Below, piece after piece: positions 1 through 64,000 of a DNA stretch of 64,000 bases (position 1 is the stretch's first letter; every line of letters begins with the position of its first letter). The position numbers were made by a program, and so were the translations under genes. The notes under the pieces were generated by a model. It did not search any database. It was not told where the DNA came from and saw nothing but the letters and a program-made list of their open reading frames with translations. Source of the stretch: Vreelandella subglaciescola (GTDB lineage Bacteria > Pseudomonadota > Gammaproteobacteria > Pseudomonadales > Halomonadaceae); assembly GCF_900142895.1 (NCBI RefSeq), contig NZ_LT670847.1, positions 2,480,001 to 2,544,000 on the forward strand. Reading direction: 5' to 3'.

Positions 1-542
1 TAAAGGCCATGAAAGGCCGAGCCGCCTTGGTGACCGTGGACCTCGATCGGTAGGCCGTCGATGTCCAGCGTCAGGTGCTTGGGCCGTTCGCCGCCGTTCA
101 GCGAAGTCAAACGCCAGATCGCCAGCCGCAGCAAGCCCTCATGCACGGTATCGATGTTGTCGTCGCGGCCCAGGCACGTGAGCAGCCGCGACAGCGTTGC
201 TTGAGACGGCCGGTCCTGCGCCAATGGCGTCGTCCCGCGGGCATCGCTGCAGGCTAGCTGCCAGAGCGGGTCACGGCGGAGCGTGTCGGTATCGCTGAGG
301 TCGATCCAGCCCATCGAACGCTGCAGCACCAGGGTGCGTAGCTGGCTGGCTAACGAGTGGCGGACGCGATCCGGATCGCGGTGATCGACCAGGTGGTCCT
401 CAAGTGCGGCGATCACGCCGCTATTGTCGAGGGCTTCACGCAACAGCAAGGCACCGCTATCGCTAGTGGTGCGGTGGCCGCTGAGCTCGACGCGGATGGA
501 CCCGTTGCATGACGGGGTCCAGGGGGATAAGCTTTCACCCAT
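1..542 (-). CDS. IS1380-type transposase, N-terminal part (runs off left edge)
   Basis: Read on the minus strand from ATG at 540-542, an open frame continues without a stop to base 1, giving about 180 residues. It begins MGESLSPW and carries a helical N-terminal region (HRTTSDSGALLLREAL, then DHLVDHRDPDRVRHSL) and ends in LTLDIDGLPIEVHGHQGGSA. That last segment matches the first catalytic aspartate region of IS1380/IS4-like DDE transposases. The enzyme would cut and join the ends of its insertion sequence. The C-terminal two thirds and the far end of the element lie outside the window, so integrity cannot be judged. Family assignment rests on motif recognition. Confidence 0.8.
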   Translation of the reverse strand, partial: MGESLSPWTPSCNGSIRVELSGHRTTSDSGALLLREALDNSGVIAALEDHLVDHRDPDRVRHSLASQLRTLVLQRSMGWIDLSDTDTLRRDPLWQLACSDARGTTPLAQDRPSQATLSRLLTCLGRDDNIDTVHEGLLRLAIWRLTSLNGGERPKHLTLDIDGLPIEVHGHQGGSAFHGL

Positions 543-624
543 GGCGAGTGGTCCTCTTGAATTGTGTTCGTTCAGGAACATCTTGATTCTACAAGAGAAA
601 CTGCTCGCCATCTTCTTTTCTGTC
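1..624 (-). mobile_element. Insertion sequence of IS1380 type, one end only
   Basis: The transposase frame starts at 542 and the next gene ends at 625, so one terminus of the element should lie in 543-624. I could not identify the terminal inverted repeat because the other end is not in the window. The exact boundary is therefore unknown. Confidence 0.45.
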
Positions 625-1143
625 TCAGCCCGGTGAATTAGGCGGGATTAGGTTAATGTCACCCGACATGCCTGATTCATAGTGCCCGGGAATATTGCAG
701 GCGTATTCCAGATGCTCGACGTTATCGGGGGCGGTCCACACTAACGTTGCGGTTTCGCCGGGTGCAATTGTCATGGTAGGCATTTGGCCGCCGTGTTCGC
801 CTTCTGCCATATCATGTCCGCCATGACTGCCGTGCTCACCGTTGCCACTCATTTTCTGCATCATCTCGCGATGCGCTGTCTGAGCAGCAGGGTCACCAAG
901 AACGAATTCATGTTCCAGGTTTCCCGTGTTGGTCACCTCGAATTTCAGTGTTTCGCCGGCCTTGATCTGCATATTGTCACGGTCAAACCACATATCACCT
1001 GCGTCCAACTGAATTGTACGGTCAATGTCGGCGCTGTCCATCGTGCCGTGCGAGCTATTGTGCTCGCCCGACGCCCACGTCGTGGTGGTCAAAAGGCCAA
1101 GCGATAGCGCCAGCAGACCGGATGTCAGGTAAGAGGTGCGCAT
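625..1143 (-). CDS. Periplasmic cupredoxin-domain copper protein
   Basis: A 172-residue exported protein with a Sec signal peptide (MRTSYLTSGLLALSLGLL, likely cleavage near WAS-GE). The mature part is a plastocyanin/azurin-like fold: GNLEHEF supplies a histidine ligand and YACNIPGHYESGM supplies the Cys-His-Met ligands of a type 1 copper site. Between them is a His/Met/Gly-rich insert (HREMMQKM, GEHGSHGGHDM) that could bind extra copper. Such proteins work in copper handling or electron transfer in the periplasm. The C-terminus (INLIPPNSPG) lies beside the insertion sequence, so the last few residues may be altered. A good ribosome site precedes the ATG at 1143. The exact role is not known. 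Confidence 0.8.
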   Translation of the reverse strand: MRTSYLTSGLLALSLGLLTTTTWASGEHNSSHGTMDSADIDRTIQLDAGDMWFDRDNMQIKAGETLKFEVTNTGNLEHEFVLGDPAAQTAHREMMQKMSGNGEHGSHGGHDMAEGEHGGQMPTMTIAPGETATLVWTAPDNVEHLEYACNIPGHYESGMSGDINLIPPNSPG

Positions 1144-1420
1144 AGGGTATATCTCCTGAGGGTGTTGGGCATTTTTTTATACAGCGCCAACCTGAAACTG
1201 ACCTGAATGCTGCGGTTTGATATTGCCGGTAACAAAAAACCGCAAGACGTCGTGCTTGCCAGAACGCGTCTTTTCCCAGCAAAATAGGCTAGAATGTGAA
1301 CGGGCAGGCCACCGCGAAAGACGCGCAGGCCGCCCGCCAAAGGCGCGGCGCGTGCGGAGCGCATACGTCGCGATCGGTGTTTAACAGGGGGATTCCCTGT
1401 TTGTCACAGTGGTAGACACG

Positions 1421-2449
1421 ATGACGATAATGACTTCTCGGGCAAGCGTTGAGGCTCTGAGCCCCATCGCCTATTGCCCCACCCGTATTCCTGCCGAAGA
1501 CCACGCGTACGTTGCCGAGATCAAACGGCTGCTGAAGGCTGAAAACGCCGTGCTGGTGGCACACTATTATACTGACGACGCGATTCAGCAGCTGGCCGAA
1601 GACACCGGCGGCTGCGTGGCGGATTCGCTCGAGATGGCGCGCTTCGGCGCTCGCCACGAGGCCACCACGCTGGTAGTCGCCGGCGTGCGCTTCATGGGCG
1701 AGACGGCCAAGATCCTCTCGCCGGAAAAACGCGTGCTGATGCCCACGCTTGAAGCCACCTGCTCGCTGGATATCGGCTGTCCGGCCGATGAGTTCAGCGC
1801 CTTCTGCGATGCGCACCCTGACCGCACCGTGGTGGTTTACGCCAACACCTCGGCGGCGGTCAAAGCGCGTGCCGACTGGGTAGTGACATCTTCCATTGCG
1901 GTAGACGTGATTGAACACCTGCAGGCCCGGGGCGAAAAAATCCTCTGGGCGCCGGACAAGCATCTGGGCGGCTACATCCAGAACAAGACCGGTGCCGACA
2001 TGCTGATGTGGGACGGTGCCTGCATCGTTCACGAGGAGTTCAAGGCTCAGGGCGTGGAAGACCTGAAGCGCCTGTATCCCGATGCCGCGGTGCTGGTGCA
2101 TCCGGAATCACCCGCGTCGGTGGTGGCGCTTGCCGACGTCGCCGGCTCGACCTCGCAGCTGATCAAGGCCGCGAAAGAGCTGCCCAACGACAAACTGGTG
2201 GTCGCCACCGACCGCGGCATTTTCTTCAAGATGCAGCAGGCGGTGCCGGATAAAACGCTGTATGAAGCGCCCACCGCCGGCAACGGCGCGACGTGCAAAA
2301 GCTGTGCCCACTGCCCGTGGATGGCGATGAACGCGCTGGACAACCTCGCCTCAGCGCTGCGTCAGGGCAGCGGTGAAATCGCCGTTGACGAAGCGCTGCG
2401 TCTGAAAGCGCTCAAGCCGCTGGAGCGGATGCTCAACTTCAACGCCTGA
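1421..2449 (+). CDS. nadA: Quinolinate synthase NadA
   Basis: NadA condenses iminoaspartate with dihydroxyacetone phosphate to quinolinate, the first ring of NAD biosynthesis, using a [4Fe-4S] cluster. The three cluster cysteines are visible in [21 protein letters not shown] and [10 protein letters not shown], and the substrate motifs [10 protein letters not shown] and VHPESPASV are intact. The product is about 342 residues, the usual size for the long NadA type. Start choice is uncertain: GTG at 1409, ATG at 1421 and ATG at 1430 are in frame, and the only purine-rich tract (AGGGGGA, 1386-1392) is far from all of them. A possible -10 hexamer TAGAAT lies at 1290-1295. The partner nadC is 9 kb away at 10733, while nadB is not in the window. 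Confidence 0.95.
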
Positions 2450-2490
2450 TGCTGGGGCAGTGACTATATCGGTCGCGCGGCCAAGCCGCC

Positions 2491-2653
2491 CTCCTACGAG
2501 CCGGTAGTCAAACTTGCACCCAGCCGGTTTTGTAGGAGGCCGGCTACGCCGGGCGAAAGCAGGCCCGTGGCCTGCTGGAGTTCGTTGCTGATGCCAGCAA
2601 ACCCAAGGCGCTTGGCAGCGCCGTCGCGCAATAAATTGCCCTCCTACAATAGG
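2491..2653. repeat. REP-like palindromic repeats
   Basis: The gap between nadA and bepA holds three related pieces: CTCCTACGAGCCGG (from 2491), TTGTAGGAGGCCGGCTACGC (from 2530) and GCCCTCCTACAATAGG (2638-2653). GTAGGAG occurs on one strand and CTCCTAC on the other, so they can pair as a stem. GTAGGAG followed by a GC palindrome is typical of intergenic REP elements of pseudomonads and relatives. They can act as mRNA stabilisers or gyrase/IHF sites; here the role is not known. Confidence 0.65.
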
Positions 2654-2698
2654 CCTATGGCAACGTCCTGGTTGCTGCAGAAGGCCGGCCGCTATGAA

Positions 2699-4162
2699 TT
2701 ACGAAAACTCTTCAAGCGCTTCGCGATATTCCAGAAATGCCTCGCGGCGGGCGTCAATGCGCGCTTCCAGCTGCGGATTATAGTCGCGTTCGGCGGCGTC
2801 CCGGGCGATGTCCAGCTGGCGGATGCTGCTGTCCACGCGCCCGGTCAGCTGCAGGTATTCGGCGCGGGCCAGATGCCCCTCGCCGGTATGCCCGCTGCGC
2901 CCGGCGGCTTCGGCCAGCAGGTCGAAGCCCAGCGGGTTTTCCGGATGCCGGGCCGTGACTTCGCGCAGCAGCCGATAGGCGGCCTGCGGGTCGCTGCCCA
3001 GCTGGGCTTCGGCCAGGATGAGCTGGGCGGGCAGGTAGCCGGGCATAAAGCGTAACAGCCGCTGGCTGCGGGCGATGGCGTCGTCGACGCGGCGTGCCTC
3101 CAGCGCAATGCTGGCCGCCGAGGCGGGCAGCAGGGCAAGGTCAGGGTGCTCGTCGGCAAGGCGGTCAAGGGTCTCCAGTGCGCTTTGAGTCTGGCCCTTG
3201 TCGGCGGCAATCAGCGCCTTCAAATAGGTGATGGCCGCGCTGGCAGCGTCGTCCTGACGCAGCGTGATCAGCGCCTGCGCCGGGGCGTTGGAATGCAGGC
3301 TCAAAAGCGCTCGGGCGCGCACCATGTCGTAAAGGGTGTCGTCCTGATGAGTATCGGTCACGCTCAGCTGGGCGGCGCGGGTCTGGGCATCGCTCAGGCG
3401 GCTCTCGCTGACCGGGTGGCTGAGCAAAAACTCCGGCGGCGTGCCGCCCTGCAGCCGCGCCATGCGCTGCATGGCCTTGAACATGCGTACCATGTCGTCG
3501 GGCGGGTAGCCGGCGTCGGCCAGGGTCTGCATGCCCACGCGGTCGGCCTCTTGCTCAAAGCGGCGTGAATAGCTGAGCTGATCCTGCAGCATGGCGGCCT
3601 GAGACCCCATGGCAGTGGCCAGCCCAGCGGCCCCGGCGCCGCTGGCGGCCAGCACCATGCCGGCCAGCATTGCGGCCATGGCCGGCAGCTGGGTTTGCCC
3701 GGCACGCTTGCTGCCGCGGGCAAAGTGGCGCTGGGCAAGGTGGCCAAGCTCGTGGGCCAGCACCGAGGCAAAGGCGCCTTCGTCCGGGGCAAAGGCATAA
3801 AGCCCCGCGTTAATGCCGATGACACCGCCGGGCACGGCAAAGGCGTTGAGCGAGCCGTTATCCACCATTACGCTGATGGGTACCTGGCCGCTGATGCCGC
3901 TGTACGGTGCCAGGCGGGCGATCAGCCGGTCAAGGTAGTAGTGGGAAAGCGGATCCTGCCACTGCGGCGCCTGAGCACGAAACTGACGCAGCCAGGCGCG
4001 CCCCAGGCGCTCTTCCTTGCTGCTGGCGGCATGGGATACGCTGCCCAACGCGGGCAGATGGTATTCATTGACGGCGGCGCTGACCGGAGCGCTGGTGGGC
4101 AAGCTGGCCGCGAGCGCAATCGCGCACAGCCAGCTGCAGGGAGCGTGGCGCAGGCGTAACAT
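2699..4162 (-). CDS. bepA: M48 metalloprotease with TPR domain, BepA-like
   Basis: BepA is a periplasmic zinc protease and chaperone that removes stalled LptD and BAM substrates during outer-membrane assembly. With the start at ATG 4162 (MLRLRHAPC) there is a signal peptide ending near VSAA, then the M48 domain with HELGH at residues 137-141 and the third zinc ligand in EQEADRVG. The HPVSESRL segment that shields the site in BepA follows, and the C-terminal half is TPR-like helical repeats. Length is 487 residues, as expected. An upstream in-frame start at 4189 gives nine more residues that would spoil the signal peptide. The gene is transcribed alone, divergent from the tusA-like gene. Confidence 0.92.
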   Translation of the reverse strand: MLRLRHAPCSWLCAIALAASLPTSAPVSAAVNEYHLPALGSVSHAASSKEERLGRAWLRQFRAQAPQWQDPLSHYYLDRLIARLAPYSGISGQVPISVMVDNGSLNAFAVPGGVIGINAGLYAFAPDEGAFASVLAHELGHLAQRHFARGSKRAGQTQLPAMAAMLAGMVLAASGAGAAGLATAMGSQAAMLQDQLSYSRRFEQEADRVGMQTLADAGYPPDDMVRMFKAMQRMARLQGGTPPEFLLSHPVSESRLSDAQTRAAQLSVTDTHQDDTLYDMVRARALLSLHSNAPAQALITLRQDDAASAAITYLKALIAADKGQTQSALETLDRLADEHPDLALLPASAASIALEARRVDDAIARSQRLLRFMPGYLPAQLILAEAQLGSDPQAAYRLLREVTARHPENPLGFDLLAEAAGRSGHTGEGHLARAEYLQLTGRVDSSIRQLDIARDAAERDYNPQLEARIDARREAFLEYREALEEFS

Positions 4163-4390
4163 GGCGTCCTCATGGGTGGTGAAAAGCAATGGTGCCAGAC
4201 AGCGGGCAAAAGGTTCTCGCCGTAGGACATTGAACCGCGGCGCAAAGTGCCTTTAAATCGCGCCTTTAAAATCGTGCGAGTATACAAACAGCCCGAGCAT
4301 AACAGTGTATGCGACAATGCCGGGTTAATGCCGAGCACTTATGAGCTACACGTATAAACCGTACGTATGGACAGCACAGAGGGGATGGCG

Positions 4391-4669
4391 ATGTCAGAAC
4401 ATACGCAGTCAGGGCCGGCGACGGATAATACGCCCGATGCGGTGCTGGATGCCTGCGGTCTTGCGTGCCCGCTGCCGCTGTTGAAAGCCAAGCAGTCGCT
4501 GTTTGGGCTTGAGGGCGGGCAGCTTCTGGAAGTGCGCGCCACCGATGCCGGCTCTTGGCGAGATATGGCCTCGTTTGCCGCGCAAAGCGACCACGTTCTG
4601 GAGGCGCGCGAGCAGGTGGATGACGTTTATTATTACTGGATTCGCAAGGCCGAAGGTGGTGGCCAATGA
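4391..4669 (+). CDS. TusA/SirA family sulfur-carrier protein
   Basis: A small (92-residue) member of the TusA/SirA/YedF family. The hallmark Cys-Pro-x-Pro motif is present in LDACGLACPLPLLKAKQSL, and the rest follows the two-layer fold (LLEVRATDAGSWRDMASFA). TusA proteins take a persulfide on this cysteine and pass sulfur on, for example to tRNA thiolation; some homologues act otherwise. The start at 4391 has AGAGGGG about seven bases upstream and is preferred over ATG at 4385 or 4367. Its stop overlaps the start of the next gene (ATGA at 4666-4669), so the two are translationally coupled, a pairing common in gammaproteobacteria near bepA. Confidence 0.85.
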   Translation: MSEHTQSGPATDNTPDAVLDACGLACPLPLLKAKQSLFGLEGGQLLEVRATDAGSWRDMASFAAQSDHVLEAREQVDDVYYYWIRKAEGGGQ

Positions 4670-5766
4670 CGTTGCGCACCATTTTCAAGGACTGGGTGGA
4701 TCGCTACTTCTCCGATGAGGAGGCGGTTATCCTGCTGCTGGTGCTCATTGCGGGATTTGCCGCGGTGATCTGGTTTGGCCGGATGCTGGCGCCGTTTTTT
4801 ACTGCCCTGATCATCGCTTTTCTGCTGCAGGGCGCCGTCAGCGCGCTGACGCGCCGTCGTGTGCCGCACCTGCTGGCGGTGACGCTGGTGTTCCTGGGCT
4901 TTATCAGCGCGCTGTTGACGCTGGCGCTGATTTTACTGCCGCTGATCTGGAACCAGCTGGTGGGGCTGGTGCAGGAAACGCCGCGCATGTTTGCCAGCGG
5001 CCAGAGCTGGCTGGATGAGCTGCAGGCGCGCTACCCCAACCTGATTACCCCCGACCAGATGCAGAGCTGGGTCGGTGCTGCCAGCCGCCAGATCAGCCAG
5101 CTGGGTCAGCGTGCGCTGACGCTGTCGCTGGCCTCATTGGGTAACGTGATGGCGCTGATCATCTATCTGGTGCTGGTGCCGATTCTGGTGTTTTTCATGC
5201 TCAAGGATCGCCAGACGCTGGTGGACTTTACGCTGTCCCTGCTGCCGCGCAAGCGCACGCTGCTATCGCGCATCTGGCAGGAAATGGACGTACAGATCGC
5301 CAACTATATTCGCGGCAAGTTTATTGAAATCATGATTGTGGGCACGGTCTCGTTTACGGTTTTTGCACTGCTGGGCGTGCCGTACTCGGCGCTGCTGGCG
5401 GTGCTGGTGGGGCTTTCAGTGCTGGTGCCGTATATCGGCGCGGCGCTGGCGGCCTTTCCGGTGGCGGCGGTCGCCGGGTTTCATTTCGGCCTGAGCGAAG
5501 AGCTGGTCTACGTGCTGGTGGCCTACGGCGTGATTCAGGCGCTGGACGGCAACGTACTGGTGCCGGTGATGTTTTCCGAGGCGGTCAACCTGCATCCGGT
5601 ATCGATCATTGTCGCGGTGCTGTTCTTCGGCGGCATCTGGGGATTCTGGGGCGTGTTCTTTGCCATTCCATTGGCCACGCTGCTCAAGGCGCTGGTGTAC
5701 GCCTGGCCGCGCGGTATGCGCCAGCGCGACGAGCGCCTCGCACTGGCCGATGAAGAGGGGGGCTGA
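4666..5766 (+). CDS. AI-2E family transporter (PerM-like)
   Basis: A 366-residue inner-membrane protein of the AI-2E exporter/PerM family (PF01594). Hydrophobic segments are visible at the N-terminus (AVILLLVLIAGFAAVIWFG, then TALIIAFLLQGAV), a long soluble-helix region in the middle (residues about 95-150), and a C-terminal membrane bundle containing the family signature GVIQALDGNVLVPVMFSEAVNLHPV. Members have been linked to autoinducer-2 export, sodium/proton antiport or permease functions; the substrate cannot be read from sequence. It overlaps the TusA-like gene by four bases and ends before a strong hairpin. Confidence 0.88.
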   Translation: MTLRTIFKDWVDRYFSDEEAVILLLVLIAGFAAVIWFGRMLAPFFTALIIAFLLQGAVSALTRRRVPHLLAVTLVFLGFISALLTLALILLPLIWNQLVGLVQETPRMFASGQSWLDELQARYPNLITPDQMQSWVGAASRQISQLGQRALTLSLASLGNVMALIIYLVLVPILVFFMLKDRQTLVDFTLSLLPRKRTLLSRIWQEMDVQIANYIRGKFIEIMIVGTVSFTVFALLGVPYSALLAVLVGLSVLVPYIGAALAAFPVAAVAGFHFGLSEELVYVLVAYGVIQALDGNVLVPVMFSEAVNLHPVSIIVAVLFFGGIWGFWGVFFAIPLATLLKALVYAWPRGMRQRDERLALADEEGG

Positions 5767-5776
5767 GGCCGTAATA

Positions 5777-5809
5777 CGGCACCGGGGGCTGTTCCTGCGC
5801 CCGGTGCCG
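5777..5809. terminator. Hairpin between convergent genes
   Basis: A perfect 10-base stem, CGGCACCGGG (5777-5786) against CCCGGTGCCG (5800-5809), with a 13-base loop. It sits between the ends of two convergent genes. No clear T tract follows on either strand, so it may be a weak bidirectional terminator or a transcript-end stabiliser. Confidence 0.55.
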
Positions 5810-5834
5810 CGTATAGAACGTTGTCGTTAAGCTT

Positions 5835-6305
5835 TTAGCCGTTGAGCGCCTTGGCGGCGGCGAGCACTTCGTCGACGTGGCCCGGCACTTTAACGCCGCG
5901 CCATTCCTGTGCCAGCTTGCCGTCGGCGTCGATCAAAAACGTGCTGCGATCGATGCCCAAATGTTCCTTGCCGTACATCTTTTTGAGTTTGATCACGTCA
6001 AACAGCTGGCATACCGTTTCGTCCGTGTCGGCAATCAATGCGAAGTTGAACTCCTCCTTGGCCTTGAAGTTTTCCTGGGCGCGCAGGCCGTCGCGGGAGA
6101 CGCCGAGGATTACCGTGTTGGCGGCGTCAAACGCGGCCTTGTTATCGCGAAAGTCGCCGCCTTCGGTGGTGCAACCGGGGGTGCTGGCCTTGGGGTAGAA
6201 GTACACCACGACCTGCTTGCCGCGCAGTTCAGACAGCGTCACGGTGGCGTCGCCGGTTGCCGTAGCGGAAAAATCCGGTACGTTCTGGCCGATTTCAATG
6301 CTCAT
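5835..6305 (-). CDS. bcp: Thioredoxin-dependent peroxiredoxin Bcp/PrxQ
   Basis: Bcp reduces hydrogen and organic peroxides in the cytoplasm. The 156-residue protein carries the peroxidatic cysteine C45 in KASTPGCTTE, together with the conserved PDF, YFYPKA and GVSRD motifs. The usual resolving cysteine of the E. coli type would be residue 50, but here that position is glycine (CTTEGGDFR). The only other cysteine is C99 in DETVCQLFDV. The enzyme may thus be a 1-Cys form or use C99. ATG at 6305 has AAGGAGC upstream. The gene is monocistronic, convergent with the AI-2E transporter gene. Confidence 0.93.
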   Translation of the reverse strand: MSIEIGQNVPDFSATATGDATVTLSELRGKQVVVYFYPKASTPGCTTEGGDFRDNKAAFDAANTVILGVSRDGLRAQENFKAKEEFNFALIADTDETVCQLFDVIKLKKMYGKEHLGIDRSTFLIDADGKLAQEWRGVKVPGHVDEVLAAAKALNG

Positions 6306-6581
6306 AAAAGCTCCTTGATCAGGGGGTGAGACAGGTTGATTACACGCAAGCGGCCGGCGACTGTCAAAAAAACGCGGCGTGGCATGCCTGGCGCAATGCC
6401 CGTTTCGATAACAAGTCGCAACGCTTTGCGCTGTACAGGCTTTCGTCGCCTGAGTACCATTTAGCGTCTGTGGAACCGCAGGGCGTTAACCAAGGCGCCG
6501 ACGCGGCTCCTTGATCCCAATTACGCGCGAGCGTTTGCAAGCGCCGCGTGTCCCGATCTTTTTTGCGTGAGGTATAAGCGG

Positions 6582-7466
6582 ATGATCACTGGCAGCCTTG
6601 TCGCCCTGGCGACGCCGATGAAAGTCAATGGCGATATCGACTGGGAGGCGCTCCGTCGCCTGGTGAACTTCCATCTCGACAACGGCACCGATGCCATCGT
6701 CGCGGCGGGTACCACCGGCGAGCCCACCACCATGTCCTTTGCCGAACACTTTGACGTGATTCGCACCGTGGTTGAGGAAGTTAATGGCCGCATTCCGGTG
6801 ATTGCCGGTACCGGCGCCAACGCCACGTCCGAGGCGGTGGAGCTTGCCCGCTACGCCGGTGACGTCGGTGCGGACTATTGCCTGTCGGTGTGCCCGTACT
6901 ACAACAAGCCGATGCAGGAAGGCCTGTACCAGCACTTCAAGGCGGTGGCCGAAGGCAGCACGATCCCGGTTATTCTGTATAACGTGCCGGGGCGCACCTG
7001 CTCTGACCTGTACAACGAGACCGTAATGCGGCTGGCCGAGGTGGATAATATCGTCGGGCTGAAAGACGCCACCGGCAACCTCGAACGCGCCGAAGACCTC
7101 ATCGCCCGCCTGAAAGGCAGCGACTTCATGCTCTACTCCGGTGACGACGGCACCGCGTGCGATTTCATGCTGATGGGTGGCCACGGCGATATTTCCGTGA
7201 CCGCTAACGTTGCTCCCAAGGCGATGCACGACCTGTGCGCCGCGGCGGTTGCCGGTGACGCCGAAACTGCGCACTCGATCAACACGCGCCTGATACCGCT
7301 GCACACCAACCTCGGCATCGAGTCCAACCCGATCCCGGTCAAGTGGGCGCTTAACCGCATGGGTTACGCCGATGCCGGGCTGCGTTTGCCGCTGACCTGG
7401 CTCTCGGACAAATACCACGCCACGATCAGCGAAGCGCTACAGCTGGCCGACGTAGTGGAAGACTAG
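6582..7466 (+). CDS. dapA: 4-hydroxy-tetrahydrodipicolinate synthase DapA
   Basis: DapA condenses pyruvate with aspartate semialdehyde, the first committed step to lysine and meso-diaminopimelate. The catalytic residues fall at the E. coli positions when ATG 6582 is the start: T44/T45 in AAGTTGEP, Y133 and R138 in ILYNVPGRT, and Schiff-base lysine K161 in [13 protein letters not shown] at 6568-6571 gives a good ribosome site for 6582; an upstream GTG at 6567 overlaps that site and is rejected. The product has 294 residues. It leads the dapA-bamC-purC cluster found in many gammaproteobacteria. Its last codons and stop are repeated just downstream. Confidence 0.97.
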
Positions 7467-7498
7467 TAGTGGAAGACTAACCATGTGGTGGAAGACTA
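7455..7498 (+). repeat. Triplicated 3' end of dapA
   Basis: The 11-mer GTGGAAGACTA occurs at 7455-7465, 7469-7479 and 7488-7498. The first copy encodes the last residues and stop of DapA (VED-stop). The other two follow directly, also ending in TAG or TAA. The sequence looks like slippage duplication of a gene end including its stop codon. Confidence 0.85.
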
Positions 7499-7600
7499 AG
7501 CCACACACGTCCGGTTAGTGACAGACCAGGCCCGCAACAATCAAGTGGCGCCGGCGCGCAACGTGCCGGCGCCTGACTCGCTCAACGGAAAGGTGGCTGG

Positions 7601-8569
7601 ATGAACGCTGCGCTCAAATGGATACCGCTGGCACTGGTAGGCGCTGTCGCGCTTGCCGGTTGCGCTCGGGATGGCTTTTACGACGACCGCAACCTCGACT
7701 ACGTCGAGTCGGCGCCGGCTCCGCCGCTGGTACTCCCCGACACTCGCGATCAGGGCCGCTACCAAAGCGCGTTGCCCATGCCGCAGGGCGGTGCTCGCGC
7801 GCCCGGCCCCGATGAGCCGGTTGAAGCGCATGCGCCACGCCCCCTGACCGCTGCCAGGGGGCTTGAAGAAGACTACGTCACGTCGCGCCAGATCAACGAC
7901 CAGCGCTGGCTGGTGGTGGCGGACGACGCGGCCAGCGTATGGCCGCAGCTGGAGCGCTTTGCCCGCACCCAGGGAGGCGGCATCGAACGTAGCCGGCCAT
8001 CCCAGGGGGTGCTGGAGACGCAGGCCGGCACGCTGCGGCTGGACAACGCCGTGCGCGTCGGGGCCAGCGAGGTCCACTGCGAGCGCGCCGGCCAGCCGCT
8101 GCCGAGCTGCCTTGCAAGCCTTGCAGGCTACCTGAATGCCGGCGCCAGTTCCGACAACACGCTGTCGTCACTGAAGGCTCAGCGCGTTGATGATCGCCGT
8201 GCCGTGCAGCTCACGCGCGACGGCAGCGATGGCTTTCGCGTGCGCATTCCCTATTCGGCCGACCGTGCCTGGGCGGAAATCGCCCACTATCTGGCGCTGG
8301 ATTTCACCCAGCCGGACAAGCGCGAACTGCTGAGCGCCGAGCCTGAGCGTCACGCCTTTGTGGTGGACTACCTGACGCTGGATAACCGCCGGCGCGGCGT
8401 GCTGGCACAGCTCAATCCGTTTGGTGACGCCAGCGCCCAAAAGGTGCGCCTGGAGATTGACGGCCAGAACGGGCAAAGCACGCTGCGTGCTCAAAGCGCC
8501 GGCGAACAAACGCTGAGCGCTGATGCCCAGCGCGAGCTGCTTGAGCGCGTTTCCGGCTATTTACGCTAA
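7601..8569 (+). CDS. bamC: Outer-membrane assembly lipoprotein BamC
   Basis: BamC is a lipoprotein subunit of the BAM complex that folds outer-membrane beta-barrels. The N-terminus is a lipoprotein signal with lipobox LAGC (lipidated cysteine at residue 21), followed by an unstructured proline-rich segment (residues about 22-85) as in E. coli BamC, which contacts BamD. Two helix-grip domains follow, the second recognisable in [23 protein letters not shown] sequence near residues 205-300. Length 322 residues. Position between dapA and purC is the conserved location for bamC and supports the call strongly. A ribosome site (GGAAAGG) precedes ATG 7601. Confidence 0.9.
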
Positions 8570-8597
8570 CCTTTTATTTATCTGCTTGGGAGTCACC

Positions 8598-9317
8598 ATG
8601 GAAAAGCGCCAGGAGCTTTACGCCGGCAAGGCAAAATCCGTTTACACCACCGATGCGCCGGACCTTCTGGTGCTCGAGTTCCGCGATGACACCAGCGCCT
8701 TTGATGGCAAAAGAAAAGAGGCGCTGGCGCGTAAGGGCATGGTCAACAACGTTTTCAACGCCTTCATCATGGAGCGTCTGGAAGACGCGGGTATCCCCAC
8801 CCATTTTGAAAAGCGCCTGTCCAATACCGAAAGTCTGGTCAAGAAGATGCAGATGATTCCGGTGGAGTGCGTGGTGCGCAATATTGCCGCCGGCGGGCTG
8901 GTCAAGCGGCTGGGGGTGGAAGAGGGTGCCACGCTGACGCCGTCGACGTTCGAGCTGTTCCTCAAGGACGACGATCGCGGCGACCCGATGATCAACGAGT
9001 CGCTGGCCGAAACCTTTGGCTGGGCCACGCCCGAGCAGCTGGCGCGGATGAAAGAGTTGACGTTCAAGGTCAACCACGTGCTCAAGCAGCTGTTTGCCGG
9101 CGGTGATCTGCTGCTGGTGGATTACAAGCTGGAGTTTGGCCTTTACGACGGCAAGGTGATTCTGGGCGATGAGTTCTCGCCGGACGGCTGCCGGCTGTGG
9201 GACGCCCACACCCGGGAGAAACTGGATAAAGACCGTTTCCGCCAGGGGCTTGGCGGCGTGATCGAAGCCTACGAAGAAGTCGGCCGCCGCATTGGCGTGA
9301 CCTTTCCCGAGGTCTGA
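8598..9317 (+). CDS. purC: SAICAR synthase PurC
   Basis: PurC ligates aspartate to CAIR in an ATP-dependent step of purine synthesis. The protein begins [16 protein letters not shown], which is the ATP-grip start, and shows [42 protein letters not shown] and [14 protein letters not shown], all family signatures. At 239 residues it is the short bacterial form. ATG 8598 with TGGGAG upstream is chosen; a longer in-frame reading would overlap bamC. The gene ends 13 bases before the convergent trmO end. Confidence 0.97.
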
Positions 9318-9330
9318 TAGCGCCTCGTTA

Positions 9331-10089
9331 TCAGTCCAGTATTTCAATACCCACCACCGCAAGGATGGTGGGTGAGTCGCTGCCTGATTCTTGAGCGTCC
9401 AGCGCTTGAAACTTCACGTCGACATCGCGCAGGCGCACCCCGTGAACGCGTCCGCCACCGCGCCGGGTGTGCTGATACGCCGGCCGTGGATCCTGCCTTA
9501 GCACCTGTTCAATCAATGCCTTGAGCGAAGCGCCGTCGCCGCGCCGGTCAAGTAGTGCACACGCCTCGGGGTAAAACACCACGTTGACCTCGGGCGGCGG
9601 TGTGGGGGCAAAACCCGCCCGGGCATCGGGGCGCGCCTCGACCCACGGAATGTAGGGTTTGATGTCCACCACCGGCGTCTGGTCGATCAAGTCGCAGCCG
9701 CCAAGCACCAGCCTGACCCCGCCCTGTGTTTCCACCGCCTCAAGCCTGACCAGCGACAGCCCCAGCCGGTTGGGCCGGTTGGGGCTGCGGCTGGCAAAAA
9801 CGCCGGTTTTTTGGTTGCCACCCAGCCGCGGCGGGCGCACCAGTGGCGTAAATTGCCCCCGGGCTTGCGGCGTCTGATGGAAAATGAAGGTCAGCCACAG
9901 GTGGCTGAACGCGAACAGGCCGCGTACCGCCAGTGGGTCGTTAAACGGCGGTGTCAGCACCAATGTGGCTCTGGCGGCCGGTGCCAGTCCCGGCTGGCGG
10001 GGTACACCGAACTTGTCCGGGTAATCGCTGTGAATCACGCCCAGCGGCGTCAGCGAGTAGGCAGCGGTTGATGTCCGAGGACGATGCAT
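9331..10089 (-). CDS. trmO: tRNA m6t6A37 methyltransferase TrmO
   Basis: TrmO (UPF0066 family) methylates N6 of threonylcarbamoyladenosine at position 37 of threonine tRNAs, using SAM. Family motifs are clear: GVIHSDYPDKFGVPRQPGLA at the N-terminus, then SHLWLTFIFHQT, FASRSPNRPNRLGLSLVRL and VDIKPYIPWVE. The C-terminal domain follows. With ATG 10089 (MHRPRTSTAAYS) it is 252 residues. A longer in-frame reading from 10236 would add 49 residues of unrelated sequence. It diverges from the GNAT gene and converges on purC. Confidence 0.9.
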   Translation of the reverse strand: MHRPRTSTAAYSLTPLGVIHSDYPDKFGVPRQPGLAPAARATLVLTPPFNDPLAVRGLFAFSHLWLTFIFHQTPQARGQFTPLVRPPRLGGNQKTGVFASRSPNRPNRLGLSLVRLEAVETQGGVRLVLGGCDLIDQTPVVDIKPYIPWVEARPDARAGFAPTPPPEVNVVFYPEACALLDRRGDGASLKALIEQVLRQDPRPAYQHTRRGGGRVHGVRLRDVDVKFQALDAQESGSDSPTILAVVGIEILD

Positions 10090-10211
10090 AAATAAACAGC
10101 CTTGGGCGTTCAAGATGAAGATTGGCGCAGTATAAGGTAAGTTGGCCGGTCGTTCCCGGGCTGAGGTCGGTTCTTGAGCGGAAGGCGTTTTACGTTGACA
10201 AGAGGGCAAAC

Positions 10212-12299
<2,088 letters not shown>

Positions 12300-12423
12300 A
12301 GTGCCATAACGGGTAGTTTAGCTACACTTTTGTTGATTTATAACGCATAGCTGTAACGCCTTGAAAATGTCCGATATTGACGTACAGGGTGCGCGTTTCA
12401 GCGGCATTTTATGCCGCGAGAAA

Positions 12424-12452
12424 TTGGCAGGGATGCGACTTTACGGTATGAT
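12424..12452 (+). promoter_or_regulatory. Sigma-70 promoter of aceE
   Basis: TTGGCA at 12424-12429 and TATGAT at 12447-12452 are separated by 17 bases, a near-consensus pair in the 364-base gap before aceE. Transcription from it would give a leader of about 205 bases. A small inverted repeat GTAG-N5-CTAC lies in that leader at 12488-12500. I saw no PdhR-type TTGGT-N3-ACCAA box here. The rest of the gap shows nothing else I can name. Confidence 0.7.
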
Positions 12453-12663
12453 CCCCGGCAGCAAATAACGTTGTTTTTCAACTTTTATGTAGCTTTACTA
12501 CATTTTGCCGAACGCCATGTCTTGAATGTAGAATGGATTTCCATTTTGCGCTGGCAAGGCGCGCCGGTGAACACAGGCCTGTGGTGGCACCATGACTACC
12601 GCGGCCGCCCAGGCCCCCGGTTCGCGGGGCCAATGTCATTTATCGTCATTCGGAGAGACTTTT

Positions 12664-15348
12664 ATGAGTCTGGAGACACGAGAAGATCTCGACCCGGTCG
12701 AGTCCACGGAGTGGCTAGAAGCCCTGGAGTCGGTGCTGGATCGTGAGGGTGATGAGCGTGCCCGTTACCTGCTGACCCGCCTGGCGGATCGCATGCGTCA
12801 GGATTCGGGCGTCGCGCCGTTCTCGGTGACAACCCCGCACCGCAACACCATTCCGCCGGCGCGCGAAGCGCGCATGCCGGGCGATCTGGGCATGGAGCGT
12901 CGGATTCGCTCGTTGATCCGCTGGAACATGGCCGCGATGGTCACGCGGGCCAACAACAAGAACAAGGGCATCGGCGGCCACCTGGCAAGCTTCATGTCGG
13001 CAGCGACGCTGTATGACGTGGGCTTCAGCCACTTCTTCCGCGCGCCGGAAGGTGATCATCAGGGCGACCTGATTTATGTTCAGGGTCACAGCTCGCCGGG
13101 TATCTACGCTCGCTCCTTTTTGGAAGGCCGTCTGACTGAAGATCAGATGGACAAGTTCCGCGAAGAAGTCGACGGCGGCGGCCTGCCGTCCTACCCGCAC
13201 CCCTGGCTGATGCCGGACTACTGGCAGATGCCCACGGTATCCATGGGTCTGGGCCCGATCATGTCGATCTACCAGGCGCGCTTCATCAAATATACGCACA
13301 ACCGTGGCCTCCAGGACATGAAGGACCGCAAGGTCTGGGCGTTTTTGGGTGACGGCGAATGCGACGAGCCGGAAACCCTGGGTGCCCTGCACGTAGCGGT
13401 TCGCGAGAAGCTCGACAACCTCAACTTCGTGGTCAACTGTAACCTGCAGCGCCTTGACGGCCCGGTACGCGGTAACGCGAGCATCGTCACCGAGCTTGAA
13501 GGCGTGTTCCGCGGTGCCGGCTGGAACGTCATCAAGGTGATCTGGGGCCGCAAGTGGGATGAGCTGTTCGAGAAAGACAAGAGCGGCATGCTGCAAAAGC
13601 TGATGGACGAAACCGTCGACGGCGAGTACCAGAACTGCAAGTCCAAAGGCGGCGCTTATACCCGCGAAAACTTCTTTGGCAAGTACCCGGAAACCGCTGC
13701 GCTGGTCGCTGATATGACCGACGAAGAAGTCGGCCAGCTCGACCGCGGCGGCCACGACCCGGTCAAGGTCTACTCGGCCTACCATCAGGCGTTTCACAAC
13801 GACACCGAGCGGCCGACCGTTATCCTGGCGCACACCGTCAAGGGCTACGGCCTGACCGCTGAGGGCGGCGAAGCCGACAACGAAGCGCACCAGATCAAGG
13901 CGATCGACGATCCCGAGGTCATGAAGGCGTTCCGCGACCGTTTCGAAATCCCGCTGACCGACGAGCAGCTGGAAAAAGAAATGCCGTACTACCATCCGGG
14001 GGACGATTCGCCGGAAATCAAGTACATGAAGATGCGTCGCGAAAACCTGGGCGGCCACCTGCCCAATCGCCGTGCGGACTTCGACGCGCTCGAGATCCCG
14101 GGGCTGGATGACAAGATCTTCGCCTCCCAGATGGGCGGTTCCAAAGGTCGTGAGTTCTCCAGCACCATGGCGTTCGTGCGTATCCTCAACGGCTTGATCA
14201 AGAACAAGCAGCTGGGTAAGCGTGTGGTGCCGATTGTGCCCGACGAATCGCGCACCTTTGGTATGGAAGGCATGTTCCGTCAGTTCGGTATTTATGCGCC
14301 GGAAGGCCAGAAGTACGAGCCGATGGATAAAGGCCAGCTGATGTACTACCACGAGTCCCAGAAGGGCCAGGTACTGCAGGAAGGCATTAACGAGGCGGGC
14401 GCCATGTCCTCGTGGATTGCTGCGGCGACGTCCTACAGCAACAGCGGCATGCCGATGCTGCCGTTCTACATCTACTACTCGATGTTCGGCTTCCAGCGCG
14501 TGGGCGATCTGGCCTGGGCGGCTGGCGACATGCAGGCACGCGGCTTTATGCTTGGCGGTACCGCCGGGCGAACCACGCTCAACGGCGAAGGTCTGCAGCA
14601 CCAGGATGGCCACAGCATGATCCAGGCCTCGACCATCCCCAACTGCCGCAGCTACGATCCGACCTACGCTCACGAAGTCTCGGTCATCGTTCAGGATGGT
14701 CTGAAGCGGATGTATTCCGACAAGGAAAACGTCTTCTACTACCTGACCGTGATGAACGAGAACTACGAGCATCCGGCGCTGGACAACGTGCCCGCGGGTG
14801 ACATCATCAAGGGCATGTACCTGCTGCGCGAGACCAAGGGCAAGAAAGGCAAGGGCCACGTCCAGCTGCTGGGCTCCGGCACCATTCTGCGCGAAGTCGA
14901 AGCCGCGGCGGAAATGCTCGCCGAAGAGTGGGGCGTGGGCAGTGATATCTGGAGTGCCACCAGCTTCAACGAGCTGCGTCGTGAAGCGCTCGAGATCGAT
15001 CGTCAGGCGTTCCTCAAGCCCGACGACGAACCGGGCAAGCCGCACGTGACTGCCTGCCTGGAAGGCCGCGACGGCCCGGCTATCGCCGCGACCGATTACA
15101 TGAAGCTTTACGCGGATCAGGTGCGTGCCTGGGTGCCGACCGACTATCATGTACTCGGCACCGACGGTTATGGTCGTTCCGATACGCGCGAGAAGCTGCG
15201 TCACTTCTTCGAGGTGAACCGCTACTTCGTGACCGTAGCTGCGCTGAAAGCGCTGGCTGACCGTGGCGATATCGACCGTAAGGTCGTGGGCGAGGCACTC
15301 AAGAAGTATGACATCGACCCGAACAAGTCCAACCCGCTGACCAGCTGA
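12664..15348 (+). CDS. aceE: Pyruvate dehydrogenase E1 component AceE
   Basis: AceE is the homodimeric, thiamine-diphosphate-dependent E1 of the pyruvate dehydrogenase complex, which decarboxylates pyruvate and acetylates the lipoyl groups of AceF. The 894-residue length is that of the single-chain gammaproteobacterial enzyme. The ThDP/metal motif is in FLGDGECDEPETLGALHVAVREKLDN-type sequence around residue 225-255, ending in VVNCNLQRLDGPV. Further hallmarks are LEGRLTEDQMDKFR, ANNKNKGIGGHLASF and GTAGRTTLNGEGLQHQDGHS. The start ATG 12664 has GGAGAG upstream. It forms an operon with aceF, 58 bases downstream, with a hairpin in the gap. Confidence 0.98.
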   Translation: MSLETREDLDPVESTEWLEALESVLDREGDERARYLLTRLADRMRQDSGVAPFSVTTPHRNTIPPAREARMPGDLGMERRIRSLIRWNMAAMVTRANNKNKGIGGHLASFMSAATLYDVGFSHFFRAPEGDHQGDLIYVQGHSSPGIYARSFLEGRLTEDQMDKFREEVDGGGLPSYPHPWLMPDYWQMPTVSMGLGPIMSIYQARFIKYTHNRGLQDMKDRKVWAFLGDGECDEPETLGALHVAVREKLDNLNFVVNCNLQRLDGPVRGNASIVTELEGVFRGAGWNVIKVIWGRKWDELFEKDKSGMLQKLMDETVDGEYQNCKSKGGAYTRENFFGKYPETAALVADMTDEEVGQLDRGGHDPVKVYSAYHQAFHNDTERPTVILAHTVKGYGLTAEGGEADNEAHQIKAIDDPEVMKAFRDRFEIPLTDEQLEKEMPYYHPGDDSPEIKYMKMRRENLGGHLPNRRADFDALEIPGLDDKIFASQMGGSKGREFSSTMAFVRILNGLIKNKQLGKRVVPIVPDESRTFGMEGMFRQFGIYAPEGQKYEPMDKGQLMYYHESQKGQVLQEGINEAGAMSSWIAAATSYSNSGMPMLPFYIYYSMFGFQRVGDLAWAAGDMQARGFMLGGTAGRTTLNGEGLQHQDGHSMIQASTIPNCRSYDPTYAHEVSVIVQDGLKRMYSDKENVFYYLTVMNENYEHPALDNVPAGDIIKGMYLLRETKGKKGKGHVQLLGSGTILREVEAAAEMLAEEWGVGSDIWSATSFNELRREALEIDRQAFLKPDDEPGKPHVTACLEGRDGPAIAATDYMKLYADQVRAWVPTDYHVLGTDGYGRSDTREKLRHFFEVNRYFVTVAALKALADRGDIDRKVVGEALKKYDIDPNKSNPLTS

Positions 15349-15356
15349 TCCGCTGC

Positions 15357-15378
15357 CCGGCGGGGGTAACCCCGCCGG
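15357..15378 (+). other. Hairpin in aceE-aceF gap
   Basis: CCGGCGGGG (15357-15365), loop GTAA, CCCCGCCGG (15370-15378): a perfect 9-base GC stem with a tetraloop, ending 12 bases before the aceF ribosome site. With no T tract it is unlikely to terminate; it could protect the upstream message or set the E1:E2 ratio. Confidence 0.65.
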
Positions 15379-15406
15379 CTCGACCCGATTTGGAAGGAGC
15401 GCGACC

Positions 15407-17416
15407 TTGAGTAGCGAAAACATCAAAGTGCCCGACATCGGCGGCGACGATGTCGAAATCATCGAGATTGCAGTGTCGGAAGGCGACGTCATCGAAGCGG
15501 AAGACGCGCTGATTACCCTGGAATCTGACAAGGCCAGCATGGACGTGCCTTCGCCGAAAGGCGGCAAGGTGCTGAAAGTGCTGGTTAAAGAAGGCGATAC
15601 CGTCTCTGAAGGCGACGACATTGTCGAGCTTGAAGTCGAAGGCGGCGAAGACGCCGGTGACGACAAGGCCGAAGCAGCCCCGGCGAAAGAAGAAGCCCCG
15701 GCCAAAGAAGAAGCGCCCAAGCAGGAAGAGGCGCCGAAAAAAGCCGCCAAATCGGCGGCCGGCGGCAAGAAGACCGTCGACATCAAAGTGCCTGACATCG
15801 GCGACAGCGCCGAAATCATCGAAATCGCGGTAAGCGAAGGCGATGAGGTCGACGCGGAAGACGCGCTGATTACCCTTGAGTCCGACAAGGCCTCAATGGA
15901 CGTGCCGAGCCCCCACGCAGGCAAGATCGTTGCGCTTTCCGTCAAGGAAGGTGACAGCGTGTCCGAAGGCGACGTGATCGGCCAGATCGAAGTGGAAGGT
16001 GAAGGCGGCGACGCTGACGCCGAAGAAGCTGATGCTCCGGCAGAAGCCCCGGCAGCAAGCGCCGCGCCCGAGCAGGAAGAAGCGCCGGAAGACGACGCTG
16101 AAGCCGCCGATGACGGCGAGCCGCAGCGTCAGGAAGTCCGCGTGCCGGATATCGGCGACAGCGCTGAAATCATCGAAATCTCGGTCAGCGTAGGCGACGA
16201 GATCGACGCAGAAGACGCGCTGATCACGCTGGAATCCGACAAGGCCTCCATGGACGTGCCCAGCCCCTACAAGGGCAAGCTGGTCGAGCTTTCCGTGAAG
16301 GAAGGCGACAGCGTCTCCGAAGGCGACGTCATCGGCATCGTCGAAACGGCCGGGGCCAAGAAAGCGGCACCCAAGAAAGCAGCGCCCGAGAAATCGGCAC
16401 CCAAGGCCGAGAAGTCTCAGAGTGCTCCGGCACCCAAGGCGGACAAGTCCAGCGCACCGGCTGCCGAGCCGAGCGCCGCACCGGCCAAAGACGGCAAGCG
16501 CGTACATGCCGGCCCGGCCGTGCGCATGCTCGCCCGCGAGTTCGGCGTGGATCTGGCTGAGGTGCCGCCCAGCGGTCCCAAAGGCCGCGTGCTCAAGGAA
16601 GACGTTCAGGCGTTTGTCAAAAAGGCACTGTCCGGTCAGGCTCCGGCAGCAGCCGGCCAGGCACCGGCCACCGGCGGCAGCGGCATTCCGCCGATTCCGG
16701 ATCAGGACTTCAGCCAGTTCGGCGAAGTGGAAGAGAAGCCCATGGGCCGCCTACTCAAGATGGGCGCGACCAACCTGCATCGCAGCTGGGTGAATGTGCC
16801 CCACGTGACGCAGTTTGAAGACGCGGACATCACCGAGCTGGAAGCCTTCCGCAAGTCGATGAAGGCCGAAGCCGAGGCGCAGGGCGCGAAACTCACGCCG
16901 CTGCCGTTCCTCGTCAAGGCGTGCGCTTTTGCGCTCAAGCAGTTCCCGCAGTTCAACGTCAGCCTGAAGAGCGACGGTGAAACCATGGTATGGAAGAACT
17001 ACGTCCATATCGGTATCGCCGTGGATACGCCCGAAGGTCTGATGGTGCCGGTACTGCGCAATGCCGACCAGAAGTCGCTGCTGGACATCGCCCGCGAAAT
17101 GGCTGAGCTGGGCAAAAAAGCCCAGAGCAAGAAGCTCAAGCGCGAGGAAATGACCGGTGGCTGCATGACCATCTCGAGCCTTGGTTCGATTGGCGGCACC
17201 GCGTTCACGCCCATCGTCAACGCCCCGGAAGTCGCCATTCTGGGCGTTTCCAAGGCGCAGATGAAGCCGGTATGGGACGGCGCCGAGTTCCAGCCGCGCC
17301 TGATGATGCCGCTGTCGCTGTCCTACGACCACCGTGCGGTTAACGGTGCGGATGCGGCACGTTTCACGACATTCCTGTCGAGCGTGCTCAGCGACATTCG
17401 TCGCCTGCTGCTGTAA
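15407..17416 (+). CDS. aceF: Pyruvate dehydrogenase E2, dihydrolipoamide acetyltransferase AceF
   Basis: AceF forms the core of the complex and transfers acetyl groups from lipoyl arms to CoA. The 669 residues show three tandem lipoyl domains, each with ESDKASMD and lipoylated lysines at K42, K161 and K279, joined by long Ala/Pro/Lys/Glu linkers. An E1/E3-binding domain follows (VRMLAREFGVDLAEVPPSG, residues about 366-410), then the catalytic domain. The active-site histidine is H642 in SYDHRAVNG, where the usual aspartate of HxxxDG is asparagine. The start is TTG at 15407 behind GGAAGGAG. E3 (lpd) is not adjacent. A terminator follows the stop. Confidence 0.97.
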   Translation: MSSENIKVPDIGGDDVEIIEIAVSEGDVIEAEDALITLESDKASMDVPSPKGGKVLKVLVKEGDTVSEGDDIVELEVEGGEDAGDDKAEAAPAKEEAPAKEEAPKQEEAPKKAAKSAAGGKKTVDIKVPDIGDSAEIIEIAVSEGDEVDAEDALITLESDKASMDVPSPHAGKIVALSVKEGDSVSEGDVIGQIEVEGEGGDADAEEADAPAEAPAASAAPEQEEAPEDDAEAADDGEPQRQEVRVPDIGDSAEIIEISVSVGDEIDAEDALITLESDKASMDVPSPYKGKLVELSVKEGDSVSEGDVIGIVETAGAKKAAPKKAAPEKSAPKAEKSQSAPAPKADKSSAPAAEPSAAPAKDGKRVHAGPAVRMLAREFGVDLAEVPPSGPKGRVLKEDVQAFVKKALSGQAPAAAGQAPATGGSGIPPIPDQDFSQFGEVEEKPMGRLLKMGATNLHRSWVNVPHVTQFEDADITELEAFRKSMKAEAEAQGAKLTPLPFLVKACAFALKQFPQFNVSLKSDGETMVWKNYVHIGIAVDTPEGLMVPVLRNADQKSLLDIAREMAELGKKAQSKKLKREEMTGGCMTISSLGSIGGTAFTPIVNAPEVAILGVSKAQMKPVWDGAEFQPRLMMPLSLSYDHRAVNGADAARFTTFLSSVLSDIRRLLL

Positions 17417-17440
17417 GCGGCAAACGGCGTATTGATACGC

Positions 17441-17470
17441 AAACGGCGCCTGCGGGCGCCGTTTGTGTTT
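17441..17470 (+). terminator. Rho-independent terminator of aceEF
   Basis: Stem AAACGGCGCC (17441-17450) and GGCGCCGTTT (17455-17464) with loop TGCG, followed by GTGTTTT. It lies 24 bases after the aceF stop. Confidence 0.88.
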
Positions 17471-17481
17471 TCAGACGGTGA

Positions 17482-18293
<812 letters not shown>

Positions 18294-18294
<1 letters not shown>

Positions 18295-19025
18295 TGGCGC
18301 TTAATCTGCTTGCTCTGGACGCCTCGTCGAGCGCCTGCTCGGCGGCGCTTTACCGTCGCGATGCCGAGGGCGAACGGTGCCTGGCACGCTTTGCCATGAC
18401 CCCGCGGGAGCACACACGGCGCTTGTTGCCCATGGTCGATGAGGTGCTGGCCGATGCTCAGCTTGCGCCGAGCGCGCTTGACGCGGTGGCCTTTGGCCGC
18501 GGGCCCGGCTCGTTTACCGGCCTGCGGATTGCGGCCGGCGCCGCCCAGGGGCTGGCGTTTGGCCTCGATTGCCCGCTGCTGGGCGTATCTACGCTGAGAG
18601 CGCTGGCACTACAGGCACACCGCCAGTTGGGCGTTGACGCTATCGCCACGCTGATCGACGCGCGCATGGGCGAAGTCTATGCGGCGGCGTGGCGGGTGGA
18701 AGGCGGCGTCCCCACGCGGGTGGGAGACGAGGCGGTGATCGCCCCCGAGCGCTTTGTGCTGCCCGACGCGCCGGCTGACCGAGCGGAAGAAAGCTGGACG
18801 GGCGTAGGGTCGGGGCTTTCTCAAGGGCCATCTCAAGGGCCTTCCTTATGGGACGCCTTTGACGAAGCGGTGAAAGCGAGGCTGGCGCAGCGCGTGCCCG
18901 AGTTTGAGCCGCGCGCCGAGGAAATGGCCTGGCTGGCCGCGCATGATTTTGACGCCGGGCTGGGTCAACCGGCGCATTTGGTGCAGCCGGTGTATCTGCG
19001 TAACCAAGTGGCCTGGAAAAAGTAG
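18294..19025 (+). CDS. tsaB: tRNA t6A synthesis protein TsaB
   Basis: TsaB is the non-catalytic partner of TsaD in making threonylcarbamoyladenosine at position 37 of ANN-decoding tRNAs. The ASKHA fold shows [41 protein letters not shown] and [13 protein letters not shown]. Length 243 residues. It overlaps adk by one base. Residues about 180-190 contain a 12-base direct repeat (TCTCAAGGGCCA) giving SQGPSQGPS, and the 3' end carries a 15-base triplication; both look like slippage events. TrmO, which later modifies the same nucleotide, is also encoded in this window. Confidence 0.94.
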
Positions 19026-19058
19026 GCTTGGAAAAAGTAGGCGTGGAAAAAGTCGGCA
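19014..19058 (+). repeat. Triplicated 15-base unit at tsaB/rsmJ junction
   Basis: Three units of TGGAAAAAGTAGGC plus one variable base at 19014-19028, 19029-19043 and 19044-19058. The first unit encodes the last residues and stop of TsaB. The bases joining successive units create TTG (19028), GTG (19043) and ATG (19058), all in frame with rsmJ, so each repeat supplies another possible start codon. Confidence 0.88.
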
Positions 19059-19795
19059 TGAGCCCTGAGAGTATCCGCTGGGACAATATCGCGCTGCCCA
19101 TCGGGCTGACGCTCGAGCAGCGCGCCGAAGGGCTGGTGCTGGCCGGCGATGAAAAACGCTACGGCAAGTCGCTGTACGTCGATTTTGTTGGCGGCAAGGC
19201 CGGCCACCGGCGGCGCTTTGGCGGCGGGCGCGGCCAGCTGATAGCCCGCGCCTGCGGGCTTTCCAAAGGCGTGACGCCAAGCGTGGTCGACGCCACGGCG
19301 GGACTTGGCCGCGACGCCTTTGTGCTGGCCGGTTTGGGCGCAACGGTGGTGCTGATTGAACGGGTGCCGGCGATTGCCGCACTGCTGGCCGATGGCCTGG
19401 CACGCGCGGCGCGCCACGCCGATACCGCCGAGATTGCTGCGCGCATGCGGCTGATGCCGGGCGACGCCACGGTCGAGCTGGCCGCGCTGGTTGCAGCGTC
19501 GGGGCAGGCCCCCGAGGTCGTCCATCTTGACCCGATGTTTCCCCACCGCGAGAAATCCGCGCTGGTGAAAAAAGACATGCGCATGTTTCGCGAGCTGGCC
19601 GGTGAGGATGCCGACGGCCCGCGTTTGCTCGAGGCCGCGCTCGACGTCGCCACCCATCGGGTGGTGGTCAAGCGGCCGCGCAAGGCGCCGCCCATCGAAG
19701 GGCCGGCGGTGGCGCATACGCTTGAAGGCAAAACCAGCCGCTACGATATTTACGTCCACCGCTCGCTGCGCCCTCGGCGCGGTCAGGAGGTTTAG
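19058..19795 (+). CDS. rsmJ: 16S rRNA m2G1516 methyltransferase RsmJ
   Basis: RsmJ methylates guanosine 1516 of 16S rRNA using SAM. The SAM site is in [27 protein letters not shown], and the catalytic-type motif is [22 protein letters not shown]. The C-terminal [14 protein letters not shown] segment is typical. I take ATG 19058 as start (245 residues), though TTG 19028 and GTG 19043 in the upstream repeats are also in frame and no clear ribosome site favours one. Its TAG is followed immediately by the clsB ATG, with AGGAGG inside the end of rsmJ serving clsB. Confidence 0.93.
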
Positions 19796-20908
19796 ATGCC
19801 GGTGTGGCGTGAGCACAATCATTTTACCCTGTTGCCCGAGTCGGCGAGCTTTCTGCCGGCGATGTTTGAGGCGTTCGCGCAGGCCGAGCGCTACATTCTG
19901 GTCGAGCTTTATCTGATGGAATCCGGCCGGCTGGCCGATCAGGTGATCGAAGCGCTGGTGAGTGCCGCCCGGCGCGGCGTGACGGTATGTCTGCTGCTGG
20001 ATGGCTTTGGCAGCATGGGGCTTGCCACTCACGACCGTAAGCGGCTGCAGGACGGCGGCGTGGCGCTGCGGTTTTTCAACCCGCTGGGGTGGCATTCGCT
20101 GACCCGCAATCTGAGCCGTGATCACCGTAAAATCGTGGTGGTGGATGGCCGCGCGGCCTTTGTCGGCGGCTTTGGTGCGGTAGATGCGTTTCTTGACGCC
20201 TGGTATGAAATCGCCGTGCGCGCTGAAGGCCCGGTGGTGGCTGACTGGGAGACGCTGTTCAGGCGGCTGTGGGCCTCGCGGTTTACCCGCGGCGAGTGCA
20301 CACGACCAGCACCGCGCCTGCCGCACGCCGCCGTCAGTGAGTCTGGCGGCAGCATGCGCGGGCGGGTGATGATGGGGCGAGGGTATCGTTATCAGGCCAT
20401 TCGCCTGTCGCTGCAGTTCCGCGTGGACAACGCGCAGCGTCGGCTGTGGCTGTGCACGCCCTACTTTGTGCCGACGCTGTCGCTGCGTCGGCGGCTTAAG
20501 CGTGCCGCGCGCCGCGGCGTTGACGTGCGCCTGCTATTGCCCGGCGGGCACAACGACCACCTTAGCGTGCGCTACGCCAGCCAGCGCTTTTACGCTGCCA
20601 TGCTCAAGGCCGGCGTGCGTATTTACGAGTTCCAGCCGAGCTTTATTCACGCCAAGTTCGTCCTTGCGGATGACTGGAGCAGCATCGGCTCGTGCAACTT
20701 CGATCACTGGAACCTGCACTGGAACATGGAAGCCAATCAGGAAGTGGACGATGCGCACTTTGCCGCCGAGGTGAATGCCCTGTTCGAGCGCAATTTCGCG
20801 GTCAGCGATGAAGTCGACGCCCGCGCTTGGGCGGCACGCCCCTGGTACCAGCGTGCCCGCGAGTGGCTGTTTGGCAGGCTCGACGGGCTGCTGACGCGGT
20901 TGAAATAA
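19796..20908 (+). CDS. clsB: Cardiolipin synthase B
   Basis: A 370-residue phospholipase D superfamily protein. Both HKD motifs are visible: HRKIVVVDGRAAFVGGFG near residue 110 and HAKFVLADDWSSIGSCNFD near residue 284. The lack of N-terminal membrane helices and the length place it with ClsB (YbhO) rather than ClsA. It would make cardiolipin from phosphatidylglycerol or phosphatidylethanolamine on the inner membrane. It starts directly after the rsmJ stop, with AGGAGG just upstream, so expression is coupled. Confidence 0.88.
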   Translation: MPVWREHNHFTLLPESASFLPAMFEAFAQAERYILVELYLMESGRLADQVIEALVSAARRGVTVCLLLDGFGSMGLATHDRKRLQDGGVALRFFNPLGWHSLTRNLSRDHRKIVVVDGRAAFVGGFGAVDAFLDAWYEIAVRAEGPVVADWETLFRRLWASRFTRGECTRPAPRLPHAAVSESGGSMRGRVMMGRGYRYQAIRLSLQFRVDNAQRRLWLCTPYFVPTLSLRRRLKRAARRGVDVRLLLPGGHNDHLSVRYASQRFYAAMLKAGVRIYEFQPSFIHAKFVLADDWSSIGSCNFDHWNLHWNMEANQEVDDAHFAAEVNALFERNFAVSDEVDARAWAARPWYQRAREWLFGRLDGLLTRLK

Positions 20909-20923
20909 TCGCCGCGTAGCGGC

Positions 20924-21616
20924 TTAACGGCGCTTTTTACCCTTGGCCGGCGTTTTCGGCCGCGGCTTGGGCTTGGCGCCGCGCCCACCGCTCGGCGCTT
21001 CCGGCGGCACGCGGTAGTGCAGGTACAAGTCCAGCACCAGTTCGGGCAGCTGTGTGGTCAACGCTTCCAGCCGCTGGGTATCGCCCGACAGCTCGGCAAT
21101 GTCCGGCTCGTCGTCGAACAGCCCCGAGAGCAGCATGAACGGCAGCAGCAGGGTCGCGGCGGCCTCTTCGTCGTCGGCAAACCAGGCGCTTTCATCGCTG
21201 AACACGCCTTCCATGAAGCCTGCGCACCAGTCGCCGATGGGCGTTTCCTCGGGGGGCAGTCCGTCGAGGATCAGCTCAAACGGCAGTTCCACCAGCCCGC
21301 CCTGTTCCAGCAGCGCAATGGCGTTGTCGCGCAGCGCCGTCAGCAGGCCGGTAATCTCGGTGCGCTCGGCGTCATCCGCGTAGGCGGGCTCGCCCTGAAA
21401 CAGCTCGACAAGCCACTGCTCGGCGGGCACCTCGCTCGGGGCGACGGCCAACGCGACCATGAAACCGTGGGTCGAGATCAGATCCAACGCGTCTTCATCG
21501 ACCCGGTCTGAATCAAGAAAATCGTCCAGTTGCTCAAGCGCGTCATCGCTTAACAGCGGCTCGGGCGGCGCGGCCTCGGGGGTATTCTGGTGCGGGGGGG
21601 TCGGGCGCTGTGACAT
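20924..21616 (-). CDS. UPF0149 (YecA/YgfB) family protein
   Basis: A 230-residue acidic protein of the UPF0149 family. The family pattern is in LDLISTHGFMVALAVAPSEVP, IGDWCAGFMEGV and LLPFMLLSGLFDD. The last 30 residues are basic and proline-rich (GGRGAKPKPRPKTPAKGKKRR-like), which could bind nucleic acid; the zinc-binding SEC-C tail of YecA is absent. The molecular function is unknown. It converges on clsB and diverges from sprT. Confidence 0.82.
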   Translation of the reverse strand: MSQRPTPPHQNTPEAAPPEPLLSDDALEQLDDFLDSDRVDEDALDLISTHGFMVALAVAPSEVPAEQWLVELFQGEPAYADDAERTEITGLLTALRDNAIALLEQGGLVELPFELILDGLPPEETPIGDWCAGFMEGVFSDESAWFADDEEAAATLLLPFMLLSGLFDDEPDIAELSGDTQRLEALTTQLPELVLDLYLHYRVPPEAPSGGRGAKPKPRPKTPAKGKKRR

Positions 21617-21673
21617 GCAAAGCCTCGCGAATTGTCGTTTGATAATAGCTGGCGTTGGAAAAGGATGAACAAG

Positions 21674-22246
21674 ATGCCCAGTTTATCATCAAATGCGGCC
21701 GTACCACTGCTGGCCTGGCCCGATGAAAGGCTCGCCGGACTGGATAACGCCGCCCTTGAAGACGCCGCACGCACCCGCGTCACGGAGGCGCTTGAACGTG
21801 CCCGCGAGGTCTATCCGGGGCTGCCCGCGCCCGGCGTGTGGTTTGACCTGAAAGGCGCCTCGGCCGGGCAGGCGCACCTGGGGCGCGGCGGGCTGCGCTT
21901 TAACCCGGTGCTGCTGCGCGAAAATCGCGAGATCTTTTTTGCCGAGGTGATTCCCCACGAGCTGGCGCACTGGCTGGTGTTTCATCTGCAGGACGGGCCG
22001 CGCCTGAAGCCCCACGGGCGCGAATGGCAAGCGGTGATGCGCGAGCTGTTTGCGCTGGTGCCGCGCGTGACCCACCGGCTGGACGTGAGCCGCGCACGGC
22101 CGGCGCCGTACCGCTACCGCTGCCGATGCGGCGAGCATCATTTTACCCCTCAGCGCCACGCACAGCGGCAGAAAGGACGGCGTTACCGTTGTCGACAATG
22201 TGCTGATACCTTGGTCTATTGTGGCCGTGATGCCGCCCGAGAATAG
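21674..22246 (+). CDS. sprT: SprT family zinc metalloprotease
   Basis: A 190-residue protein with the zincin motif HELAH (in FFAEVIPHELAHWLVFHL) and a third ligand likely in KPHGREWQAVM. The C-terminus has a zinc ribbon: CRCGEHHF and CRQCADTLVYCG. This is the SprT/Spartan domain architecture. Eukaryotic Spartan cleaves DNA-protein crosslinks; the bacterial role is less clear. ATG 21674 has AAGGA eight bases upstream and is preferred over in-frame starts at 21632 and 21665. It stands alone upstream of acs1. Confidence 0.86.
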   Translation: MPSLSSNAAVPLLAWPDERLAGLDNAALEDAARTRVTEALERAREVYPGLPAPGVWFDLKGASAGQAHLGRGGLRFNPVLLRENREIFFAEVIPHELAHWLVFHLQDGPRLKPHGREWQAVMRELFALVPRVTHRLDVSRARPAPYRYRCRCGEHHFTPQRHAQRQKGRRYRCRQCADTLVYCGRDAARE

Positions 22247-22257
22247 TTTTAAATCAT

Positions 22258-22324
22258 TGTTATTTAAGTAAAAAATATCAATACCAAGGTCTAGGAGAAA
22301 GACCGTGGGGAAGAGCGCTATGCT
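22258..22324 (+). promoter_or_regulatory. acs1 promoter with candidate CrbR element
   Basis: TGTTATTT (22258-22265), then ACCAAGGTCT (22283-22292), then TATGCT (22319-22324), a likely -10 hexamer. The element ends 26 bases before the -10, where a class II activator would bind, and there is no good -35. The acs2 promoter has the same three blocks at the same spacing. ACCAANGTCT recurs upstream of the symporter operon. Confidence 0.6.
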
Positions 22325-22406
22325 GGCGAAGCTAATACGCTGAGTGTCGCCGGCCGTGCAGCGGGTGGCAGATCACGAAAGCCACGCTGTTCCACGGAGG
22401 ATCCCC

Positions 22407-24392
22407 ATGAGCGAACAACAACAGTCCCCGCATGCGCCACAGCAGCCCCACGTTTATCCGGTGCGCGACGCTATCGCTGCCAATGCCTGGGCCGACCAGC
22501 AACACTACGCGGCCATGTACCAGCGCTCGATAGACGATCCGGAAGGCTTCTGGGCCGAGCAGGCCAGGCGGCTTGACTGGATCAAGGCGCCGACCACCAT
22601 CAAGAACACCTCGTTTGATCGCGACAGCGTGGAGATTAGCTGGTTTGCCGACGGTGAGCTCAACGCCGCCGCCAACTGTCTGGATCGCCACCTGCAACAC
22701 CGCGGTGACCAGACCGCGATTATCTGGGAAGGCGACGACCCCGCCGACTCGCGCCACATTACCTACGCCGAGCTTTACCAGCGCACCAATCAGTTGGCCA
22801 ACGCGCTCAAAGCGCTGGGCATTGGCAAGGGCGACACCGTCACGCTGTACATGCCGATGATTCCCGAAGCGGCGGTGGCCATGCTGGCCTGCGCGCGTAT
22901 CGGCGCGGTGCACTCGGTGATTTTTGGCGGCTTCTCGCCCGACGCCATTGCCCAGCGGGTGAAAGGCGCGCAGTCCAGGCTGGTGATTACCGCCGATGAA
23001 TCCGTGCGCGGCGGCAAGCACGTGCCGCTCAAGGATAACGTCGATGCCGCCCTGACCCGCGAGGGCACCGAGGTGTGCGAAAACGTACTGGTGGTCCAGC
23101 GTACGGGCGGTGACATCGACTGGCACGCGGGCCGTGATGTCTGGTACCACGAGGTGGTCGAAAAACAGGGGCTTGAGTGCCCGGCGGAGGCGATGAACGC
23201 CGAAGATCCGCTGTTTATCCTGTATACCTCGGGCTCCACCGGCGCGCCCAAGGGCCTCAAGCACACCACCGGCGGTTATTTGACCTACGCCTCGCTGACC
23301 CACCACTACGTGTTTGATTACCACGCGGGCGAAGTGTTCTGGTGCACCGCCGATGTGGGCTGGGTGACCGGGCACAGTTACCTGATCTACGGCCCGTTGC
23401 TGAACGGGGCGACCACGCTGATGTTTGAAGGTGTGCCCACCTATCCGACTCACGGGCGCATGGGCGAAATCGTCGATAAGCATCAGGTCAACATCCTCTA
23501 TACCGCGCCCACCGCGGTACGCGCGCTGATGGCCCACGGCGATCGGGTGATGGATTCGAGCTCGCGCGAAAGCCTGCGACTGCTGGGTTCCGCAGGCGAG
23601 CCGATCAACCCCGAGGCCTGGGAGTGGTTCTATCGCGTGATCGGCAACGAGCGCTGCCCGATTGTGGATACCTGGTGGCAGACCGAAACGGGCGGCATCA
23701 TGATTGCCCCGCTGCCGGGCGCCACGCCGCTCAAGCCCGGCTCGGCGACAAGGCCGTTTTTCGGCATAAAGCCGGCGATCATGGACAGCGAAGGCCAGCA
23801 GCTTGAGGGCGAAGCCGAAGGCAATCTGGTGGTGCTGGATTCCTGGCCGGGGCAGGCGCGCTCGATCTGGGGTGACCACGAACGCTTTGTGAGCACCTAT
23901 TTCTCGACCTACGACGGCGTGTACTTCACCGGCGACGGCTGCCGCCGCGACGCCGACGGTGACTACTGGATCACCGGCCGGGTGGACGATGTGCTCAACG
24001 TGTCCGGCCACCGCATGGGTACTGCCGAAATCGAGTCGGCGCTGGTGGCCCACGAGGCGGTGGCTGAAGCGGCGGTGGTGGGCTACCCCCACGCGATCAA
24101 GGGCCAGGGCATCTACATCTACGTCACCCTGGGCGACGACGCGGCACCGTCTGAGGCGCTCAAAAAGGAGCTGGCTCAGTGCATGCGCCGTGATCTGGGG
24201 TCTATCGCCGTGCCGGATATCATTCAGTGGGCGCCGTCGCTGCCCAAGACCCGCTCGGGCAAGATCATGCGGCGCATTCTGCGCAAGATTGCCGCCAACG
24301 AATGCGATAGTCTGGGTGATACCAGCACGCTGGCCGACCCGAGCGTGGTCGACGAGCTGATCGAACAGCGCGAAATCCACAGCAGTAGATGA
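22407..24392 (+). CDS. acs: Acetyl-CoA synthetase, first copy
   Basis: AMP-forming acetate-CoA ligase, which activates acetate through acetyl-adenylate. The P-loop-like motif [11 protein letters not shown], the WWQTETGG adenylation motif, [10 protein letters not shown] and [13 protein letters not shown] hinge are intact. The acetylatable lysine lies in [15 protein letters not shown] near the C-terminus. ATG 22407 (MSEQQQS) with GGAGG upstream gives 661 residues; an in-frame start at 22344 lacks a ribosome site. A second, very similar gene follows 164 bases later with its own promoter. Regulation by CrbSR, whose genes are close by, is likely from family knowledge. Confidence 0.97.
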
Positions 24393-24404
24393 TAGTTAAC
24401 TACC

Positions 24405-24470
24405 TGTTATTTCAATGAAAAATGTTACTACCAATGTCTAACATAAAGGGTCGTGAGCGGGGTTTATGCT
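24405..24470 (+). promoter_or_regulatory. acs2 promoter with candidate CrbR element
   Basis: TGTTATTT (24405-24412), ACCAATGTCT (24430-24439) and TATGCT (24465-24470). The offset from TGTTATTT to ACCAA is 25 bases in both acs promoters, and the gap to TATGCT is 25 here against 26 in acs1. The element ends 118 bases before the acs2 ATG (115 in acs1). Confidence 0.6.
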
Positions 24471-24556
24471 AGGGTAAAAGAAGGCGGCCAACTATCGTCG
24501 CCTACGCCACTGGCGACATTTTATAAAGGCAGTGTACTTCCACGGAGAGGCAATCC

Positions 24557-26509
24557 ATGAGCGAACAACACCACGACGTCTATCCGGTGCGCGACGATAT
24601 CGCCGCCAATGCCTGGGCCGACAAAGCAGAGTACGCGGCCATGTATCAGCGCTCGATAGACGATCCGGAAGGCTTCTGGGCCGAGCAGGCCAAGCGGCTT
24701 GACTGGATCAAGGCGCCGACCAAAATCAAGAACACCTCGTTTGATCGCGATAACGTGGATATCCGCTGGTTTGAAGACGGCGAGCTCAACGTGGCGGCCA
24801 ACTGCCTGGATCGTCATCTGGAAATCCGTGGCGGCGACACCGCGATTATCTGGGAAGGCGACGATCCGGCCGAGTCGTGCCACATTACCTACGCCGAACT
24901 TTACGACCGCACCAATCAGCTGGCCAACGCGCTCAAGGAAATGGGCATTGGCAAGGGCGACACCGTCACGCTGTACATGCCGATGATTCCCGAAGCGGCG
25001 GTGGCAATGCTTGCCTGCGCGCGCATTGGCGCGGTGCACTCGGTGATTTTTGGCGGCTTCTCGCCCGACGCCATTGCTCAGCGGGTGATCGGCGCGCAGT
25101 CGAAACTGGTGATTACCGCCGATGAGTCCGTGCGCGGCGGCAAGCACGTGCCGCTCAAGGATAACGTCGATGCCGCCCTGACCCGCGAGGGCACCGAGGT
25201 GTGCGAAGAGGTGCTGGTGGTCAAGCGCACCGGCGGCGATATCGATTGGCACGAGGGCCGCGACGTCTGGTACCACGAGATGGTCGACAAGCAGGCGATG
25301 GCCTGCCCGGCAGAGGCGATGAACGCCGAAGATCCGCTGTTTATCCTGTATACCTCGGGCTCCACCGGCGCGCCCAAAGGCCTCAAACACACTACCGGCG
25401 GCTATCTGACCTACGCCGCGATGACCCACCAGTACGTGTTCGATTACCACGAAGGCGACGTGTACTGGTGCACCGCCGATGTGGGCTGGGTGACCGGGCA
25501 CAGCTATATCGTCTACGGGCCGCTGGCCAACGGCGCGACCACGCTGATGTTTGAAGGCGTGCCGACCTACCCGACCCACGGGCGCATGGGCGAGATCGTC
25601 GACAAGCACAAGGTCAACATCCTTTACACCGCACCCACTGCCATCCGTGCGTTCATGGCCCACGGCGACAGCGTCATGGACTCAAGCTCGCGGGACAGCC
25701 TGCGCCTGCTGGGCACGGTAGGCGAGCCGATCAACCCCGAAGCCTGGGAGTGGTTCTACCGCGTGATGGGCAAGAAACGCTGCCCGATCGTGGATACCTG
25801 GTGGCAGACCGAAAACGGCGGCATCATGATTGCCCCGCTGCCCGGGGCGACGCCGCTCAAGCCCGGCTCGGCCACCAAGCCGTTTTTCGGGGTGCAGCCG
25901 GCGATCATGGACAGCGAAGGCCAGCAGCTGGAAGGCGAGGCCGAAGGCAATCTGGTGATTCTGGATTCCTGGCCGGGGCAGGCGCGCTCGATCTGGGGCG
26001 ACCACGCGCGTTTCGTGAGCACCTATTTCTCGACCTACGACGGCGTCTACTTCACCGGTGATGGCTGCCGCCGCGACGCCGACGGCGACTACTGGATCAC
26101 CGGCCGGGTAGACGACGTGCTCAACATCTCGGGTCACCGCATGGGCACTGCCGAAATCGAGTCGGCGATGGTGGCCCACGCGGCGGTGGCCGAGGCCGCC
26201 GTGGTGGGTTACCCCCACGACATCAAGGGTCAGGGTATCTACATCTACGTCACCCTGGGCGACGACGTAGAGCCGACCGACGAACTCAAGAAAGAGCTGA
26301 CCCAGCAGGTGCGTAAAGAAATTGGCCCGATTGCCTCGCCGGATATCATCCAGTGGGCGCCATCGCTGCCCAAAACTCGCTCGGGCAAGATCATGCGGCG
26401 CATTCTGCGCAAGATTGCCGCCAACGAGTGCGACGGCCTGGGTGATACCAGTACGCTGGCCGACCCGAGCGTGGTGGACGAGTTGATCGAGCACCGCGTC
26501 AACCGCTAA
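24557..26509 (+). CDS. acs: Acetyl-CoA synthetase, second copy
   Basis: A 650-residue paralogue of the preceding gene, similar along its whole length but with scattered substitutions (for example WWQTENGG in place of WWQTETGG, and a shorter N-terminus lacking the proline/glutamine stretch). [24 protein letters not shown] and [12 protein letters not shown] are intact, so it should be active on acetate or a near relative such as propionate. The change of threonine to asparagine in the adenylation motif could affect substrate or kinetics. ATG 24557 has GGAGAGG upstream. A terminator follows. Confidence 0.96.
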
Positions 26510-26548
26510 GCGCAGCCGTTCACCGACATCATTCACTCATAAGCCAAA

Positions 26549-26577
26549 CAATGCCGGCCGGTGTGCCGGCATTGTTG
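26549..26577 (+). terminator. Terminator after acs2
   Basis: Stem CAATGCCGGC (26549-26558) and GCCGGCATTG (26565-26574) with a six-base loop, followed by TTG. It lies 40 bases past the acs2 stop. The T tract is short, so efficiency is uncertain. The remaining 200 bases before crbR show no other gene. Confidence 0.75.
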
Positions 26578-26773
26578 CCTCAAGCGGTTGGAAAAGCCGG
26601 GCAGAAAATGACAAAACCGTGCAAACCATTCTTGGGCATGGTGAATCCCTTGAGGTACCATTCCTGACGTACGATTGCCCCAGGGCTATCGCAAAGCATT
26701 ATCCCCAACCGACAGGGCCGGGCGTCGCGACGGCAGGCTCTTGACGGCTGCTCAAGGATTCGGAGGAGTACCC

Positions 26774-27436
26774 ATGGCTATTGCCCATAAGTTCATCGTC
26801 GCCGATGACCACCCGCTGTTTCGCGCGGCGCTCACCCAGGCGCTGCGTCAGCTCGCACCGCAGGCGGATATCGTCGAGGCGGACACCATGGAAGCCACCA
26901 AGGACGTGGTGAATCGCCACCCCGATGCCGACCTGGTGCTGCTGGATTTACATATGCCGGGCGCCAACGGTTTCTCGGGGCTGATTCAGCTGCGCGGGCA
27001 GATGCCCGATATTCCGGTAGCGGTTATTTCCGGCAGCGACGAGCCCTACGTGGTGCGCCGGGCGCTCGACTACGGGGCGTCGGGATTCATTCCGAAATCG
27101 TCGTCGCTGACGCTGATCGCCGAGGCGGTGGGCGAAATCCTTGACGGCGAAGTCTGGCTGCCCGAAGCGCTTTCCGGCGTGCTCGACGACACCAACGAAG
27201 AAGAGGCGCGCTTTGCCGAGGCCATCGCCTCGCTCACGCCCCAGCAGTTTCGCGTGCTCAACATGCTCAACGAAGGCCTGTTGAACAAGCAGATCGCCTA
27301 TGAACTGAGCGTGTCCGAGGCCACTATCAAGGCGCACGTGACCGCCATTTTGCGCAAGCTCGGCGTGCATTCGCGCACCCAGGCGGTCATCGCCGCGAAA
27401 AAGCTCGAGGTCGATCCGCCCAAGGTCGAATCCTAG
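26774..27436 (+). CDS. crbR: LuxR-type response regulator, CrbR/ErdR-like
   Basis: A 220-residue NarL/LuxR-family regulator: receiver domain with acidic pocket (VADDHPLFRAAL), phospho-acceptor Asp in LVLLDLHMPGANGF and conserved PKSS lysine, then a C-terminal HTH (LTPQQFRVLNMLNEGLLNKQIAYELSVSEATIKAHV). CrbR (also ErdR/AgmR-like) activates acs in Vibrio and Pseudomonas when its partner kinase CrbS signals. The genes for acs1, acs2, this regulator and a CrbS-type kinase lie together, which supports that role. ATG 26774 has GGAGGAG upstream. Its TAG shares CTAG with the stop of crbS on the opposite strand. Confidence 0.88.
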   Translation: MAIAHKFIVADDHPLFRAALTQALRQLAPQADIVEADTMEATKDVVNRHPDADLVLLDLHMPGANGFSGLIQLRGQMPDIPVAVISGSDEPYVVRRALDYGASGFIPKSSSLTLIAEAVGEILDGEVWLPEALSGVLDDTNEEEARFAEAIASLTPQQFRVLNMLNEGLLNKQIAYELSVSEATIKAHVTAILRKLGVHSRTQAVIAAKKLEVDPPKVES

Positions 27437-30400
27437 GCGCCGTTACGCGCGCCGCGGCTGGCCTGCAGGGTACGGCTCAGCAGGGCGCGTAGCGCCGCCG
27501 GGCGCACCGGTTTGAGCAGCAGGTGATGGCCGGCGCGTTTGATCTGTTCGGCCACCTCTTCGCTGCGGTCGGCGGTAATCACAATGCTGGGCACGTCGCC
27601 CTGGAGGCGTTCGGCCAGCGCTTCCAGCGCCATCAGGCCGGTGACTTCGTTATCCAGATGGTAGTCGGCCAGAATGGCGTCGGGGTCGCCTTCCATGTTG
27701 CGCAAGATAGACTTGGCACCGCCGATGCTGGTGGCGGTAAAGACCTCGCACCCCCAGCCGCCGAGCATGGCGGCCATGCCCTCGAGAATCAGCGACTCGT
27801 TATCGATGCAGACGATGCGCGTGCCGGCCAGCTTGTTGCCGGCGCTGCGTTTGGGCTCTGCCGGCTGGTCGGCGATTACTTGTGCGGCTACCGTCGGCAC
27901 GCTGACGCTAAAGACCGTGCCGTAGCCTTCCCAGGAGCGCACCTTCAGCGGGTGATCCAGCACTCGGCTCATGCGCTCGGCGATGGACAGGCCCAGCCCC
28001 AGACCTTTTTCACTCTCGCGGTGGCGCGAGGCCTGATCCAAGCGGCGAAACTCCTGAAAAATCTCCGTCTGTTTGGCCTCGGGAATCCCCGGGCCGGTAT
28101 CCCACACTTCGATGCGCAGCCGGTCTCCCGAGCGCCGGCAGCCCAGCAGCACGCGACCCTCCTGGGTGTAGCGCAGCGCGTTGGAAAGGAAGTTCTGAAT
28201 GATGCGGCGCAGCATTTGCGAATCCGAATCCACCCACTGCTCGGTAGGCACTACGACCAGATCCAATCCCCGGTCTTCGGCCATGACGTCGAATTCAGCG
28301 CGCAGCGGGCGCAAAATGTCGGCCAGCGCAAAGTGGCTGCGCCGAGGCGTCAGGGCGCCGGCGTCGAGCTTGGAGATATCCAGCAGCGTGCCCAGCAGCT
28401 CTTCGGCCGCCTGCAGCGAGTTATCAATATGGCCGATGGTGCGCTGGGCGTTGGGAGTGTTTTCGTCCTGCATCAGCGCCGAGGTAAACAGTCGCGCGGC
28501 ATTGAGCGGCTGCAGCAGATCGTGGCTGGCCGCGGCCAGAAAGCGTGTTTTTGATGTGTTGGCGTCTTCGGCCAGCTGCTTGGCCTGACGCAGTGCCTGA
28601 GTTCGCTCGTGTACCCGCTCCTCAAGGGTTTCGTTGGTTTCCTTGAGGGCGACCTCGGCCTGGCGCCGCTCGGTAATGTCTTGATACAGCGCGAAAAAGC
28701 CCAGAATAGCGTGGGCATCGTCAAAGTGCGGCGTATAGGTGACGAGCATGTGGCGCAGCTCGCCGGCCTGCGGCATGGATACTTCAAAACTCACCCGCTC
28801 GCCGTTAAGGGTCTGCTCGATCCAGCCGGCGCGTTCATGCGCGCGGTCGGCCGGCATGACATCGGCAAAGCGCCGGCCGATGACCGCGTGGCGGTCGACC
28901 CCGAAGGCCTGTTCGTAGGCGCGGTTGGTAAACAGGTAGCGGCAGTCCTTGTCGAAATAGGCAATCAGCGCCGGCACGTTGTCGGTATAGATGCGGATGT
29001 TGTTTTCCGAGCGGATCAGCGCCTCTTCGATGCGCTTTTGCGGGCTGATATCCTGATAGGTATACACAAAGCCGCCGCCGGGCATGGGGTTGCCCTGAAC
29101 CTCCAGCACGCTGCCGTCCTGGCGGTAGCGTACGTAGCGGTGGGGTTGGCCTTCGCGAATGTTATCCAGCAGCAGTTCGACGTGCTCCTCCGGGTCGCCG
29201 GGGCCGTACTCGCCGCTGTGGGCGTTATAGCGGAAGATGCGGTCAATCGGCGCGCCCACGCGGATCAGATGATCGGGGAAACGAAACAGCTCCAGATAGC
29301 GCTGGTTCCACACCACCAGCCGCAGGTGCTGGTCGACCACGCTGATACCCTGAGTGATATTTTCGATGGTGGCCTGCAGCAGCGCGCGGTTGAACTCGAG
29401 CACCTGGGAGGCTTCATCGACAATCGAAATGACGTCGGAAATGCCGATGCCGCGCCCCTGCAGCGCCGAGTTGACCACGATGCGCGCCGATGAAGCGCCC
29501 AGCACCGAGGCCAGAAAGCGCTCGGTAAACTGGATCACGTCGATGGAGGCGCGGGCGTCGTCGGCCAGCGGCGTACCGTTGCGCCGGGCGTAGTCGCCAA
29601 AGGCGCGCGCCACCTGGCCTTCGCCCAGAAAGCGCTCGCACAGCACTTTCAGGTCGCCCACCGTGGTGGCGCCCATCCACGGGCGATTGATCGAGGTCTG
29701 GCGGGTTTCGACGCTGTCGACAAACAGCGAGGCCTGAATGCGCTCGACGACCCGCTGGGAGCTCAGCTGCGAGATAAAAATATAGCAGAACAGGTTCACC
29801 CCGAGGGAGAGCATGACGCCGTGGGTAAAGGGGTCGCCAAGGTGCAGGCCAAACAGCGACGTGGGCGAGAGCCAGGCCACTCCCAGCGGGCCGTTCGTGA
29901 CCCAGCCGCCGGGCAGCACGCCGGCATTGACCAGCGCCGGCCCCAGCAGGCTGTAGGCCCAGATGGCAAAGCCCGCGTTCAGCCCGACCGTCACGCCCAG
30001 CCAGTTGCCGCGTTTCCAGTAAAGCCCGCCGATCAGCGCCGGGGCAAACTGGGCGGCGGCGGCAAACGAGAGCATGCCGATGGAGGCCAGTGAGCTGAAC
30101 TCGGCGAGCATACGGTAAAAGCCGTAGGCCAGCGCGAGCACGGCAATAATGGTAAAACGCCTGACGCGCAGCACCAGCCGCCCGTAGTCCCGCGCCTGGG
30201 TATCAAACCAGCGCAGGCGAAACAGCGCGGGGATGACGATTTCGTTGGAAATCATGATCGACACCGCCACGGCAGCCACAATCACCATGCTGGTCGAGGC
30301 GGAAAAGCCGCCGATAAACGTCAGCAGCGTTAGCCATTCGTGGCCCGAGGCCATGGAGAGCGCGAGGACATACGCATCCGGCTCAACGCCACTGTCGCCG

Positions 30401-31317
30401 AACAGCCACAGCCCCGCGGCGGCCAGCGGCATGACGAAAAAGCCCACGGCAAGCAGGTACAGCGGAAACAGCCAGCGTGCCCGCTGGGCATCGTCGGGGT
30501 GGATGTTTTCGACCACGGTGACGTGAAACTGGCGCGGCAGGCAGAAAATCGCCAGCATGGCGAGCAGCGTCTGCGCCCAGAAGCCGTGGGCGAAATCCTG
30601 CTCGGTCAGCTGACGTTCGAGATCGAGCTGGCTGTCGGCGTAATGCATCAGCTCGCCGAGGCCGTCGAACATGCCCCATGTCACCACGGCGCCGAGAATG
30701 ATGAAGGCGGCGAGCTTGACCAGCGACTCGAAGGCCACGGCATGAATCAGGCCTTCATGGTGTTCGGTGGCATCGGTATGGCGGGTGCCGAATAAAATCG
30801 CGAACAGCGCCATGACGCAGGCGATGTAAAAGGCGGCGTCGCCAAACAGCGGCGCGCGCGGCCCGCCGGCTTCGCCGGTCAGAATGCTGAAGGAAGACGC
30901 CACGGCTTTCAGCTGCAGGGCGATATAGGGCAGCGTGCCGACCAGTGCGATCAGGCTGGCGAACACCGCCAGTGACTGCGCCTTGCCGTAGCGCGAGGCA
31001 ATAAAATCGGCAATCGAGGTGACGTTCTGGTGCTTGGCCACGCGGATCATCTTGGCGAGTATCGGCCAGAACAGCAGGAAGGTCAGGATGGGGCCGACAA
31101 AAATACTGGCGAATGACCAGCCCGACGTCGCCGCCTGCCCCACGGCACCGTAAAACGTCCACGAGGTGCAGTAAATCGCCAGCGCCAGGCTGTAAATCAG
31201 CGGCCGGCGGCGGCTGGCGCCGTGAGTATGCGCCCGGCGGTCGCCGTACCAGGCAATGCCGAACAGTATCGCAATATACCCAAGCGATACCGCGATAAGT
31301 AGCCCCGCGTAAAACAT
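27433..31317 (-). CDS. crbS: Transporter-fused hybrid histidine kinase, CrbS/MxtR-like
   Basis: A 1294-residue membrane sensor. Residues 1 to about 500 form a sodium:solute symporter (SLC5) domain with a dozen or so membrane helices. After a linker, PAS-like regions lie around 645-760 and 772-890 (GISVVDQHLRLVVWNQRYLEL; ALIAYFDKDCRYLFTNRAYEQ), followed by a coiled coil, HisKA with H932 in ASHDLLQPLNAAR, HATPase with FLSNALRYTQ, DTGPGIPE and GLGLGLSIAERM, and a C-terminal receiver domain with likely phospho-acceptor D1218 (ILADYHLD). This architecture defines CrbS/MxtR kinases that control acetate use through CrbR. ATG 31317 is preceded by GGGAG. It is convergent with crbR, sharing stop bases. 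Confidence 0.9.
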   Translation of the reverse strand: MFYAGLLIAVSLGYIAILFGIAWYGDRRAHTHGASRRRPLIYSLALAIYCTSWTFYGAVGQAATSGWSFASIFVGPILTFLLFWPILAKMIRVAKHQNVTSIADFIASRYGKAQSLAVFASLIALVGTLPYIALQLKAVASSFSILTGEAGGPRAPLFGDAAFYIACVMALFAILFGTRHTDATEHHEGLIHAVAFESLVKLAAFIILGAVVTWGMFDGLGELMHYADSQLDLERQLTEQDFAHGFWAQTLLAMLAIFCLPRQFHVTVVENIHPDDAQRARWLFPLYLLAVGFFVMPLAAAGLWLFGDSGVEPDAYVLALSMASGHEWLTLLTFIGGFSASTSMVIVAAVAVSIMISNEIVIPALFRLRWFDTQARDYGRLVLRVRRFTIIAVLALAYGFYRMLAEFSSLASIGMLSFAAAAQFAPALIGGLYWKRGNWLGVTVGLNAGFAIWAYSLLGPALVNAGVLPGGWVTNGPLGVAWLSPTSLFGLHLGDPFTHGVMLSLGVNLFCYIFISQLSSQRVVERIQASLFVDSVETRQTSINRPWMGATTVGDLKVLCERFLGEGQVARAFGDYARRNGTPLADDARASIDVIQFTERFLASVLGASSARIVVNSALQGRGIGISDVISIVDEASQVLEFNRALLQATIENITQGISVVDQHLRLVVWNQRYLELFRFPDHLIRVGAPIDRIFRYNAHSGEYGPGDPEEHVELLLDNIREGQPHRYVRYRQDGSVLEVQGNPMPGGGFVYTYQDISPQKRIEEALIRSENNIRIYTDNVPALIAYFDKDCRYLFTNRAYEQAFGVDRHAVIGRRFADVMPADRAHERAGWIEQTLNGERVSFEVSMPQAGELRHMLVTYTPHFDDAHAILGFFALYQDITERRQAEVALKETNETLEERVHERTQALRQAKQLAEDANTSKTRFLAAASHDLLQPLNAARLFTSALMQDENTPNAQRTIGHIDNSLQAAEELLGTLLDISKLDAGALTPRRSHFALADILRPLRAEFDVMAEDRGLDLVVVPTEQWVDSDSQMLRRIIQNFLSNALRYTQEGRVLLGCRRSGDRLRIEVWDTGPGIPEAKQTEIFQEFRRLDQASRHRESEKGLGLGLSIAERMSRVLDHPLKVRSWEGYGTVFSVSVPTVAAQVIADQPAEPKRSAGNKLAGTRIVCIDNESLILEGMAAMLGGWGCEVFTATSIGGAKSILRNMEGDPDAILADYHLDNEVTGLMALEALAERLQGDVPSIVITADRSEEVAEQIKRAGHHLLLKPVRPAALRALLSRTLQASRGARNGA

Positions 31318-31404
31318 CCAACGCTCCCGCCGTGGCGCAAAAACGCCCATTCTAGGCGAAATGGGCGTGGGCGTCAGGCCGGAGTGGCGGGTTGGAGGGC
31401 GGGT

Positions 31405-31929
31405 TTACACTTCGTGTGCCGGCTGGCACGCGGTGGTATAGAGTTTGGCGCCTTCGCGCAGGGTGCGCAGGGCGTTAAGCGCGGGCTTTCCAGTGGCATC
31501 ATCCAGCGGCACCAGCTCGCGGTTGTCGCAGTTGAGCAGGTACGGCGTGGGCGTCACTACGTCGGCGTAGTGGCGCTCAAAATGGTAGACAATCAGCTCA
31601 ACAACGGGTGTTTGGCCGCGCGCGTTATGCGTCATGCCGTCACGATCCACGGCGCTGAACTCGGTCACCATGGGAAAGGCCAGCGTCCAGGGACGCCAGA
31701 TCATGCTGTCGGTCTGGCTGGAAATAACCACGGCGCTGGCAGGCAGCTGCTGGCTTTTAAGCTCAAACCAGCTGTATTCCGCATTGACCTGATAGCCCAA
31801 CATGCCGAGGCCGGCGCATACCGGCACGATCCACTTGGGCAGACGTTTGCCGCTCAGCGTGCGCAATACAAGGCCGATACCCGCAGCGCCCAGGCCCGAA
31901 AAAACGGCGGCGATCAAATGCCAGATCAT
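31405..31929 (-). CDS. Membrane-anchored protein of unknown function
   Basis: I do not recognise a named family. The 174-residue protein has two hydrophobic segments near the N-terminus (MIWHLIAAVFSGLGAAGIGL and WIVPVCAGLGMLGYQV) and then a soluble domain of about 125 residues, probably periplasmic. The soluble part contains two cysteines (LLNCDNREL and TTACQP). It sits between the symporter gene and crbS on the same strand. A hairpin after the symporter stop lies just upstream, so it may be expressed separately or by readthrough. The location suggests a link to acetate transport or sensing, which is inference only. Confidence 0.75.
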   Translation of the reverse strand: MIWHLIAAVFSGLGAAGIGLVLRTLSGKRLPKWIVPVCAGLGMLGYQVNAEYSWFELKSQQLPASAVVISSQTDSMIWRPWTLAFPMVTEFSAVDRDGMTHNARGQTPVVELIVYHFERHYADVVTPTPYLLNCDNRELVPLDDATGKPALNALRTLREGAKLYTTACQPAHEV

Positions 31930-31951
31930 GGCGTATCCTCTGTGAAAGAAG

Positions 31952-31975
31952 GCGGGCTTCCGTATGGAAGCCCGC
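31952..31975 (-). terminator. Hairpin after symporter operon
   Basis: GCGGGCTTCC (31952-31961), loop GTAT, GGAAGCCCGC (31966-31975): a perfect 10-base stem. On the minus strand it is followed by CTTCTTTC, a modest T-rich run, so it probably terminates or attenuates the symporter transcript. Confidence 0.65.
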
Positions 31976-32016
31976 TTGGTCTGGGTCGAAACATTTCAAG
32001 GTCGAGTCATTATAAA

Positions 32017-33819
32017 TCAGTGACTCATGTGTGTCGCACTGCCAGCCCCTTTCGGGTAGCGCACGCTTTCGACCAGGTCCTGAATGGCCTGCGGCGGTGC
32101 GGCGGTCACGTTGGACACCACGAAGGCAACCGCGAAGTTCATGATCGCCCCCAGCGCACCGAAGGACTGCGGCGAGATGCCCATGACCCAGTTATCCGGC
32201 GTGTTCGCCAGCATGTTGGTGCCGGGGATAAAGAACCAGCCAAGGTAGGTGAAGATATACAGCAGCGTGGTCAAAAGCCCGGTCAGCATGCCCGCGACGG
32301 CACCGTGGTTGTTGATGCGCTTGGAGAAGATACCCATCATCAACACCGGGAACAGCGACGCACCGGCAATACCGAAGGCCAGCGCCACGGTTTGTGCGGC
32401 AAACCCCGGCGGATTGAGCCCCAGATAGGTCGCGAGCAGAATCGCCCCGCCCATGGAGATCCGTGCGGCCAGCATTTCGCCTTTTTCGGAGATGCGCGGG
32501 TTGATCGTGTTCTTGATCAGGTCGTGGCTGATGGCCGAGGAAATCGCCAGCAGCAGCCCGGCCGCGGTAGACAGCGCTGCGGCAACCCCGCCGGCGGCAA
32601 TCAGGCCGATGACCCAGGGCGGCAAGTTGGCAATCTCGGGGTTGGCGAGTACCAGGATGTCGTTGTTGACGGAAAGCTCGTTACCTTCCCAGCCACGCTC
32701 GGTGGCAGTGCCGGTAAAGGCTTCGTTAGTGTCGTTGTACAGCTGGATGCGGTCGTCGCCGTTCTTGTCCTCGAAGGTGATCAGGCCGGTGTGTTCCCAG
32801 GCGCGGATCCAGTTGGGGCGGTCTGCGTAAAGGATGGGGCTGCTGGCTGCGGCGTCGTAGTCTTCGACCTGCTCGCTCATGTCGGGGTAGATAGTGGTCA
32901 TCAGGTTCAGGCGCGCCATGGAGCCGACGGCCGGTGCCGTGACGTACAGCAGCGCGATAAACACCAGTGCCCAGCCCGCCGACCAGCGTGCATCAGCCAC
33001 CTTCGGCACGGTGAAAAAGCGGATGATGACGTGGGGCAGCCCGGCGGTACCCACCATCAGCGAGAGCGTGAACAGCACCATGTTGAGCTTGTTGTCCACG
33101 TCGCCGGTGTAGGCGTTGAAACCCAGCGCGGTCACCACCTGATCCAGCTTGTCGAGCAGCGGAATGCCGGACTCGACGTGTGTGCCGAACATGCCGAACA
33201 TGGGGATCGGGTTACCGGTCAGCTGCATGGCGATGAACACGGCCGGAATGGTGTAGGCAATAATCAGCACGATGTACTGGGCGACCTGGGTATAGGTAAT
33301 GCCCTTCATGCCGCCAAATACCGCGTACAGGAACACGATCAGCGCGGCAATCCAGATGCCCGCGGTATTGGACACTTCCAGAAAGCGCGAGAAAGCCACG
33401 CCGGCACCGGTCATCTGGCCGATGACGTACGTCACCGAGGCGGTGATCAAACAGACCACGGCGATCAGCCGCGCGGTGCTGCTGTAGAAGCGATCGCCGA
33501 TAAAGGCCGGTACGGTAAACTTGCCGAACTTGCGCAGGTAGGGCGCGAGCAGCATGGCAAGCAGCACGTAGCCGCCGGTCCAGCCCATCAGGTAGGTCGA
33601 GTTGGCGTAGCCGCCGGCGGCCAGCAGACCCGCCATGGAGATGAACGAGGCCGCCGACATCCAGTCGGCGGCCGTCGCCATGCCGTTGGTAATGGGATGC
33701 ACGCCGCCGCCGGCGACGTAGAAGTCCTTGGTGGAGCCGGCGCGCGCCCAGATGGCGATGCCGATGTAGAGCGCAAACGACGCGCCAACAAACAGTATGT
33801 TGATCGTAAACTGGTCCAT
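32017..33819 (-). CDS. Sodium:solute symporter large subunit, ActP-like
   Basis: A 600-residue SLC5/SSSF transporter with about 13 membrane helices. Typical motifs are AADWMSAASFISMAGLLAAGGY near the N-terminus and GGVAAALSTAAGLLLAISSAISHDL later. A hydrophilic insert of about 80 residues (from IYPDMSEQVEDYD to LSVNNDILVLANPE) marks the VC_2705 subgroup that works with a small DUF4212 subunit. By family and by the neighbouring acs and crbSR genes, acetate or another short-chain monocarboxylate is the expected substrate, co-transported with sodium. That is inference; E. coli ActP is a more distant relative. Seven bases separate it from the small-subunit gene. Confidence 0.88.
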   Translation of the reverse strand: MDQFTINILFVGASFALYIGIAIWARAGSTKDFYVAGGGVHPITNGMATAADWMSAASFISMAGLLAAGGYANSTYLMGWTGGYVLLAMLLAPYLRKFGKFTVPAFIGDRFYSSTARLIAVVCLITASVTYVIGQMTGAGVAFSRFLEVSNTAGIWIAALIVFLYAVFGGMKGITYTQVAQYIVLIIAYTIPAVFIAMQLTGNPIPMFGMFGTHVESGIPLLDKLDQVVTALGFNAYTGDVDNKLNMVLFTLSLMVGTAGLPHVIIRFFTVPKVADARWSAGWALVFIALLYVTAPAVGSMARLNLMTTIYPDMSEQVEDYDAAASSPILYADRPNWIRAWEHTGLITFEDKNGDDRIQLYNDTNEAFTGTATERGWEGNELSVNNDILVLANPEIANLPPWVIGLIAAGGVAAALSTAAGLLLAISSAISHDLIKNTINPRISEKGEMLAARISMGGAILLATYLGLNPPGFAAQTVALAFGIAGASLFPVLMMGIFSKRINNHGAVAGMLTGLLTTLLYIFTYLGWFFIPGTNMLANTPDNWVMGISPQSFGALGAIMNFAVAFVVSNVTAAPPQAIQDLVESVRYPKGAGSATHMSH

Positions 33820-33825
33820 GCTGGC

Positions 33826-34086
33826 TTACTCCCCGAGGTCGTATTTTTTGTCGAGCTGATTCATCTTCCAGGCGTAGAAGAAGGTCAGCGCGATAAACGT
33901 CAGGATTGAGCCTTGCTGGGCAAACCAGAAGCCAAGGTCAGTCCCGCCGACGGGAATACCCGCTAAAAGCGGGCGAAACAGGATGGCACAGCCGTACGAC
34001 ACGAAGGCCCAGACGATCAGGCAGCCGAAAATGGTGCGTACGTTGGCTTTCCAGTATGCAGCAGCGTTGGAAGTATCATCTGCCAT
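33826..34086 (-). CDS. DUF4212 protein, symporter small subunit
   Basis: An 86-residue inner-membrane protein of the DUF4212 family (VC_2704-like). Two membrane helices are clear: IFGCLIVWAFVSYGCAILF and FWFAQQGSILTFIALTFFYAW, followed by a charged tail (KMNQLDKKYDLGE). Family members are found directly upstream of the large sodium:solute symporter subunit, as here, and the pair is co-transcribed. Some homologues carry the name YjcH-like. ATG 34086 has GGAGAG upstream on the minus strand. Confidence 0.87.
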   Translation of the reverse strand: MADDTSNAAAYWKANVRTIFGCLIVWAFVSYGCAILFRPLLAGIPVGGTDLGFWFAQQGSILTFIALTFFYAWKMNQLDKKYDLGE

Positions 34087-34257
34087 GGCGTTGCTCTCCG
34101 TTTGTGATTGTTAAGGTTTGGAGATTGCGGTGAGTGAACAGTGCCAGGGTTGTGCGGCCGTGCCGTTCAGAAGCACAGTTTTTAACCGGGCGAAGACGGC
34201 GCGACAACCCTGCATTACGTGCTTTCATACTGGCCAAAAAACGTCAAAAAGAAATCC

Positions 34258-34283
34258 AGACTTTGGTCTTTAAACCAACGTCT
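34258..34283. promoter_or_regulatory. Inverted pair of ACCAANGTCT elements between divergent genes
   Basis: AGACTTTGGT (34258-34267) and ACCAACGTCT (34274-34283) are inverted arms, matching at nine of ten positions, six bases apart. Read on the minus strand the first arm is ACCAAAGTCT, the same core as in both acs promoters, followed 28 bases on by TATGAA. The site lies 172 bases from the DUF4212 start and 136 bases from the DUF294 start. Nothing else is evident in this 332-base gap. Confidence 0.6.
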
Positions 34284-34418
34284 TGACTGCTGATGGCGGG
34301 CTGGAACGGTCGCTGTGAGGATAGCCGTGGCGAATGGCTATGACGATAGTATAGGTGTCGGTACGGGCACAGACGTCGATACTCTGGGGACGCCGTTTCC
34401 CTTTTTGCCGAGGTATGC

Positions 34419-36233
34419 ATGGTCGATGTCGAGCTTTCCCAACCTCCCTTTACGCTGCTCGACGCGGCGGGCCGTGAACATGCGCGCCGCGGCATGGATA
34501 TTGCCTACTTCGACCGCGACGAAATCATTCTGGATACCGGGCAGGCCGGCGAGTCGCTGTTTTTGATCCATCAGGGTGAGGTCGCCGAAGTGGACCCGAC
34601 GCTGCCGCAGGCCACCGCGCGTATCGGCCTTTACACGGCGGGTGACCTGTTCGGCGCCATCAGCATGATCAACGGCCAGAGCCGCTATCGCTTTATCGCC
34701 GAGCAGGACTGCCTGTGCTATCTGTTTCCCAAGGTGCTGTTCCAGCAGCTGTGTCGGGCGTATCCCGAGTTTGACGGTTTCTTCCGCCAGTCACTGGCGC
34801 ACAAGGCGCGCCGGCTGATGGAAAAGCGTGCCGAAGGCGGCGTGACCATGGCCGGGTTCATGCTGGCGCAGGTTAGCGCCTGCATGCGCGCCCCCCAGCG
34901 CATCAAGGCCGATGCCGATATCGCCAGCGCGGTGACGCAGCTTAATGAAAGCCACGCCGATAGCCTGCTGGTCGAGCGGGAGGGCGCGTGGGGCATGCTG
35001 ACCAAGACCGATCTGCTCAACGCGCTGGTGGTTGACGGATTGCCTCAGCAAAGCCCGGTCGGTGATATTGCCCGCTACCGTCTGATCACGGTAACGCCCG
35101 GCCAGTACCTGTTCGAGGCGCTGGTGATGATGACGCGGCATAAGGTCTCGCGGGTGGTGGTGCTTGACGGGCAGGCGCCGGTGGGCGTGGTCGAGCTGAC
35201 CGACGTGCTGAGCTACTTTTCCAGCCGCAGCTATGTGGTGAGCCTGCAGATCGAGCAGGCGGACGACCTGCATTCGCTGGCCGCGGCCAGCCGGCGAACG
35301 CCGGAGCTGGTCAACGCGCTGATGGCGCAAGGCGTCAAACTGCGCTTTGCCATGGAGCTGTTGGCCGCGCTGAACGGCCGTATTATCCACAAGGCCTGGC
35401 AGCTGTGCGTCGCACCGCGCTACCACAATGACAGCTGCCTGATAGTGATGGGCAGCGAAGGGCGCGGCGAACAGATCCTGAAAACCGATCAGGACAACGG
35501 CCTGATTCTCGACGATGCGCTGGAATGGCCCGAGGTCGGCAGCGCCATGCGCCAACTGACCGATACGCTGGTCACGCTTGGCTACCCGCCGTGCCCCGGC
35601 AACATCATGGTCTCCAACCCCGAATGGACGGGGAGCGTCAGCCAGTGGCAGGCGCGTATTGCCAGTTGGGCCGCCGCCCGGGACGGCGACAGCCTGATGA
35701 AGCTGGCCATCATGCTGGATGCCCACGCGGTCGCGGGTAACCCGTCGCTCCTCGAGCGCGTGCGCCAGACGCTGTTCGAGCACTGCGCCAGCGATGACCT
35801 GCTGCTGTCCTACTTTGCCCGGGCAGCGCTGCGTTTTTCGACGCCGTTGACGCTGTTTGGCTCGCTGAAAAAACCCCAGCACGGCATTGATATCAAAAAA
35901 GGCGGCATTTTTCCCATTGTCCACGGCGTGCGCACCATGGCGCTTGAGCGCTGTATTACCGCCACGTCAACCTTTGAGCGGCTGGAGGCGCTGGTGGTAG
36001 ACGGCCGCCTGAAGCGCCGCTTTGCCGATGACGTTGGCGAGGCGCTGGCGCTGTTTACCGAGCTGCGGCTCAAACGCCAGCTGGAAGTGCCCACGGCTGA
36101 CGGCCAAAGCCGCGATCGCGTGGTGGTGCAGACGCTGTCGTCGCTGGAGCGCGACCTGCTGCGCGAGGCGCTGCATATCGTCAAGGATCTCAAGCAGCGC
36201 CTGTCGCACCGCTATCACCTGGAGTATTCCTGA
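34419..36233 (+). CDS. cNMP-binding/CBS/DUF294 nucleotidyltransferase-like protein
   Basis: A 604-residue cytoplasmic protein with three parts: a cyclic-nucleotide-binding-like domain (residues 10-130, FDRDEIILDTGQAGESLFLIHQGEV), a pair of CBS motifs (about 150-280, HADSLLVEREGAWGMLTKTDLL and KVSRVVVLDGQAPVGVVELTDVL), and a DUF294 domain with the nucleotidyltransferase signature GSEGRGEQ plus TDQDNGLI (about 345-365), then a helical substrate-binding tail. Homologues are signal-responsive nucleotidyltransferases of unknown target. In related bacteria they often sit beside acetate symporter genes and are reported in the CrbR regulon. Here the gene is divergent from that operon across a shared palindromic site. 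Confidence 0.88.
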   Translation: MVDVELSQPPFTLLDAAGREHARRGMDIAYFDRDEIILDTGQAGESLFLIHQGEVAEVDPTLPQATARIGLYTAGDLFGAISMINGQSRYRFIAEQDCLCYLFPKVLFQQLCRAYPEFDGFFRQSLAHKARRLMEKRAEGGVTMAGFMLAQVSACMRAPQRIKADADIASAVTQLNESHADSLLVEREGAWGMLTKTDLLNALVVDGLPQQSPVGDIARYRLITVTPGQYLFEALVMMTRHKVSRVVVLDGQAPVGVVELTDVLSYFSSRSYVVSLQIEQADDLHSLAAASRRTPELVNALMAQGVKLRFAMELLAALNGRIIHKAWQLCVAPRYHNDSCLIVMGSEGRGEQILKTDQDNGLILDDALEWPEVGSAMRQLTDTLVTLGYPPCPGNIMVSNPEWTGSVSQWQARIASWAAARDGDSLMKLAIMLDAHAVAGNPSLLERVRQTLFEHCASDDLLLSYFARAALRFSTPLTLFGSLKKPQHGIDIKKGGIFPIVHGVRTMALERCITATSTFERLEALVVDGRLKRRFADDVGEALALFTELRLKRQLEVPTADGQSRDRVVVQTLSSLERDLLREALHIVKDLKQRLSHRYHLEYS

Positions 36234-36365
36234 AGCGAGATGAAGGGGGAGTTGGTGGGGTAGCGCCGGGTATTGTTACAATGGCCGCTATCAGAGCGGC
36301 GCTTTCCTGTTCTATCACAGCGCTGCTTTCCCCATTTTCTTCACTATCGACCGCGCAGACTTCCT

Positions 36366-37286
36366 ATGCCGCATTCTGACCCCGTGCAATCCCTTGATCC
36401 CGCTGCGTACGCTTCCGCGCCCGAGGCCACCGCTGCCAATGATGCCGCGACCACTGAGGCGCAGCACAAACGCGACTTCAACAAGCTGCAAAAACGTCTG
36501 CGGCGCCAGACCGGCAACGCCGTGATTGACTACCGCATGATCGAGGAAGGCGACAAGATCATGGTGTGCCTGTCAGGCGGCAAGGACAGCTACACGATGC
36601 TGGACATGCTGCGCAGCCTGCAGCGCAACGCGCCGATCAGCTTTTCGCTAGTGGCGGTGAATCTTGACCAGAAACAGCCGGGCTTTCCCGAGCACGTGCT
36701 GCCCGAATATCTGGATAAACTGGGCGTTGATTACCATATCCTCGAGCGCGATACCTACTCGGTGGTCAAGGAGAAAACCCCTGAGGGTAAAACCACCTGC
36801 GCGCTGTGTTCGCGCCTGCGCCGCGGCTCGCTTTACGGCTTTGCCGAGGAGATCGGCGCGACCAAGGTAGCGCTTGGCCACCACCGCGAAGACATTCTGG
36901 AAACGCTTTTCCTGAACATGTTTTTCGGCGGCAGCTTAAAGGCGATGCCGCCCAAGCTCTTGTCCGACGACGCTAAAAATATCGTCATTCGCCCGCTGGC
37001 CTACTGCAAAGAGGCCGATATTGCCGAGTTTTCCCGTCAGATGGCGTATCCGATCATCCCCTGCAACCTGTGCGGCTCGCAGCCCAACATGCAGCGCCAG
37101 AACGTCAAGGCGATGCTCGACGATTGGGATAAAAACCATCCCGGCCGGCTGGAAAGCATGTTCAAGGCGGTGACCAACGTCGCCCCGTCCCAGCTTGCCG
37201 ACCGCGAGCAGTTTGATTTTGAAAACCTTGAAGCCAAGCAGGAAGCGGCGCTCTCCGAGCGCATTCAGGCGTTCAACGTAGGCTGA
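36366..37286 (+). CDS. ttcA: tRNA 2-thiocytidine(32) synthetase TtcA
   Basis: TtcA thiolates cytidine 32 of some tRNAs using ATP and a [4Fe-4S] cluster. The PP-loop is [15 protein letters not shown], and cluster cysteines lie in [12 protein letters not shown] and [29 protein letters not shown] is another signature. From ATG 36366 (MPHSDPVQ) it is 306 residues, including a poorly conserved 40-residue N-terminal tail; an upstream start at 36273 is unlikely. The ribosome site is weak. It ends six bases from the convergent fnr/anr gene, a neighbour pair that both depend on iron-sulfur clusters. Confidence 0.95.
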
Positions 37287-37292
37287 TGGCGT

Positions 37293-38045
37293 TCAGGAGG
37301 ACGCGACCTCCTGGATGTCTTCCTCGGCCAGCGCCAAAAGCTGCGGCATGCCCAATATGTTGACTTCACGGCCGGAGACGGCCACGACGTTTTGGCTTTG
37401 GAAGCGGCTTAAAATCCGGCTGACGGTTTCCACCGCGAGGCCTAAATAGTTGCCGATATCCGCGCGCGCCATCGACAGCCGGAAGCTGTAGGGCGAATAC
37501 CCGCGGCGGCGAAAACGATCGGACAGGGTGATCAAGAAGCTGGCCATGCGCTGGTCGGCGGTTTTGCGCGAAAGCAGGCGCATCATGCGGCGGTCTTCGC
37601 GCATCTCTTTGCTCATGCTGCGATACAGCTGGGCGCGAAGTTCGGGCAGTTCTTCAGATAACAAGTCCAGCCGGTCAAAGGGAATCTCGCATACGGTGGT
37701 GGTTTCCAGCGCCACCACGCTGCCGGGGTAGTGTTGTTCGTCGATACCGTCGAGGCCCACAAGCTCGCTGGGCAGATAGAAATTGGTCAGCTGATCGTTA
37801 CCGTTACCTTCGATCGTCACCTGTTTGAGGCTTCCCGAGCGCACGGCGAAGACGCTGGTGAATGCCTCGCCCTGACGAAACAGCGGCTCGCCTTTTTTGA
37901 GCGGTGCGCGCCGTCGAATGATGGCGTCAAACTGGTCCATGTCCTCAAGCTCAAGAGCAAGCGGCAGGCACAACGAACTCAGGCTGCACGTCTGGCAGCG
38001 GGTTTCATGCAACAGGGGGCGCCGACGGCTGAGATATTCGGGCAT
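37293..38045 (-). CDS. fnr: Oxygen-sensing Crp/Fnr-family regulator (Fnr/Anr)
   Basis: A 250-residue regulator that binds DNA as a [4Fe-4S] dimer without oxygen. The four cluster cysteines are C17, C20, C26 (TRCQTCSLSSLC) and C119 (TTTVCEIPF). A cNMP-like sensor domain, a dimer helix (ELRAQLYRSMSKEMRED) and an HTH with recognition helix VETVSRILSRFQ follow; the E-SR pattern fits TTGAT-N4-ATCAA sites. ATG 38045 has GGAGG upstream. Candidate target boxes lie before hemN and ccoN in this window, so it very likely controls both neighbours. Confidence 0.95.
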   Translation of the reverse strand: MPEYLSRRRPLLHETRCQTCSLSSLCLPLALELEDMDQFDAIIRRRAPLKKGEPLFRQGEAFTSVFAVRSGSLKQVTIEGNGNDQLTNFYLPSELVGLDGIDEQHYPGSVVALETTTVCEIPFDRLDLLSEELPELRAQLYRSMSKEMREDRRMMRLLSRKTADQRMASFLITLSDRFRRRGYSPYSFRLSMARADIGNYLGLAVETVSRILSRFQSQNVVAVSGREVNILGMPQLLALAEEDIQEVASS

Positions 38046-38126
38046 GGATTCCTCCGTGAAGTGGGTCACGGCGCCATTATGCGAGTAAGCGCCGGCGGCC
38101 CACAAGCCACCAGCGCTGTTTTGCCG

Positions 38127-39506
38127 CTAAAGATAGGCATCAAACGCCGCGGCCAGCTGACGCAGCACCAGCCGCCCCGCCGGCGTGGCCGTAATGACTT
38201 CTCCGCTGTGTTCGGTCAGCCCATCGCGCGCCGCCTCGGCAAGCTTCTCAAGCGCCCGGGAAAAATAACGCGGCGCATCAATCTGAAAGCGCTGGCCGAG
38301 TGCGGCCAGATCCAGCCGGCCGTCGCACATCAGCCGCTCGATAGCATCCCGGCGAATGCGATCGTCACGGCTCAGGCGCAGGCCGCGCGCGGTGGCCAGT
38401 TGGCCTGAATCCAGCGCGTTTTCGTAGTGGCCAAGACGGGTAGGGTTTTGCGCATAGACGTCATCAACGCGCGATATGGCCGACACCCCCAACCCCAGCA
38501 GGTCGCAGTCGGCGTGGCTGGTATAGCCCTGAAGGTTGCGCTGCAGGGTGCCGTTGTGGCGGGCCGTGACCAGGCTGTCGTCGGGGCGGGCAAAGTGATC
38601 CATGCCGATGTGCACGTAGCCGGCCTGACCCAGGCGCTCAACGGTGGCGTGCAATATGGCCAGTTTTTCTGCCGCTGAAGGCAGGTCGGCGGCGTTGATC
38701 CTTCGCTGAGAGGCAAACTGCTGTGGCCGGTGCGCGTAGTCGGTCACCGCAATGCGCGCCGGATTCAGCTCGATGATCTGTTCCAGCGTGGCGGCGAAGC
38801 TGTGCGGGGTTTGCCGCGGCAGGCCGTATACCAGATCCAGGCTCAGCGAACGAAACCCCAGGCGGTGTGCCTCTTCCATGAGCGTTTCGGTCATGATCCG
38901 TGGCTGCACGCGGTTGATTGCCTGCTGGACGTCAGGGTTCAAATCCTGCACGCCAAGGCTGATGCGGTTGAAGCCGAGCAGCTGCAAATGGCGCAGGGTG
39001 AAGACATCAGCTTCGCGCGGGTCGACCTCGATGGCGTAGTCGCGTTCGGGCGCAGACGACAGCCCGAAGCGCGCATCCAGCCGGTCGAACAGGTCACTCA
39101 TCTGGCCAAGGCTCAGAAACGTCGGCGTGCCGCCGCCCCAGTGCAGCTGTTCGACGGGGCGCGCGGTATCCAGATGGCGGGCGGTCAACACCATTTCGCG
39201 GTCCAGCCGCGATAGGTAAGCCTCGGGCAGCGTGGTGTCGTGGGTGGGAAACCGGTTGCAGGCGCAGTGAAAGCAGCTTTTGCGACAAAACGGGAGGTGC
39301 ACGTAAAGTGACAGCCCGCGGCCGCTGGCGTTGCTGCGCTCCAGCGCCCGAGTCAAGTTCGCGGCGCCAAACTGATCGGTGAAGGCGCGTGATGAGGGAT
39401 AGGACGTATAGCGTGGGCTGACGCTTGCGTAGCGTCGCAGTAGCGCCTCATCTCGGGCAGCAGGCAGCGCTGCGGTACCGACAGACAAGGGGGCAGCGCT
39501 GGCCAT
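38127..39506 (-). CDS. hemN: Oxygen-independent coproporphyrinogen III dehydrogenase HemN
   Basis: HemN is a radical-SAM enzyme that decarboxylates coproporphyrinogen III in heme synthesis without oxygen. The cluster motif CxxxCxxC is in HLPFCRKSCFHCACN, and the HemN signatures LHWGGGTPTFLS, YAIEVDPREAD and SLDLVYGLPRQTP are present. Length 459 residues, as in E. coli HemN. An Anr-type box lies 70 bases upstream of ATG 39506. The location between fnr and the cco genes fits joint supply of heme for the cbb3 oxidase. Confidence 0.96.
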   Translation of the reverse strand: MASAAPLSVGTAALPAARDEALLRRYASVSPRYTSYPSSRAFTDQFGAANLTRALERSNASGRGLSLYVHLPFCRKSCFHCACNRFPTHDTTLPEAYLSRLDREMVLTARHLDTARPVEQLHWGGGTPTFLSLGQMSDLFDRLDARFGLSSAPERDYAIEVDPREADVFTLRHLQLLGFNRISLGVQDLNPDVQQAINRVQPRIMTETLMEEAHRLGFRSLSLDLVYGLPRQTPHSFAATLEQIIELNPARIAVTDYAHRPQQFASQRRINAADLPSAAEKLAILHATVERLGQAGYVHIGMDHFARPDDSLVTARHNGTLQRNLQGYTSHADCDLLGLGVSAISRVDDVYAQNPTRLGHYENALDSGQLATARGLRLSRDDRIRRDAIERLMCDGRLDLAALGQRFQIDAPRYFSRALEKLAEAARDGLTEHSGEVITATPAGRLVLRQLAAAFDAYL

Positions 39507-39575
39507 GGCAACAACTCCGGTTGGGAAGACGAAAGAACAACAGCGTTATCCTAGCGTCGGTCCGTGATGAAGGAG

Positions 39576-39589
39576 TTGAGCTATATCAA
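39576..39589. promoter_or_regulatory. Fnr/Anr box before hemN
   Basis: TTGAGCTATATCAA, matching the TTGAT-N4-ATCAA consensus at nine of ten defined positions. It is 70 bases from the hemN start and directly next to the end of the SafE-like gene. Confidence 0.8.
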
Positions 39590-40303
39590 TTAAGCGCCGG
39601 ACATTCCTGACATGCCGGCCATGTGATAAAGCGACCACAGCTGCCACAGGGCGAAGGAAATGATGCACAGCGCGGCGATGCTGCGCGTGGCCGGATGGCG
39701 GATGAGCGCGCTGAGCTGGCGCGCAGCAAAACCGGTGGCTAAAAGCGCCGGCAGCGTGCCCAGCCCGAAAGCGCCCATGAGCAGCGCGCCACGCACGGGT
39801 TCGGCAATGGCCAGGCTCCAGGCCAGCATGGAGTAGACCAGCCCGCAGGGCAGCCAGCCCCAGACCGCGCCCAGCGCAAACGCCTGGGGCAGTTTGACCA
39901 CCGGCATCAGCCGCCGGCCAAACGGCTCGATATGACGCCAGATGCGGCGCCCCACGGCTTCGACCTTGAGCAGCCCTTTCCACCAGTTGGCAATGTAAAG
40001 CGCCATCAGGATAAGCATGATGGCGGCAAAGACCTGCAGCGTCATGCGCGCCGCCGGGGCGATGGAAAACACCGTACCCAGCGTTGCCACCAGCGCGCCG
40101 GCGATCATATAGCTGGAAATGCGTCCAAAGTTATAGCTCAGCAGCAGGCCGGATAGCCGGGCGGGATGGCGCATGCTGGGCGGCACGGCAAAGGTCAGCG
40201 CGCTCATGATGCCGCCGCACATGCCGATGCAGTGGGCGCCGCCCATCAGGCCGAAGACGAAGGCCGCCAGCAGCGGCGGCAAACCCAGTCCGGTCGGGTT
40301 CAT
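39590..40303 (-). CDS. SafE/DsbD-like membrane protein of the cco cluster
   Basis: A 237-residue inner-membrane protein of the sulfite exporter TauE/SafE-DsbD_2 group with about six helices. Cysteines sit in the first helix pair (FGLMGGAHCIGMCGG) and in helix four (VWGWLPCGLVYSML), the arrangement that lets DsbD-like proteins move electrons or copper. Members of this family follow ccoS in many gammaproteobacteria and are thought to help cbb3 oxidase maturation, possibly in copper supply; sulfite export is unlikely. It overlaps ccoS by four bases (ATGA), so it is part of the ccoGHIS operon. Confidence 0.85.
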   Translation of the reverse strand: MNPTGLGLPPLLAAFVFGLMGGAHCIGMCGGIMSALTFAVPPSMRHPARLSGLLLSYNFGRISSYMIAGALVATLGTVFSIAPAARMTLQVFAAIMLILMALYIANWWKGLLKVEAVGRRIWRHIEPFGRRLMPVVKLPQAFALGAVWGWLPCGLVYSMLAWSLAIAEPVRGALLMGAFGLGTLPALLATGFAARQLSALIRHPATRSIAALCIISFALWQLWSLYHMAGMSGMSGA

Positions 40304-40533
40304 GTTGGTGGCTCGCTATTCTGCTGGCGCCGCTCGCGTGCGGCGCTGGCTGTTTGCCTGCGGCGTTCGCGCTCGGCGGGCGTCAGGTCGTTTTCATCTT
40401 CGTCAAACAGGATGCGGTACGCCGGGCCTTCGAGGTCGTCGAACTGGTTGTTCTTGACCGCCCAGAAGAAGGCCCAGACGGCGATGCCTAAAAACAGCAG
40501 GGAAATAGGGATCAGCAGGTACAAACTTGTCAT
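40300..40533 (-). CDS. ccoS: cbb3 oxidase maturation protein CcoS
   Basis: A 77-residue protein with one N-terminal membrane helix (LYLLIPISLLFLGIAVWAFFWAV) followed by NNQFDDLEGPAYRILFDED, the CcoS signature, and a charged tail. CcoS is needed for cofactor insertion into cbb3 cytochrome c oxidase. Its ATG overlaps the ccoI stop by four bases, and its own stop overlaps the next gene the same way, giving a tightly coupled operon. Confidence 0.93.
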   Translation of the reverse strand: MTSLYLLIPISLLFLGIAVWAFFWAVKNNQFDDLEGPAYRILFDEDENDLTPAERERRRQTASAARERRQQNSEPPT

Positions 40534-43004
40534 GCGGTCACCGGAGACGGAGGAGAGACGTGGGGCGCGGGCCGGGTTTTCCAGCGCGTCAGGCGTAGCG
40601 CGTTGCCGACCACGATCAGCGAGCTCAGCGACATGCCGATGGCGGCAAGCCAAGGCGGCACGAGGCCAATGGCGGCCAGCGGCAGCGCGGCAACGTTATA
40701 GCACACCGACCACGCCATATTCTGTTTCATGATACGCCGCGTGGCCCGGGCAATTTCAACCGCTTCGTCAATGCGTGACAGCCGCGGGCTTAGCAGCACG
40801 GCGTCGGCGCGGGTGCGGGCGAGGTCGGTGGCGCCGTTCATGGCAATGGCGACGTCGGCACCGGCGAGTACCGGCACGTCGTTAATGCCGTCGCCTACCA
40901 TGGCTACGCGTTCGCCCGTGGCCTGCAGCGCCTGAATGCGCTCAAGCTTGTTTTCGGGGCTTTGTCCGGCGTGCCAGGTGGCGATGCCCAGCGTAGCGGC
41001 GAGTTCGCCAACGGCGCCCGGGGTATCGCCGGACAGCAGCTCGACCTCAAGCCCGCGCGCCTTGAGCGCGGCGACGGTAGCGGCGGCGTCGTCGCGCAGC
41101 GCATCGTGCAGGCGAAACCAGGCGCGCGGTGCGGCGTCTTCCGTGAGCAATAGCCACTGGCCGTCATCGGGCGCCGTGGGCACATCGTCGGGCGAATGAT
41201 CGCGGGAGGCGCTGGCAAATACGGGTTTGCCCAGCCGCCAGCGGGCCTTGTCGATCACGCCTTCCAGCCCCTGGCCGGTCACGCTGTGTATCTCGCGGGC
41301 GGTAAGCGTGGCGTCGCGATAGGGCTGAAAGGCCCGGGCGATGGGATGCTCCGAACGCGCTTCGAGTGCGGCGGCGAGCGTGCGGGCGCGCTCGCTTGAG
41401 AGGCCGTCGGAAAGCGGGCGGGTTTCGACCAGCTGCATTTCGCCCCGGGTCAGGGTGCCGGTTTTATCGAAAATCACCCGGGTGGCGTTGGAGAGCGTTT
41501 CCAGCGCGTCGGCGCGAGTGACTAGTACGCCGCGCCGCCTGAGCTGGCCGTGGCCGGCGGTCAGCGCGGCAGGTGTGGCCAACGCCAGTGCGCACGGGCA
41601 GGTAACGACCAGCACCGAGAGCATGATCCAGAGCATCCGTGACGGGTCGATAAACCACCAGGCGACAGCGACACACGCGGCCACGAGCAGCAGGCGCAGG
41701 ACGAACAGATGCGCCATGCGCGCGGCCAGCTGGGCCAGACGCGGGCGGTTGGCAAAGGCGCGATCGGTGAGGTCGATAATCCCGGCAACCCGTGCCTGCG
41801 GGCCGGCGTGAGTAACGCGAATCACCAGCGGGTTTTCCATGTTCTGGCTGCCGCCGACCACGGGTTGCCCGACGCAGCGGGTGACGGGCAGGTATTCGCC
41901 GGTGAGCATCGACTCGTCGAGGCTGGATTCGCCCTGTTCGATGATGCCGTCGGCGGGCACGTCGTGACCGGGCTTGATCAGCACGCGGTCGCCGGCGGCG
42001 AGGCGGTTGGCGGGCACCACGCGCTCGCTGTCATCGTCTTCCAGACGCGTGGCCGAGGCCGGCAGCACGCCGCTCAGGGCATTGCCGCTCTGGCCGTTGC
42101 GCCGGCGTGCGCGGGCCTCGATGTAGCGGCTGAAAAGCAGGAAAAAGGTGAACATGGCGACGGAATCAAAGTACACCTCGCCGCTACCCGTGATCACCGC
42201 CCAGGCGCTGGCCAGATAGGCGCAGCCGATGGCAATCGAGACCGGGACGTCCATCCCCAGCACGCGGGTTTTGAGATCGCGCAGGGCATTATGGAAAAAC
42301 GGCCGGGCGGAAAACAGCACCACCGGCGTGGCCAGCGCAAACGACAGCCAGTGAAACAGCGCGTAGAAGCCGTCGGAAATGTCGCCGGGAGACGAGACGT
42401 AGATGGGGATGGAAAACATCATTACCTGCGCCATGCCGGCGGCGGCAACGATCAGCCGACGAATGGTCATGCGCTCTTCGCGCTGCAGGCGTTTTTGCGC
42501 CTGATCCGGCTCGTAGGGCTGGGCGGTATAGCCGATGGCGGCCATTTCCGCGAGCAGCTGAGACAGCGCGATAATCTGCGGGTCCCAGCCAATGCGCACG
42601 CGGTGGTGGGTCAGGTTGACGGCGCTTGAGTCAACGCCGTCGAGCGCGTTGAGCCGGTGTTCGATCAGCCAGGCGCAGGCCGCGCAGGTGATGCCCTCGA
42701 CTGCCAGCGTGGCGTGGACGCGGCCGTCCTCGTCGGGGTGCACAAACGTCGCCTGCAGGCCGGGATCGTCAAATACCACCCAGGTATCCGCCTTGGCGGC
42801 CTTACGCTCGTCGGGACGCTCGGGCAGCTCGGTGCGGTAGCGGTAGTAGCTTTCCAGCCCGCCTTCCACGATCGCGTGGGCCACGGCCTCGCAGCCGGGG
42901 CAGCAGAGCGGGTGTTGTTCGTCATCCAGCTGGATACACCACGGCGCCCCTGCGGGCATCGGATTGCCGCAGTGATAGCATGCGGCGGACGCAGATGTGG
43001 ACAT
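40530..43004 (-). CDS. ccoI: Copper-exporting P-type ATPase CcoI
   Basis: CcoI moves copper across the inner membrane for the CuB site of cbb3 oxidase. The 824-residue protein has an N-terminal Cys-rich metal-binding part (CYHCGNP and CCPGCEAVA), an HMA domain with GITCAACAW, eight predicted membrane helices, the copper-channel CPC in VTCPCALALATP, phosphorylation site DKTGTLTRGE and hinge motif MVGDGINDVPVL. ATG 43004 overlaps the ccoH stop (TGATG); the reading is open further upstream but has no family similarity there. Confidence 0.95.
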   Translation of the reverse strand: MSTSASAACYHCGNPMPAGAPWCIQLDDEQHPLCCPGCEAVAHAIVEGGLESYYRYRTELPERPDERKAAKADTWVVFDDPGLQATFVHPDEDGRVHATLAVEGITCAACAWLIEHRLNALDGVDSSAVNLTHHRVRIGWDPQIIALSQLLAEMAAIGYTAQPYEPDQAQKRLQREERMTIRRLIVAAAGMAQVMMFSIPIYVSSPGDISDGFYALFHWLSFALATPVVLFSARPFFHNALRDLKTRVLGMDVPVSIAIGCAYLASAWAVITGSGEVYFDSVAMFTFFLLFSRYIEARARRRNGQSGNALSGVLPASATRLEDDDSERVVPANRLAAGDRVLIKPGHDVPADGIIEQGESSLDESMLTGEYLPVTRCVGQPVVGGSQNMENPLVIRVTHAGPQARVAGIIDLTDRAFANRPRLAQLAARMAHLFVLRLLLVAACVAVAWWFIDPSRMLWIMLSVLVVTCPCALALATPAALTAGHGQLRRRGVLVTRADALETLSNATRVIFDKTGTLTRGEMQLVETRPLSDGLSSERARTLAAALEARSEHPIARAFQPYRDATLTAREIHSVTGQGLEGVIDKARWRLGKPVFASASRDHSPDDVPTAPDDGQWLLLTEDAAPRAWFRLHDALRDDAAATVAALKARGLEVELLSGDTPGAVGELAATLGIATWHAGQSPENKLERIQALQATGERVAMVGDGINDVPVLAGADVAIAMNGATDLARTRADAVLLSPRLSRIDEAVEIARATRRIMKQNMAWSVCYNVAALPLAAIGLVPPWLAAIGMSLSSLIVVGNALRLTRWKTRPAPHVSPPSPVTA

Positions 43005-43537
43005 CAGCTCTCCGTACGACCGCCGGGGTGCAGCGTAATGCTGTCTTCCGTGGGAAAGCGGGCTTCGCCCACCAGACGCCATTCGGGGTCGTCAGCGACG
43101 GGCTGGAGGCGCAGATACCAGCGGTAGCGCAGGTTGTCCGGCCCCTGGGTGATGTAACGGCCTTCGCGCACGTGTTCCAGCGTAAACGTCTGGTCGCGAT
43201 CGTTTTCCGTGGGGAAAATGAGCTTGAGCTCCAGCGTGTCGGGGCGTTTTTCACCGGTCAGGTCGAGTACGATGTCGCTGGTCACGGGGTCGACGCGCAA
43301 GTCGCCGGTCAGCCCCAGCTCGCGGGCACGATCCTGCTTGGCCAATACCATGTTAATGGCTTTGCCGTGCTCGTAATAATCCTGCTCCACGACGCCATCA
43401 TAGTATTTGACCGAGAAAAACGCGTAGGTGCTGCCAAAGGCCACCGACGACATCAGAATGCTGATCAGAAACCACGGCCAGAACTGCTTGTACCAGGGTT
43501 TGATAAGCTCGGATTCCGGCTCGGGAGAGGGTGCCAT
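43004..43537 (-). CDS. ccoH: cbb3 oxidase assembly protein CcoH/FixH
   Basis: A 177-residue protein with one N-terminal membrane helix (WPWFLISILMSSVAFGSTYAFFSV) preceded by KPWYKQF, then a periplasmic beta domain. The YYDGVVEQDYYEHGKAIN segment is typical of FixH/CcoH. CcoH interacts with CcoN during assembly of cbb3 oxidase. It starts five bases after ccoG and overlaps ccoI. Confidence 0.92.
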   Translation of the reverse strand: MAPSPEPESELIKPWYKQFWPWFLISILMSSVAFGSTYAFFSVKYYDGVVEQDYYEHGKAINMVLAKQDRARELGLTGDLRVDPVTSDIVLDLTGEKRPDTLELKLIFPTENDRDQTFTLEHVREGRYITQGPDNLRYRWYLRLQPVADDPEWRLVGEARFPTEDSITLHPGGRTES

Positions 43538-43542
43538 TGTGA

Positions 43543-44979
43543 TTACCTCAGGTTGCCGATAAAGCGCGTGTCGCGCTCAAGGTGAATGCTGCCGTCTTCT
43601 TCGGCTTCAAGCGTCAGGACGATGGAGTGGCTGGGCTTCTCAATCACGTCAGGATCTGCCTTGACCGTGATCACCGCCTGGCGTGATTCGCCGGCCGGTA
43701 CGGCAATGCTGTGCTGATCGAACGACAGACCGGGCAGCCCCGAGACGTTGAGCCGATAGGTATGATCGAGAGAATCCAGATTGCGCACCGTCAGGCTGTA
43801 GACGTTGCTGATCTGGCCGTCGCTGGTCATTTGATAAAGCTGGGTACGATCGCGTTCGGCGTCAAAGTCGAGCGGCATGCGGTCGTTTACTGCCCAGGCA
43901 AAGGCGCCCACCATAATCGTCAGAGCGATAAAGTAGCCGATCAGGCGAGGCCGCAGGATATGGGTTTTCTGCCCTTCAAGCGAGCTTTCGGTGGTGTAGC
44001 GGATCAGCCCGCGCGGGTAGCCCATCTTGTCCATGACGCTATCGCAGGCGTCGATGCAGGCGGCACAGGAAATGCACTCGTACTGCAGCCCGTCGCGAAT
44101 GTCGATGCCGGTGGGGCAGACCTGCACGCACAGATCGCAGTCGATGCAGTCGCCGTAGCCGGCACTTTGCACCTGTTCGTGCGTCAGGTTCTTTTGGCGA
44201 CTGCCGCGCGGCTCGCCGCGGGCGGCGTCGTAGGACACGATCAGCGTGTCGCGGTCAAACATGACCCCCTGAAAGCGGGCGTAGGGGCACATGTAAATAC
44301 ACACCTGTTCGCGCAGCCAGCCGGCGTTCAGGTAGGTAAAGACCAGAAAGAAGCCGACCCAGAAGTACGCATGGCCGTTGGCATCCAGCGTGGCCAGGTC
44401 GGGCACCAGCTGGCGAATTGGCGCGAAGTAGCCCACGAAGGCAATGCCGGTGGCCAGCGAGACCACCAGCCAGGCGACGTGTTTGGCCGTTTTGCGCCGC
44501 AGTTTGTCGGCGCTGGCGGCTTGTTTGTCGAGCTTGATGCGGCGATTGCGATGCCCTTCGGTACGATGCTCGATCCAGATAAACAGGAAAGTCCAGACGC
44601 TTTGCGGGCAGGTGTAGCCACACCACACGCGCCCGGCAAACACGGTGATAAAAAACAGCCCGAACGCGCAAATGATCAACAGCCAGGACAGCAGGACAAA
44701 TTCCTGCGGATAAAACGTGGCGGTGAAAATATGAAACTCGCGGTGGGGCAGGTCAAACCATACCGCCGGCCGGCCGCCGATGTTGATCCACGGGAGCAGG
44801 AAAAAAGTGAGCATCAGGGCCCAGTTGGAACTACGCCGGATTTTCTGGAACAGCCCTTTGATTTCACGTACGTAGATATGCCGGCGCTTGGCGTACATTG
44901 CCTGGGGAACAGGACTGTCAGGCGGGGTGTGGTGTCCTACCGGATCCGGTGTGACGTCTTTGCTCGGGATTTTATCCAT
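43543..44979 (-). CDS. ccoG: Ferredoxin-like membrane protein CcoG/RdxA
   Basis: A 478-residue inner-membrane protein with about five helices and two bacterial-ferredoxin cluster motifs: CIDCDLCVQVCPTGIDI and CISCAACIDACDSVM. The redox motif CGYTCPQSVW lies in a membrane segment, and a C-terminal immunoglobulin-like periplasmic domain follows. CcoG is thought to reduce copper(II) for CuB delivery by CcoI. ATG 44979 (MDKIPSK) is preferred over an in-frame start 90 bases upstream because that stretch is not conserved. First gene of the ccoGHIS operon, separated from ccoNOQP by a terminator. Confidence 0.94.
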   Translation of the reverse strand: MDKIPSKDVTPDPVGHHTPPDSPVPQAMYAKRRHIYVREIKGLFQKIRRSSNWALMLTFFLLPWINIGGRPAVWFDLPHREFHIFTATFYPQEFVLLSWLLIICAFGLFFITVFAGRVWCGYTCPQSVWTFLFIWIEHRTEGHRNRRIKLDKQAASADKLRRKTAKHVAWLVVSLATGIAFVGYFAPIRQLVPDLATLDANGHAYFWVGFFLVFTYLNAGWLREQVCIYMCPYARFQGVMFDRDTLIVSYDAARGEPRGSRQKNLTHEQVQSAGYGDCIDCDLCVQVCPTGIDIRDGLQYECISCAACIDACDSVMDKMGYPRGLIRYTTESSLEGQKTHILRPRLIGYFIALTIMVGAFAWAVNDRMPLDFDAERDRTQLYQMTSDGQISNVYSLTVRNLDSLDHTYRLNVSGLPGLSFDQHSIAVPAGESRQAVITVKADPDVIEKPSHSIVLTLEAEEDGSIHLERDTRFIGNLR

Positions 44980-45077
44980 GGCGGTATCGCAGCTCAGAAA
45001 GGCAGAGAGAAGGGCTGCACCAGGGGTGCAATAGCACGACGGGATGCGTGGGTCAGTGTACCGGATCACGCATAAAA

Positions 45078-45104
45078 AAAGGTGCGGCCGGAGGCCGCAC
45101 CTTT
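45078..45104 (-). terminator. Terminator of ccoNOQP
   Basis: AAAGGTGCGGCC (45078-45089), loop GGA, GGCCGCACCTTT (45093-45104). On the minus strand the 12-base stem runs into seven T residues. It lies 58 bases after the ccoP stop. Confidence 0.92.
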
Positions 45105-45162
45105 AGTCTATACCAGCCGTTTATACGGGCTTTTTACACAAGTCGTCTATACGAACCGGCGC

Positions 45163-46092
45163 TTAATCCTTGTAGCGCAGGCTGTAGATGTAGGCCGCAA
45201 CCAGATGAACGCGTTCTTCACCGATATACGCTGCCTGTGCCGGCATGTGGCCGTTACGGCCGTTGCGCAGCGTCTGGCGAATCGAGTCGGGAATGGCCTG
45301 CCCCGGCTTCTGGTACAGCCAGACCTGATCGGTCAGGTTGGGGGCGCCCAGCGCTGTGTTGCCGGTGCCATCCGGGCTGTGGCAGGCCGCACAGACCGAC
45401 ATGAACGTGCTCTGGCCTTTCTCGGCGCGCGCCGCGTCGTGATCTTCAGCGGACATCGACAGCACGAACTGGGTCAGGTTTTCGATGTTGTCTTCGCCCA
45501 GCTGCTGCCAGGACGGCATTAGTCCGTTGCGCCCGTTGGTGAGCGTGGTCACGATGTTTTCCGGCTCGCTGCCGTAAAGCCAATCGTCGTCGGTCAGGTT
45601 GGGGAAGCCGTAGCCGCCCTGGGCGTTGGAGCCGTGGCAGACCGCGCAGTTGTTGAGGAAGATTCGTTCGGCGACCTGCATGGCTTCCTGATCCTTGGCC
45701 AGCTCAGGAATGGGGATTTCCTGATACTGCTCAAAAATCGGCGCAAAACGTTCTTCCGCCTGTGCGACTTCCTGTTCCCACTGGCCTTCCTGGGACCAGC
45801 CGAGCAGCCCCTGAAAGTTGCCCAGCCCCGGATACAGCACCAGATAGCCCAACGCGAAGATAACGGTACCGATAAACAGCTGGAACCACCATTTGGGCAG
45901 CGCGTTGTCATATTCCTCGATGCCGTCGGCGGCGTGGCCGGTTGTCTCCACGTTGCCATCGGCATCGGGGGTTTTATCGGTATGCCGGTTGGACAGCAGG
46001 AACCAGGCGCTGAGCCCGATGGTGCCCAGCGTGATGACGATGATCCAGGCACTCCAGAAGCCGGAGAGGGAGTCACCCCATAAATTGCTCAT
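45163..46092 (-). CDS. ccoP: cbb3 cytochrome c oxidase subunit III, CcoP
   Basis: A 309-residue di-heme cytochrome c subunit. Two membrane segments lie near the N-terminus (WSAWIIVITLGTIGLSAWFLL and WWFQLFIGTVIFALGYLVLY), marking the two-helix CcoP type. Heme attachment motifs are CAVCH (in LNNCAVCHGSN) and CAACH (in MSVCAACHSPDG), with distal methionines likely in NGLMPSW and NGHMPAQ. It passes electrons from soluble cytochromes to CcoO. It overlaps ccoQ by four bases. Confidence 0.96.
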   Translation of the reverse strand: MSNLWGDSLSGFWSAWIIVITLGTIGLSAWFLLSNRHTDKTPDADGNVETTGHAADGIEEYDNALPKWWFQLFIGTVIFALGYLVLYPGLGNFQGLLGWSQEGQWEQEVAQAEERFAPIFEQYQEIPIPELAKDQEAMQVAERIFLNNCAVCHGSNAQGGYGFPNLTDDDWLYGSEPENIVTTLTNGRNGLMPSWQQLGEDNIENLTQFVLSMSAEDHDAARAEKGQSTFMSVCAACHSPDGTGNTALGAPNLTDQVWLYQKPGQAIPDSIRQTLRNGRNGHMPAQAAYIGEERVHLVAAYIYSLRYKD

Positions 46093-46310
46093 GTATTTTT
46101 ATCTCCCTTGTCTTGGCGGGATTCTGCAGTGTCTTGCGACGCGGCAGGCTTGTCATGGCCGGGTTGCTCGTCGTCCTCGTCGGCGAACGGCAGGTTGGCT
46201 GCTTCGTCGAATCCTGGCTTGCGGCGCTTGGAATAGGCCCACCAGATGATGCCGATAAAAGCGATGAGCAGCACCAGCGTGACGACACCCTGAAAATCTC
46301 CCGAAGTCAT
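46089..46310 (-). CDS. ccoQ: cbb3 oxidase small subunit CcoQ
   Basis: A 73-residue protein with one membrane helix (VVTLVLLIAFIGIIWWAYS) followed by KRRKPGFDEAANLPFADE, the CcoQ/FixQ pattern, and a hydrophilic tail. CcoQ stabilises the oxidase complex. It sits between ccoO and ccoP, three bases after one and overlapping the other, which confirms the call. Confidence 0.93.
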   Translation of the reverse strand: MTSGDFQGVVTLVLLIAFIGIIWWAYSKRRKPGFDEAANLPFADEDDEQPGHDKPAASQDTAESRQDKGDKNT

Positions 46311-46313
46311 AAT

Positions 46314-46922
46314 TTATCGAGTACCTTTTAGCACGGTGCCCAACTGCTGCAAGTAGGCGATCAGCGCGGTGATTTCCTGCACGCCGCGTACTTCAGCCGT
46401 GGAGTTTTCGATTTGCTCGTCGGTATACGGCACGCCCAGTGTCTGGAGCGAGCGCATCTTGGCCGGAGTACTCTTGCCGTCAACGGTGTTCTCGAACAGC
46501 CAGGGGTAAGCCGGCATGATGGATTCCGGTACGACGTCGCGCGGATTGTAGAGGTGAGCGCGGTGCCAGTCGTCGCTGTAACGCTCGCCTACGCGAGCCA
46601 GATCAGGGCCGGTCCGCTTGGATCCCCACAGGAAGTTGTATTCGTAAACGCCTTCGCCGGCCACGTTATAGTGGCCATAGCGCTCGGTTTCGGCCCGGAA
46701 CGGACGAATCATCTGCGAATGACAGCCCACGCAGCCTTCGCGCCGGTAGATGCGGCGACCTTCAAGCTCGAGGGGGGAGAGGGGCTCAAGCCCCTCGACC
46801 GGTTCGTTGGTCTGTTCCTGGAAAAACAGCGGAACCACCTCGGCCAGGCCGCCGAAACTGATCACGACCAGGATCAAGACGACAAGCAGGCCAACGTTTT
46901 TTTCAACAATTTCGTGTTTCAT
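46314..46922 (-). CDS. ccoO: cbb3 cytochrome c oxidase subunit II, CcoO
   Basis: A 202-residue mono-heme membrane cytochrome c. The N-terminal helix is [25 protein letters not shown], and heme c binds at CVGCH in [30 protein letters not shown] provides the methionine region. ATG 46922 (MKHEIVEKN) is chosen over a start three codons upstream because it matches the family and has AGAAG upstream. It lies 19 bases after ccoN. Confidence 0.96.
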
Positions 46923-46941
46923 TGGTCTCAACTTCTCTGGT

Positions 46942-48369
46942 TTAAGCGGCTTGCGGTACCGGGTGCTCGCTAATGGCTTCGCGGCGCTTGACCGTCATGT
47001 AGACGTTGTAGGCCATGATCAACATGCCGGTTACCCAGAACAGGCCGCCAATCAGGCGTACAAAGTAGCCCGGTGCACTGGCTTCAACCGATTCCACAAA
47101 GGTGTACATCAGCGTGCCGTCGGGGTTGATGGCGCGCCACATCAGGCCTTGCATGATGCCGTTGACCCACATGGAGGCGATGTACAGCACGGTGCCGATG
47201 GTGGCCAGCCAGAAGTGCACGGCAATCAGGTTGGTCGAGTGCATTTCGATGCGGCCGAACAGGCGCGGAATGAGGTGGTACATGGAGCCGATGGTGATCA
47301 TCGCCACCCAGCCCAGCGCGCCGGCGTGGACGTGGCCGATGGTCCAGTCGGTGTAGTGCGACAGCGCGTTGACGGTCTTGACCGCCATCATCGGGCCTTC
47401 AAAGGTAGACATGCCGTAGAAGGACAGGGCGACCACCAGAAAGCGCAGCGTCGGATCGGTACGCAGCTTATGCCAGGCGCCGGACAGCGTCATCATGCCG
47501 TTGATCATGCCGCCCCAGGACGGTGCCAGCAGCATGATGGAAAGCACCATGCCCAGCGACTGTGTCCAGTTGGGCAGCGCGGTGTAGTGCAGGTGGTGCG
47601 GGCCGGCCCACATGTACACCATGATCAGCGCCCAGAAGTGGACGATGGACAGACGGTAAGAATACACCGGGCGCTCGGCCTGCTTGGGCACGAAGTAATA
47701 CATCATGCCGAGGAAGCCGGCCGTCAGGAAAAAGCCCACGGCGTTATGGCCGTACCACCACTGCACCATGGCGTCCACGGAGCCCGCGTAAATCGAGGTG
47801 GAGTGCATCATGGTGACCGGCAGTGCGGCGTTGTTGACGATGTGCAGCACGGCAATGGTTAAAATGAAGGCAGCATAGAACCAGTTCGCCACGTAAATGT
47901 GCGAGGTCGTGCGCTTCTTGATGGTCATCAAGAACACCGCTGCGTACGAAATCCACACCACGGCAATCAGGATGTTGATCGGCCATTCCAGCTCGGCGTA
48001 TTCCTTGGTCGTGGTGTAGCCCATCGGCAGTGATACGATCGCCGAGATGATGACGGCCTGCCAGCCCCAAAACGTAAAGGCGGCGAGCTTGTCGGAAAAT
48101 AGCCGGACCTGGCAGGTACGCTGCACGACGTAATACGACGTCCCGATCAGCGCCGAGCCGCCAAAGGCAAAAATAACGGCGTTGGTATGTAGCGGGCGCA
48201 GGCGCCCAAAGCTGGTCCAGGGCAGGCCAAGGTTCAGTTGCGGCCAGACCAGCTGTGAGGCAATGATGACGCCAAGCGTCATACCGATAATGCCCCACAC
48301 AACGGTCATAATCGCGAACTGCCGAACCACCTTGTAGTTGTAGGTCGGATGTTCAAATGCTGTGTTCAT
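46942..48369 (-). CDS. ccoN: cbb3 cytochrome c oxidase catalytic subunit, CcoN
   Basis: The 475-residue heme-copper catalytic subunit with 12 membrane helices. Metal ligands are in [14 protein letters not shown] (low-spin heme b), [24 protein letters not shown] (CuB histidine and cross-linked tyrosine), [15 protein letters not shown] (CuB histidine pair) and [14 protein letters not shown] (heme b3 and b). It reduces oxygen at low concentration and pumps protons. ATG 48369 is the family start; the frame is open further upstream without similarity. An Anr-type box lies 69 bases before the start. Confidence 0.97.
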
Positions 48370-48437
48370 TTTATGTTCCCATCGAACGCGGTTAGGGGGT
48401 AACTCGCGCATTTTGCACGAGTGCGACCACCCGCTTG

Positions 48438-48451
48438 ATGATGCAGGTCAA
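48438..48451. promoter_or_regulatory. Fnr/Anr box before ccoN
   Basis: On the minus strand TTGACCTGCATCAT, matching eight of ten defined positions of TTGAT-N4-ATCAA. It is 69 bases from the ccoN start, almost the same distance as the box before hemN (70). Confidence 0.7.
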
Positions 48452-48533
48452 GATCCGCCGAGGATTCTAGCGCAGCTGGCTCAGAAGCTGAACATGCGAA
48501 ACGCTTAAGTCGGCAATATTAAGGGGCACGAGA

Positions 48534-49265
48534 ATGCCGGAATACGAACCCTTGGCCTCTTCTACGCTATCTGAAGGGCAGCTTCCAGCGGTGCTCGGAG
48601 AGTGCCGTAATGCGACGTTTAGCGTGGCCAGGCACGGCCGTTTGCGCGTCTGCGGCGAGCCGCGTCATGGGCGCCTGCTGTTTGCTCACGGTGCGGGGGC
48701 GGGCATGGATTCGCCCTTCATGCGGCAGTTTGTCACGGCGCTGGCGAGCTATGGCGTTCAGACGCTGAGTTTCGACTTCGCTTATATGCAGCAGATTCAG
48801 GAAACCGGAAAAAGGCGGCCGCCACCTAAAATGGATGTACTGGTCGATGAGCTGCGCCGCTGGCAGGCGCTGATCCAGTCGGCGGTAGCGGAGCCGCTGT
48901 GGCTGGGTGGCAAGTCGATGGGCGGTCGCGTGGCCAGTTTGCTCGCCGCGCAGCAGCCGGTAGACGGCCTGATGATTGCCGGCTACCCGTTTCACCCGCC
49001 GCGCCGGCCGGAAAAACTGCGCCTGGCGCACTGGCCGCAGGTGTCATGCCCGGCGTTGATTATCCAGGGCGAGCGCGACCCTTTCGGGACGCGCCATGAA
49101 GTGGAAACGTATACGCTGCCGCCAAACGCCCGGCTTGTTTGGCTTGCCGACGGAGATCACGACTTTGTGCCACGTCGCGCGTCAGGTATGAATCAGCAGA
49201 TTTTAATTGACGAAGCGGCGCATTATGCGGCATCCTTCGTCCGCGTTGAAAGCAGGAATCCGTAG
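48534..49265 (+). CDS. Alpha/beta hydrolase family protein
   Basis: A 243-residue soluble hydrolase-fold protein. The oxyanion region is RLLFAHGAGAGMDSPFM, the nucleophile serine is in WLGGKSMGGRVASLLA, and the acid and histidine are likely in IIQGERDPFGTRHEV and ADGDHDFVPRRASG. This belongs to the dienelactone-hydrolase-like group with KSMGG elbow (YcjY/KANL3-type). The substrate is unknown. It diverges from ccoN and has no operon partner. Confidence 0.85.
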   Translation: MPEYEPLASSTLSEGQLPAVLGECRNATFSVARHGRLRVCGEPRHGRLLFAHGAGAGMDSPFMRQFVTALASYGVQTLSFDFAYMQQIQETGKRRPPPKMDVLVDELRRWQALIQSAVAEPLWLGGKSMGGRVASLLAAQQPVDGLMIAGYPFHPPRRPEKLRLAHWPQVSCPALIIQGERDPFGTRHEVETYTLPPNARLVWLADGDHDFVPRRASGMNQQILIDEAAHYAASFVRVESRNP

Positions 49266-49335
49266 GCCGCACTGCGCTTTACGTCATTCACTTGCGAGAG
49301 AAAAGCCTCGAAAGTGAAGAAGTTAAGCCTCAGTG

Positions 49336-49363
49336 TTGACATGCTGAAGATGATCTGTATAAT
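49336..49363 (+). promoter_or_regulatory. Consensus promoter of the tRNA array
   Basis: TTGACA (49336-49341) and TATAAT (49358-49363), both exact consensus hexamers, 16 bases apart, with a GC-rich discriminator (GCAGCGCC) after it. It begins 47 bases before the first tRNA. Confidence 0.92.
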
Positions 49364-49382
49364 GCAGCGCCACGTGACCAGC

Positions 49383-49458
49383 GGGTGGTTAGCTCAGTTG
49401 GGAGAGCACCAGCCTTACAAGCTGGGGGTCACTGGTTCGAACCCAGTACCACCCACCA
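49383..49458 (+). tRNA. tRNA-Val (anticodon TAC), copy 1
   Basis: Cloverleaf of 76 bases: acceptor GGGTGGT pairs with ACCACCC, D-loop AGCTCAGTTGGGAGAGC, anticodon loop CTTACAA reading GTA/GTG codons, T arm GGTTCGAACCC. CCA is encoded. Identical to copy 2 at 49830. Confidence 0.97.
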
Positions 49459-49574
49459 TTCAAGATGTACGCATTACTGAATGGGTTGTCACGCAGCAAT
49501 AAGGCTAGGCGTTATGCTTTTAGGCATCATGCTTTATTGTTTGAGAAAAGTAGCTACACCGCAGTGTTGTAATT

Positions 49575-49651
49575 GGACTGGTAGTTCAGTTGGTTAGAAT
49601 GCCGGCCTGTCACGCCGGAGGTCGCGAGTTCGAGTCTCGTCCAGTCCGCCA
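49575..49651 (+). tRNA. tRNA-Asp (anticodon GTC), copy 1
   Basis: 77 bases with acceptor GGACTGG pairing with CCAGTCC, discriminator G, anticodon loop CTGTCAC, T arm AGTTCGAGTCT and encoded CCA. Two further identical copies follow. Confidence 0.97.
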
Positions 49652-49691
49652 ACGCAGCAGTTGCAGTGCTTTTTTCAACCCCATTATCCGT

Positions 49692-49768
49692 GGACTGGTA
49701 GTTCAGTTGGTTAGAATGCCGGCCTGTCACGCCGGAGGTCGCGAGTTCGAGTCTCGTCCAGTCCGCCA
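49692..49768 (+). tRNA. tRNA-Asp (anticodon GTC), copy 2
   Basis: Same 77-base sequence as the copy at 49575, including the encoded CCA. It follows 40 bases after the first, with an unrelated spacer. Confidence 0.97.
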
Positions 49769-49829
49769 CGGTTAAAGGGTCAGTAAGAAAGAGCGGTAAG
49801 AAAAGACTAGCAAGATTGCTAACGAATGT

Positions 49830-49905
49830 GGGTGGTTAGCTCAGTTGGGAGAGCACCAGCCTTACAAGCTGGGGGTCACTGGTTCGAACCCAGTACCACC
49901 CACCA
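49830..49905 (+). tRNA. tRNA-Val (anticodon TAC), copy 2
   Basis: Same 76-base sequence as the copy at 49383. The alternating order Val-Asp-Asp-Val-Asp points to duplication of a Val-Asp pair. Confidence 0.97.
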
Positions 49906-49926
49906 CAAGTAGCATTGCTTTATAGT

Positions 49927-50003
49927 GGACTGGTAGTTCAGTTGGTTAGAATGCCGGCCTGTCACGCCGGAGGTCGCGAGTTCGAGTCTCGTCCAGTCCG
50001 CCA
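49927..50003 (+). tRNA. tRNA-Asp (anticodon GTC), copy 3
   Basis: Third identical tRNA-Asp, 21 bases after the second tRNA-Val. It is the last gene of the array before the terminator at 50074. Confidence 0.97.
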
Positions 50004-50073
50004 CTTAAAGTAAGCCGTCATAAAAGTCTTGATAAGATCATACCAATGTCTTTAATCAAGCAAGCAAATTCCA

Positions 50074-50103
50074 AAACCCCAGATCAAAGATCTGGGGTTT
50101 TTT
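50074..50103 (+). terminator. Terminator of the tRNA array
   Basis: AAACCCCAGATC (50074-50085), loop AAA, GATCTGGGGTTT (50089-50100) and TTT. A 12-base stem with a T run of six in all. It may also serve glcG from the other side, as the A run would give T residues on the minus strand. Confidence 0.92.
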
Positions 50104-50116
50104 GTGTGCCTCGGCT

Positions 50117-50518
50117 TTATGTCAGCGCGCTGATGCCGACCTTGGCAATTTGCGCATCTTGGTCAGGCTTGACGCCGGAAACACCGACGGCGCCCACCAC
50201 GTTGCCATCAATCACGATGGGTACGCCGCCGGACAACAGCCCCTTGAGCGGAACCGACAGAAACGCCGTGCGGCCGTTGTTGATCATTTCTTCAAAAACT
50301 TTAGTTTCCTTGCCGCCGACGGCAGCACTGCGCGCCTTGTGGGTAGCGGCTTCGGCGGTGAACGGCGCGGTGCCGTCAAGCCGGCGTAGCGCCAGCAGGT
50401 GGCCACCGTCATCGGTAATGGCGATGGTAACGCCCCAGTCTTGCTGGTCGGCTTCCCGCTGAGCCGCGTCCAGCACTTGGGTAACGTCAGTCTGCGTCAA
50501 GATGACTTTGGTTTGCAT
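50117..50518 (-). CDS. glcG: GlcG/HbpS family protein
   Basis: A 133-residue protein of the GlcG/HbpS family (PF03928). The pattern is evident in TIAITDDGGHLLALRRLDG and GGVPIVIDGNVVGAVGVSGV. GlcG often ends glycolate operons; the family includes heme-binding HbpS, but the function of GlcG is not established. ATG 50518 has AAGGACC upstream and gives the family length; a frame open from 50665 runs through a terminator. That terminator at 50626-50653 separates it from glcF. Confidence 0.88.
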   Translation of the reverse strand: MQTKVILTQTDVTQVLDAAQREADQQDWGVTIAITDDGGHLLALRRLDGTAPFTAEAATHKARSAAVGGKETKVFEEMINNGRTAFLSVPLKGLLSGGVPIVIDGNVVGAVGVSGVKPDQDAQIAKVGISALT

Positions 50519-50625
50519 GGTAAGGTCCTTTGTCGTTGAAGGTGCATTTTTTGTTGAAAAATTGTAGGGATGCACGGGTAAGCGCGGCGCGGGACAGCCG
50601 GCGCTGAAAACAGTTTCCCAGAAAC

Positions 50626-50653
50626 AAAAAGGCTGCACGGGAGCCGCGCAGCC
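50626..50653 (-). terminator. Terminator between glcF and glcG
   Basis: On the minus strand GGCTGC and GCAGCC pair (inner CGG/CCG continues the stem across one mismatch), followed by TTTTTG. It lies 27 bases beyond the glcF stop and 108 bases before glcG. Confidence 0.8.
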
Positions 50654-50679
50654 ATTGAAGCTCAATGGTATGCCTACCT

Positions 50680-51912
50680 TTATACCAAGGTATCATCCAC
50701 CACTTCAATCCAGTGGCGTACCGGCGTGCGGTTGGCGCCGGCAAGATGGGTCTGACAGCCGATGTTGGCCGTCACGATCATCTCGGGGTTGCCCGCTTCC
50801 AGAGCATTGAGCTTGTTATCGCGCAGCTGGGTGGCAAGTTCGGGCTGGGTAATGGAATACGTGCCCGCCGAACCGCAGCACAGATGGGCATCTTGCACCG
50901 CCGTGAGCGAGAAGCCAAGGGTTGTCAGCACGTTTTCTACCGCGCCGCCAAGCCGTTGCGCGTGCTGCAGGGTACACGGGCATTGAAACGCCAGGCGCTT
51001 GCTTTCCTTGAGGTTTAGCGTCTCAAGCGGTGCCTCCCGCAGCATTTCGACGATATCCCGTGTCATCTCGCTGATGGTCTGCGCCCGGGCGGCGTAGGCC
51101 GGATCGTCCTTGAGCATCTCGCCGTAGTCCTTGACGAAGGCGCCGCAGCCGCTGGCGGTCTGTACGATCGCCTCGGCGCCTTGCTCCACGTAGGGCCACC
51201 AGGCATCGATATTGGCGCGGATGCGCTCCAGAGCCTGCTGCTGGGCGTTCAGGTGAAAATCAATGGCACCACAGCAGCCCGCTTCAGGCACCGGCGTTAC
51301 GCTGATGCCCAGCCGGTCGAGCACGCGCGCGGTGGCGGCATTGGTGTTGGGCGAGAGCCCTGGCTGTACGCAGCCTTCGAGCATCAGCACGCGTCGCGGG
51401 TGACGATTTGCCGCGGGCCGAATACCGGCATTAACGGGTGCAGGCGGCATTTTGCTGCGCAGCGGCGCGGGCACCAGCGGTTTGAACGTTTGGCCAAGTT
51501 TGAGCAGCGTTTGGAACCGAGCCGGGTTGACCAGCATCTTGCGCAGCCCGTAGCGGGTGAGGCGTTCGGCTGCCGGGCGCGGGGCGCGGCGCTCTATTTC
51601 CGCGCGGCCGATGTTCAACAGCTTGTGATACTCCACGCCGGAAGGGCAGGTGGTTTCACAGTTCAGGCAGGTCAGGCAGCGATCCAGATGCAGGCGCGTC
51701 TCGGCGGTGACGTTAGTGTCATCGTCGGGGCTTTCGAGCAGCTCTTTCATCAGGTAGATGCGCCCGCGGGGGCCATCTCGCTCGTCGCCCAGCAGCTGGT
51801 AGGTGGGGCAGGTGGCGTTGCAAAAGCCGCAGTGCACGCAGGCGCGCAGCACCTGCTCGGCTTCCTGAATATGGGGTTTCTGGCGATCGGCATCGCTAAA
51901 GTGCGTTTGCAT
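50680..51912 (-). CDS. glcF: Glycolate oxidase iron-sulfur subunit GlcF
   Basis: GlcF carries electrons from the flavin subunits to the membrane. The 410-residue protein has two 4Fe-4S motifs (CVHCGFCNATCPTYQLLGDE and CLTCLNCETTCPSGVEY) and two CCG domains with the characteristic double cysteines (PEAGCCGAIDFH and AHLCCGSAGTYS). ATG 51912 has GGAGG upstream. The gene starts 14 bases after glcE. Confidence 0.96.
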   Translation of the reverse strand: MQTHFSDADRQKPHIQEAEQVLRACVHCGFCNATCPTYQLLGDERDGPRGRIYLMKELLESPDDDTNVTAETRLHLDRCLTCLNCETTCPSGVEYHKLLNIGRAEIERRAPRPAAERLTRYGLRKMLVNPARFQTLLKLGQTFKPLVPAPLRSKMPPAPVNAGIRPAANRHPRRVLMLEGCVQPGLSPNTNAATARVLDRLGISVTPVPEAGCCGAIDFHLNAQQQALERIRANIDAWWPYVEQGAEAIVQTASGCGAFVKDYGEMLKDDPAYAARAQTISEMTRDIVEMLREAPLETLNLKESKRLAFQCPCTLQHAQRLGGAVENVLTTLGFSLTAVQDAHLCCGSAGTYSITQPELATQLRDNKLNALEAGNPEMIVTANIGCQTHLAGANRTPVRHWIEVVDDTLV

Positions 51913-51926
51913 AGCGGCCCTCCGGG

Positions 51927-53033
51927 TTAAAACGCGGCATACAGGCGGCCGGGGTTGAAAATGCCTCGGGTATCCAGCTGGTCTTTCAGCCGGCGGTGGT
52001 ACTTTTCGACCACCGGATTCAAGGGGGTAAAGGGCGTTTCGCTGCCGCCCTGGTCGGCCGGGGTATAGCAGGTAGCGTGGCCGCCTACGGCCTGACAGGC
52101 GCGGCGCAGCGTGGCGCCGTCGAGCGTGGTCTTGATAAAGCGCTGGCAGCCGGCCCAGTCGTAGAGCACCTGGCTGTGGCTGTCATCCAGCGCCAGCGCC
52201 AGCGGCGGGGTGTTGGGCGGCAGCGACAGCCGCCACAGCGCTTGACCGGAATTCAGCGCGAAGAAGTCGTGGCGCAGGTCGCGTAGCGCTCCCCAAAAGT
52301 CCGCGTCAAGGGGCTCGCCACCGATCTCTTGGCGCGTGGCCGCCACCGAGCTGTTGCCGCCTTCCAGACGCAGCAGCAGCTCACCGTCGTACCAAGCGGC
52401 GGCGGTGATGGGCAGCGGCCGGCGGCCGAGTTCGGCCAGCCGCGTGAGGGCTTCGTCCAGCGGCAGCGTCAGGCGCAGGCTATGGCACGCCGGCGGTTTG
52501 GGCAGCACTTTGAGCGACACGTCGGCGAGCACGCCGAGGGTGCCCTGCGCGCCGGTGATCAGCCGCGACATGTCGTAGCCGGCGACGTTTTTCATTACTT
52601 CGCCGCCAAACCGCAAGAGCTTGCCGTGCTGGGTGATAACGCGGGTGCCCAGCACGAAGTCGCGGGTGGCGCCGGCCCAGGGGCGGCGCGGGCCGGCAAG
52701 GCCGGTAGCCACGGCGCCGCCGATGGTGCTTTGCGGGCCAAAGCGCGGCGGTTCAAAGCCGAGCATCTGGTGGTTGTCGTCAAGTGCTGCTTCGAGGGCG
52801 TCGAGCGGAGTGCCCGCGCGCACGGTGACCACCAGCTCGACCGGGTCGTAGTGAACGATGCCGCGGTGTTCGGCAACGTTTAAGGGGGCGGCGTTCACCG
52901 GGCGGCCGTAAAACGCACGGGTATTGCCGCCGACGATGCGCAGCGGCGTTTGCTGGCTGAAGGCATCGCTGACCTGCTCGCACAGGCGGGCGGTGATGTC
53001 GCGGTCGGGCAGTGTCGTCAGGCGTTCTGTCAT
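51927..53033 (-). CDS. glcE: Glycolate oxidase FAD-binding subunit GlcE
   Basis: GlcE is a 368-residue partial paralogue of GlcD, with the FAD-binding PCMH region (LRIVGGNTRAFYG, VTVRAGTPLDALEAALDD, STIGGAVATGLAGPRRP) and an abbreviated C-terminal half. All three glc subunits are needed for glycolate oxidation in E. coli. It begins 17 bases after glcD with AGGATAG as ribosome site. Confidence 0.95.
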   Translation of the reverse strand: MTERLTTLPDRDITARLCEQVSDAFSQQTPLRIVGGNTRAFYGRPVNAAPLNVAEHRGIVHYDPVELVVTVRAGTPLDALEAALDDNHQMLGFEPPRFGPQSTIGGAVATGLAGPRRPWAGATRDFVLGTRVITQHGKLLRFGGEVMKNVAGYDMSRLITGAQGTLGVLADVSLKVLPKPPACHSLRLTLPLDEALTRLAELGRRPLPITAAAWYDGELLLRLEGGNSSVAATRQEIGGEPLDADFWGALRDLRHDFFALNSGQALWRLSLPPNTPPLALALDDSHSQVLYDWAGCQRFIKTTLDGATLRRACQAVGGHATCYTPADQGGSETPFTPLNPVVEKYHRRLKDQLDTRGIFNPGRLYAAF

Positions 53034-53050
53034 GGTCTATCCTGCGGCGA

Positions 53051-54550
53051 TCAGAAACGGGGCAGCTCGGGGTGCGCAAGCTCGTTGTTGTGGACGTGCA
53101 TGGCGCCGAATTCGGCGCAGCGGGCCAGGGTGGGGATGTTTTTCCCCGGGTTAAGTAGCCGCTGGGGGTCGAAGGCGGCCTTGAGCGCGTGAAACAGGGT
53201 GATTTCATCGGCATCAAACTGGCTGCACATCTGGTTGATTTTCTCGCGGCCGACGCCGTGCTCGCCGGTGATCGAGCCGCCGGCGGCGACGCACAGTTCA
53301 AGAATCCTGCCGCCGACGTCTTCGGCCAGCGCCAGCTCGCCCTCGCGGTTGGCATCGAACAAAATCAGCGGGTGCATATTGCCGTCGCCGGCGTGAAAGA
53401 CGTTGGCCACGCGCAGCCCGCTTTCCCGGGAGAGTTCGGCGATACCGTTGAGCACGCGAGGCAGCTCACGGCGGGGAATGGTGCCGTCCATGCAGTAGTA
53501 GTCCGGCGAGATTCGGCCGACGGCGGGGAAGGCGTTTTTACGCCCCGACCAGAAAACCGCGCGCTCGGCCGCGTTGCGCGCCAGGCGAATATCGGTCGCG
53601 CCGGCGTTTTCCAGCACGCCGCGCACGGTGTCGCAGTCGTCGTCGACATCGGCCAGCACGCCGTCGAGTTCGCAGAGCAGAATCGCTTCGGCCTCCACCG
53701 GGTAGCCGGCGTGAACGAAGTCTTCGGCGGCCTGAATGGCGAGCTTGTCCATCATCTCGAGTCCGCCGGGGATGATGCCGGCGGCGATAATGTCGCCGAC
53801 GGCCTTGCCGGCCTTTTCCACGTCGTCAAAACTTGCCATCAGTACCTTGGCCACTTCCGGTAACGGCAGCAGTTTGACGGTGATTTCGGTGATGACGCCG
53901 AGCATGCCTTCCGAGCCGTTGAACAGCGCCAGCAGGTCAAAACCCGGTGCGTCCAGCGCTTCAGCGCCGAGGGTCATGGCCTCGCCTTCGATGGTGAGCA
54001 CGTCCACGCGCATGACGTTGTTGACCGTCAGGCCGTACTTCAAACAGTGCACGCCGCCGGCGTTTTCGGCGACATTGCCGCCAATCGAGCAGGCAATCTG
54101 CGAGGACGGGTCCGGCGCGTAGTAAAGCCCGTAGGGCGCGGCCGCCTCGGAAATCGCCAGGTTGCGAACCCCCGGCTGTAGCGTCGCCGTGCGCGCATCG
54201 GGGTCGATGTTGATGATCTGTTGAAAGCGCGACATGACCAGCAGCACGCCGCGCTCAAGGGGCAGCGCGCCGCCGGACAGGCCGGTACCGGCACCGCGCG
54301 TTACCACCGGCACGCCCAGCGCGTGGCAACGCTTGAGCAGGATTTCGACCTCGTCCAGGTTGTCGGGCATGGCCACCAGCATGGGCAGCACGCGGTAGGC
54401 GGCCAGCCCGTCGCACTCGAACGGGCGCAGATCTTCTTCACGGTGCAGCAGCCTGAGCGTGGGCGCGCTGTGCTGTAAATCACGCAGCACGTCGGCTTTT
54501 TCAAACGGCGCCAGCGCGCCGTCGATAGCCTCGTCGTACAAGATGTCCAT
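53051..54550 (-). CDS. glcD: Glycolate oxidase catalytic subunit GlcD
   Basis: GlcD is the 499-residue FAD enzyme that oxidises glycolate (and D-lactate to some extent) to glyoxylate. The PCMH FAD motif is VVTRGAGTGLSGGALPLERG, with DPSSQIACSIGGNVAENAGG next. The C-terminal FAD-oxidase domain shows NVFHAGDGNMHPLILFD and GGSITGEHGVGREK, matching the D-lactate dehydrogenase/glycolate oxidase family. AGGAGG precedes ATG 54550. It follows the permease gene by 30 bases. Confidence 0.96.
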   Translation of the reverse strand: MDILYDEAIDGALAPFEKADVLRDLQHSAPTLRLLHREEDLRPFECDGLAAYRVLPMLVAMPDNLDEVEILLKRCHALGVPVVTRGAGTGLSGGALPLERGVLLVMSRFQQIINIDPDARTATLQPGVRNLAISEAAAPYGLYYAPDPSSQIACSIGGNVAENAGGVHCLKYGLTVNNVMRVDVLTIEGEAMTLGAEALDAPGFDLLALFNGSEGMLGVITEITVKLLPLPEVAKVLMASFDDVEKAGKAVGDIIAAGIIPGGLEMMDKLAIQAAEDFVHAGYPVEAEAILLCELDGVLADVDDDCDTVRGVLENAGATDIRLARNAAERAVFWSGRKNAFPAVGRISPDYYCMDGTIPRRELPRVLNGIAELSRESGLRVANVFHAGDGNMHPLILFDANREGELALAEDVGGRILELCVAAGGSITGEHGVGREKINQMCSQFDADEITLFHALKAAFDPQRLLNPGKNIPTLARCAEFGAMHVHNNELAHPELPRF

Positions 54551-54580
54551 GGTACCTCCTGCCAGAGTCGGCGGCGTGGT

Positions 54581-56284
54581 TTAGCCTGTCAGCGCAGCGA
54601 TCAGCGGGTCGCTGAGGCTCAGCCCGTAAAGGCCGATCATGCCCAGTACGCCGGCGGCAATAATGTAGTAAAGCGTGGGCAGCAGGGTTTTGCGAATGGT
54701 CGTCCCTTCGCGCCCCAGCAGCCCGACGGTGGCCGACGCCGCCACGACGTTGTGGATGGCAATCATGTTGCCCGCCGCCGCGCCAACGGCCTGCAGCGCT
54801 ACCATCAAGGCGGTGGAAACGCCCAGCTGGCTGGCCACGTTGAATTGGAAGTCCGACAGCATCAGATTGGAAACGGTGTTGGAGCCGGCAATAAAGGCGC
54901 CCAACGCACCCACGGCAGGCGCGAAGAGGGGGTAAACATCGCCCACGCTTGCCGCCACAAACTGCGCCATGGCGACCGGCATGGACACAAGGTCCGAGCC
55001 GTTGACGCCGGAGTTGATCAGGATGCGGACCATGGGAATGGTAAAGATCAGCACAAAGCCGGCGCCAAAAATCGTGCGCGAGGAATCACCAAACGCGGCT
55101 TTTAGCTCGCCGGGCTTCATGCGGTGCAATAGAGCTGTCACCAGCACCACCAGCAGCAGAATGCCGCCGGGCAGGTAAAGCGGCTGAATGCTGCCGCCAA
55201 TGCCTTCGCCGAGAATGTCATTCCAACCGAATGCAAATGCCGTCAGCGCGTTTTTCAGCGGCTCAATGGTGCGTGACGCCACCAGAAAAACGGCCAGCAG
55301 CACATAGGGCACCCAGCCCATCCAGGTGGAAATGGGCGCTTTGCCGGCGATGTCGTCCATCTTGAGTTCAAGCTTACCGACCCAGCTATTCGGCCAGTCG
55401 CTTGCCGGCGGAAAGTCCCAGGTATCCTTGGGCAGCAAAAAGCCGCGCCGCGCTGCCGGTACCACAACGGCAAGGCCGACCATGGCGCCAATCATCGACG
55501 GGAACTCGGGCCCCAACAGCACGCCGGCCATCATGTACGGCACCACGAAGGCAGCGCCGGCAAACAGCGCAAAAGGCGTAATCGACAGGCCTTCTTTCCA
55601 GGAACGGTTGGCACCGAAGAAGCGCACCATGATCACTACCATGATCAGCGGCATTAAAATCCCGACGATGCCGTGAACAATCGCGACTTCGCTGGTGATC
55701 AGGCGGAAATACTCCAGCCAGGTCGCGTCGCCGGCCTGCAGCTGCTCGGTGATGCCGGCGCGATCAAGCCCGCCGGAAACGCCCACCACGATGGGCGTGC
55801 CCACCGCGCCGAATGACACCGGCGTTGACTGGATCATCATGCCCACCACCACCGCGGCAAGCGCCGGGAAGCCCAGTGCCACCAGCAGCGGGGCGGCCAC
55901 GGCGGCCGGCGTCCCAAAGCCGGAGGCACCTTCAATAAAGCAGCCAAACAGCCAGGCCACGATAATCGCCTGCACGCGGCGGTCAGGACTGATGCCCGAA
56001 AATCCTTTGCGGATCGCGGTGATGCCGCCCGAGTGCTTGAGGGTGTTGAGCAGCAGGATGGCGCCAAAGATGATCCACAGAATCGAAACCGTGAGGATCA
56101 ACCCCTGAAGCGTTGAGGCCGCAACGCGCGTTAGCGTCATGTCCCAGGCCATCAGCCCGATCAGTGCGGTAACGACGAAAACGATCGGCATGGCGGTTTT
56201 GGCCGCCAGGCGAAAGCCGATCAGGAGTACGCCGGCAAGCACCAGCGGCACAAAAGCCAAAAGCGCAAGTGTGGTGTCATTCAT
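54581..56284 (-). CDS. glcA: Glycolate/lactate permease, LldP family
   Basis: A 567-residue inner-membrane protein of the L-lactate permease family with 12 or more helices. Signatures are [33 protein letters not shown] and [18 protein letters not shown]. LldP and GlcA both take lactate and glycolate with protons; the glcDEF genes in the same operon favour glycolate, so I use glcA, though lldP is possible. It is the first gene of the operon, with a GntR-type palindrome 112 bases upstream of the start. Confidence 0.88.
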
Positions 56285-56395
56285 GTCAGGAACGCCCCTT
56301 GTTATTGTATGTGTTCCGGTGTGATGGCAGCCGCATGGCTCGCGTCTGTGTCAGGAAAGATACGAAGAGCGCCGGCGAATGGCTACTCCTGGAAA

Positions 56396-56408
56396 TTGGT
56401 AAGACCAA
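56396..56408. promoter_or_regulatory. GntR-type operator before glc operon
   Basis: TTGGT-AAG-ACCAA, a perfect 5+5 palindrome with a three-base centre, flanked by AAA and AATTTT. This is the form bound by the PdhR/LldR/GlcC group of FadR-type GntR regulators. It lies 112-124 bases before the glcA start. No gntR-type gene is present in the window. Confidence 0.75.
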
Positions 56409-56789
56409 AATTTTATCGTGTAAAAGGCCGTTTTATACGACGTTAAATATTGTTAGACGGTTGTTTTTAAAAGGAACTAATGATGATTTCGACGGCTGAG
56501 CCACGTTACAAAGTCTTAGACTAATAGACAGTGTCAGAGGGCTGGCGATAAAAAGTCACGCGGAAAAATGCGGCGCAAGGCGTCATGGAAGCGGGGGGTA
56601 AAGCGTGATGGCACACACTAGGCGGCAGTGGCCGCAGCGGCGGGGATGTAGCGGGCGTGGGTAAGCTGGCAGGCAACAGAGACCTGACGGGGTCGATAAC
56701 TCGGGCTATCTTTATGCAGGCGTACGGCGCCGGTATTTGGCGTTAGCGTGGTAAAGCGCTTGGTATCATTGTTGTTAATTTATGAGTTT

Positions 56790-56801
56790 TTTGTATACAA
56801 A
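56790..56801. promoter_or_regulatory. TTTGTATACAAA palindrome, downstream of uraD
   Basis: A perfect 12-base palindrome, 62 bases beyond the uraD stop. It shares the TGTATACA core with the site at 57445 in the uraD-uraH promoter region. The T-GT-AT-AC-A pattern fits GntR/FadR-type operators, but a regulator is not identified. Confidence 0.5.
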
Positions 56802-56862
56802 GCGTAGGGCTGCTGAGAACAGCGCGACGGCATGCCGCCGCCGCGCCGGTGCGTGCCGGACG

Positions 56863-57408
56863 TTATGCGTTGTCTTCGGCGCGCATCCGCAGACGGAAGC
56901 GCGCGATGTTGATGATCTGCTCGATCGCCGTGCGGCGTTCTTCGGCCTGGTCGTTTTCAAGGCGTGTCTCGAACGCCGCCAGGATGGCGTGACGGTCAAG
57001 ACCTTTCACTGCAATCACGAAAGGAATGCCGAATTTTTCCTTGTAGGCGTTATTGAGCTTTTCAAAGCGTGCGTACTCTTCCTCGGTGCACTGGTCGAGA
57101 CCGGCGCCGGCCTGTTCGCGAGTGGAGTCATCGGTCAGGGCGCCGGACTTGGCGGCCTTTCCAGCCAGATCCGGGTGAGCACGAATCACGGCAATCTGCT
57201 GTTCGGCCGATGCCTTTTGCAGCATTGCACCCATAAGATCGGCAAGCGCTTCCGGTATGTCGTGCTTTTCGCTGACACCGGTTTCAAAGGCATCTTCCGC
57301 CACCCAGGGCGAGTGCTCGTAAACGTCACCGTACTGGGCAACGAACGCTTCGCGGGAAAGCGTGCTGGGGCACGGCGTAAGGGTCAGGGTGCTTGCATTG
57401 GACGTCAT
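56863..57408 (-). CDS. uraD: OHCU decarboxylase UraD
   Basis: UraD decarboxylates 2-oxo-4-hydroxy-4-carboxy-5-ureidoimidazoline to (S)-allantoin, the last of three steps from urate. Catalytic His is in IRAHPDLAGKAA, followed by LTDDSTREQAGAGLD and the EKFGIPFVIAVKG stretch typical of the family. Length 181 residues from ATG 57408, which has GGAG upstream. It diverges from uraH, and the 137-base gap between them carries a TGTATACA site. Confidence 0.94.
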   Translation of the reverse strand: MTSNASTLTLTPCPSTLSREAFVAQYGDVYEHSPWVAEDAFETGVSEKHDIPEALADLMGAMLQKASAEQQIAVIRAHPDLAGKAAKSGALTDDSTREQAGAGLDQCTEEEYARFEKLNNAYKEKFGIPFVIAVKGLDRHAILAAFETRLENDQAEERRTAIEQIINIARFRLRMRAEDNA

Positions 57409-57444
57409 AATGGCTCCATTATTGTCGTGAATTAACGTCAATAC

Positions 57445-57452
57445 TGTATACA
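57445..57452. promoter_or_regulatory. TGTATACA palindrome in uraD-uraH promoter region
   Basis: The core TGTATACA, in context ACTGTATACAAT, lies 37 bases from the uraD start and 94 bases from the uraH start, a good position for an operator of both divergent units. Confidence 0.55.
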
Positions 57453-57545
57453 ATAAAGATGGCTAGCGGTACTCTAAAGTGCCATGCGGCATTCGCGTGC
57501 TGCTGCGTATCCAACAATAATCTGTCGATGAAATGAGGAGCCACC

Positions 57546-57899
57546 ATGGGCTATTTAACGACCCACGTGCTGGACACAGCACAAGGCCGTCCGGGTCAGG
57601 ACATCAAGATCGAAGTGATTCGCATCAATGGTAGCGAGCGTCAGGTTATCAAGACCGTGACTACCAATGATGACGGCCGCTGTGATTCGCCGATTCTTGA
57701 AGGCGATGATTTTGTGACCGGTGAATACGAGCTGGTGTTCCACGCCGGCGATTACCTGCGTGCTCAGGGCTTCAAGGCTGACGAACCGCGTTTTCTTGAC
57801 GTGATTCCGCTGCGCTTTGGCGTGTCTGACGCAAGCGAACACTACCATGTACCGCTGTTGGTTTCTCCCTACAGCTACTCTACCTATCGCGGTAGCTAA
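57546..57899 (+). CDS. uraH: 5-hydroxyisourate hydrolase UraH
   Basis: UraH, a transthyretin-related protein, hydrolyses 5-hydroxyisourate to OHCU. The 117 residues begin with LTTHVLDTAQGRPG (active-site His) and end in the diagnostic tetrapeptide YRGS. HYHVPLLVSPYSYSTYRGS supplies the other His residues. ATG 57546 has GAGGAG upstream. First gene of the uraH-puuD-puuE-allE-allA unit. Confidence 0.97.
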   Translation: MGYLTTHVLDTAQGRPGQDIKIEVIRINGSERQVIKTVTTNDDGRCDSPILEGDDFVTGEYELVFHAGDYLRAQGFKADEPRFLDVIPLRFGVSDASEHYHVPLLVSPYSYSTYRGS

Positions 57900-57917
57900 T
57901 CAGCGGAGGCAACCATC

Positions 57918-59129
57918 ATGCAAGCGTACCTTATCGATTTTGCTAACCTGCTGCTGCGCTGGCTGCACGTTATCGCCGCTATCTCATGGATTGGCGAATC
58001 CATTTATTTCGTGATGCTGGACAACGGTCTGCGTAAGCCCAAGGCTGAGGAAGACCGTGAGAAAGGCGTGTTCGGCGAAATGTGGGCGGTTCACGGCGGT
58101 GGTTTCTACCACAACCAGAAATACGCCACGGCACCGGAAAAGTTGCCGGCGGATCTGCACTGGTCGTTCTGGAAGGCCTATACCACCTGGCTGACCGGTT
58201 TTGGTCTGTTCGTCCTGCTTTATATGACCAACCCGAGTTTCTACCTGGTCAACCCGAATAGCGACTGGTCCTGGGCTGCCGATATGACCGGCTGGCAGGC
58301 CAACGTTGTGGCGCTGCTGTTCTTGCTGGGCGGCTGGGTCGTCTACAACGAGCTGTGCAAGCGTATCAGCCCCAACATGACCCGCGACGGCATCTTGAGT
58401 GTTGCGGTAGCGATCATGATGATCGTGGTATCGTACCTGAGCACGCACATCTTCTCCGGGCGTGCAGCATTTCTGCTCACCGGTGCGGTCATGGCCACGG
58501 CGATGTCGGCCAACGTTTTCTTCTGGATCATTCCCGGCCAGCGCCGCATGGTCAAGGCGATGAAAGCGGGCGAGACGCCCAATCCGCTTGACGGCAAGCG
58601 TGGCAAACAGCGTTCGGTGCACAACACCTACTTCACGCTGCCGGTTGTACTGCTGATGGTCAGCAACCACTATTCCTTCGTCTTCTCTCAGGAGTTGGCC
58701 TGGGTGATGATGGTGCTGTTCATCTTCGCCGGTGCAGTGATTCGTCAGTTCTTCGTGCTGATGCACGGCGGCAGCAAGCAGCCAGGCTATCTTGTAGCAG
58801 GTGCCGTGCTTATTCTGGCCGCTATCTGGCTGGGCGCGCCGAGTGCGAGCGTTGAAGAAGAAAGCGAAGCCGTGGCCAACATGGACGCCACGGGCAAAGC
58901 TGAAGTCACGGCGCTGGTGGAAACGCACTGTACTCAGTGCCACGCGCAGGAGCCGACGCATCCGGGCTTCTCCGCGCCGCCGGCCGGCTATGCCTTTGAT
59001 GACTGGGACGTTGTGCTCAACCACAAGGACAAGATCCAGGAAGTCGTCAAAAGCGGCTACATGCCGCTGGGTAACACCACGGGTATGACTCAGGAACAGC
59101 GCGACGTGATCGCCGCCTGGGAAGAATAA
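57918..59129 (+). CDS. puuD: Membrane-bound urate hydroxylase PuuD
   Basis: PuuD oxidises urate to 5-hydroxyisourate without making hydrogen peroxide, passing electrons to its own cytochrome c domain. The 403-residue protein has about eight membrane helices (WLHVIAAISWIGESIYFV first) with conserved histidines, and a C-terminal heme c site CTQCH (C338, C341, H342) with axial methionine likely in SGYMPLGNT. The domain order matches Agrobacterium PuuD. It starts 18 bases after uraH, with GGAGG upstream. Confidence 0.95.
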   Translation: MQAYLIDFANLLLRWLHVIAAISWIGESIYFVMLDNGLRKPKAEEDREKGVFGEMWAVHGGGFYHNQKYATAPEKLPADLHWSFWKAYTTWLTGFGLFVLLYMTNPSFYLVNPNSDWSWAADMTGWQANVVALLFLLGGWVVYNELCKRISPNMTRDGILSVAVAIMMIVVSYLSTHIFSGRAAFLLTGAVMATAMSANVFFWIIPGQRRMVKAMKAGETPNPLDGKRGKQRSVHNTYFTLPVVLLMVSNHYSFVFSQELAWVMMVLFIFAGAVIRQFFVLMHGGSKQPGYLVAGAVLILAAIWLGAPSASVEEESEAVANMDATGKAEVTALVETHCTQCHAQEPTHPGFSAPPAGYAFDDWDVVLNHKDKIQEVVKSGYMPLGNTTGMTQEQRDVIAAWEE

Positions 59130-59220
59130 CCGGCGCTCTACCCCGGCAGTTTCTGCCATCCCCTGGCGCGCGGCCGTTCGGCCGCGCGCTTCCCTCCCTA
59201 CCGAACAACGAGTGTGTGTT

Positions 59221-60150
59221 ATGTCGCAACGTGACTATCCGCGTGACCTGATTGGCTATGGCAAAAATCCGCCCCAGGCCAACTGGCCGGGCAAAGCCAA
59301 AATCGCCGTACAGTTTGTGCTTAACTACGAAGAAGGCGCAGAAAACAACGTACTCCACGGCGATGAAGGGTCGGAGCAGTTCCTGTCTGAAATGGTCGGC
59401 GCGGCGTCGTTTCCCGACCGCCACCTGAGCATGGAATCCATCTACGAGTACGGCTCGCGGGCGGGCGTATGGCGTTTTCTGCGTGAGTTTGAAAAGCGCG
59501 GCCTGCCGCTGACCGTATTCGGCGTAGCGATGGCGCTTGAGCGTAACCCGGATGTAGCGCAGGCGTTCAAGGATCTGGGTCACGAAGTGGCGTGCCACGG
59601 CTACCGCTGGATCAACTATCAGGAAGTGCCCGAGGACGTTGAGCGCGAGCACATGAAGAAAGCCATGGAGATTTTCCAGCGGCTTTACGGCGAGAAGCCC
59701 GACGGCTTGTATATCGGCCGCGACAGCCCCAACACGCGTCGTCTGGCGCAGGACGAGGGCGGCTTTACATACGATAGCGACTACTACGGCGATGACCTGC
59801 CGTTCTGGGTCCGCGAAGCCGACAGCCAAGGTGAAGAGCATGACCAGCTGGTCTTGCCTTACACCATGGACACCAACGACATGCGCTTTGCTTCCCCCGG
59901 TGGTTTCAATACCGGCGAGCATTTTTTCACCTACCTGCGCGATGCGTTTGACGTGCTCTACGCCGAAGGCGAAGAAACGCCCAAGATGCTCACGATCGGC
60001 ATGCACTGCCGGATGCTGGGTCGGCCGGGCCGTTTCCGCGCCCTGCAGCGCTTCCTCGACTACATCGAGTCGCACGATGACGTCTGGGTCGCGCGCCGCG
60101 TGGATATCGCGCGCCACTGGGCCAAGGAACACCCCGCGCCCGGCCGTTAA
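59221..60150 (+). CDS. puuE: Cofactor-independent allantoinase PuuE
   Basis: PuuE, of the polysaccharide-deacetylase fold, hydrolyses (S)-allantoin to allantoate. The 309 residues start MSQRDYPRDLIGYGKNPP and show the allantoinase signature FVLNYEEGAENNVLHGDEG, then GHEVACHGYRWI, YIGRDSPNTRRL and LTIGMHCRMLGRPGR. The metal-dependent AllB type is unrelated. ATG 59221 fits the family better than an in-frame start nine bases upstream. The ribosome site is weak. Confidence 0.95.
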   Translation: MSQRDYPRDLIGYGKNPPQANWPGKAKIAVQFVLNYEEGAENNVLHGDEGSEQFLSEMVGAASFPDRHLSMESIYEYGSRAGVWRFLREFEKRGLPLTVFGVAMALERNPDVAQAFKDLGHEVACHGYRWINYQEVPEDVEREHMKKAMEIFQRLYGEKPDGLYIGRDSPNTRRLAQDEGGFTYDSDYYGDDLPFWVREADSQGEEHDQLVLPYTMDTNDMRFASPGGFNTGEHFFTYLRDAFDVLYAEGEETPKMLTIGMHCRMLGRPGRFRALQRFLDYIESHDDVWVARRVDIARHWAKEHPAPGR

Positions 60151-60184
60151 TGGTCGTCACTAATACTAATAAAGGAGCCTGAGT

Positions 60185-61015
60185 ATGAGCCATACCTATT
60201 ACGCACCCCATGGCGGGCATCCGCCGCAGACGCAGCTGACGTCTGACCGTGCCGTTTTCACCGAAGCCTATGCGGTGATTCCCAAAGGCGTGATGCGCGA
60301 CATCGTCACCAGCAACCTGCCGTTCTGGAATGACACGCGTCTGTGGGTACTGGCGCGTCCGCTGACCGGCTTCGCCGAGACGTTTTCCCAGTACATCATG
60401 GAAGTTCTGCCCGGCGGCGGCAGCGACAAGCCCGAGCTCGACCCCCAGGCCGAAGGCGTGCTGTTTGTCGTTGAAGGCGAAATGACGCTGACCCTGGAAG
60501 GTCAGACGCACGCCATGAAAACCGGCGGCTACGCGTTTATTCCGCCGGGCAGCAACTGGCAGCTGCACAACGAGTCCAGCGAACCAGTACGCTTCCACTG
60601 GGTGCGCAAGGCCTATGAGTTTGTCGAAGGCATCGACGTGCCCGAAGCGTTCGTCACCAACGACAACGACCTGGCGCCGACTGAAATGCCGGACACCGAT
60701 GGCCGCTGGGCCACCACGCGCTTTGCCGATCCGTCCGATGTGCGTCACGACATGCACGTCAACATCGTGACCTTCCAGCCGGGCGCGTCGATTCCGTTTG
60801 ACGAAACCCACATCATGGAACACGGCCTTTACGTGCTCGAAGGCAAGGCGGTTTACCACCTCAACCAGAACTGGGTTGAAGTGGAAGCCGGCGACTTCAT
60901 GTGGCTGCGCTCCTTCTGCCCGCAGGCCTGCTATGCCGGCGGTCCGGGGCCGTTCCGCTACCTGCTGTACAAGGACGTCAACCGCCATCCCAAGCTCAAG
61001 ATCAATGCCCTGTAA
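60185..61015 (+). CDS. allE: (S)-ureidoglycine aminohydrolase AllE
   Basis: A 276-residue bicupin enzyme that converts (S)-ureidoglycine to (S)-ureidoglycolate and ammonia, using manganese. The two cupin domains are visible in GVLFVVEGEMTLTLEGQTH with AFIPPGSNWQLHN, and in PFDETHIMEHGLYVLEGKAVY with MWLRSFCPQACYAGG; the second holds the metal ligands (Glu/His/His/Gln). Its substrate is made by allantoate amidohydrolase (AllC), not found in this window. AAAGGAG precedes ATG 60185. Confidence 0.93.
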   Translation: MSHTYYAPHGGHPPQTQLTSDRAVFTEAYAVIPKGVMRDIVTSNLPFWNDTRLWVLARPLTGFAETFSQYIMEVLPGGGSDKPELDPQAEGVLFVVEGEMTLTLEGQTHAMKTGGYAFIPPGSNWQLHNESSEPVRFHWVRKAYEFVEGIDVPEAFVTNDNDLAPTEMPDTDGRWATTRFADPSDVRHDMHVNIVTFQPGASIPFDETHIMEHGLYVLEGKAVYHLNQNWVEVEAGDFMWLRSFCPQACYAGGPGPFRYLLYKDVNRHPKLKINAL

Positions 61016-61037
61016 GGCGTAACGTCAAGGAGACACC

Positions 61038-61529
61038 ATGTTGGAACTCAACGCAGAGCCGCTGACGGCTGAAGCCTTTGCGCCCTTTGGCGACGTGATT
61101 GATGCGCGCACCTCGGACTCGTTTCCGATCAACTCTGGCCGCACACAGCGCCATCATGATCTGGCGAAAGTAGACACGCTGGGTGAAAACGCGCATACGC
61201 TGGTGAGCATTTTTGTCAGCCAGCCGATCACAACGCCGCTTGAGCTGACGTTTCTCGAGCGTCACCCGCAGGGCAGTCAGGCGTTCATGCCGCTGCATGA
61301 AGAGCGCTTCATCGTGGTGGTAGCGCCGGCCGGTGAAACCATCGATTCGGGCGACGTACGTGCGTTTGTCACCGACGGTCGTCAGGGCGTGAACTACGGC
61401 GCCGGCGTTTGGCATGCGATTCAATCGGTGCTCGAGCGTGAAGGCGAGTTTCTGGTGGTTGATCGCGGCGGTGACGGCAACAACTGCGACGAACACCCGC
61501 TGGATCTGCGCATTACGCTGAAAGACTAA
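61038..61529 (+). CDS. allA: Ureidoglycolate lyase AllA
   Basis: AllA splits (S)-ureidoglycolate into glyoxylate and urea. The 163-residue cupin-fold protein shows EPLTAEAFAPFGDVID, SIFVSQPITTPLELTFLERHPQGSQAFMPL and NYGAGVWHAIQSVL, all family features. It is the last enzyme of the operon, 22 bases after allE with AAGGAG upstream. Its glyoxylate product is the same as that of the neighbouring glycolate oxidase. Confidence 0.95.
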   Translation: MLELNAEPLTAEAFAPFGDVIDARTSDSFPINSGRTQRHHDLAKVDTLGENAHTLVSIFVSQPITTPLELTFLERHPQGSQAFMPLHEERFIVVVAPAGETIDSGDVRAFVTDGRQGVNYGAGVWHAIQSVLEREGEFLVVDRGGDGNNCDEHPLDLRITLKD

Positions 61530-61724
61530 CGTACTGCCAAAGACTCGCGTACGGTCAAAGACCGAGACGCTTGCAAGGCAGCGAGTCCTGATAGCGTATC
61601 GCATGATGGTTGCTTAATACGCTATCTCGTTACCTGGCCGCACTGACACCGACGCTTGTGGCACCGCGTCGATATCGTGCGGCTTCGTTGTGTCTGTCCA
61701 CCCGTTTTTTATAAGGAAACCGCC

Positions 61725-62240
61725 ATGACGCTGACCCGTCGCCGCCTGCTGTATGCTGCGCTTACGTTGCCGGCCGCCGCCCTTATGCCCACCTCATGGC
61801 TTTGGGCACAGACGCCACAAGCCAATGATCGCCGTACGGCGGTAATCCACACAGCCCAAGGGCCGCACCGGCTAAGCGTCGAGGTGGCGAAAACGCCGGC
61901 CCAGCGCGCGCAGGGGTTGATGGGGCGCCGGCAGCTCGGCGCCGAACATGGCATGCTGTTCGTCTACACTCGTCTCCAGCGAGCGCGCAGCGCCTTCTGG
62001 ATGTATCGCACCCTGATACCGCTAGATATCGCCTTTATTGATGGCGACGGGCGCATTGTCAGCCTGCAAACCATGCCGCCTTGCGCGTCGGACGATTCAG
62101 CGCAGTGCCCCACCTACTCGCCGGGCAGCGCCTATCACGCCGCGCTTGAGGTTAACGCCGGCTACTTCGCTGAACGGGGTATTAGCGAGGGCGACTGCGT
62201 TTCGGCACCGATGCTTTCCGGGAAGTGCCCGACGGAATAA
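61725..62240 (+). CDS. Exported DUF192 protein with Tat-like signal
   Basis: A 171-residue protein of the DUF192 family. The N-terminus has twin arginines and a hydrophobic core (TRRRLLYAALTLPAAALMPT), with likely cleavage near LWAQ, pointing to Tat export. The DUF192 signature follows: AKTPAQRAQGLMGRRQLGAEHGMLFVY, then FWMYRTLIPLDIAFIDGDGRIV and TMPPC. Function is unknown in general. ATG 61725 has AAGGAAAC upstream; a longer reading from 61656 has no ribosome site and would bury the signal. It lies 195 bases after allA, so it may not be part of that operon. Confidence 0.85.
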   Translation: MTLTRRRLLYAALTLPAAALMPTSWLWAQTPQANDRRTAVIHTAQGPHRLSVEVAKTPAQRAQGLMGRRQLGAEHGMLFVYTRLQRARSAFWMYRTLIPLDIAFIDGDGRIVSLQTMPPCASDDSAQCPTYSPGSAYHAALEVNAGYFAERGISEGDCVSAPMLSGKCPTE

Positions 62241-62516
62241 CGCCGTTACGTCGTTATACATTAGCCTTGACTTAAGCGCTTAAACGCATCCTCAACGCCT
62301 GGATCGGCTATGCTGCGTGAGTGAGATCGCGGGTAAGGTGGCTCATAGACGCAAGTCATTGAGATAAAAGCCTAAGCGGAAAGTCTAAGAAAATAGCGAT
62401 GTGTCGTATTAACGCTTGTAATAGACTGCCCGGCACCCTATTTTGCAGATAGCTGACTGCGACGAACTGACAGCACGACGATAATTTATAACACCAGAGA
62501 ATCAAGGGGATTGTTC

Positions 62517-63497
62517 ATGAAGCGTCATGTATTTTCTACTGTCGCCTTCTCCGGCGCGTTGCTGGCGGCGGCGACTTTTGCCTCGCCTGCCGTGGCCGAA
62601 GAAGTCAACTACGTCACCATCGGTACCGGTGGTCAGACCGGGGTTTACTATGTGGTAGGGCAGTCCGTCTGCCGTCTGGTCAACAAGAACAGCGAAGAGC
62701 AGAACATTCGCTGTAACGCGCCGTCTACCGGCGGCTCGGTGGCCAACATCAACGGTATCAAGTCCGGCGAGCTGGACATGGGCGTGGTGCAGTCCGACGT
62801 GCAGTACCAGGCCTACAACGGCACGGGTAATTTTGAAGACGACGCCTACGACGACCTGCGCGCGGTGTTCCGCATCCACGGCGAGCCGCTGACGCTGCTG
62901 GCGCGCGCGGATGCCGACATCGAAACGCTGGATGATCTGGAAGGCAAGCGCGTCAACATCGGTAACCCGGGCTCTGGCCAGCGCAACACCATGGAAGTGG
63001 TCATGGATGCCAAGGGCTGGGACAAGGACACTTTCTCGCTGGCTTCTCAGCTCGACGCCGCGGAAATGGCCTCGGCGCTGGCGGATAACAACATTGACGC
63101 CATGACCTACGTGGTCGGCCACCCCAATGGCGCGATTCAGGAAGCCACCACGACCGTTGATGCGAATCTGATCCCGCTCAACGACGAAGATATTCAGGGC
63201 ATCGTCGCTGAATATCCCTACTACTCCAAGTCGGTTATCCCGGGCGGGCTGTACAAGAACAACCCTGATGACGTGGAAACCTTTGGCGTCGCCGCGACCT
63301 TCGTGACCACGGCAGATACCGACGATGAAGTCGTTTATCAGACCGTCAAAGCGGTATTTGACAACTTTGATCGCTTCAAGCGCCTGCACCCGGCGTTTGA
63401 AAACCTCGATCCCGAGGACATGGTCACCAGCGGTCTTTCCGCACCGCTGCACGACGGTGCTGCCCGCTACTACCGCGAGCAGGGCTGGATCGAGTAA
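62517..63497 (+). CDS. TAXI family TRAP transporter substrate-binding protein
   Basis: A 326-residue periplasmic binding protein. The Sec signal is MKRHVFSTVAFSGALLAAATFASPAVAEE-like with cleavage after AVA, and the mature part starts VNYVTIGTGGQTGVYY, the TAXI (TIGR02122) signature. STGGSVANINGIKSGELDMGVVQSD and GNPGSGQRNTMEVVMD are other conserved segments. TAXI proteins deliver solutes such as glutamate or other organic acids to fused DctQM permeases. ATG 62517 has AAGGGGA six bases upstream; TTG at 62511 is in frame but less likely. The permease gene follows. Confidence 0.93.
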   Translation: MKRHVFSTVAFSGALLAAATFASPAVAEEVNYVTIGTGGQTGVYYVVGQSVCRLVNKNSEEQNIRCNAPSTGGSVANINGIKSGELDMGVVQSDVQYQAYNGTGNFEDDAYDDLRAVFRIHGEPLTLLARADADIETLDDLEGKRVNIGNPGSGQRNTMEVVMDAKGWDKDTFSLASQLDAAEMASALADNNIDAMTYVVGHPNGAIQEATTTVDANLIPLNDEDIQGIVAEYPYYSKSVIPGGLYKNNPDDVETFGVAATFVTTADTDDEVVYQTVKAVFDNFDRFKRLHPAFENLDPEDMVTSGLSAPLHDGAARYYREQGWIE

Positions 63498-63536
63498 GCC
63501 AGAAAGCGGAGCATATCATCGCTTTTTGTACGTGAT

Positions 63537-63564
63537 GCGCGCGGCTCCTGAGGGGGCCGCGCGC
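63537..63564 (+). other. Hairpin between TAXI binding-protein and permease genes
   Basis: GCGCGCGGC (63537-63545) and GCCGCGCGC (63556-63564) form a perfect 9-base stem with a 10-base loop. No T tract follows. Such hairpins after binding-protein genes often protect the upstream message so that more binding protein than permease is made. The other 260 bases of this gap show no gene. Confidence 0.65.
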
Positions 63565-63786
63565 TGCGTTCAGGCAGTGTATGGCAGACCCGAGTATCAG
63601 AGGCGGGTAGCGAAATTGTGCCATGCGCGTGCGAGCCGACTATGCTGATCGATGAAGGAAGGCTGATAAAGCAATGATTGCAGATGCGGCCAAGGGCGAC
63701 GAAAATCGCCTTCCACGCGCTCAGGGGTGCCGCTTGCGTCCTTCTGGTATTGCGCTTTGTTATCCATTTTTGTGCAGGGCTTGCTT

Positions 63787-64000
63787 ATGACAGAGCACAG
63801 CAAAAAAGCGCCGGAATCGAATGCCCCACCCGGCGGGGCCGACGCGCCTCACGCCGAGCTCGACGATATGGTCGCGTCGACCGATTCGGGGGCGCGCAAA
63901 CCCAAGGGCATGCCAGGAAAACTGCTGGTCAGTATTGCTGCCGTCTGGTCGCTGTTTCAGCTGTGGATCGCCTCTCCCTTGCCGTTTATCTTTGGCGTTG
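63787..64000 (+). CDS. TRAP transporter fused permease, N-terminal part (runs off right edge)
   Basis: From ATG 63787 the frame is open to the window end (71 residues). It starts MTEHSKKAPESNAPPGG, continues through a hydrophilic tail of about 45 residues, and reaches the first membrane helix, LLVSIAAVWSLFQLWIASPL. The WSLFQLWIASPLPF segment is the beginning of fused DctQM permeases that pair with TAXI proteins. The upstream binding protein supports the call. No strong ribosome site is seen. Confidence 0.85.
   Translation, partial: MTEHSKKAPESNAPPGGADAPHAELDDMVASTDSGARKPKGMPGKLLVSIAAVWSLFQLWIASPLPFIFGV

Follow-up and report, generated by a model that had tools for sequence, protein, structure and literature searches.

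The window, by which we mean the whole 64-kb stretch of DNA that was analysed, carries an operon for a sodium/solute symporter on the minus strand and, diverging from it, a gene for a DUF294 protein on the plus strand. The operon encodes a DUF4212 small subunit of 86 aa (33826..34086; PF13937 at E 2e-32, and TIGR03647) and a VC_2705-family sodium/solute symporter of 600 aa (32017..33819; TIGR03648 at 817 bits with a cut-off of 321). By sequence the transporter itself is assigned to the VC_2705 family, and we infer that it takes up acetate. The divergent gene (34419..36233) encodes a protein of 604 aa with cNMP-binding, CBS, DUF294 and DUF294_C domains (PF00027, PF00571, PF03445 and PF10335), which are the domain kinds given in the published description of Pflu5625. 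An RNase_T-type exonuclease gene lies 3' of the DUF294 gene in two related loci, L033 (5857-6483) and L060, and is absent at 36234-36370 of the window; the window's genome has just one distant match to it, in a 698-aa frame, and in loci L003 and L005 the exonuclease position is taken by a protein without a Pfam match.

Farther upstream in the window there are two acetyl-CoA synthetase (acs) genes in tandem (22407-26509) that are 88 percent identical, the second copy being at 24557..26509 on the plus strand (TIGR02188, 1003 bits), and in all 58 other family genomes that matched there was one acs each. Just downstream of acs is a gene for a CrbR/ErdR-like LuxR-type response regulator (26774..27436, plus strand, with the ATG at 26774 chosen as start; Response_reg and GerE domains), and it is followed on the minus strand by a gene for a CrbS-like hybrid histidine kinase (27433..31350; PAS, HisKA, HATPase_c and Response_reg in Pfam). 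The window thus encodes both a CrbS-like and a CrbR-like protein, as a regulon with the ACTU motif requires. The long hydrophobic N-terminal part of the kinase would be a symporter domain; Pfam gave no symporter match for the protein. Against the ErdR model NF041830 the response regulator scored 264 bits (E 7e-79), which is under the 390-bit cut-off, and because of this the name CrbR/ErdR rests on resemblance and context. It is the single ErdR-like regulator that the window's genome has at E 1e-25 or better. All 61 sampled genomes of the family contain a CrbR match with an identity of 72 percent or more, and 33 of the 61 have a second regulator with 32-47 percent identity. In two genomes, G073 and G074, the CrbR match is present and an acs match is absent at E 1e-200.

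The sequence AGACTTTGGT-CTTTAA-ACCAACGTCT is found at 34258-34283, in the 332-bp gap between the symporter operon and the DUF294 gene. A first-pass annotation of this DNA had recorded the arms and the spacer, their identity to an element at acs and their position in a divergent control region, and all three were borne out: the sequence is as written, both arms match the acs element exactly, and the two transcription units flank the pair. The arrangement is far beyond chance, in that an inverted pair with up to 3 mismatches occurs a single time in the window and did not occur in 100 shuffles. The word ACCAANGTCT has 5 copies in the 64-kb window when 0.25 are expected, a number reached in 0 of 100 shuffles; genome-wide it occurs 15 times exactly, compared to 5 for a reversed control, and a degenerate ACTU pattern occurs 24 times, compared to 18 for its control. 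What did not hold is the reading of the two arms as halves of one element with one half for each operon. The left arm is in itself a whole near-palindrome, AGAC-N4-GTCT (34258-34269), and so is the right arm, AAAC-N4-GTCT (34272-34283). The ACTU motif of the CrbS-CrbR system, as described in Pseudomonas fluorescens SBW25 (Sepulveda and Lupas 2017, PMC5715377), is itself near-palindromic, a 16-17 bp imperfect inverted repeat with an AC-N4-GTC core, examples being the published 17-bp repeats of PFLU5314, TACTACCAAAGTCTAAT, and of acs, TACTACCATCGTCGAAT. Both arms, extended to 16 bp, have this repeat and this core, and because the motif is near-palindromic each arm is, judged by its sequence, a complete ACTU inverted repeat, the motif of CrbR/ErdR.

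The ACTU sites were scored with a symmetric position weight matrix of 16 columns and a threshold of p 1e-4. The matrix was built on 26 sites, 22 from acs of relatives and 4 from P. fluorescens, and the region between the symporter operon and DUF294 was outside this training set. Site 1 (34256..34271, minus strand), upstream of the DUF4212-symporter operon, scored 13.7 (p ~8e-6) and site 2 (34270..34285, plus strand) scored 12.5 (p ~1.7e-5). These two sites abut each other; their centres are 14 bp apart and their 16-mers have 2 bp in common. Upstream of the DUF294 gene is a third site, site 3 (34339..34354, plus strand), which the first-pass annotation had overlooked. It has GTA instead of GTC in its core and scored 8.5, and its p of 1.3e-4 is slightly short of the threshold. 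Among all matches in the 64 kb, sites 1 and 2 rank 6th and 7th and site 3 ranks 13th. At p 1e-4 the whole window has 10 matches compared to 6.4 expected, which means that the matrix alone is unspecific and that comparative support is needed.

This support was sought in the best 80 of 140 relatives that were found via the DUF294 protein. In 79 of these 80 the DUF4212-symporter operon is divergent from the DUF294 gene, and locus L025, which has no symporter on its contig, is outside all counts of 79 loci. The 79 relatives are close kin and their counts are not independent. In the 79 gaps, which amount to 51 kb, there are 282 matches to the matrix compared to 18.5 after mononucleotide shuffling, while the rest of the same loci has 56 matches in 701 kb, and at least two ACTU matches are present in 77 of the 79 gaps. 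A counterpart of site 1 is present in every one of the 79, and in 59 it is the exact 16-mer CCAGACTTTGGTATCA. On the symporter side, site 1 is adjoined by a conserved promoter-like block. When 58 genomes were searched at the DNA level, 17 matched in addition to the window's own, the promoter-like block was matched in 12 of the 17, and 11 of these 12 alignments end inside site 1, the one of G009 continuing into site 2. TATGAA (34224..34229, minus strand), 28 nt beyond the GTCT in site 1, would be the -10-like hexamer of the symporter operon, and TAT is found 28, 29 and 30 nt from site 1 in 12, 46 and 27, respectively, of the 79 relatives. On the DUF294 side of site 1, 38 relatives, L005 among them, have an adjoining block TGAG.AaA.t.tGATt that is not an ACTU site.

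On the DUF294 side, a putative -10-like hexamer, GATACT (34378..34383, plus strand), lies 25 nt beyond the GTAT in site 3, and it is common to the window and to three related loci, L001 (V. subglaciescola), L002 (V. jeotgali) and G009, in all of which site 3 has an aligned counterpart. When the ACTU match nearest to the DUF294 gene was taken in each of the 79 relatives, TA was found at hexamer positions 3-4 at an offset of 25 in 43 of them, compared to 1-6 relatives for each of the other offsets from 18 to 33; when any ACTU match was allowed, TA was found at offset 25 in 62 of the 79 and at the other offsets between 15 and 39 in 8-38. The spacing resembles that of acs, where TATGCT was located 25, 26 and 27 nt from the ACTU site in 14, 10 and 5 of 30 regions, respectively, and was absent in one. 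With a rough -10 matrix the peak was at 27, two bases further, and the register is thus uncertain by about 2 bp. Sites 1 and 3 are accordingly 28 and 25 nt from -10-like hexamers, a placement made from sequence on hexamers that are weak, and a scan of the gap with the sigma-70 consensus found no promoter. In P. fluorescens SBW25 the motif lies just upstream of an RpoD promoter, and in acs it is at -52 to -36, immediately upstream of the promoter (PMC5715377). Site 2 has no -10-like hexamer at 23-30 nt in either direction. The arrangement of site and hexamer is thus found at site 3 and is missing at site 2, and this leaves the assignment of one arm to each operon unsupported. It is site 3 and not site 2 that most likely serves DUF294, which corrects the first-pass annotation, where the right arm had been given this role. 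Between the putative promoter at site 3 and the start of DUF294 there are two overlapping terminator-like stems (34386-34401), when 0.6 are expected, and these are possibly an attenuator or possibly nothing.

Conservation in relatives, which had been proposed as a check on the arms, separated them: site 1 is kept in all 79, as given above, and counterparts of site 2 were found only in L001, L002 and G009. These counterparts have the same 14-bp spacing from site 1 and scores of 14.6 in L001, 14.6 in L002 and 10.9 in G009, and among the 79 named relatives L001 and L002 are the only ones with a match at +14, the next best score there being 1.3. The exact ACCAANGTCT is not kept in them, since the site 2 cores of all three end in GTAT and not in GTCT, and the DNA beyond site 2 is hardly alignable among the window, L001, L002 and G009. 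The distance to the DUF294-side site also varies in this clade, being 83 bp in the window and 62, 159 and 106 bp in the others, and the spacer is GC-rich (0.59-0.60), variable in length and without an element at its midpoint. From this comparison site 2 is a clade-specific addition. It is probably functional, and its most likely function would be that of an auxiliary site for the symporter promoter.

The reading that we prefer, to which we give a probability of roughly 0.8, is that the pair consists of two abutting CrbR ACTU sites, that phosphorylated CrbR activates the symporter operon through site 1 and DUF294 through site 3, and that site 2 is auxiliary. Phosphorylated CrbR would activate the symporter promoter by binding immediately upstream of it, at site 1, and would separately bind site 3 and activate DUF294. 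Site 2, which has no promoter of its own, would hold a second CrbR dimer beside the one on site 1 and in this way strengthen or tune site 1, and this would take place in a clade without the longer spacer, often with an IHF-like site, that most relatives have kept. On the same evidence acs, the symporter and DUF294 are likely to form one CrbR regulon. That these would be one regulon had been claimed from the sequence of the window, and this part stands; the regulon as such, however, has already been published for other bacteria.

Two 16-bp sites with 2 bp in common may not be occupied at the same time, and this leads to the alternative that site 2 competes with site 1, in which case hindrance between the dimers would set a threshold for the symporter or limit its expression at high levels of phosphorylated CrbR. 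In its favour are the overlap with centres 14 bp apart and the spacing that is kept exactly in four species. However, regulators of the NarL type can occupy adjacent sites at the same time as well, and we regard competition as unlikely, although it is the strongest of the alternatives to an auxiliary site 2. It is improbable that site 2 stands beside site 1 by chance and has no function. True, 77 of the 79 named relatives lack it, but in all four species of the clade a site above the p 1e-4 threshold stands at exactly +14 while the flanking DNA has diverged. We give even less credence to the reading of one inverted pair whose two arms each activate the operon they face. Both arms do match the acs element exactly and do sit between divergent genes, but the orientation of near-palindromic arms says little, no -10-like hexamer is found 23-30 nt from site 2, the DUF294 side has a better placed site at 34339, to which counterparts are known from relatives, and site 2 itself is missing from the relatives other than L001, L002 and G009. 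The weakest alternative, that some other LuxR-type regulator binds the sites in place of CrbR, draws on the facts that related regulators recognise inverted repeats and that a second one is encoded in 33 of 61 family genomes, but it is very unlikely given that the window's genome has one match at E 1e-25 or better and that the motif is CrbR-dependent in P. fluorescens (PMC5715377).

We return to the preferred reading of abutting CrbR sites and to the longer layout from which the clade departs. In the 79 relatives the nearest match beyond site 1 is at 110-116 bp in 65 and at 99-102 bp in 6, and the remaining distances, for which as for these counts no minimum of 90 bp was applied, are 14 (L001 and L002), 55, 141, 219 and 323 bp, with no further match in 2 loci. 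Helical phasing, judged by eye, gave no rule beyond the class of 110-116 bp and the smaller one of 99-102 bp. The table of spacers used the next site at a distance of 90 bp or more, and in L001 and L002 the last site; it omits L013 and L019, in which no second site exceeded the threshold. The identity of the spacers was calculated for successive 10-bp intervals between the block that adjoins site 1 and the next site. In the 114-bp class (14 loci) it was 0.25-0.52 but rose to 0.54 and 0.66 at 50-70 bp, and in the 112-bp class (19 loci) it was 0.34-0.55 but 0.61 and 0.59 at 50-70 bp. This conserved bump resembles the consensus of IHF, WATCAANNNNTTR. In a test of 75 loci, made without L001, L002, the window and G009, the exact consensus was found anywhere in the spacer in 10 compared to 0.8 after mononucleotide shuffling, and with up to 1 mismatch in 42 compared to 12.6. 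Its position is also fixed: with up to 1 mismatch it occurs at the midpoint offset of +58 on the plus strand in 25 of 77 loci, about a third, and at all other plus-strand offsets together 5 times, while the 24 matches on the minus strand are scattered with at most 6 per offset. A group of 38 loci has the midpoint consensus TATCAat...TTg and a mean information of 0.64 bits at 46-75, 0.24 at 76-110 and 0.76 at 16-45, the last being a further conserved block; in the other 39 loci no clear midpoint element was found. The window's own spacer has no WATCAANNNNTTR at the midpoint between its ACTU sites. With a GC content of 0.60, its best match is AACCAACGTCTTG, with 1 mismatch, at offset 17 and inside site 2.

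A similar layout is found upstream of acs. The first acs copy of the window has a distal ACTU site (22204..22219, plus strand, score 19.8), an IHF-like site (22250..22262, minus strand, 1 mismatch to WATCAANNNNTTR) at a position shared in the family, and a proximal ACTU site (22279..22294, plus strand, score 17.0) that is 75 bp from the distal one. The second copy, which has the 3' end of the first as its upstream DNA, is without the distal site and has a weak IHF-like site (24397..24409, minus strand, 2 mismatches) at the family-shared position and an ACTU site (24426..24441, plus strand, score 19.2) that is 25 nt from TATGCT. In the family, 23 of 48 acs regions have an IHF-like site with up to 1 mismatch on the minus strand at -29..-17 relative to the proximal ACTU site, and in 9 of the 48 it is exact, compared to 0.03 expected per offset and strand. 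The 48 regions include both copies of the window and exclude three of 51 (L190, L194 and L195) in which no site was above the threshold; in L187-L189, which were scored as misses among the 48, the proximal site was perhaps wrongly chosen. Of 29 closer relatives, 19 have a distal ACTU site at a distance of 74-75 bp upstream. None of 20 further relatives has one at this distance, and one of them, L203, has a match at 76 bp. Outside the family the IHF-like site was found in none of the 13 acs regions that have a matrix match, some of these matches being weak, the 13 coming from 28 acs regions that were the best-scoring loci of 53 matching genomes after one family member had been removed. A gene for the IHF alpha subunit is present in the window's genome above the curated cut-off.

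These regularities suggest, tentatively and with odds that we place below even, that the acetate regulon of the Halomonadaceae uses a CrbR-IHF-CrbR complex of fixed geometry and that the clade of the window has swapped the IHF-bent spacer for abutting CrbR sites. At the divergent region, CrbR sites about 113 bp apart would be folded by IHF bound at the midpoint, which would couple both promoters; at acs, the distal and proximal CrbR sites 75 bp apart would flank the IHF site; and in the clade of the window the contact bridged by protein would be replaced by direct contact of the regulators. The most economical reading of the comparison is that the clade has rearranged its regulator sites from a longer, perhaps IHF-bent layout to neighbouring CrbR sites. 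If IHF does play this part, divergent promoters that are coupled in two different ways can be compared across these related genomes.

The likeness to P. fluorescens SBW25 is in the inverted repeat, in the kind of regulator and in the classes of targets, which are acs, an acetate-type symporter operon and a PFLU5625-type protein. There, proteomics and reporters have identified acs, actP and PFLU5625 as targets of CrbR, the ACTU motif was found in 91 of 112 promoter regions of homologues of acs, actP, PFLU0110 and PFLU5625, and control by CrbR was shared, judged by the motif, in Vibrio and in 2 of 4 Shewanella strains; Table 3 of that paper contains no Halomonas (PMC5715377). The symporter partner differs, being of the DUF4212/VC_2705 type here and DUF485/ActP in P. 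fluorescens. The layout differs too, since for SBW25 one motif per promoter is described and the region from -62 to +1 is sufficient for acs (PMC5715377), whereas here there are abutting double sites and the relatives have several sites per region together with IHF-like sites. In P. putida KT2440, where the system is MxtR/ErdR, ErdR binds in vitro to the promoter of PP_0354, a CBS-domain protein in an operon with the RNase_T-family gene PP_0353, and deletion of PP_0354 caused no growth defect on acetate (PMC8402216, PMC9927547). This pair of genes is near glcB in P. putida and its homologues adjoin actP in P. aeruginosa PAO1 (PMC8402216, PMC9927547), whereas in the window the DUF294 gene is without the exonuclease and diverges from a symporter operon of the DUF4212 type. 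The P. putida acsA-I gene is expressed on acetate without having an ACTU motif and without being shifted by ErdR, and actP-I is bound by ErdR and not induced by acetate (PMC8402216, PMC9927547), so motif and regulation do not correspond one to one.

A known arrangement that resembles the proposed role of IHF is the nrfA/acsP1 region of E. coli, where likewise two divergent promoters, one of them of acs, are controlled by a NarL-type regulator and IHF, in a region where Fis is also involved (PMC5434802). There, however, IHF is displaced by NarL and NarP, and activation is mainly by FNR (PMC5434802), whereas in the Halomonadaceae two ACTU sites flank the IHF-like one. Two reviews that name both CrbR and IHF (PMC8871633, PMC10903459) contain, in their available portions, no link between the two, although PMC10903459 mentions IHF for ackA-pta and CrbS/R for ACS in the same sentence; in the accessible text of PMC5436829 a description of the motif or of a binding site was not found. 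Among the open PMC matches listed, none had Halomonas together with CrbR, ErdR, CrbS or MxtR, and in the accessible portions of the open PMC literature no description was found of an abutting ACTU pair or of a CrbR/IHF geometry. A CrbR regulon that includes a DUF294-type protein is thus already known in other Gammaproteobacteria, and it is the geometry that looks new. This work extends the acetate regulon to a family of halophiles, in which its promoters carry several regulator sites in a constrained geometry.

Of fifteen ACTU loci of the genome that were inspected, the strong ones outside the window have no clear promoter geometry and no adjoining acetate gene, and we do not propose a wider regulon. 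Near-perfect ACTU palindromes are present at 1547105 and 1045396 of the window's own genome (L087 and L164) with no obvious acetate gene adjoining them. Inside the window, the best matrix score belongs to an ACTU-like site (50680-50695) where a glcF-like gene has its 3' end, upstream of an HbpS/GlcG-like gene, and a second strong ACTU-like site (50038-50053) lies between a tRNA cluster and the end of the HbpS/GlcG-like gene; these two sites possibly reflect a link to glycolate or possibly chance.
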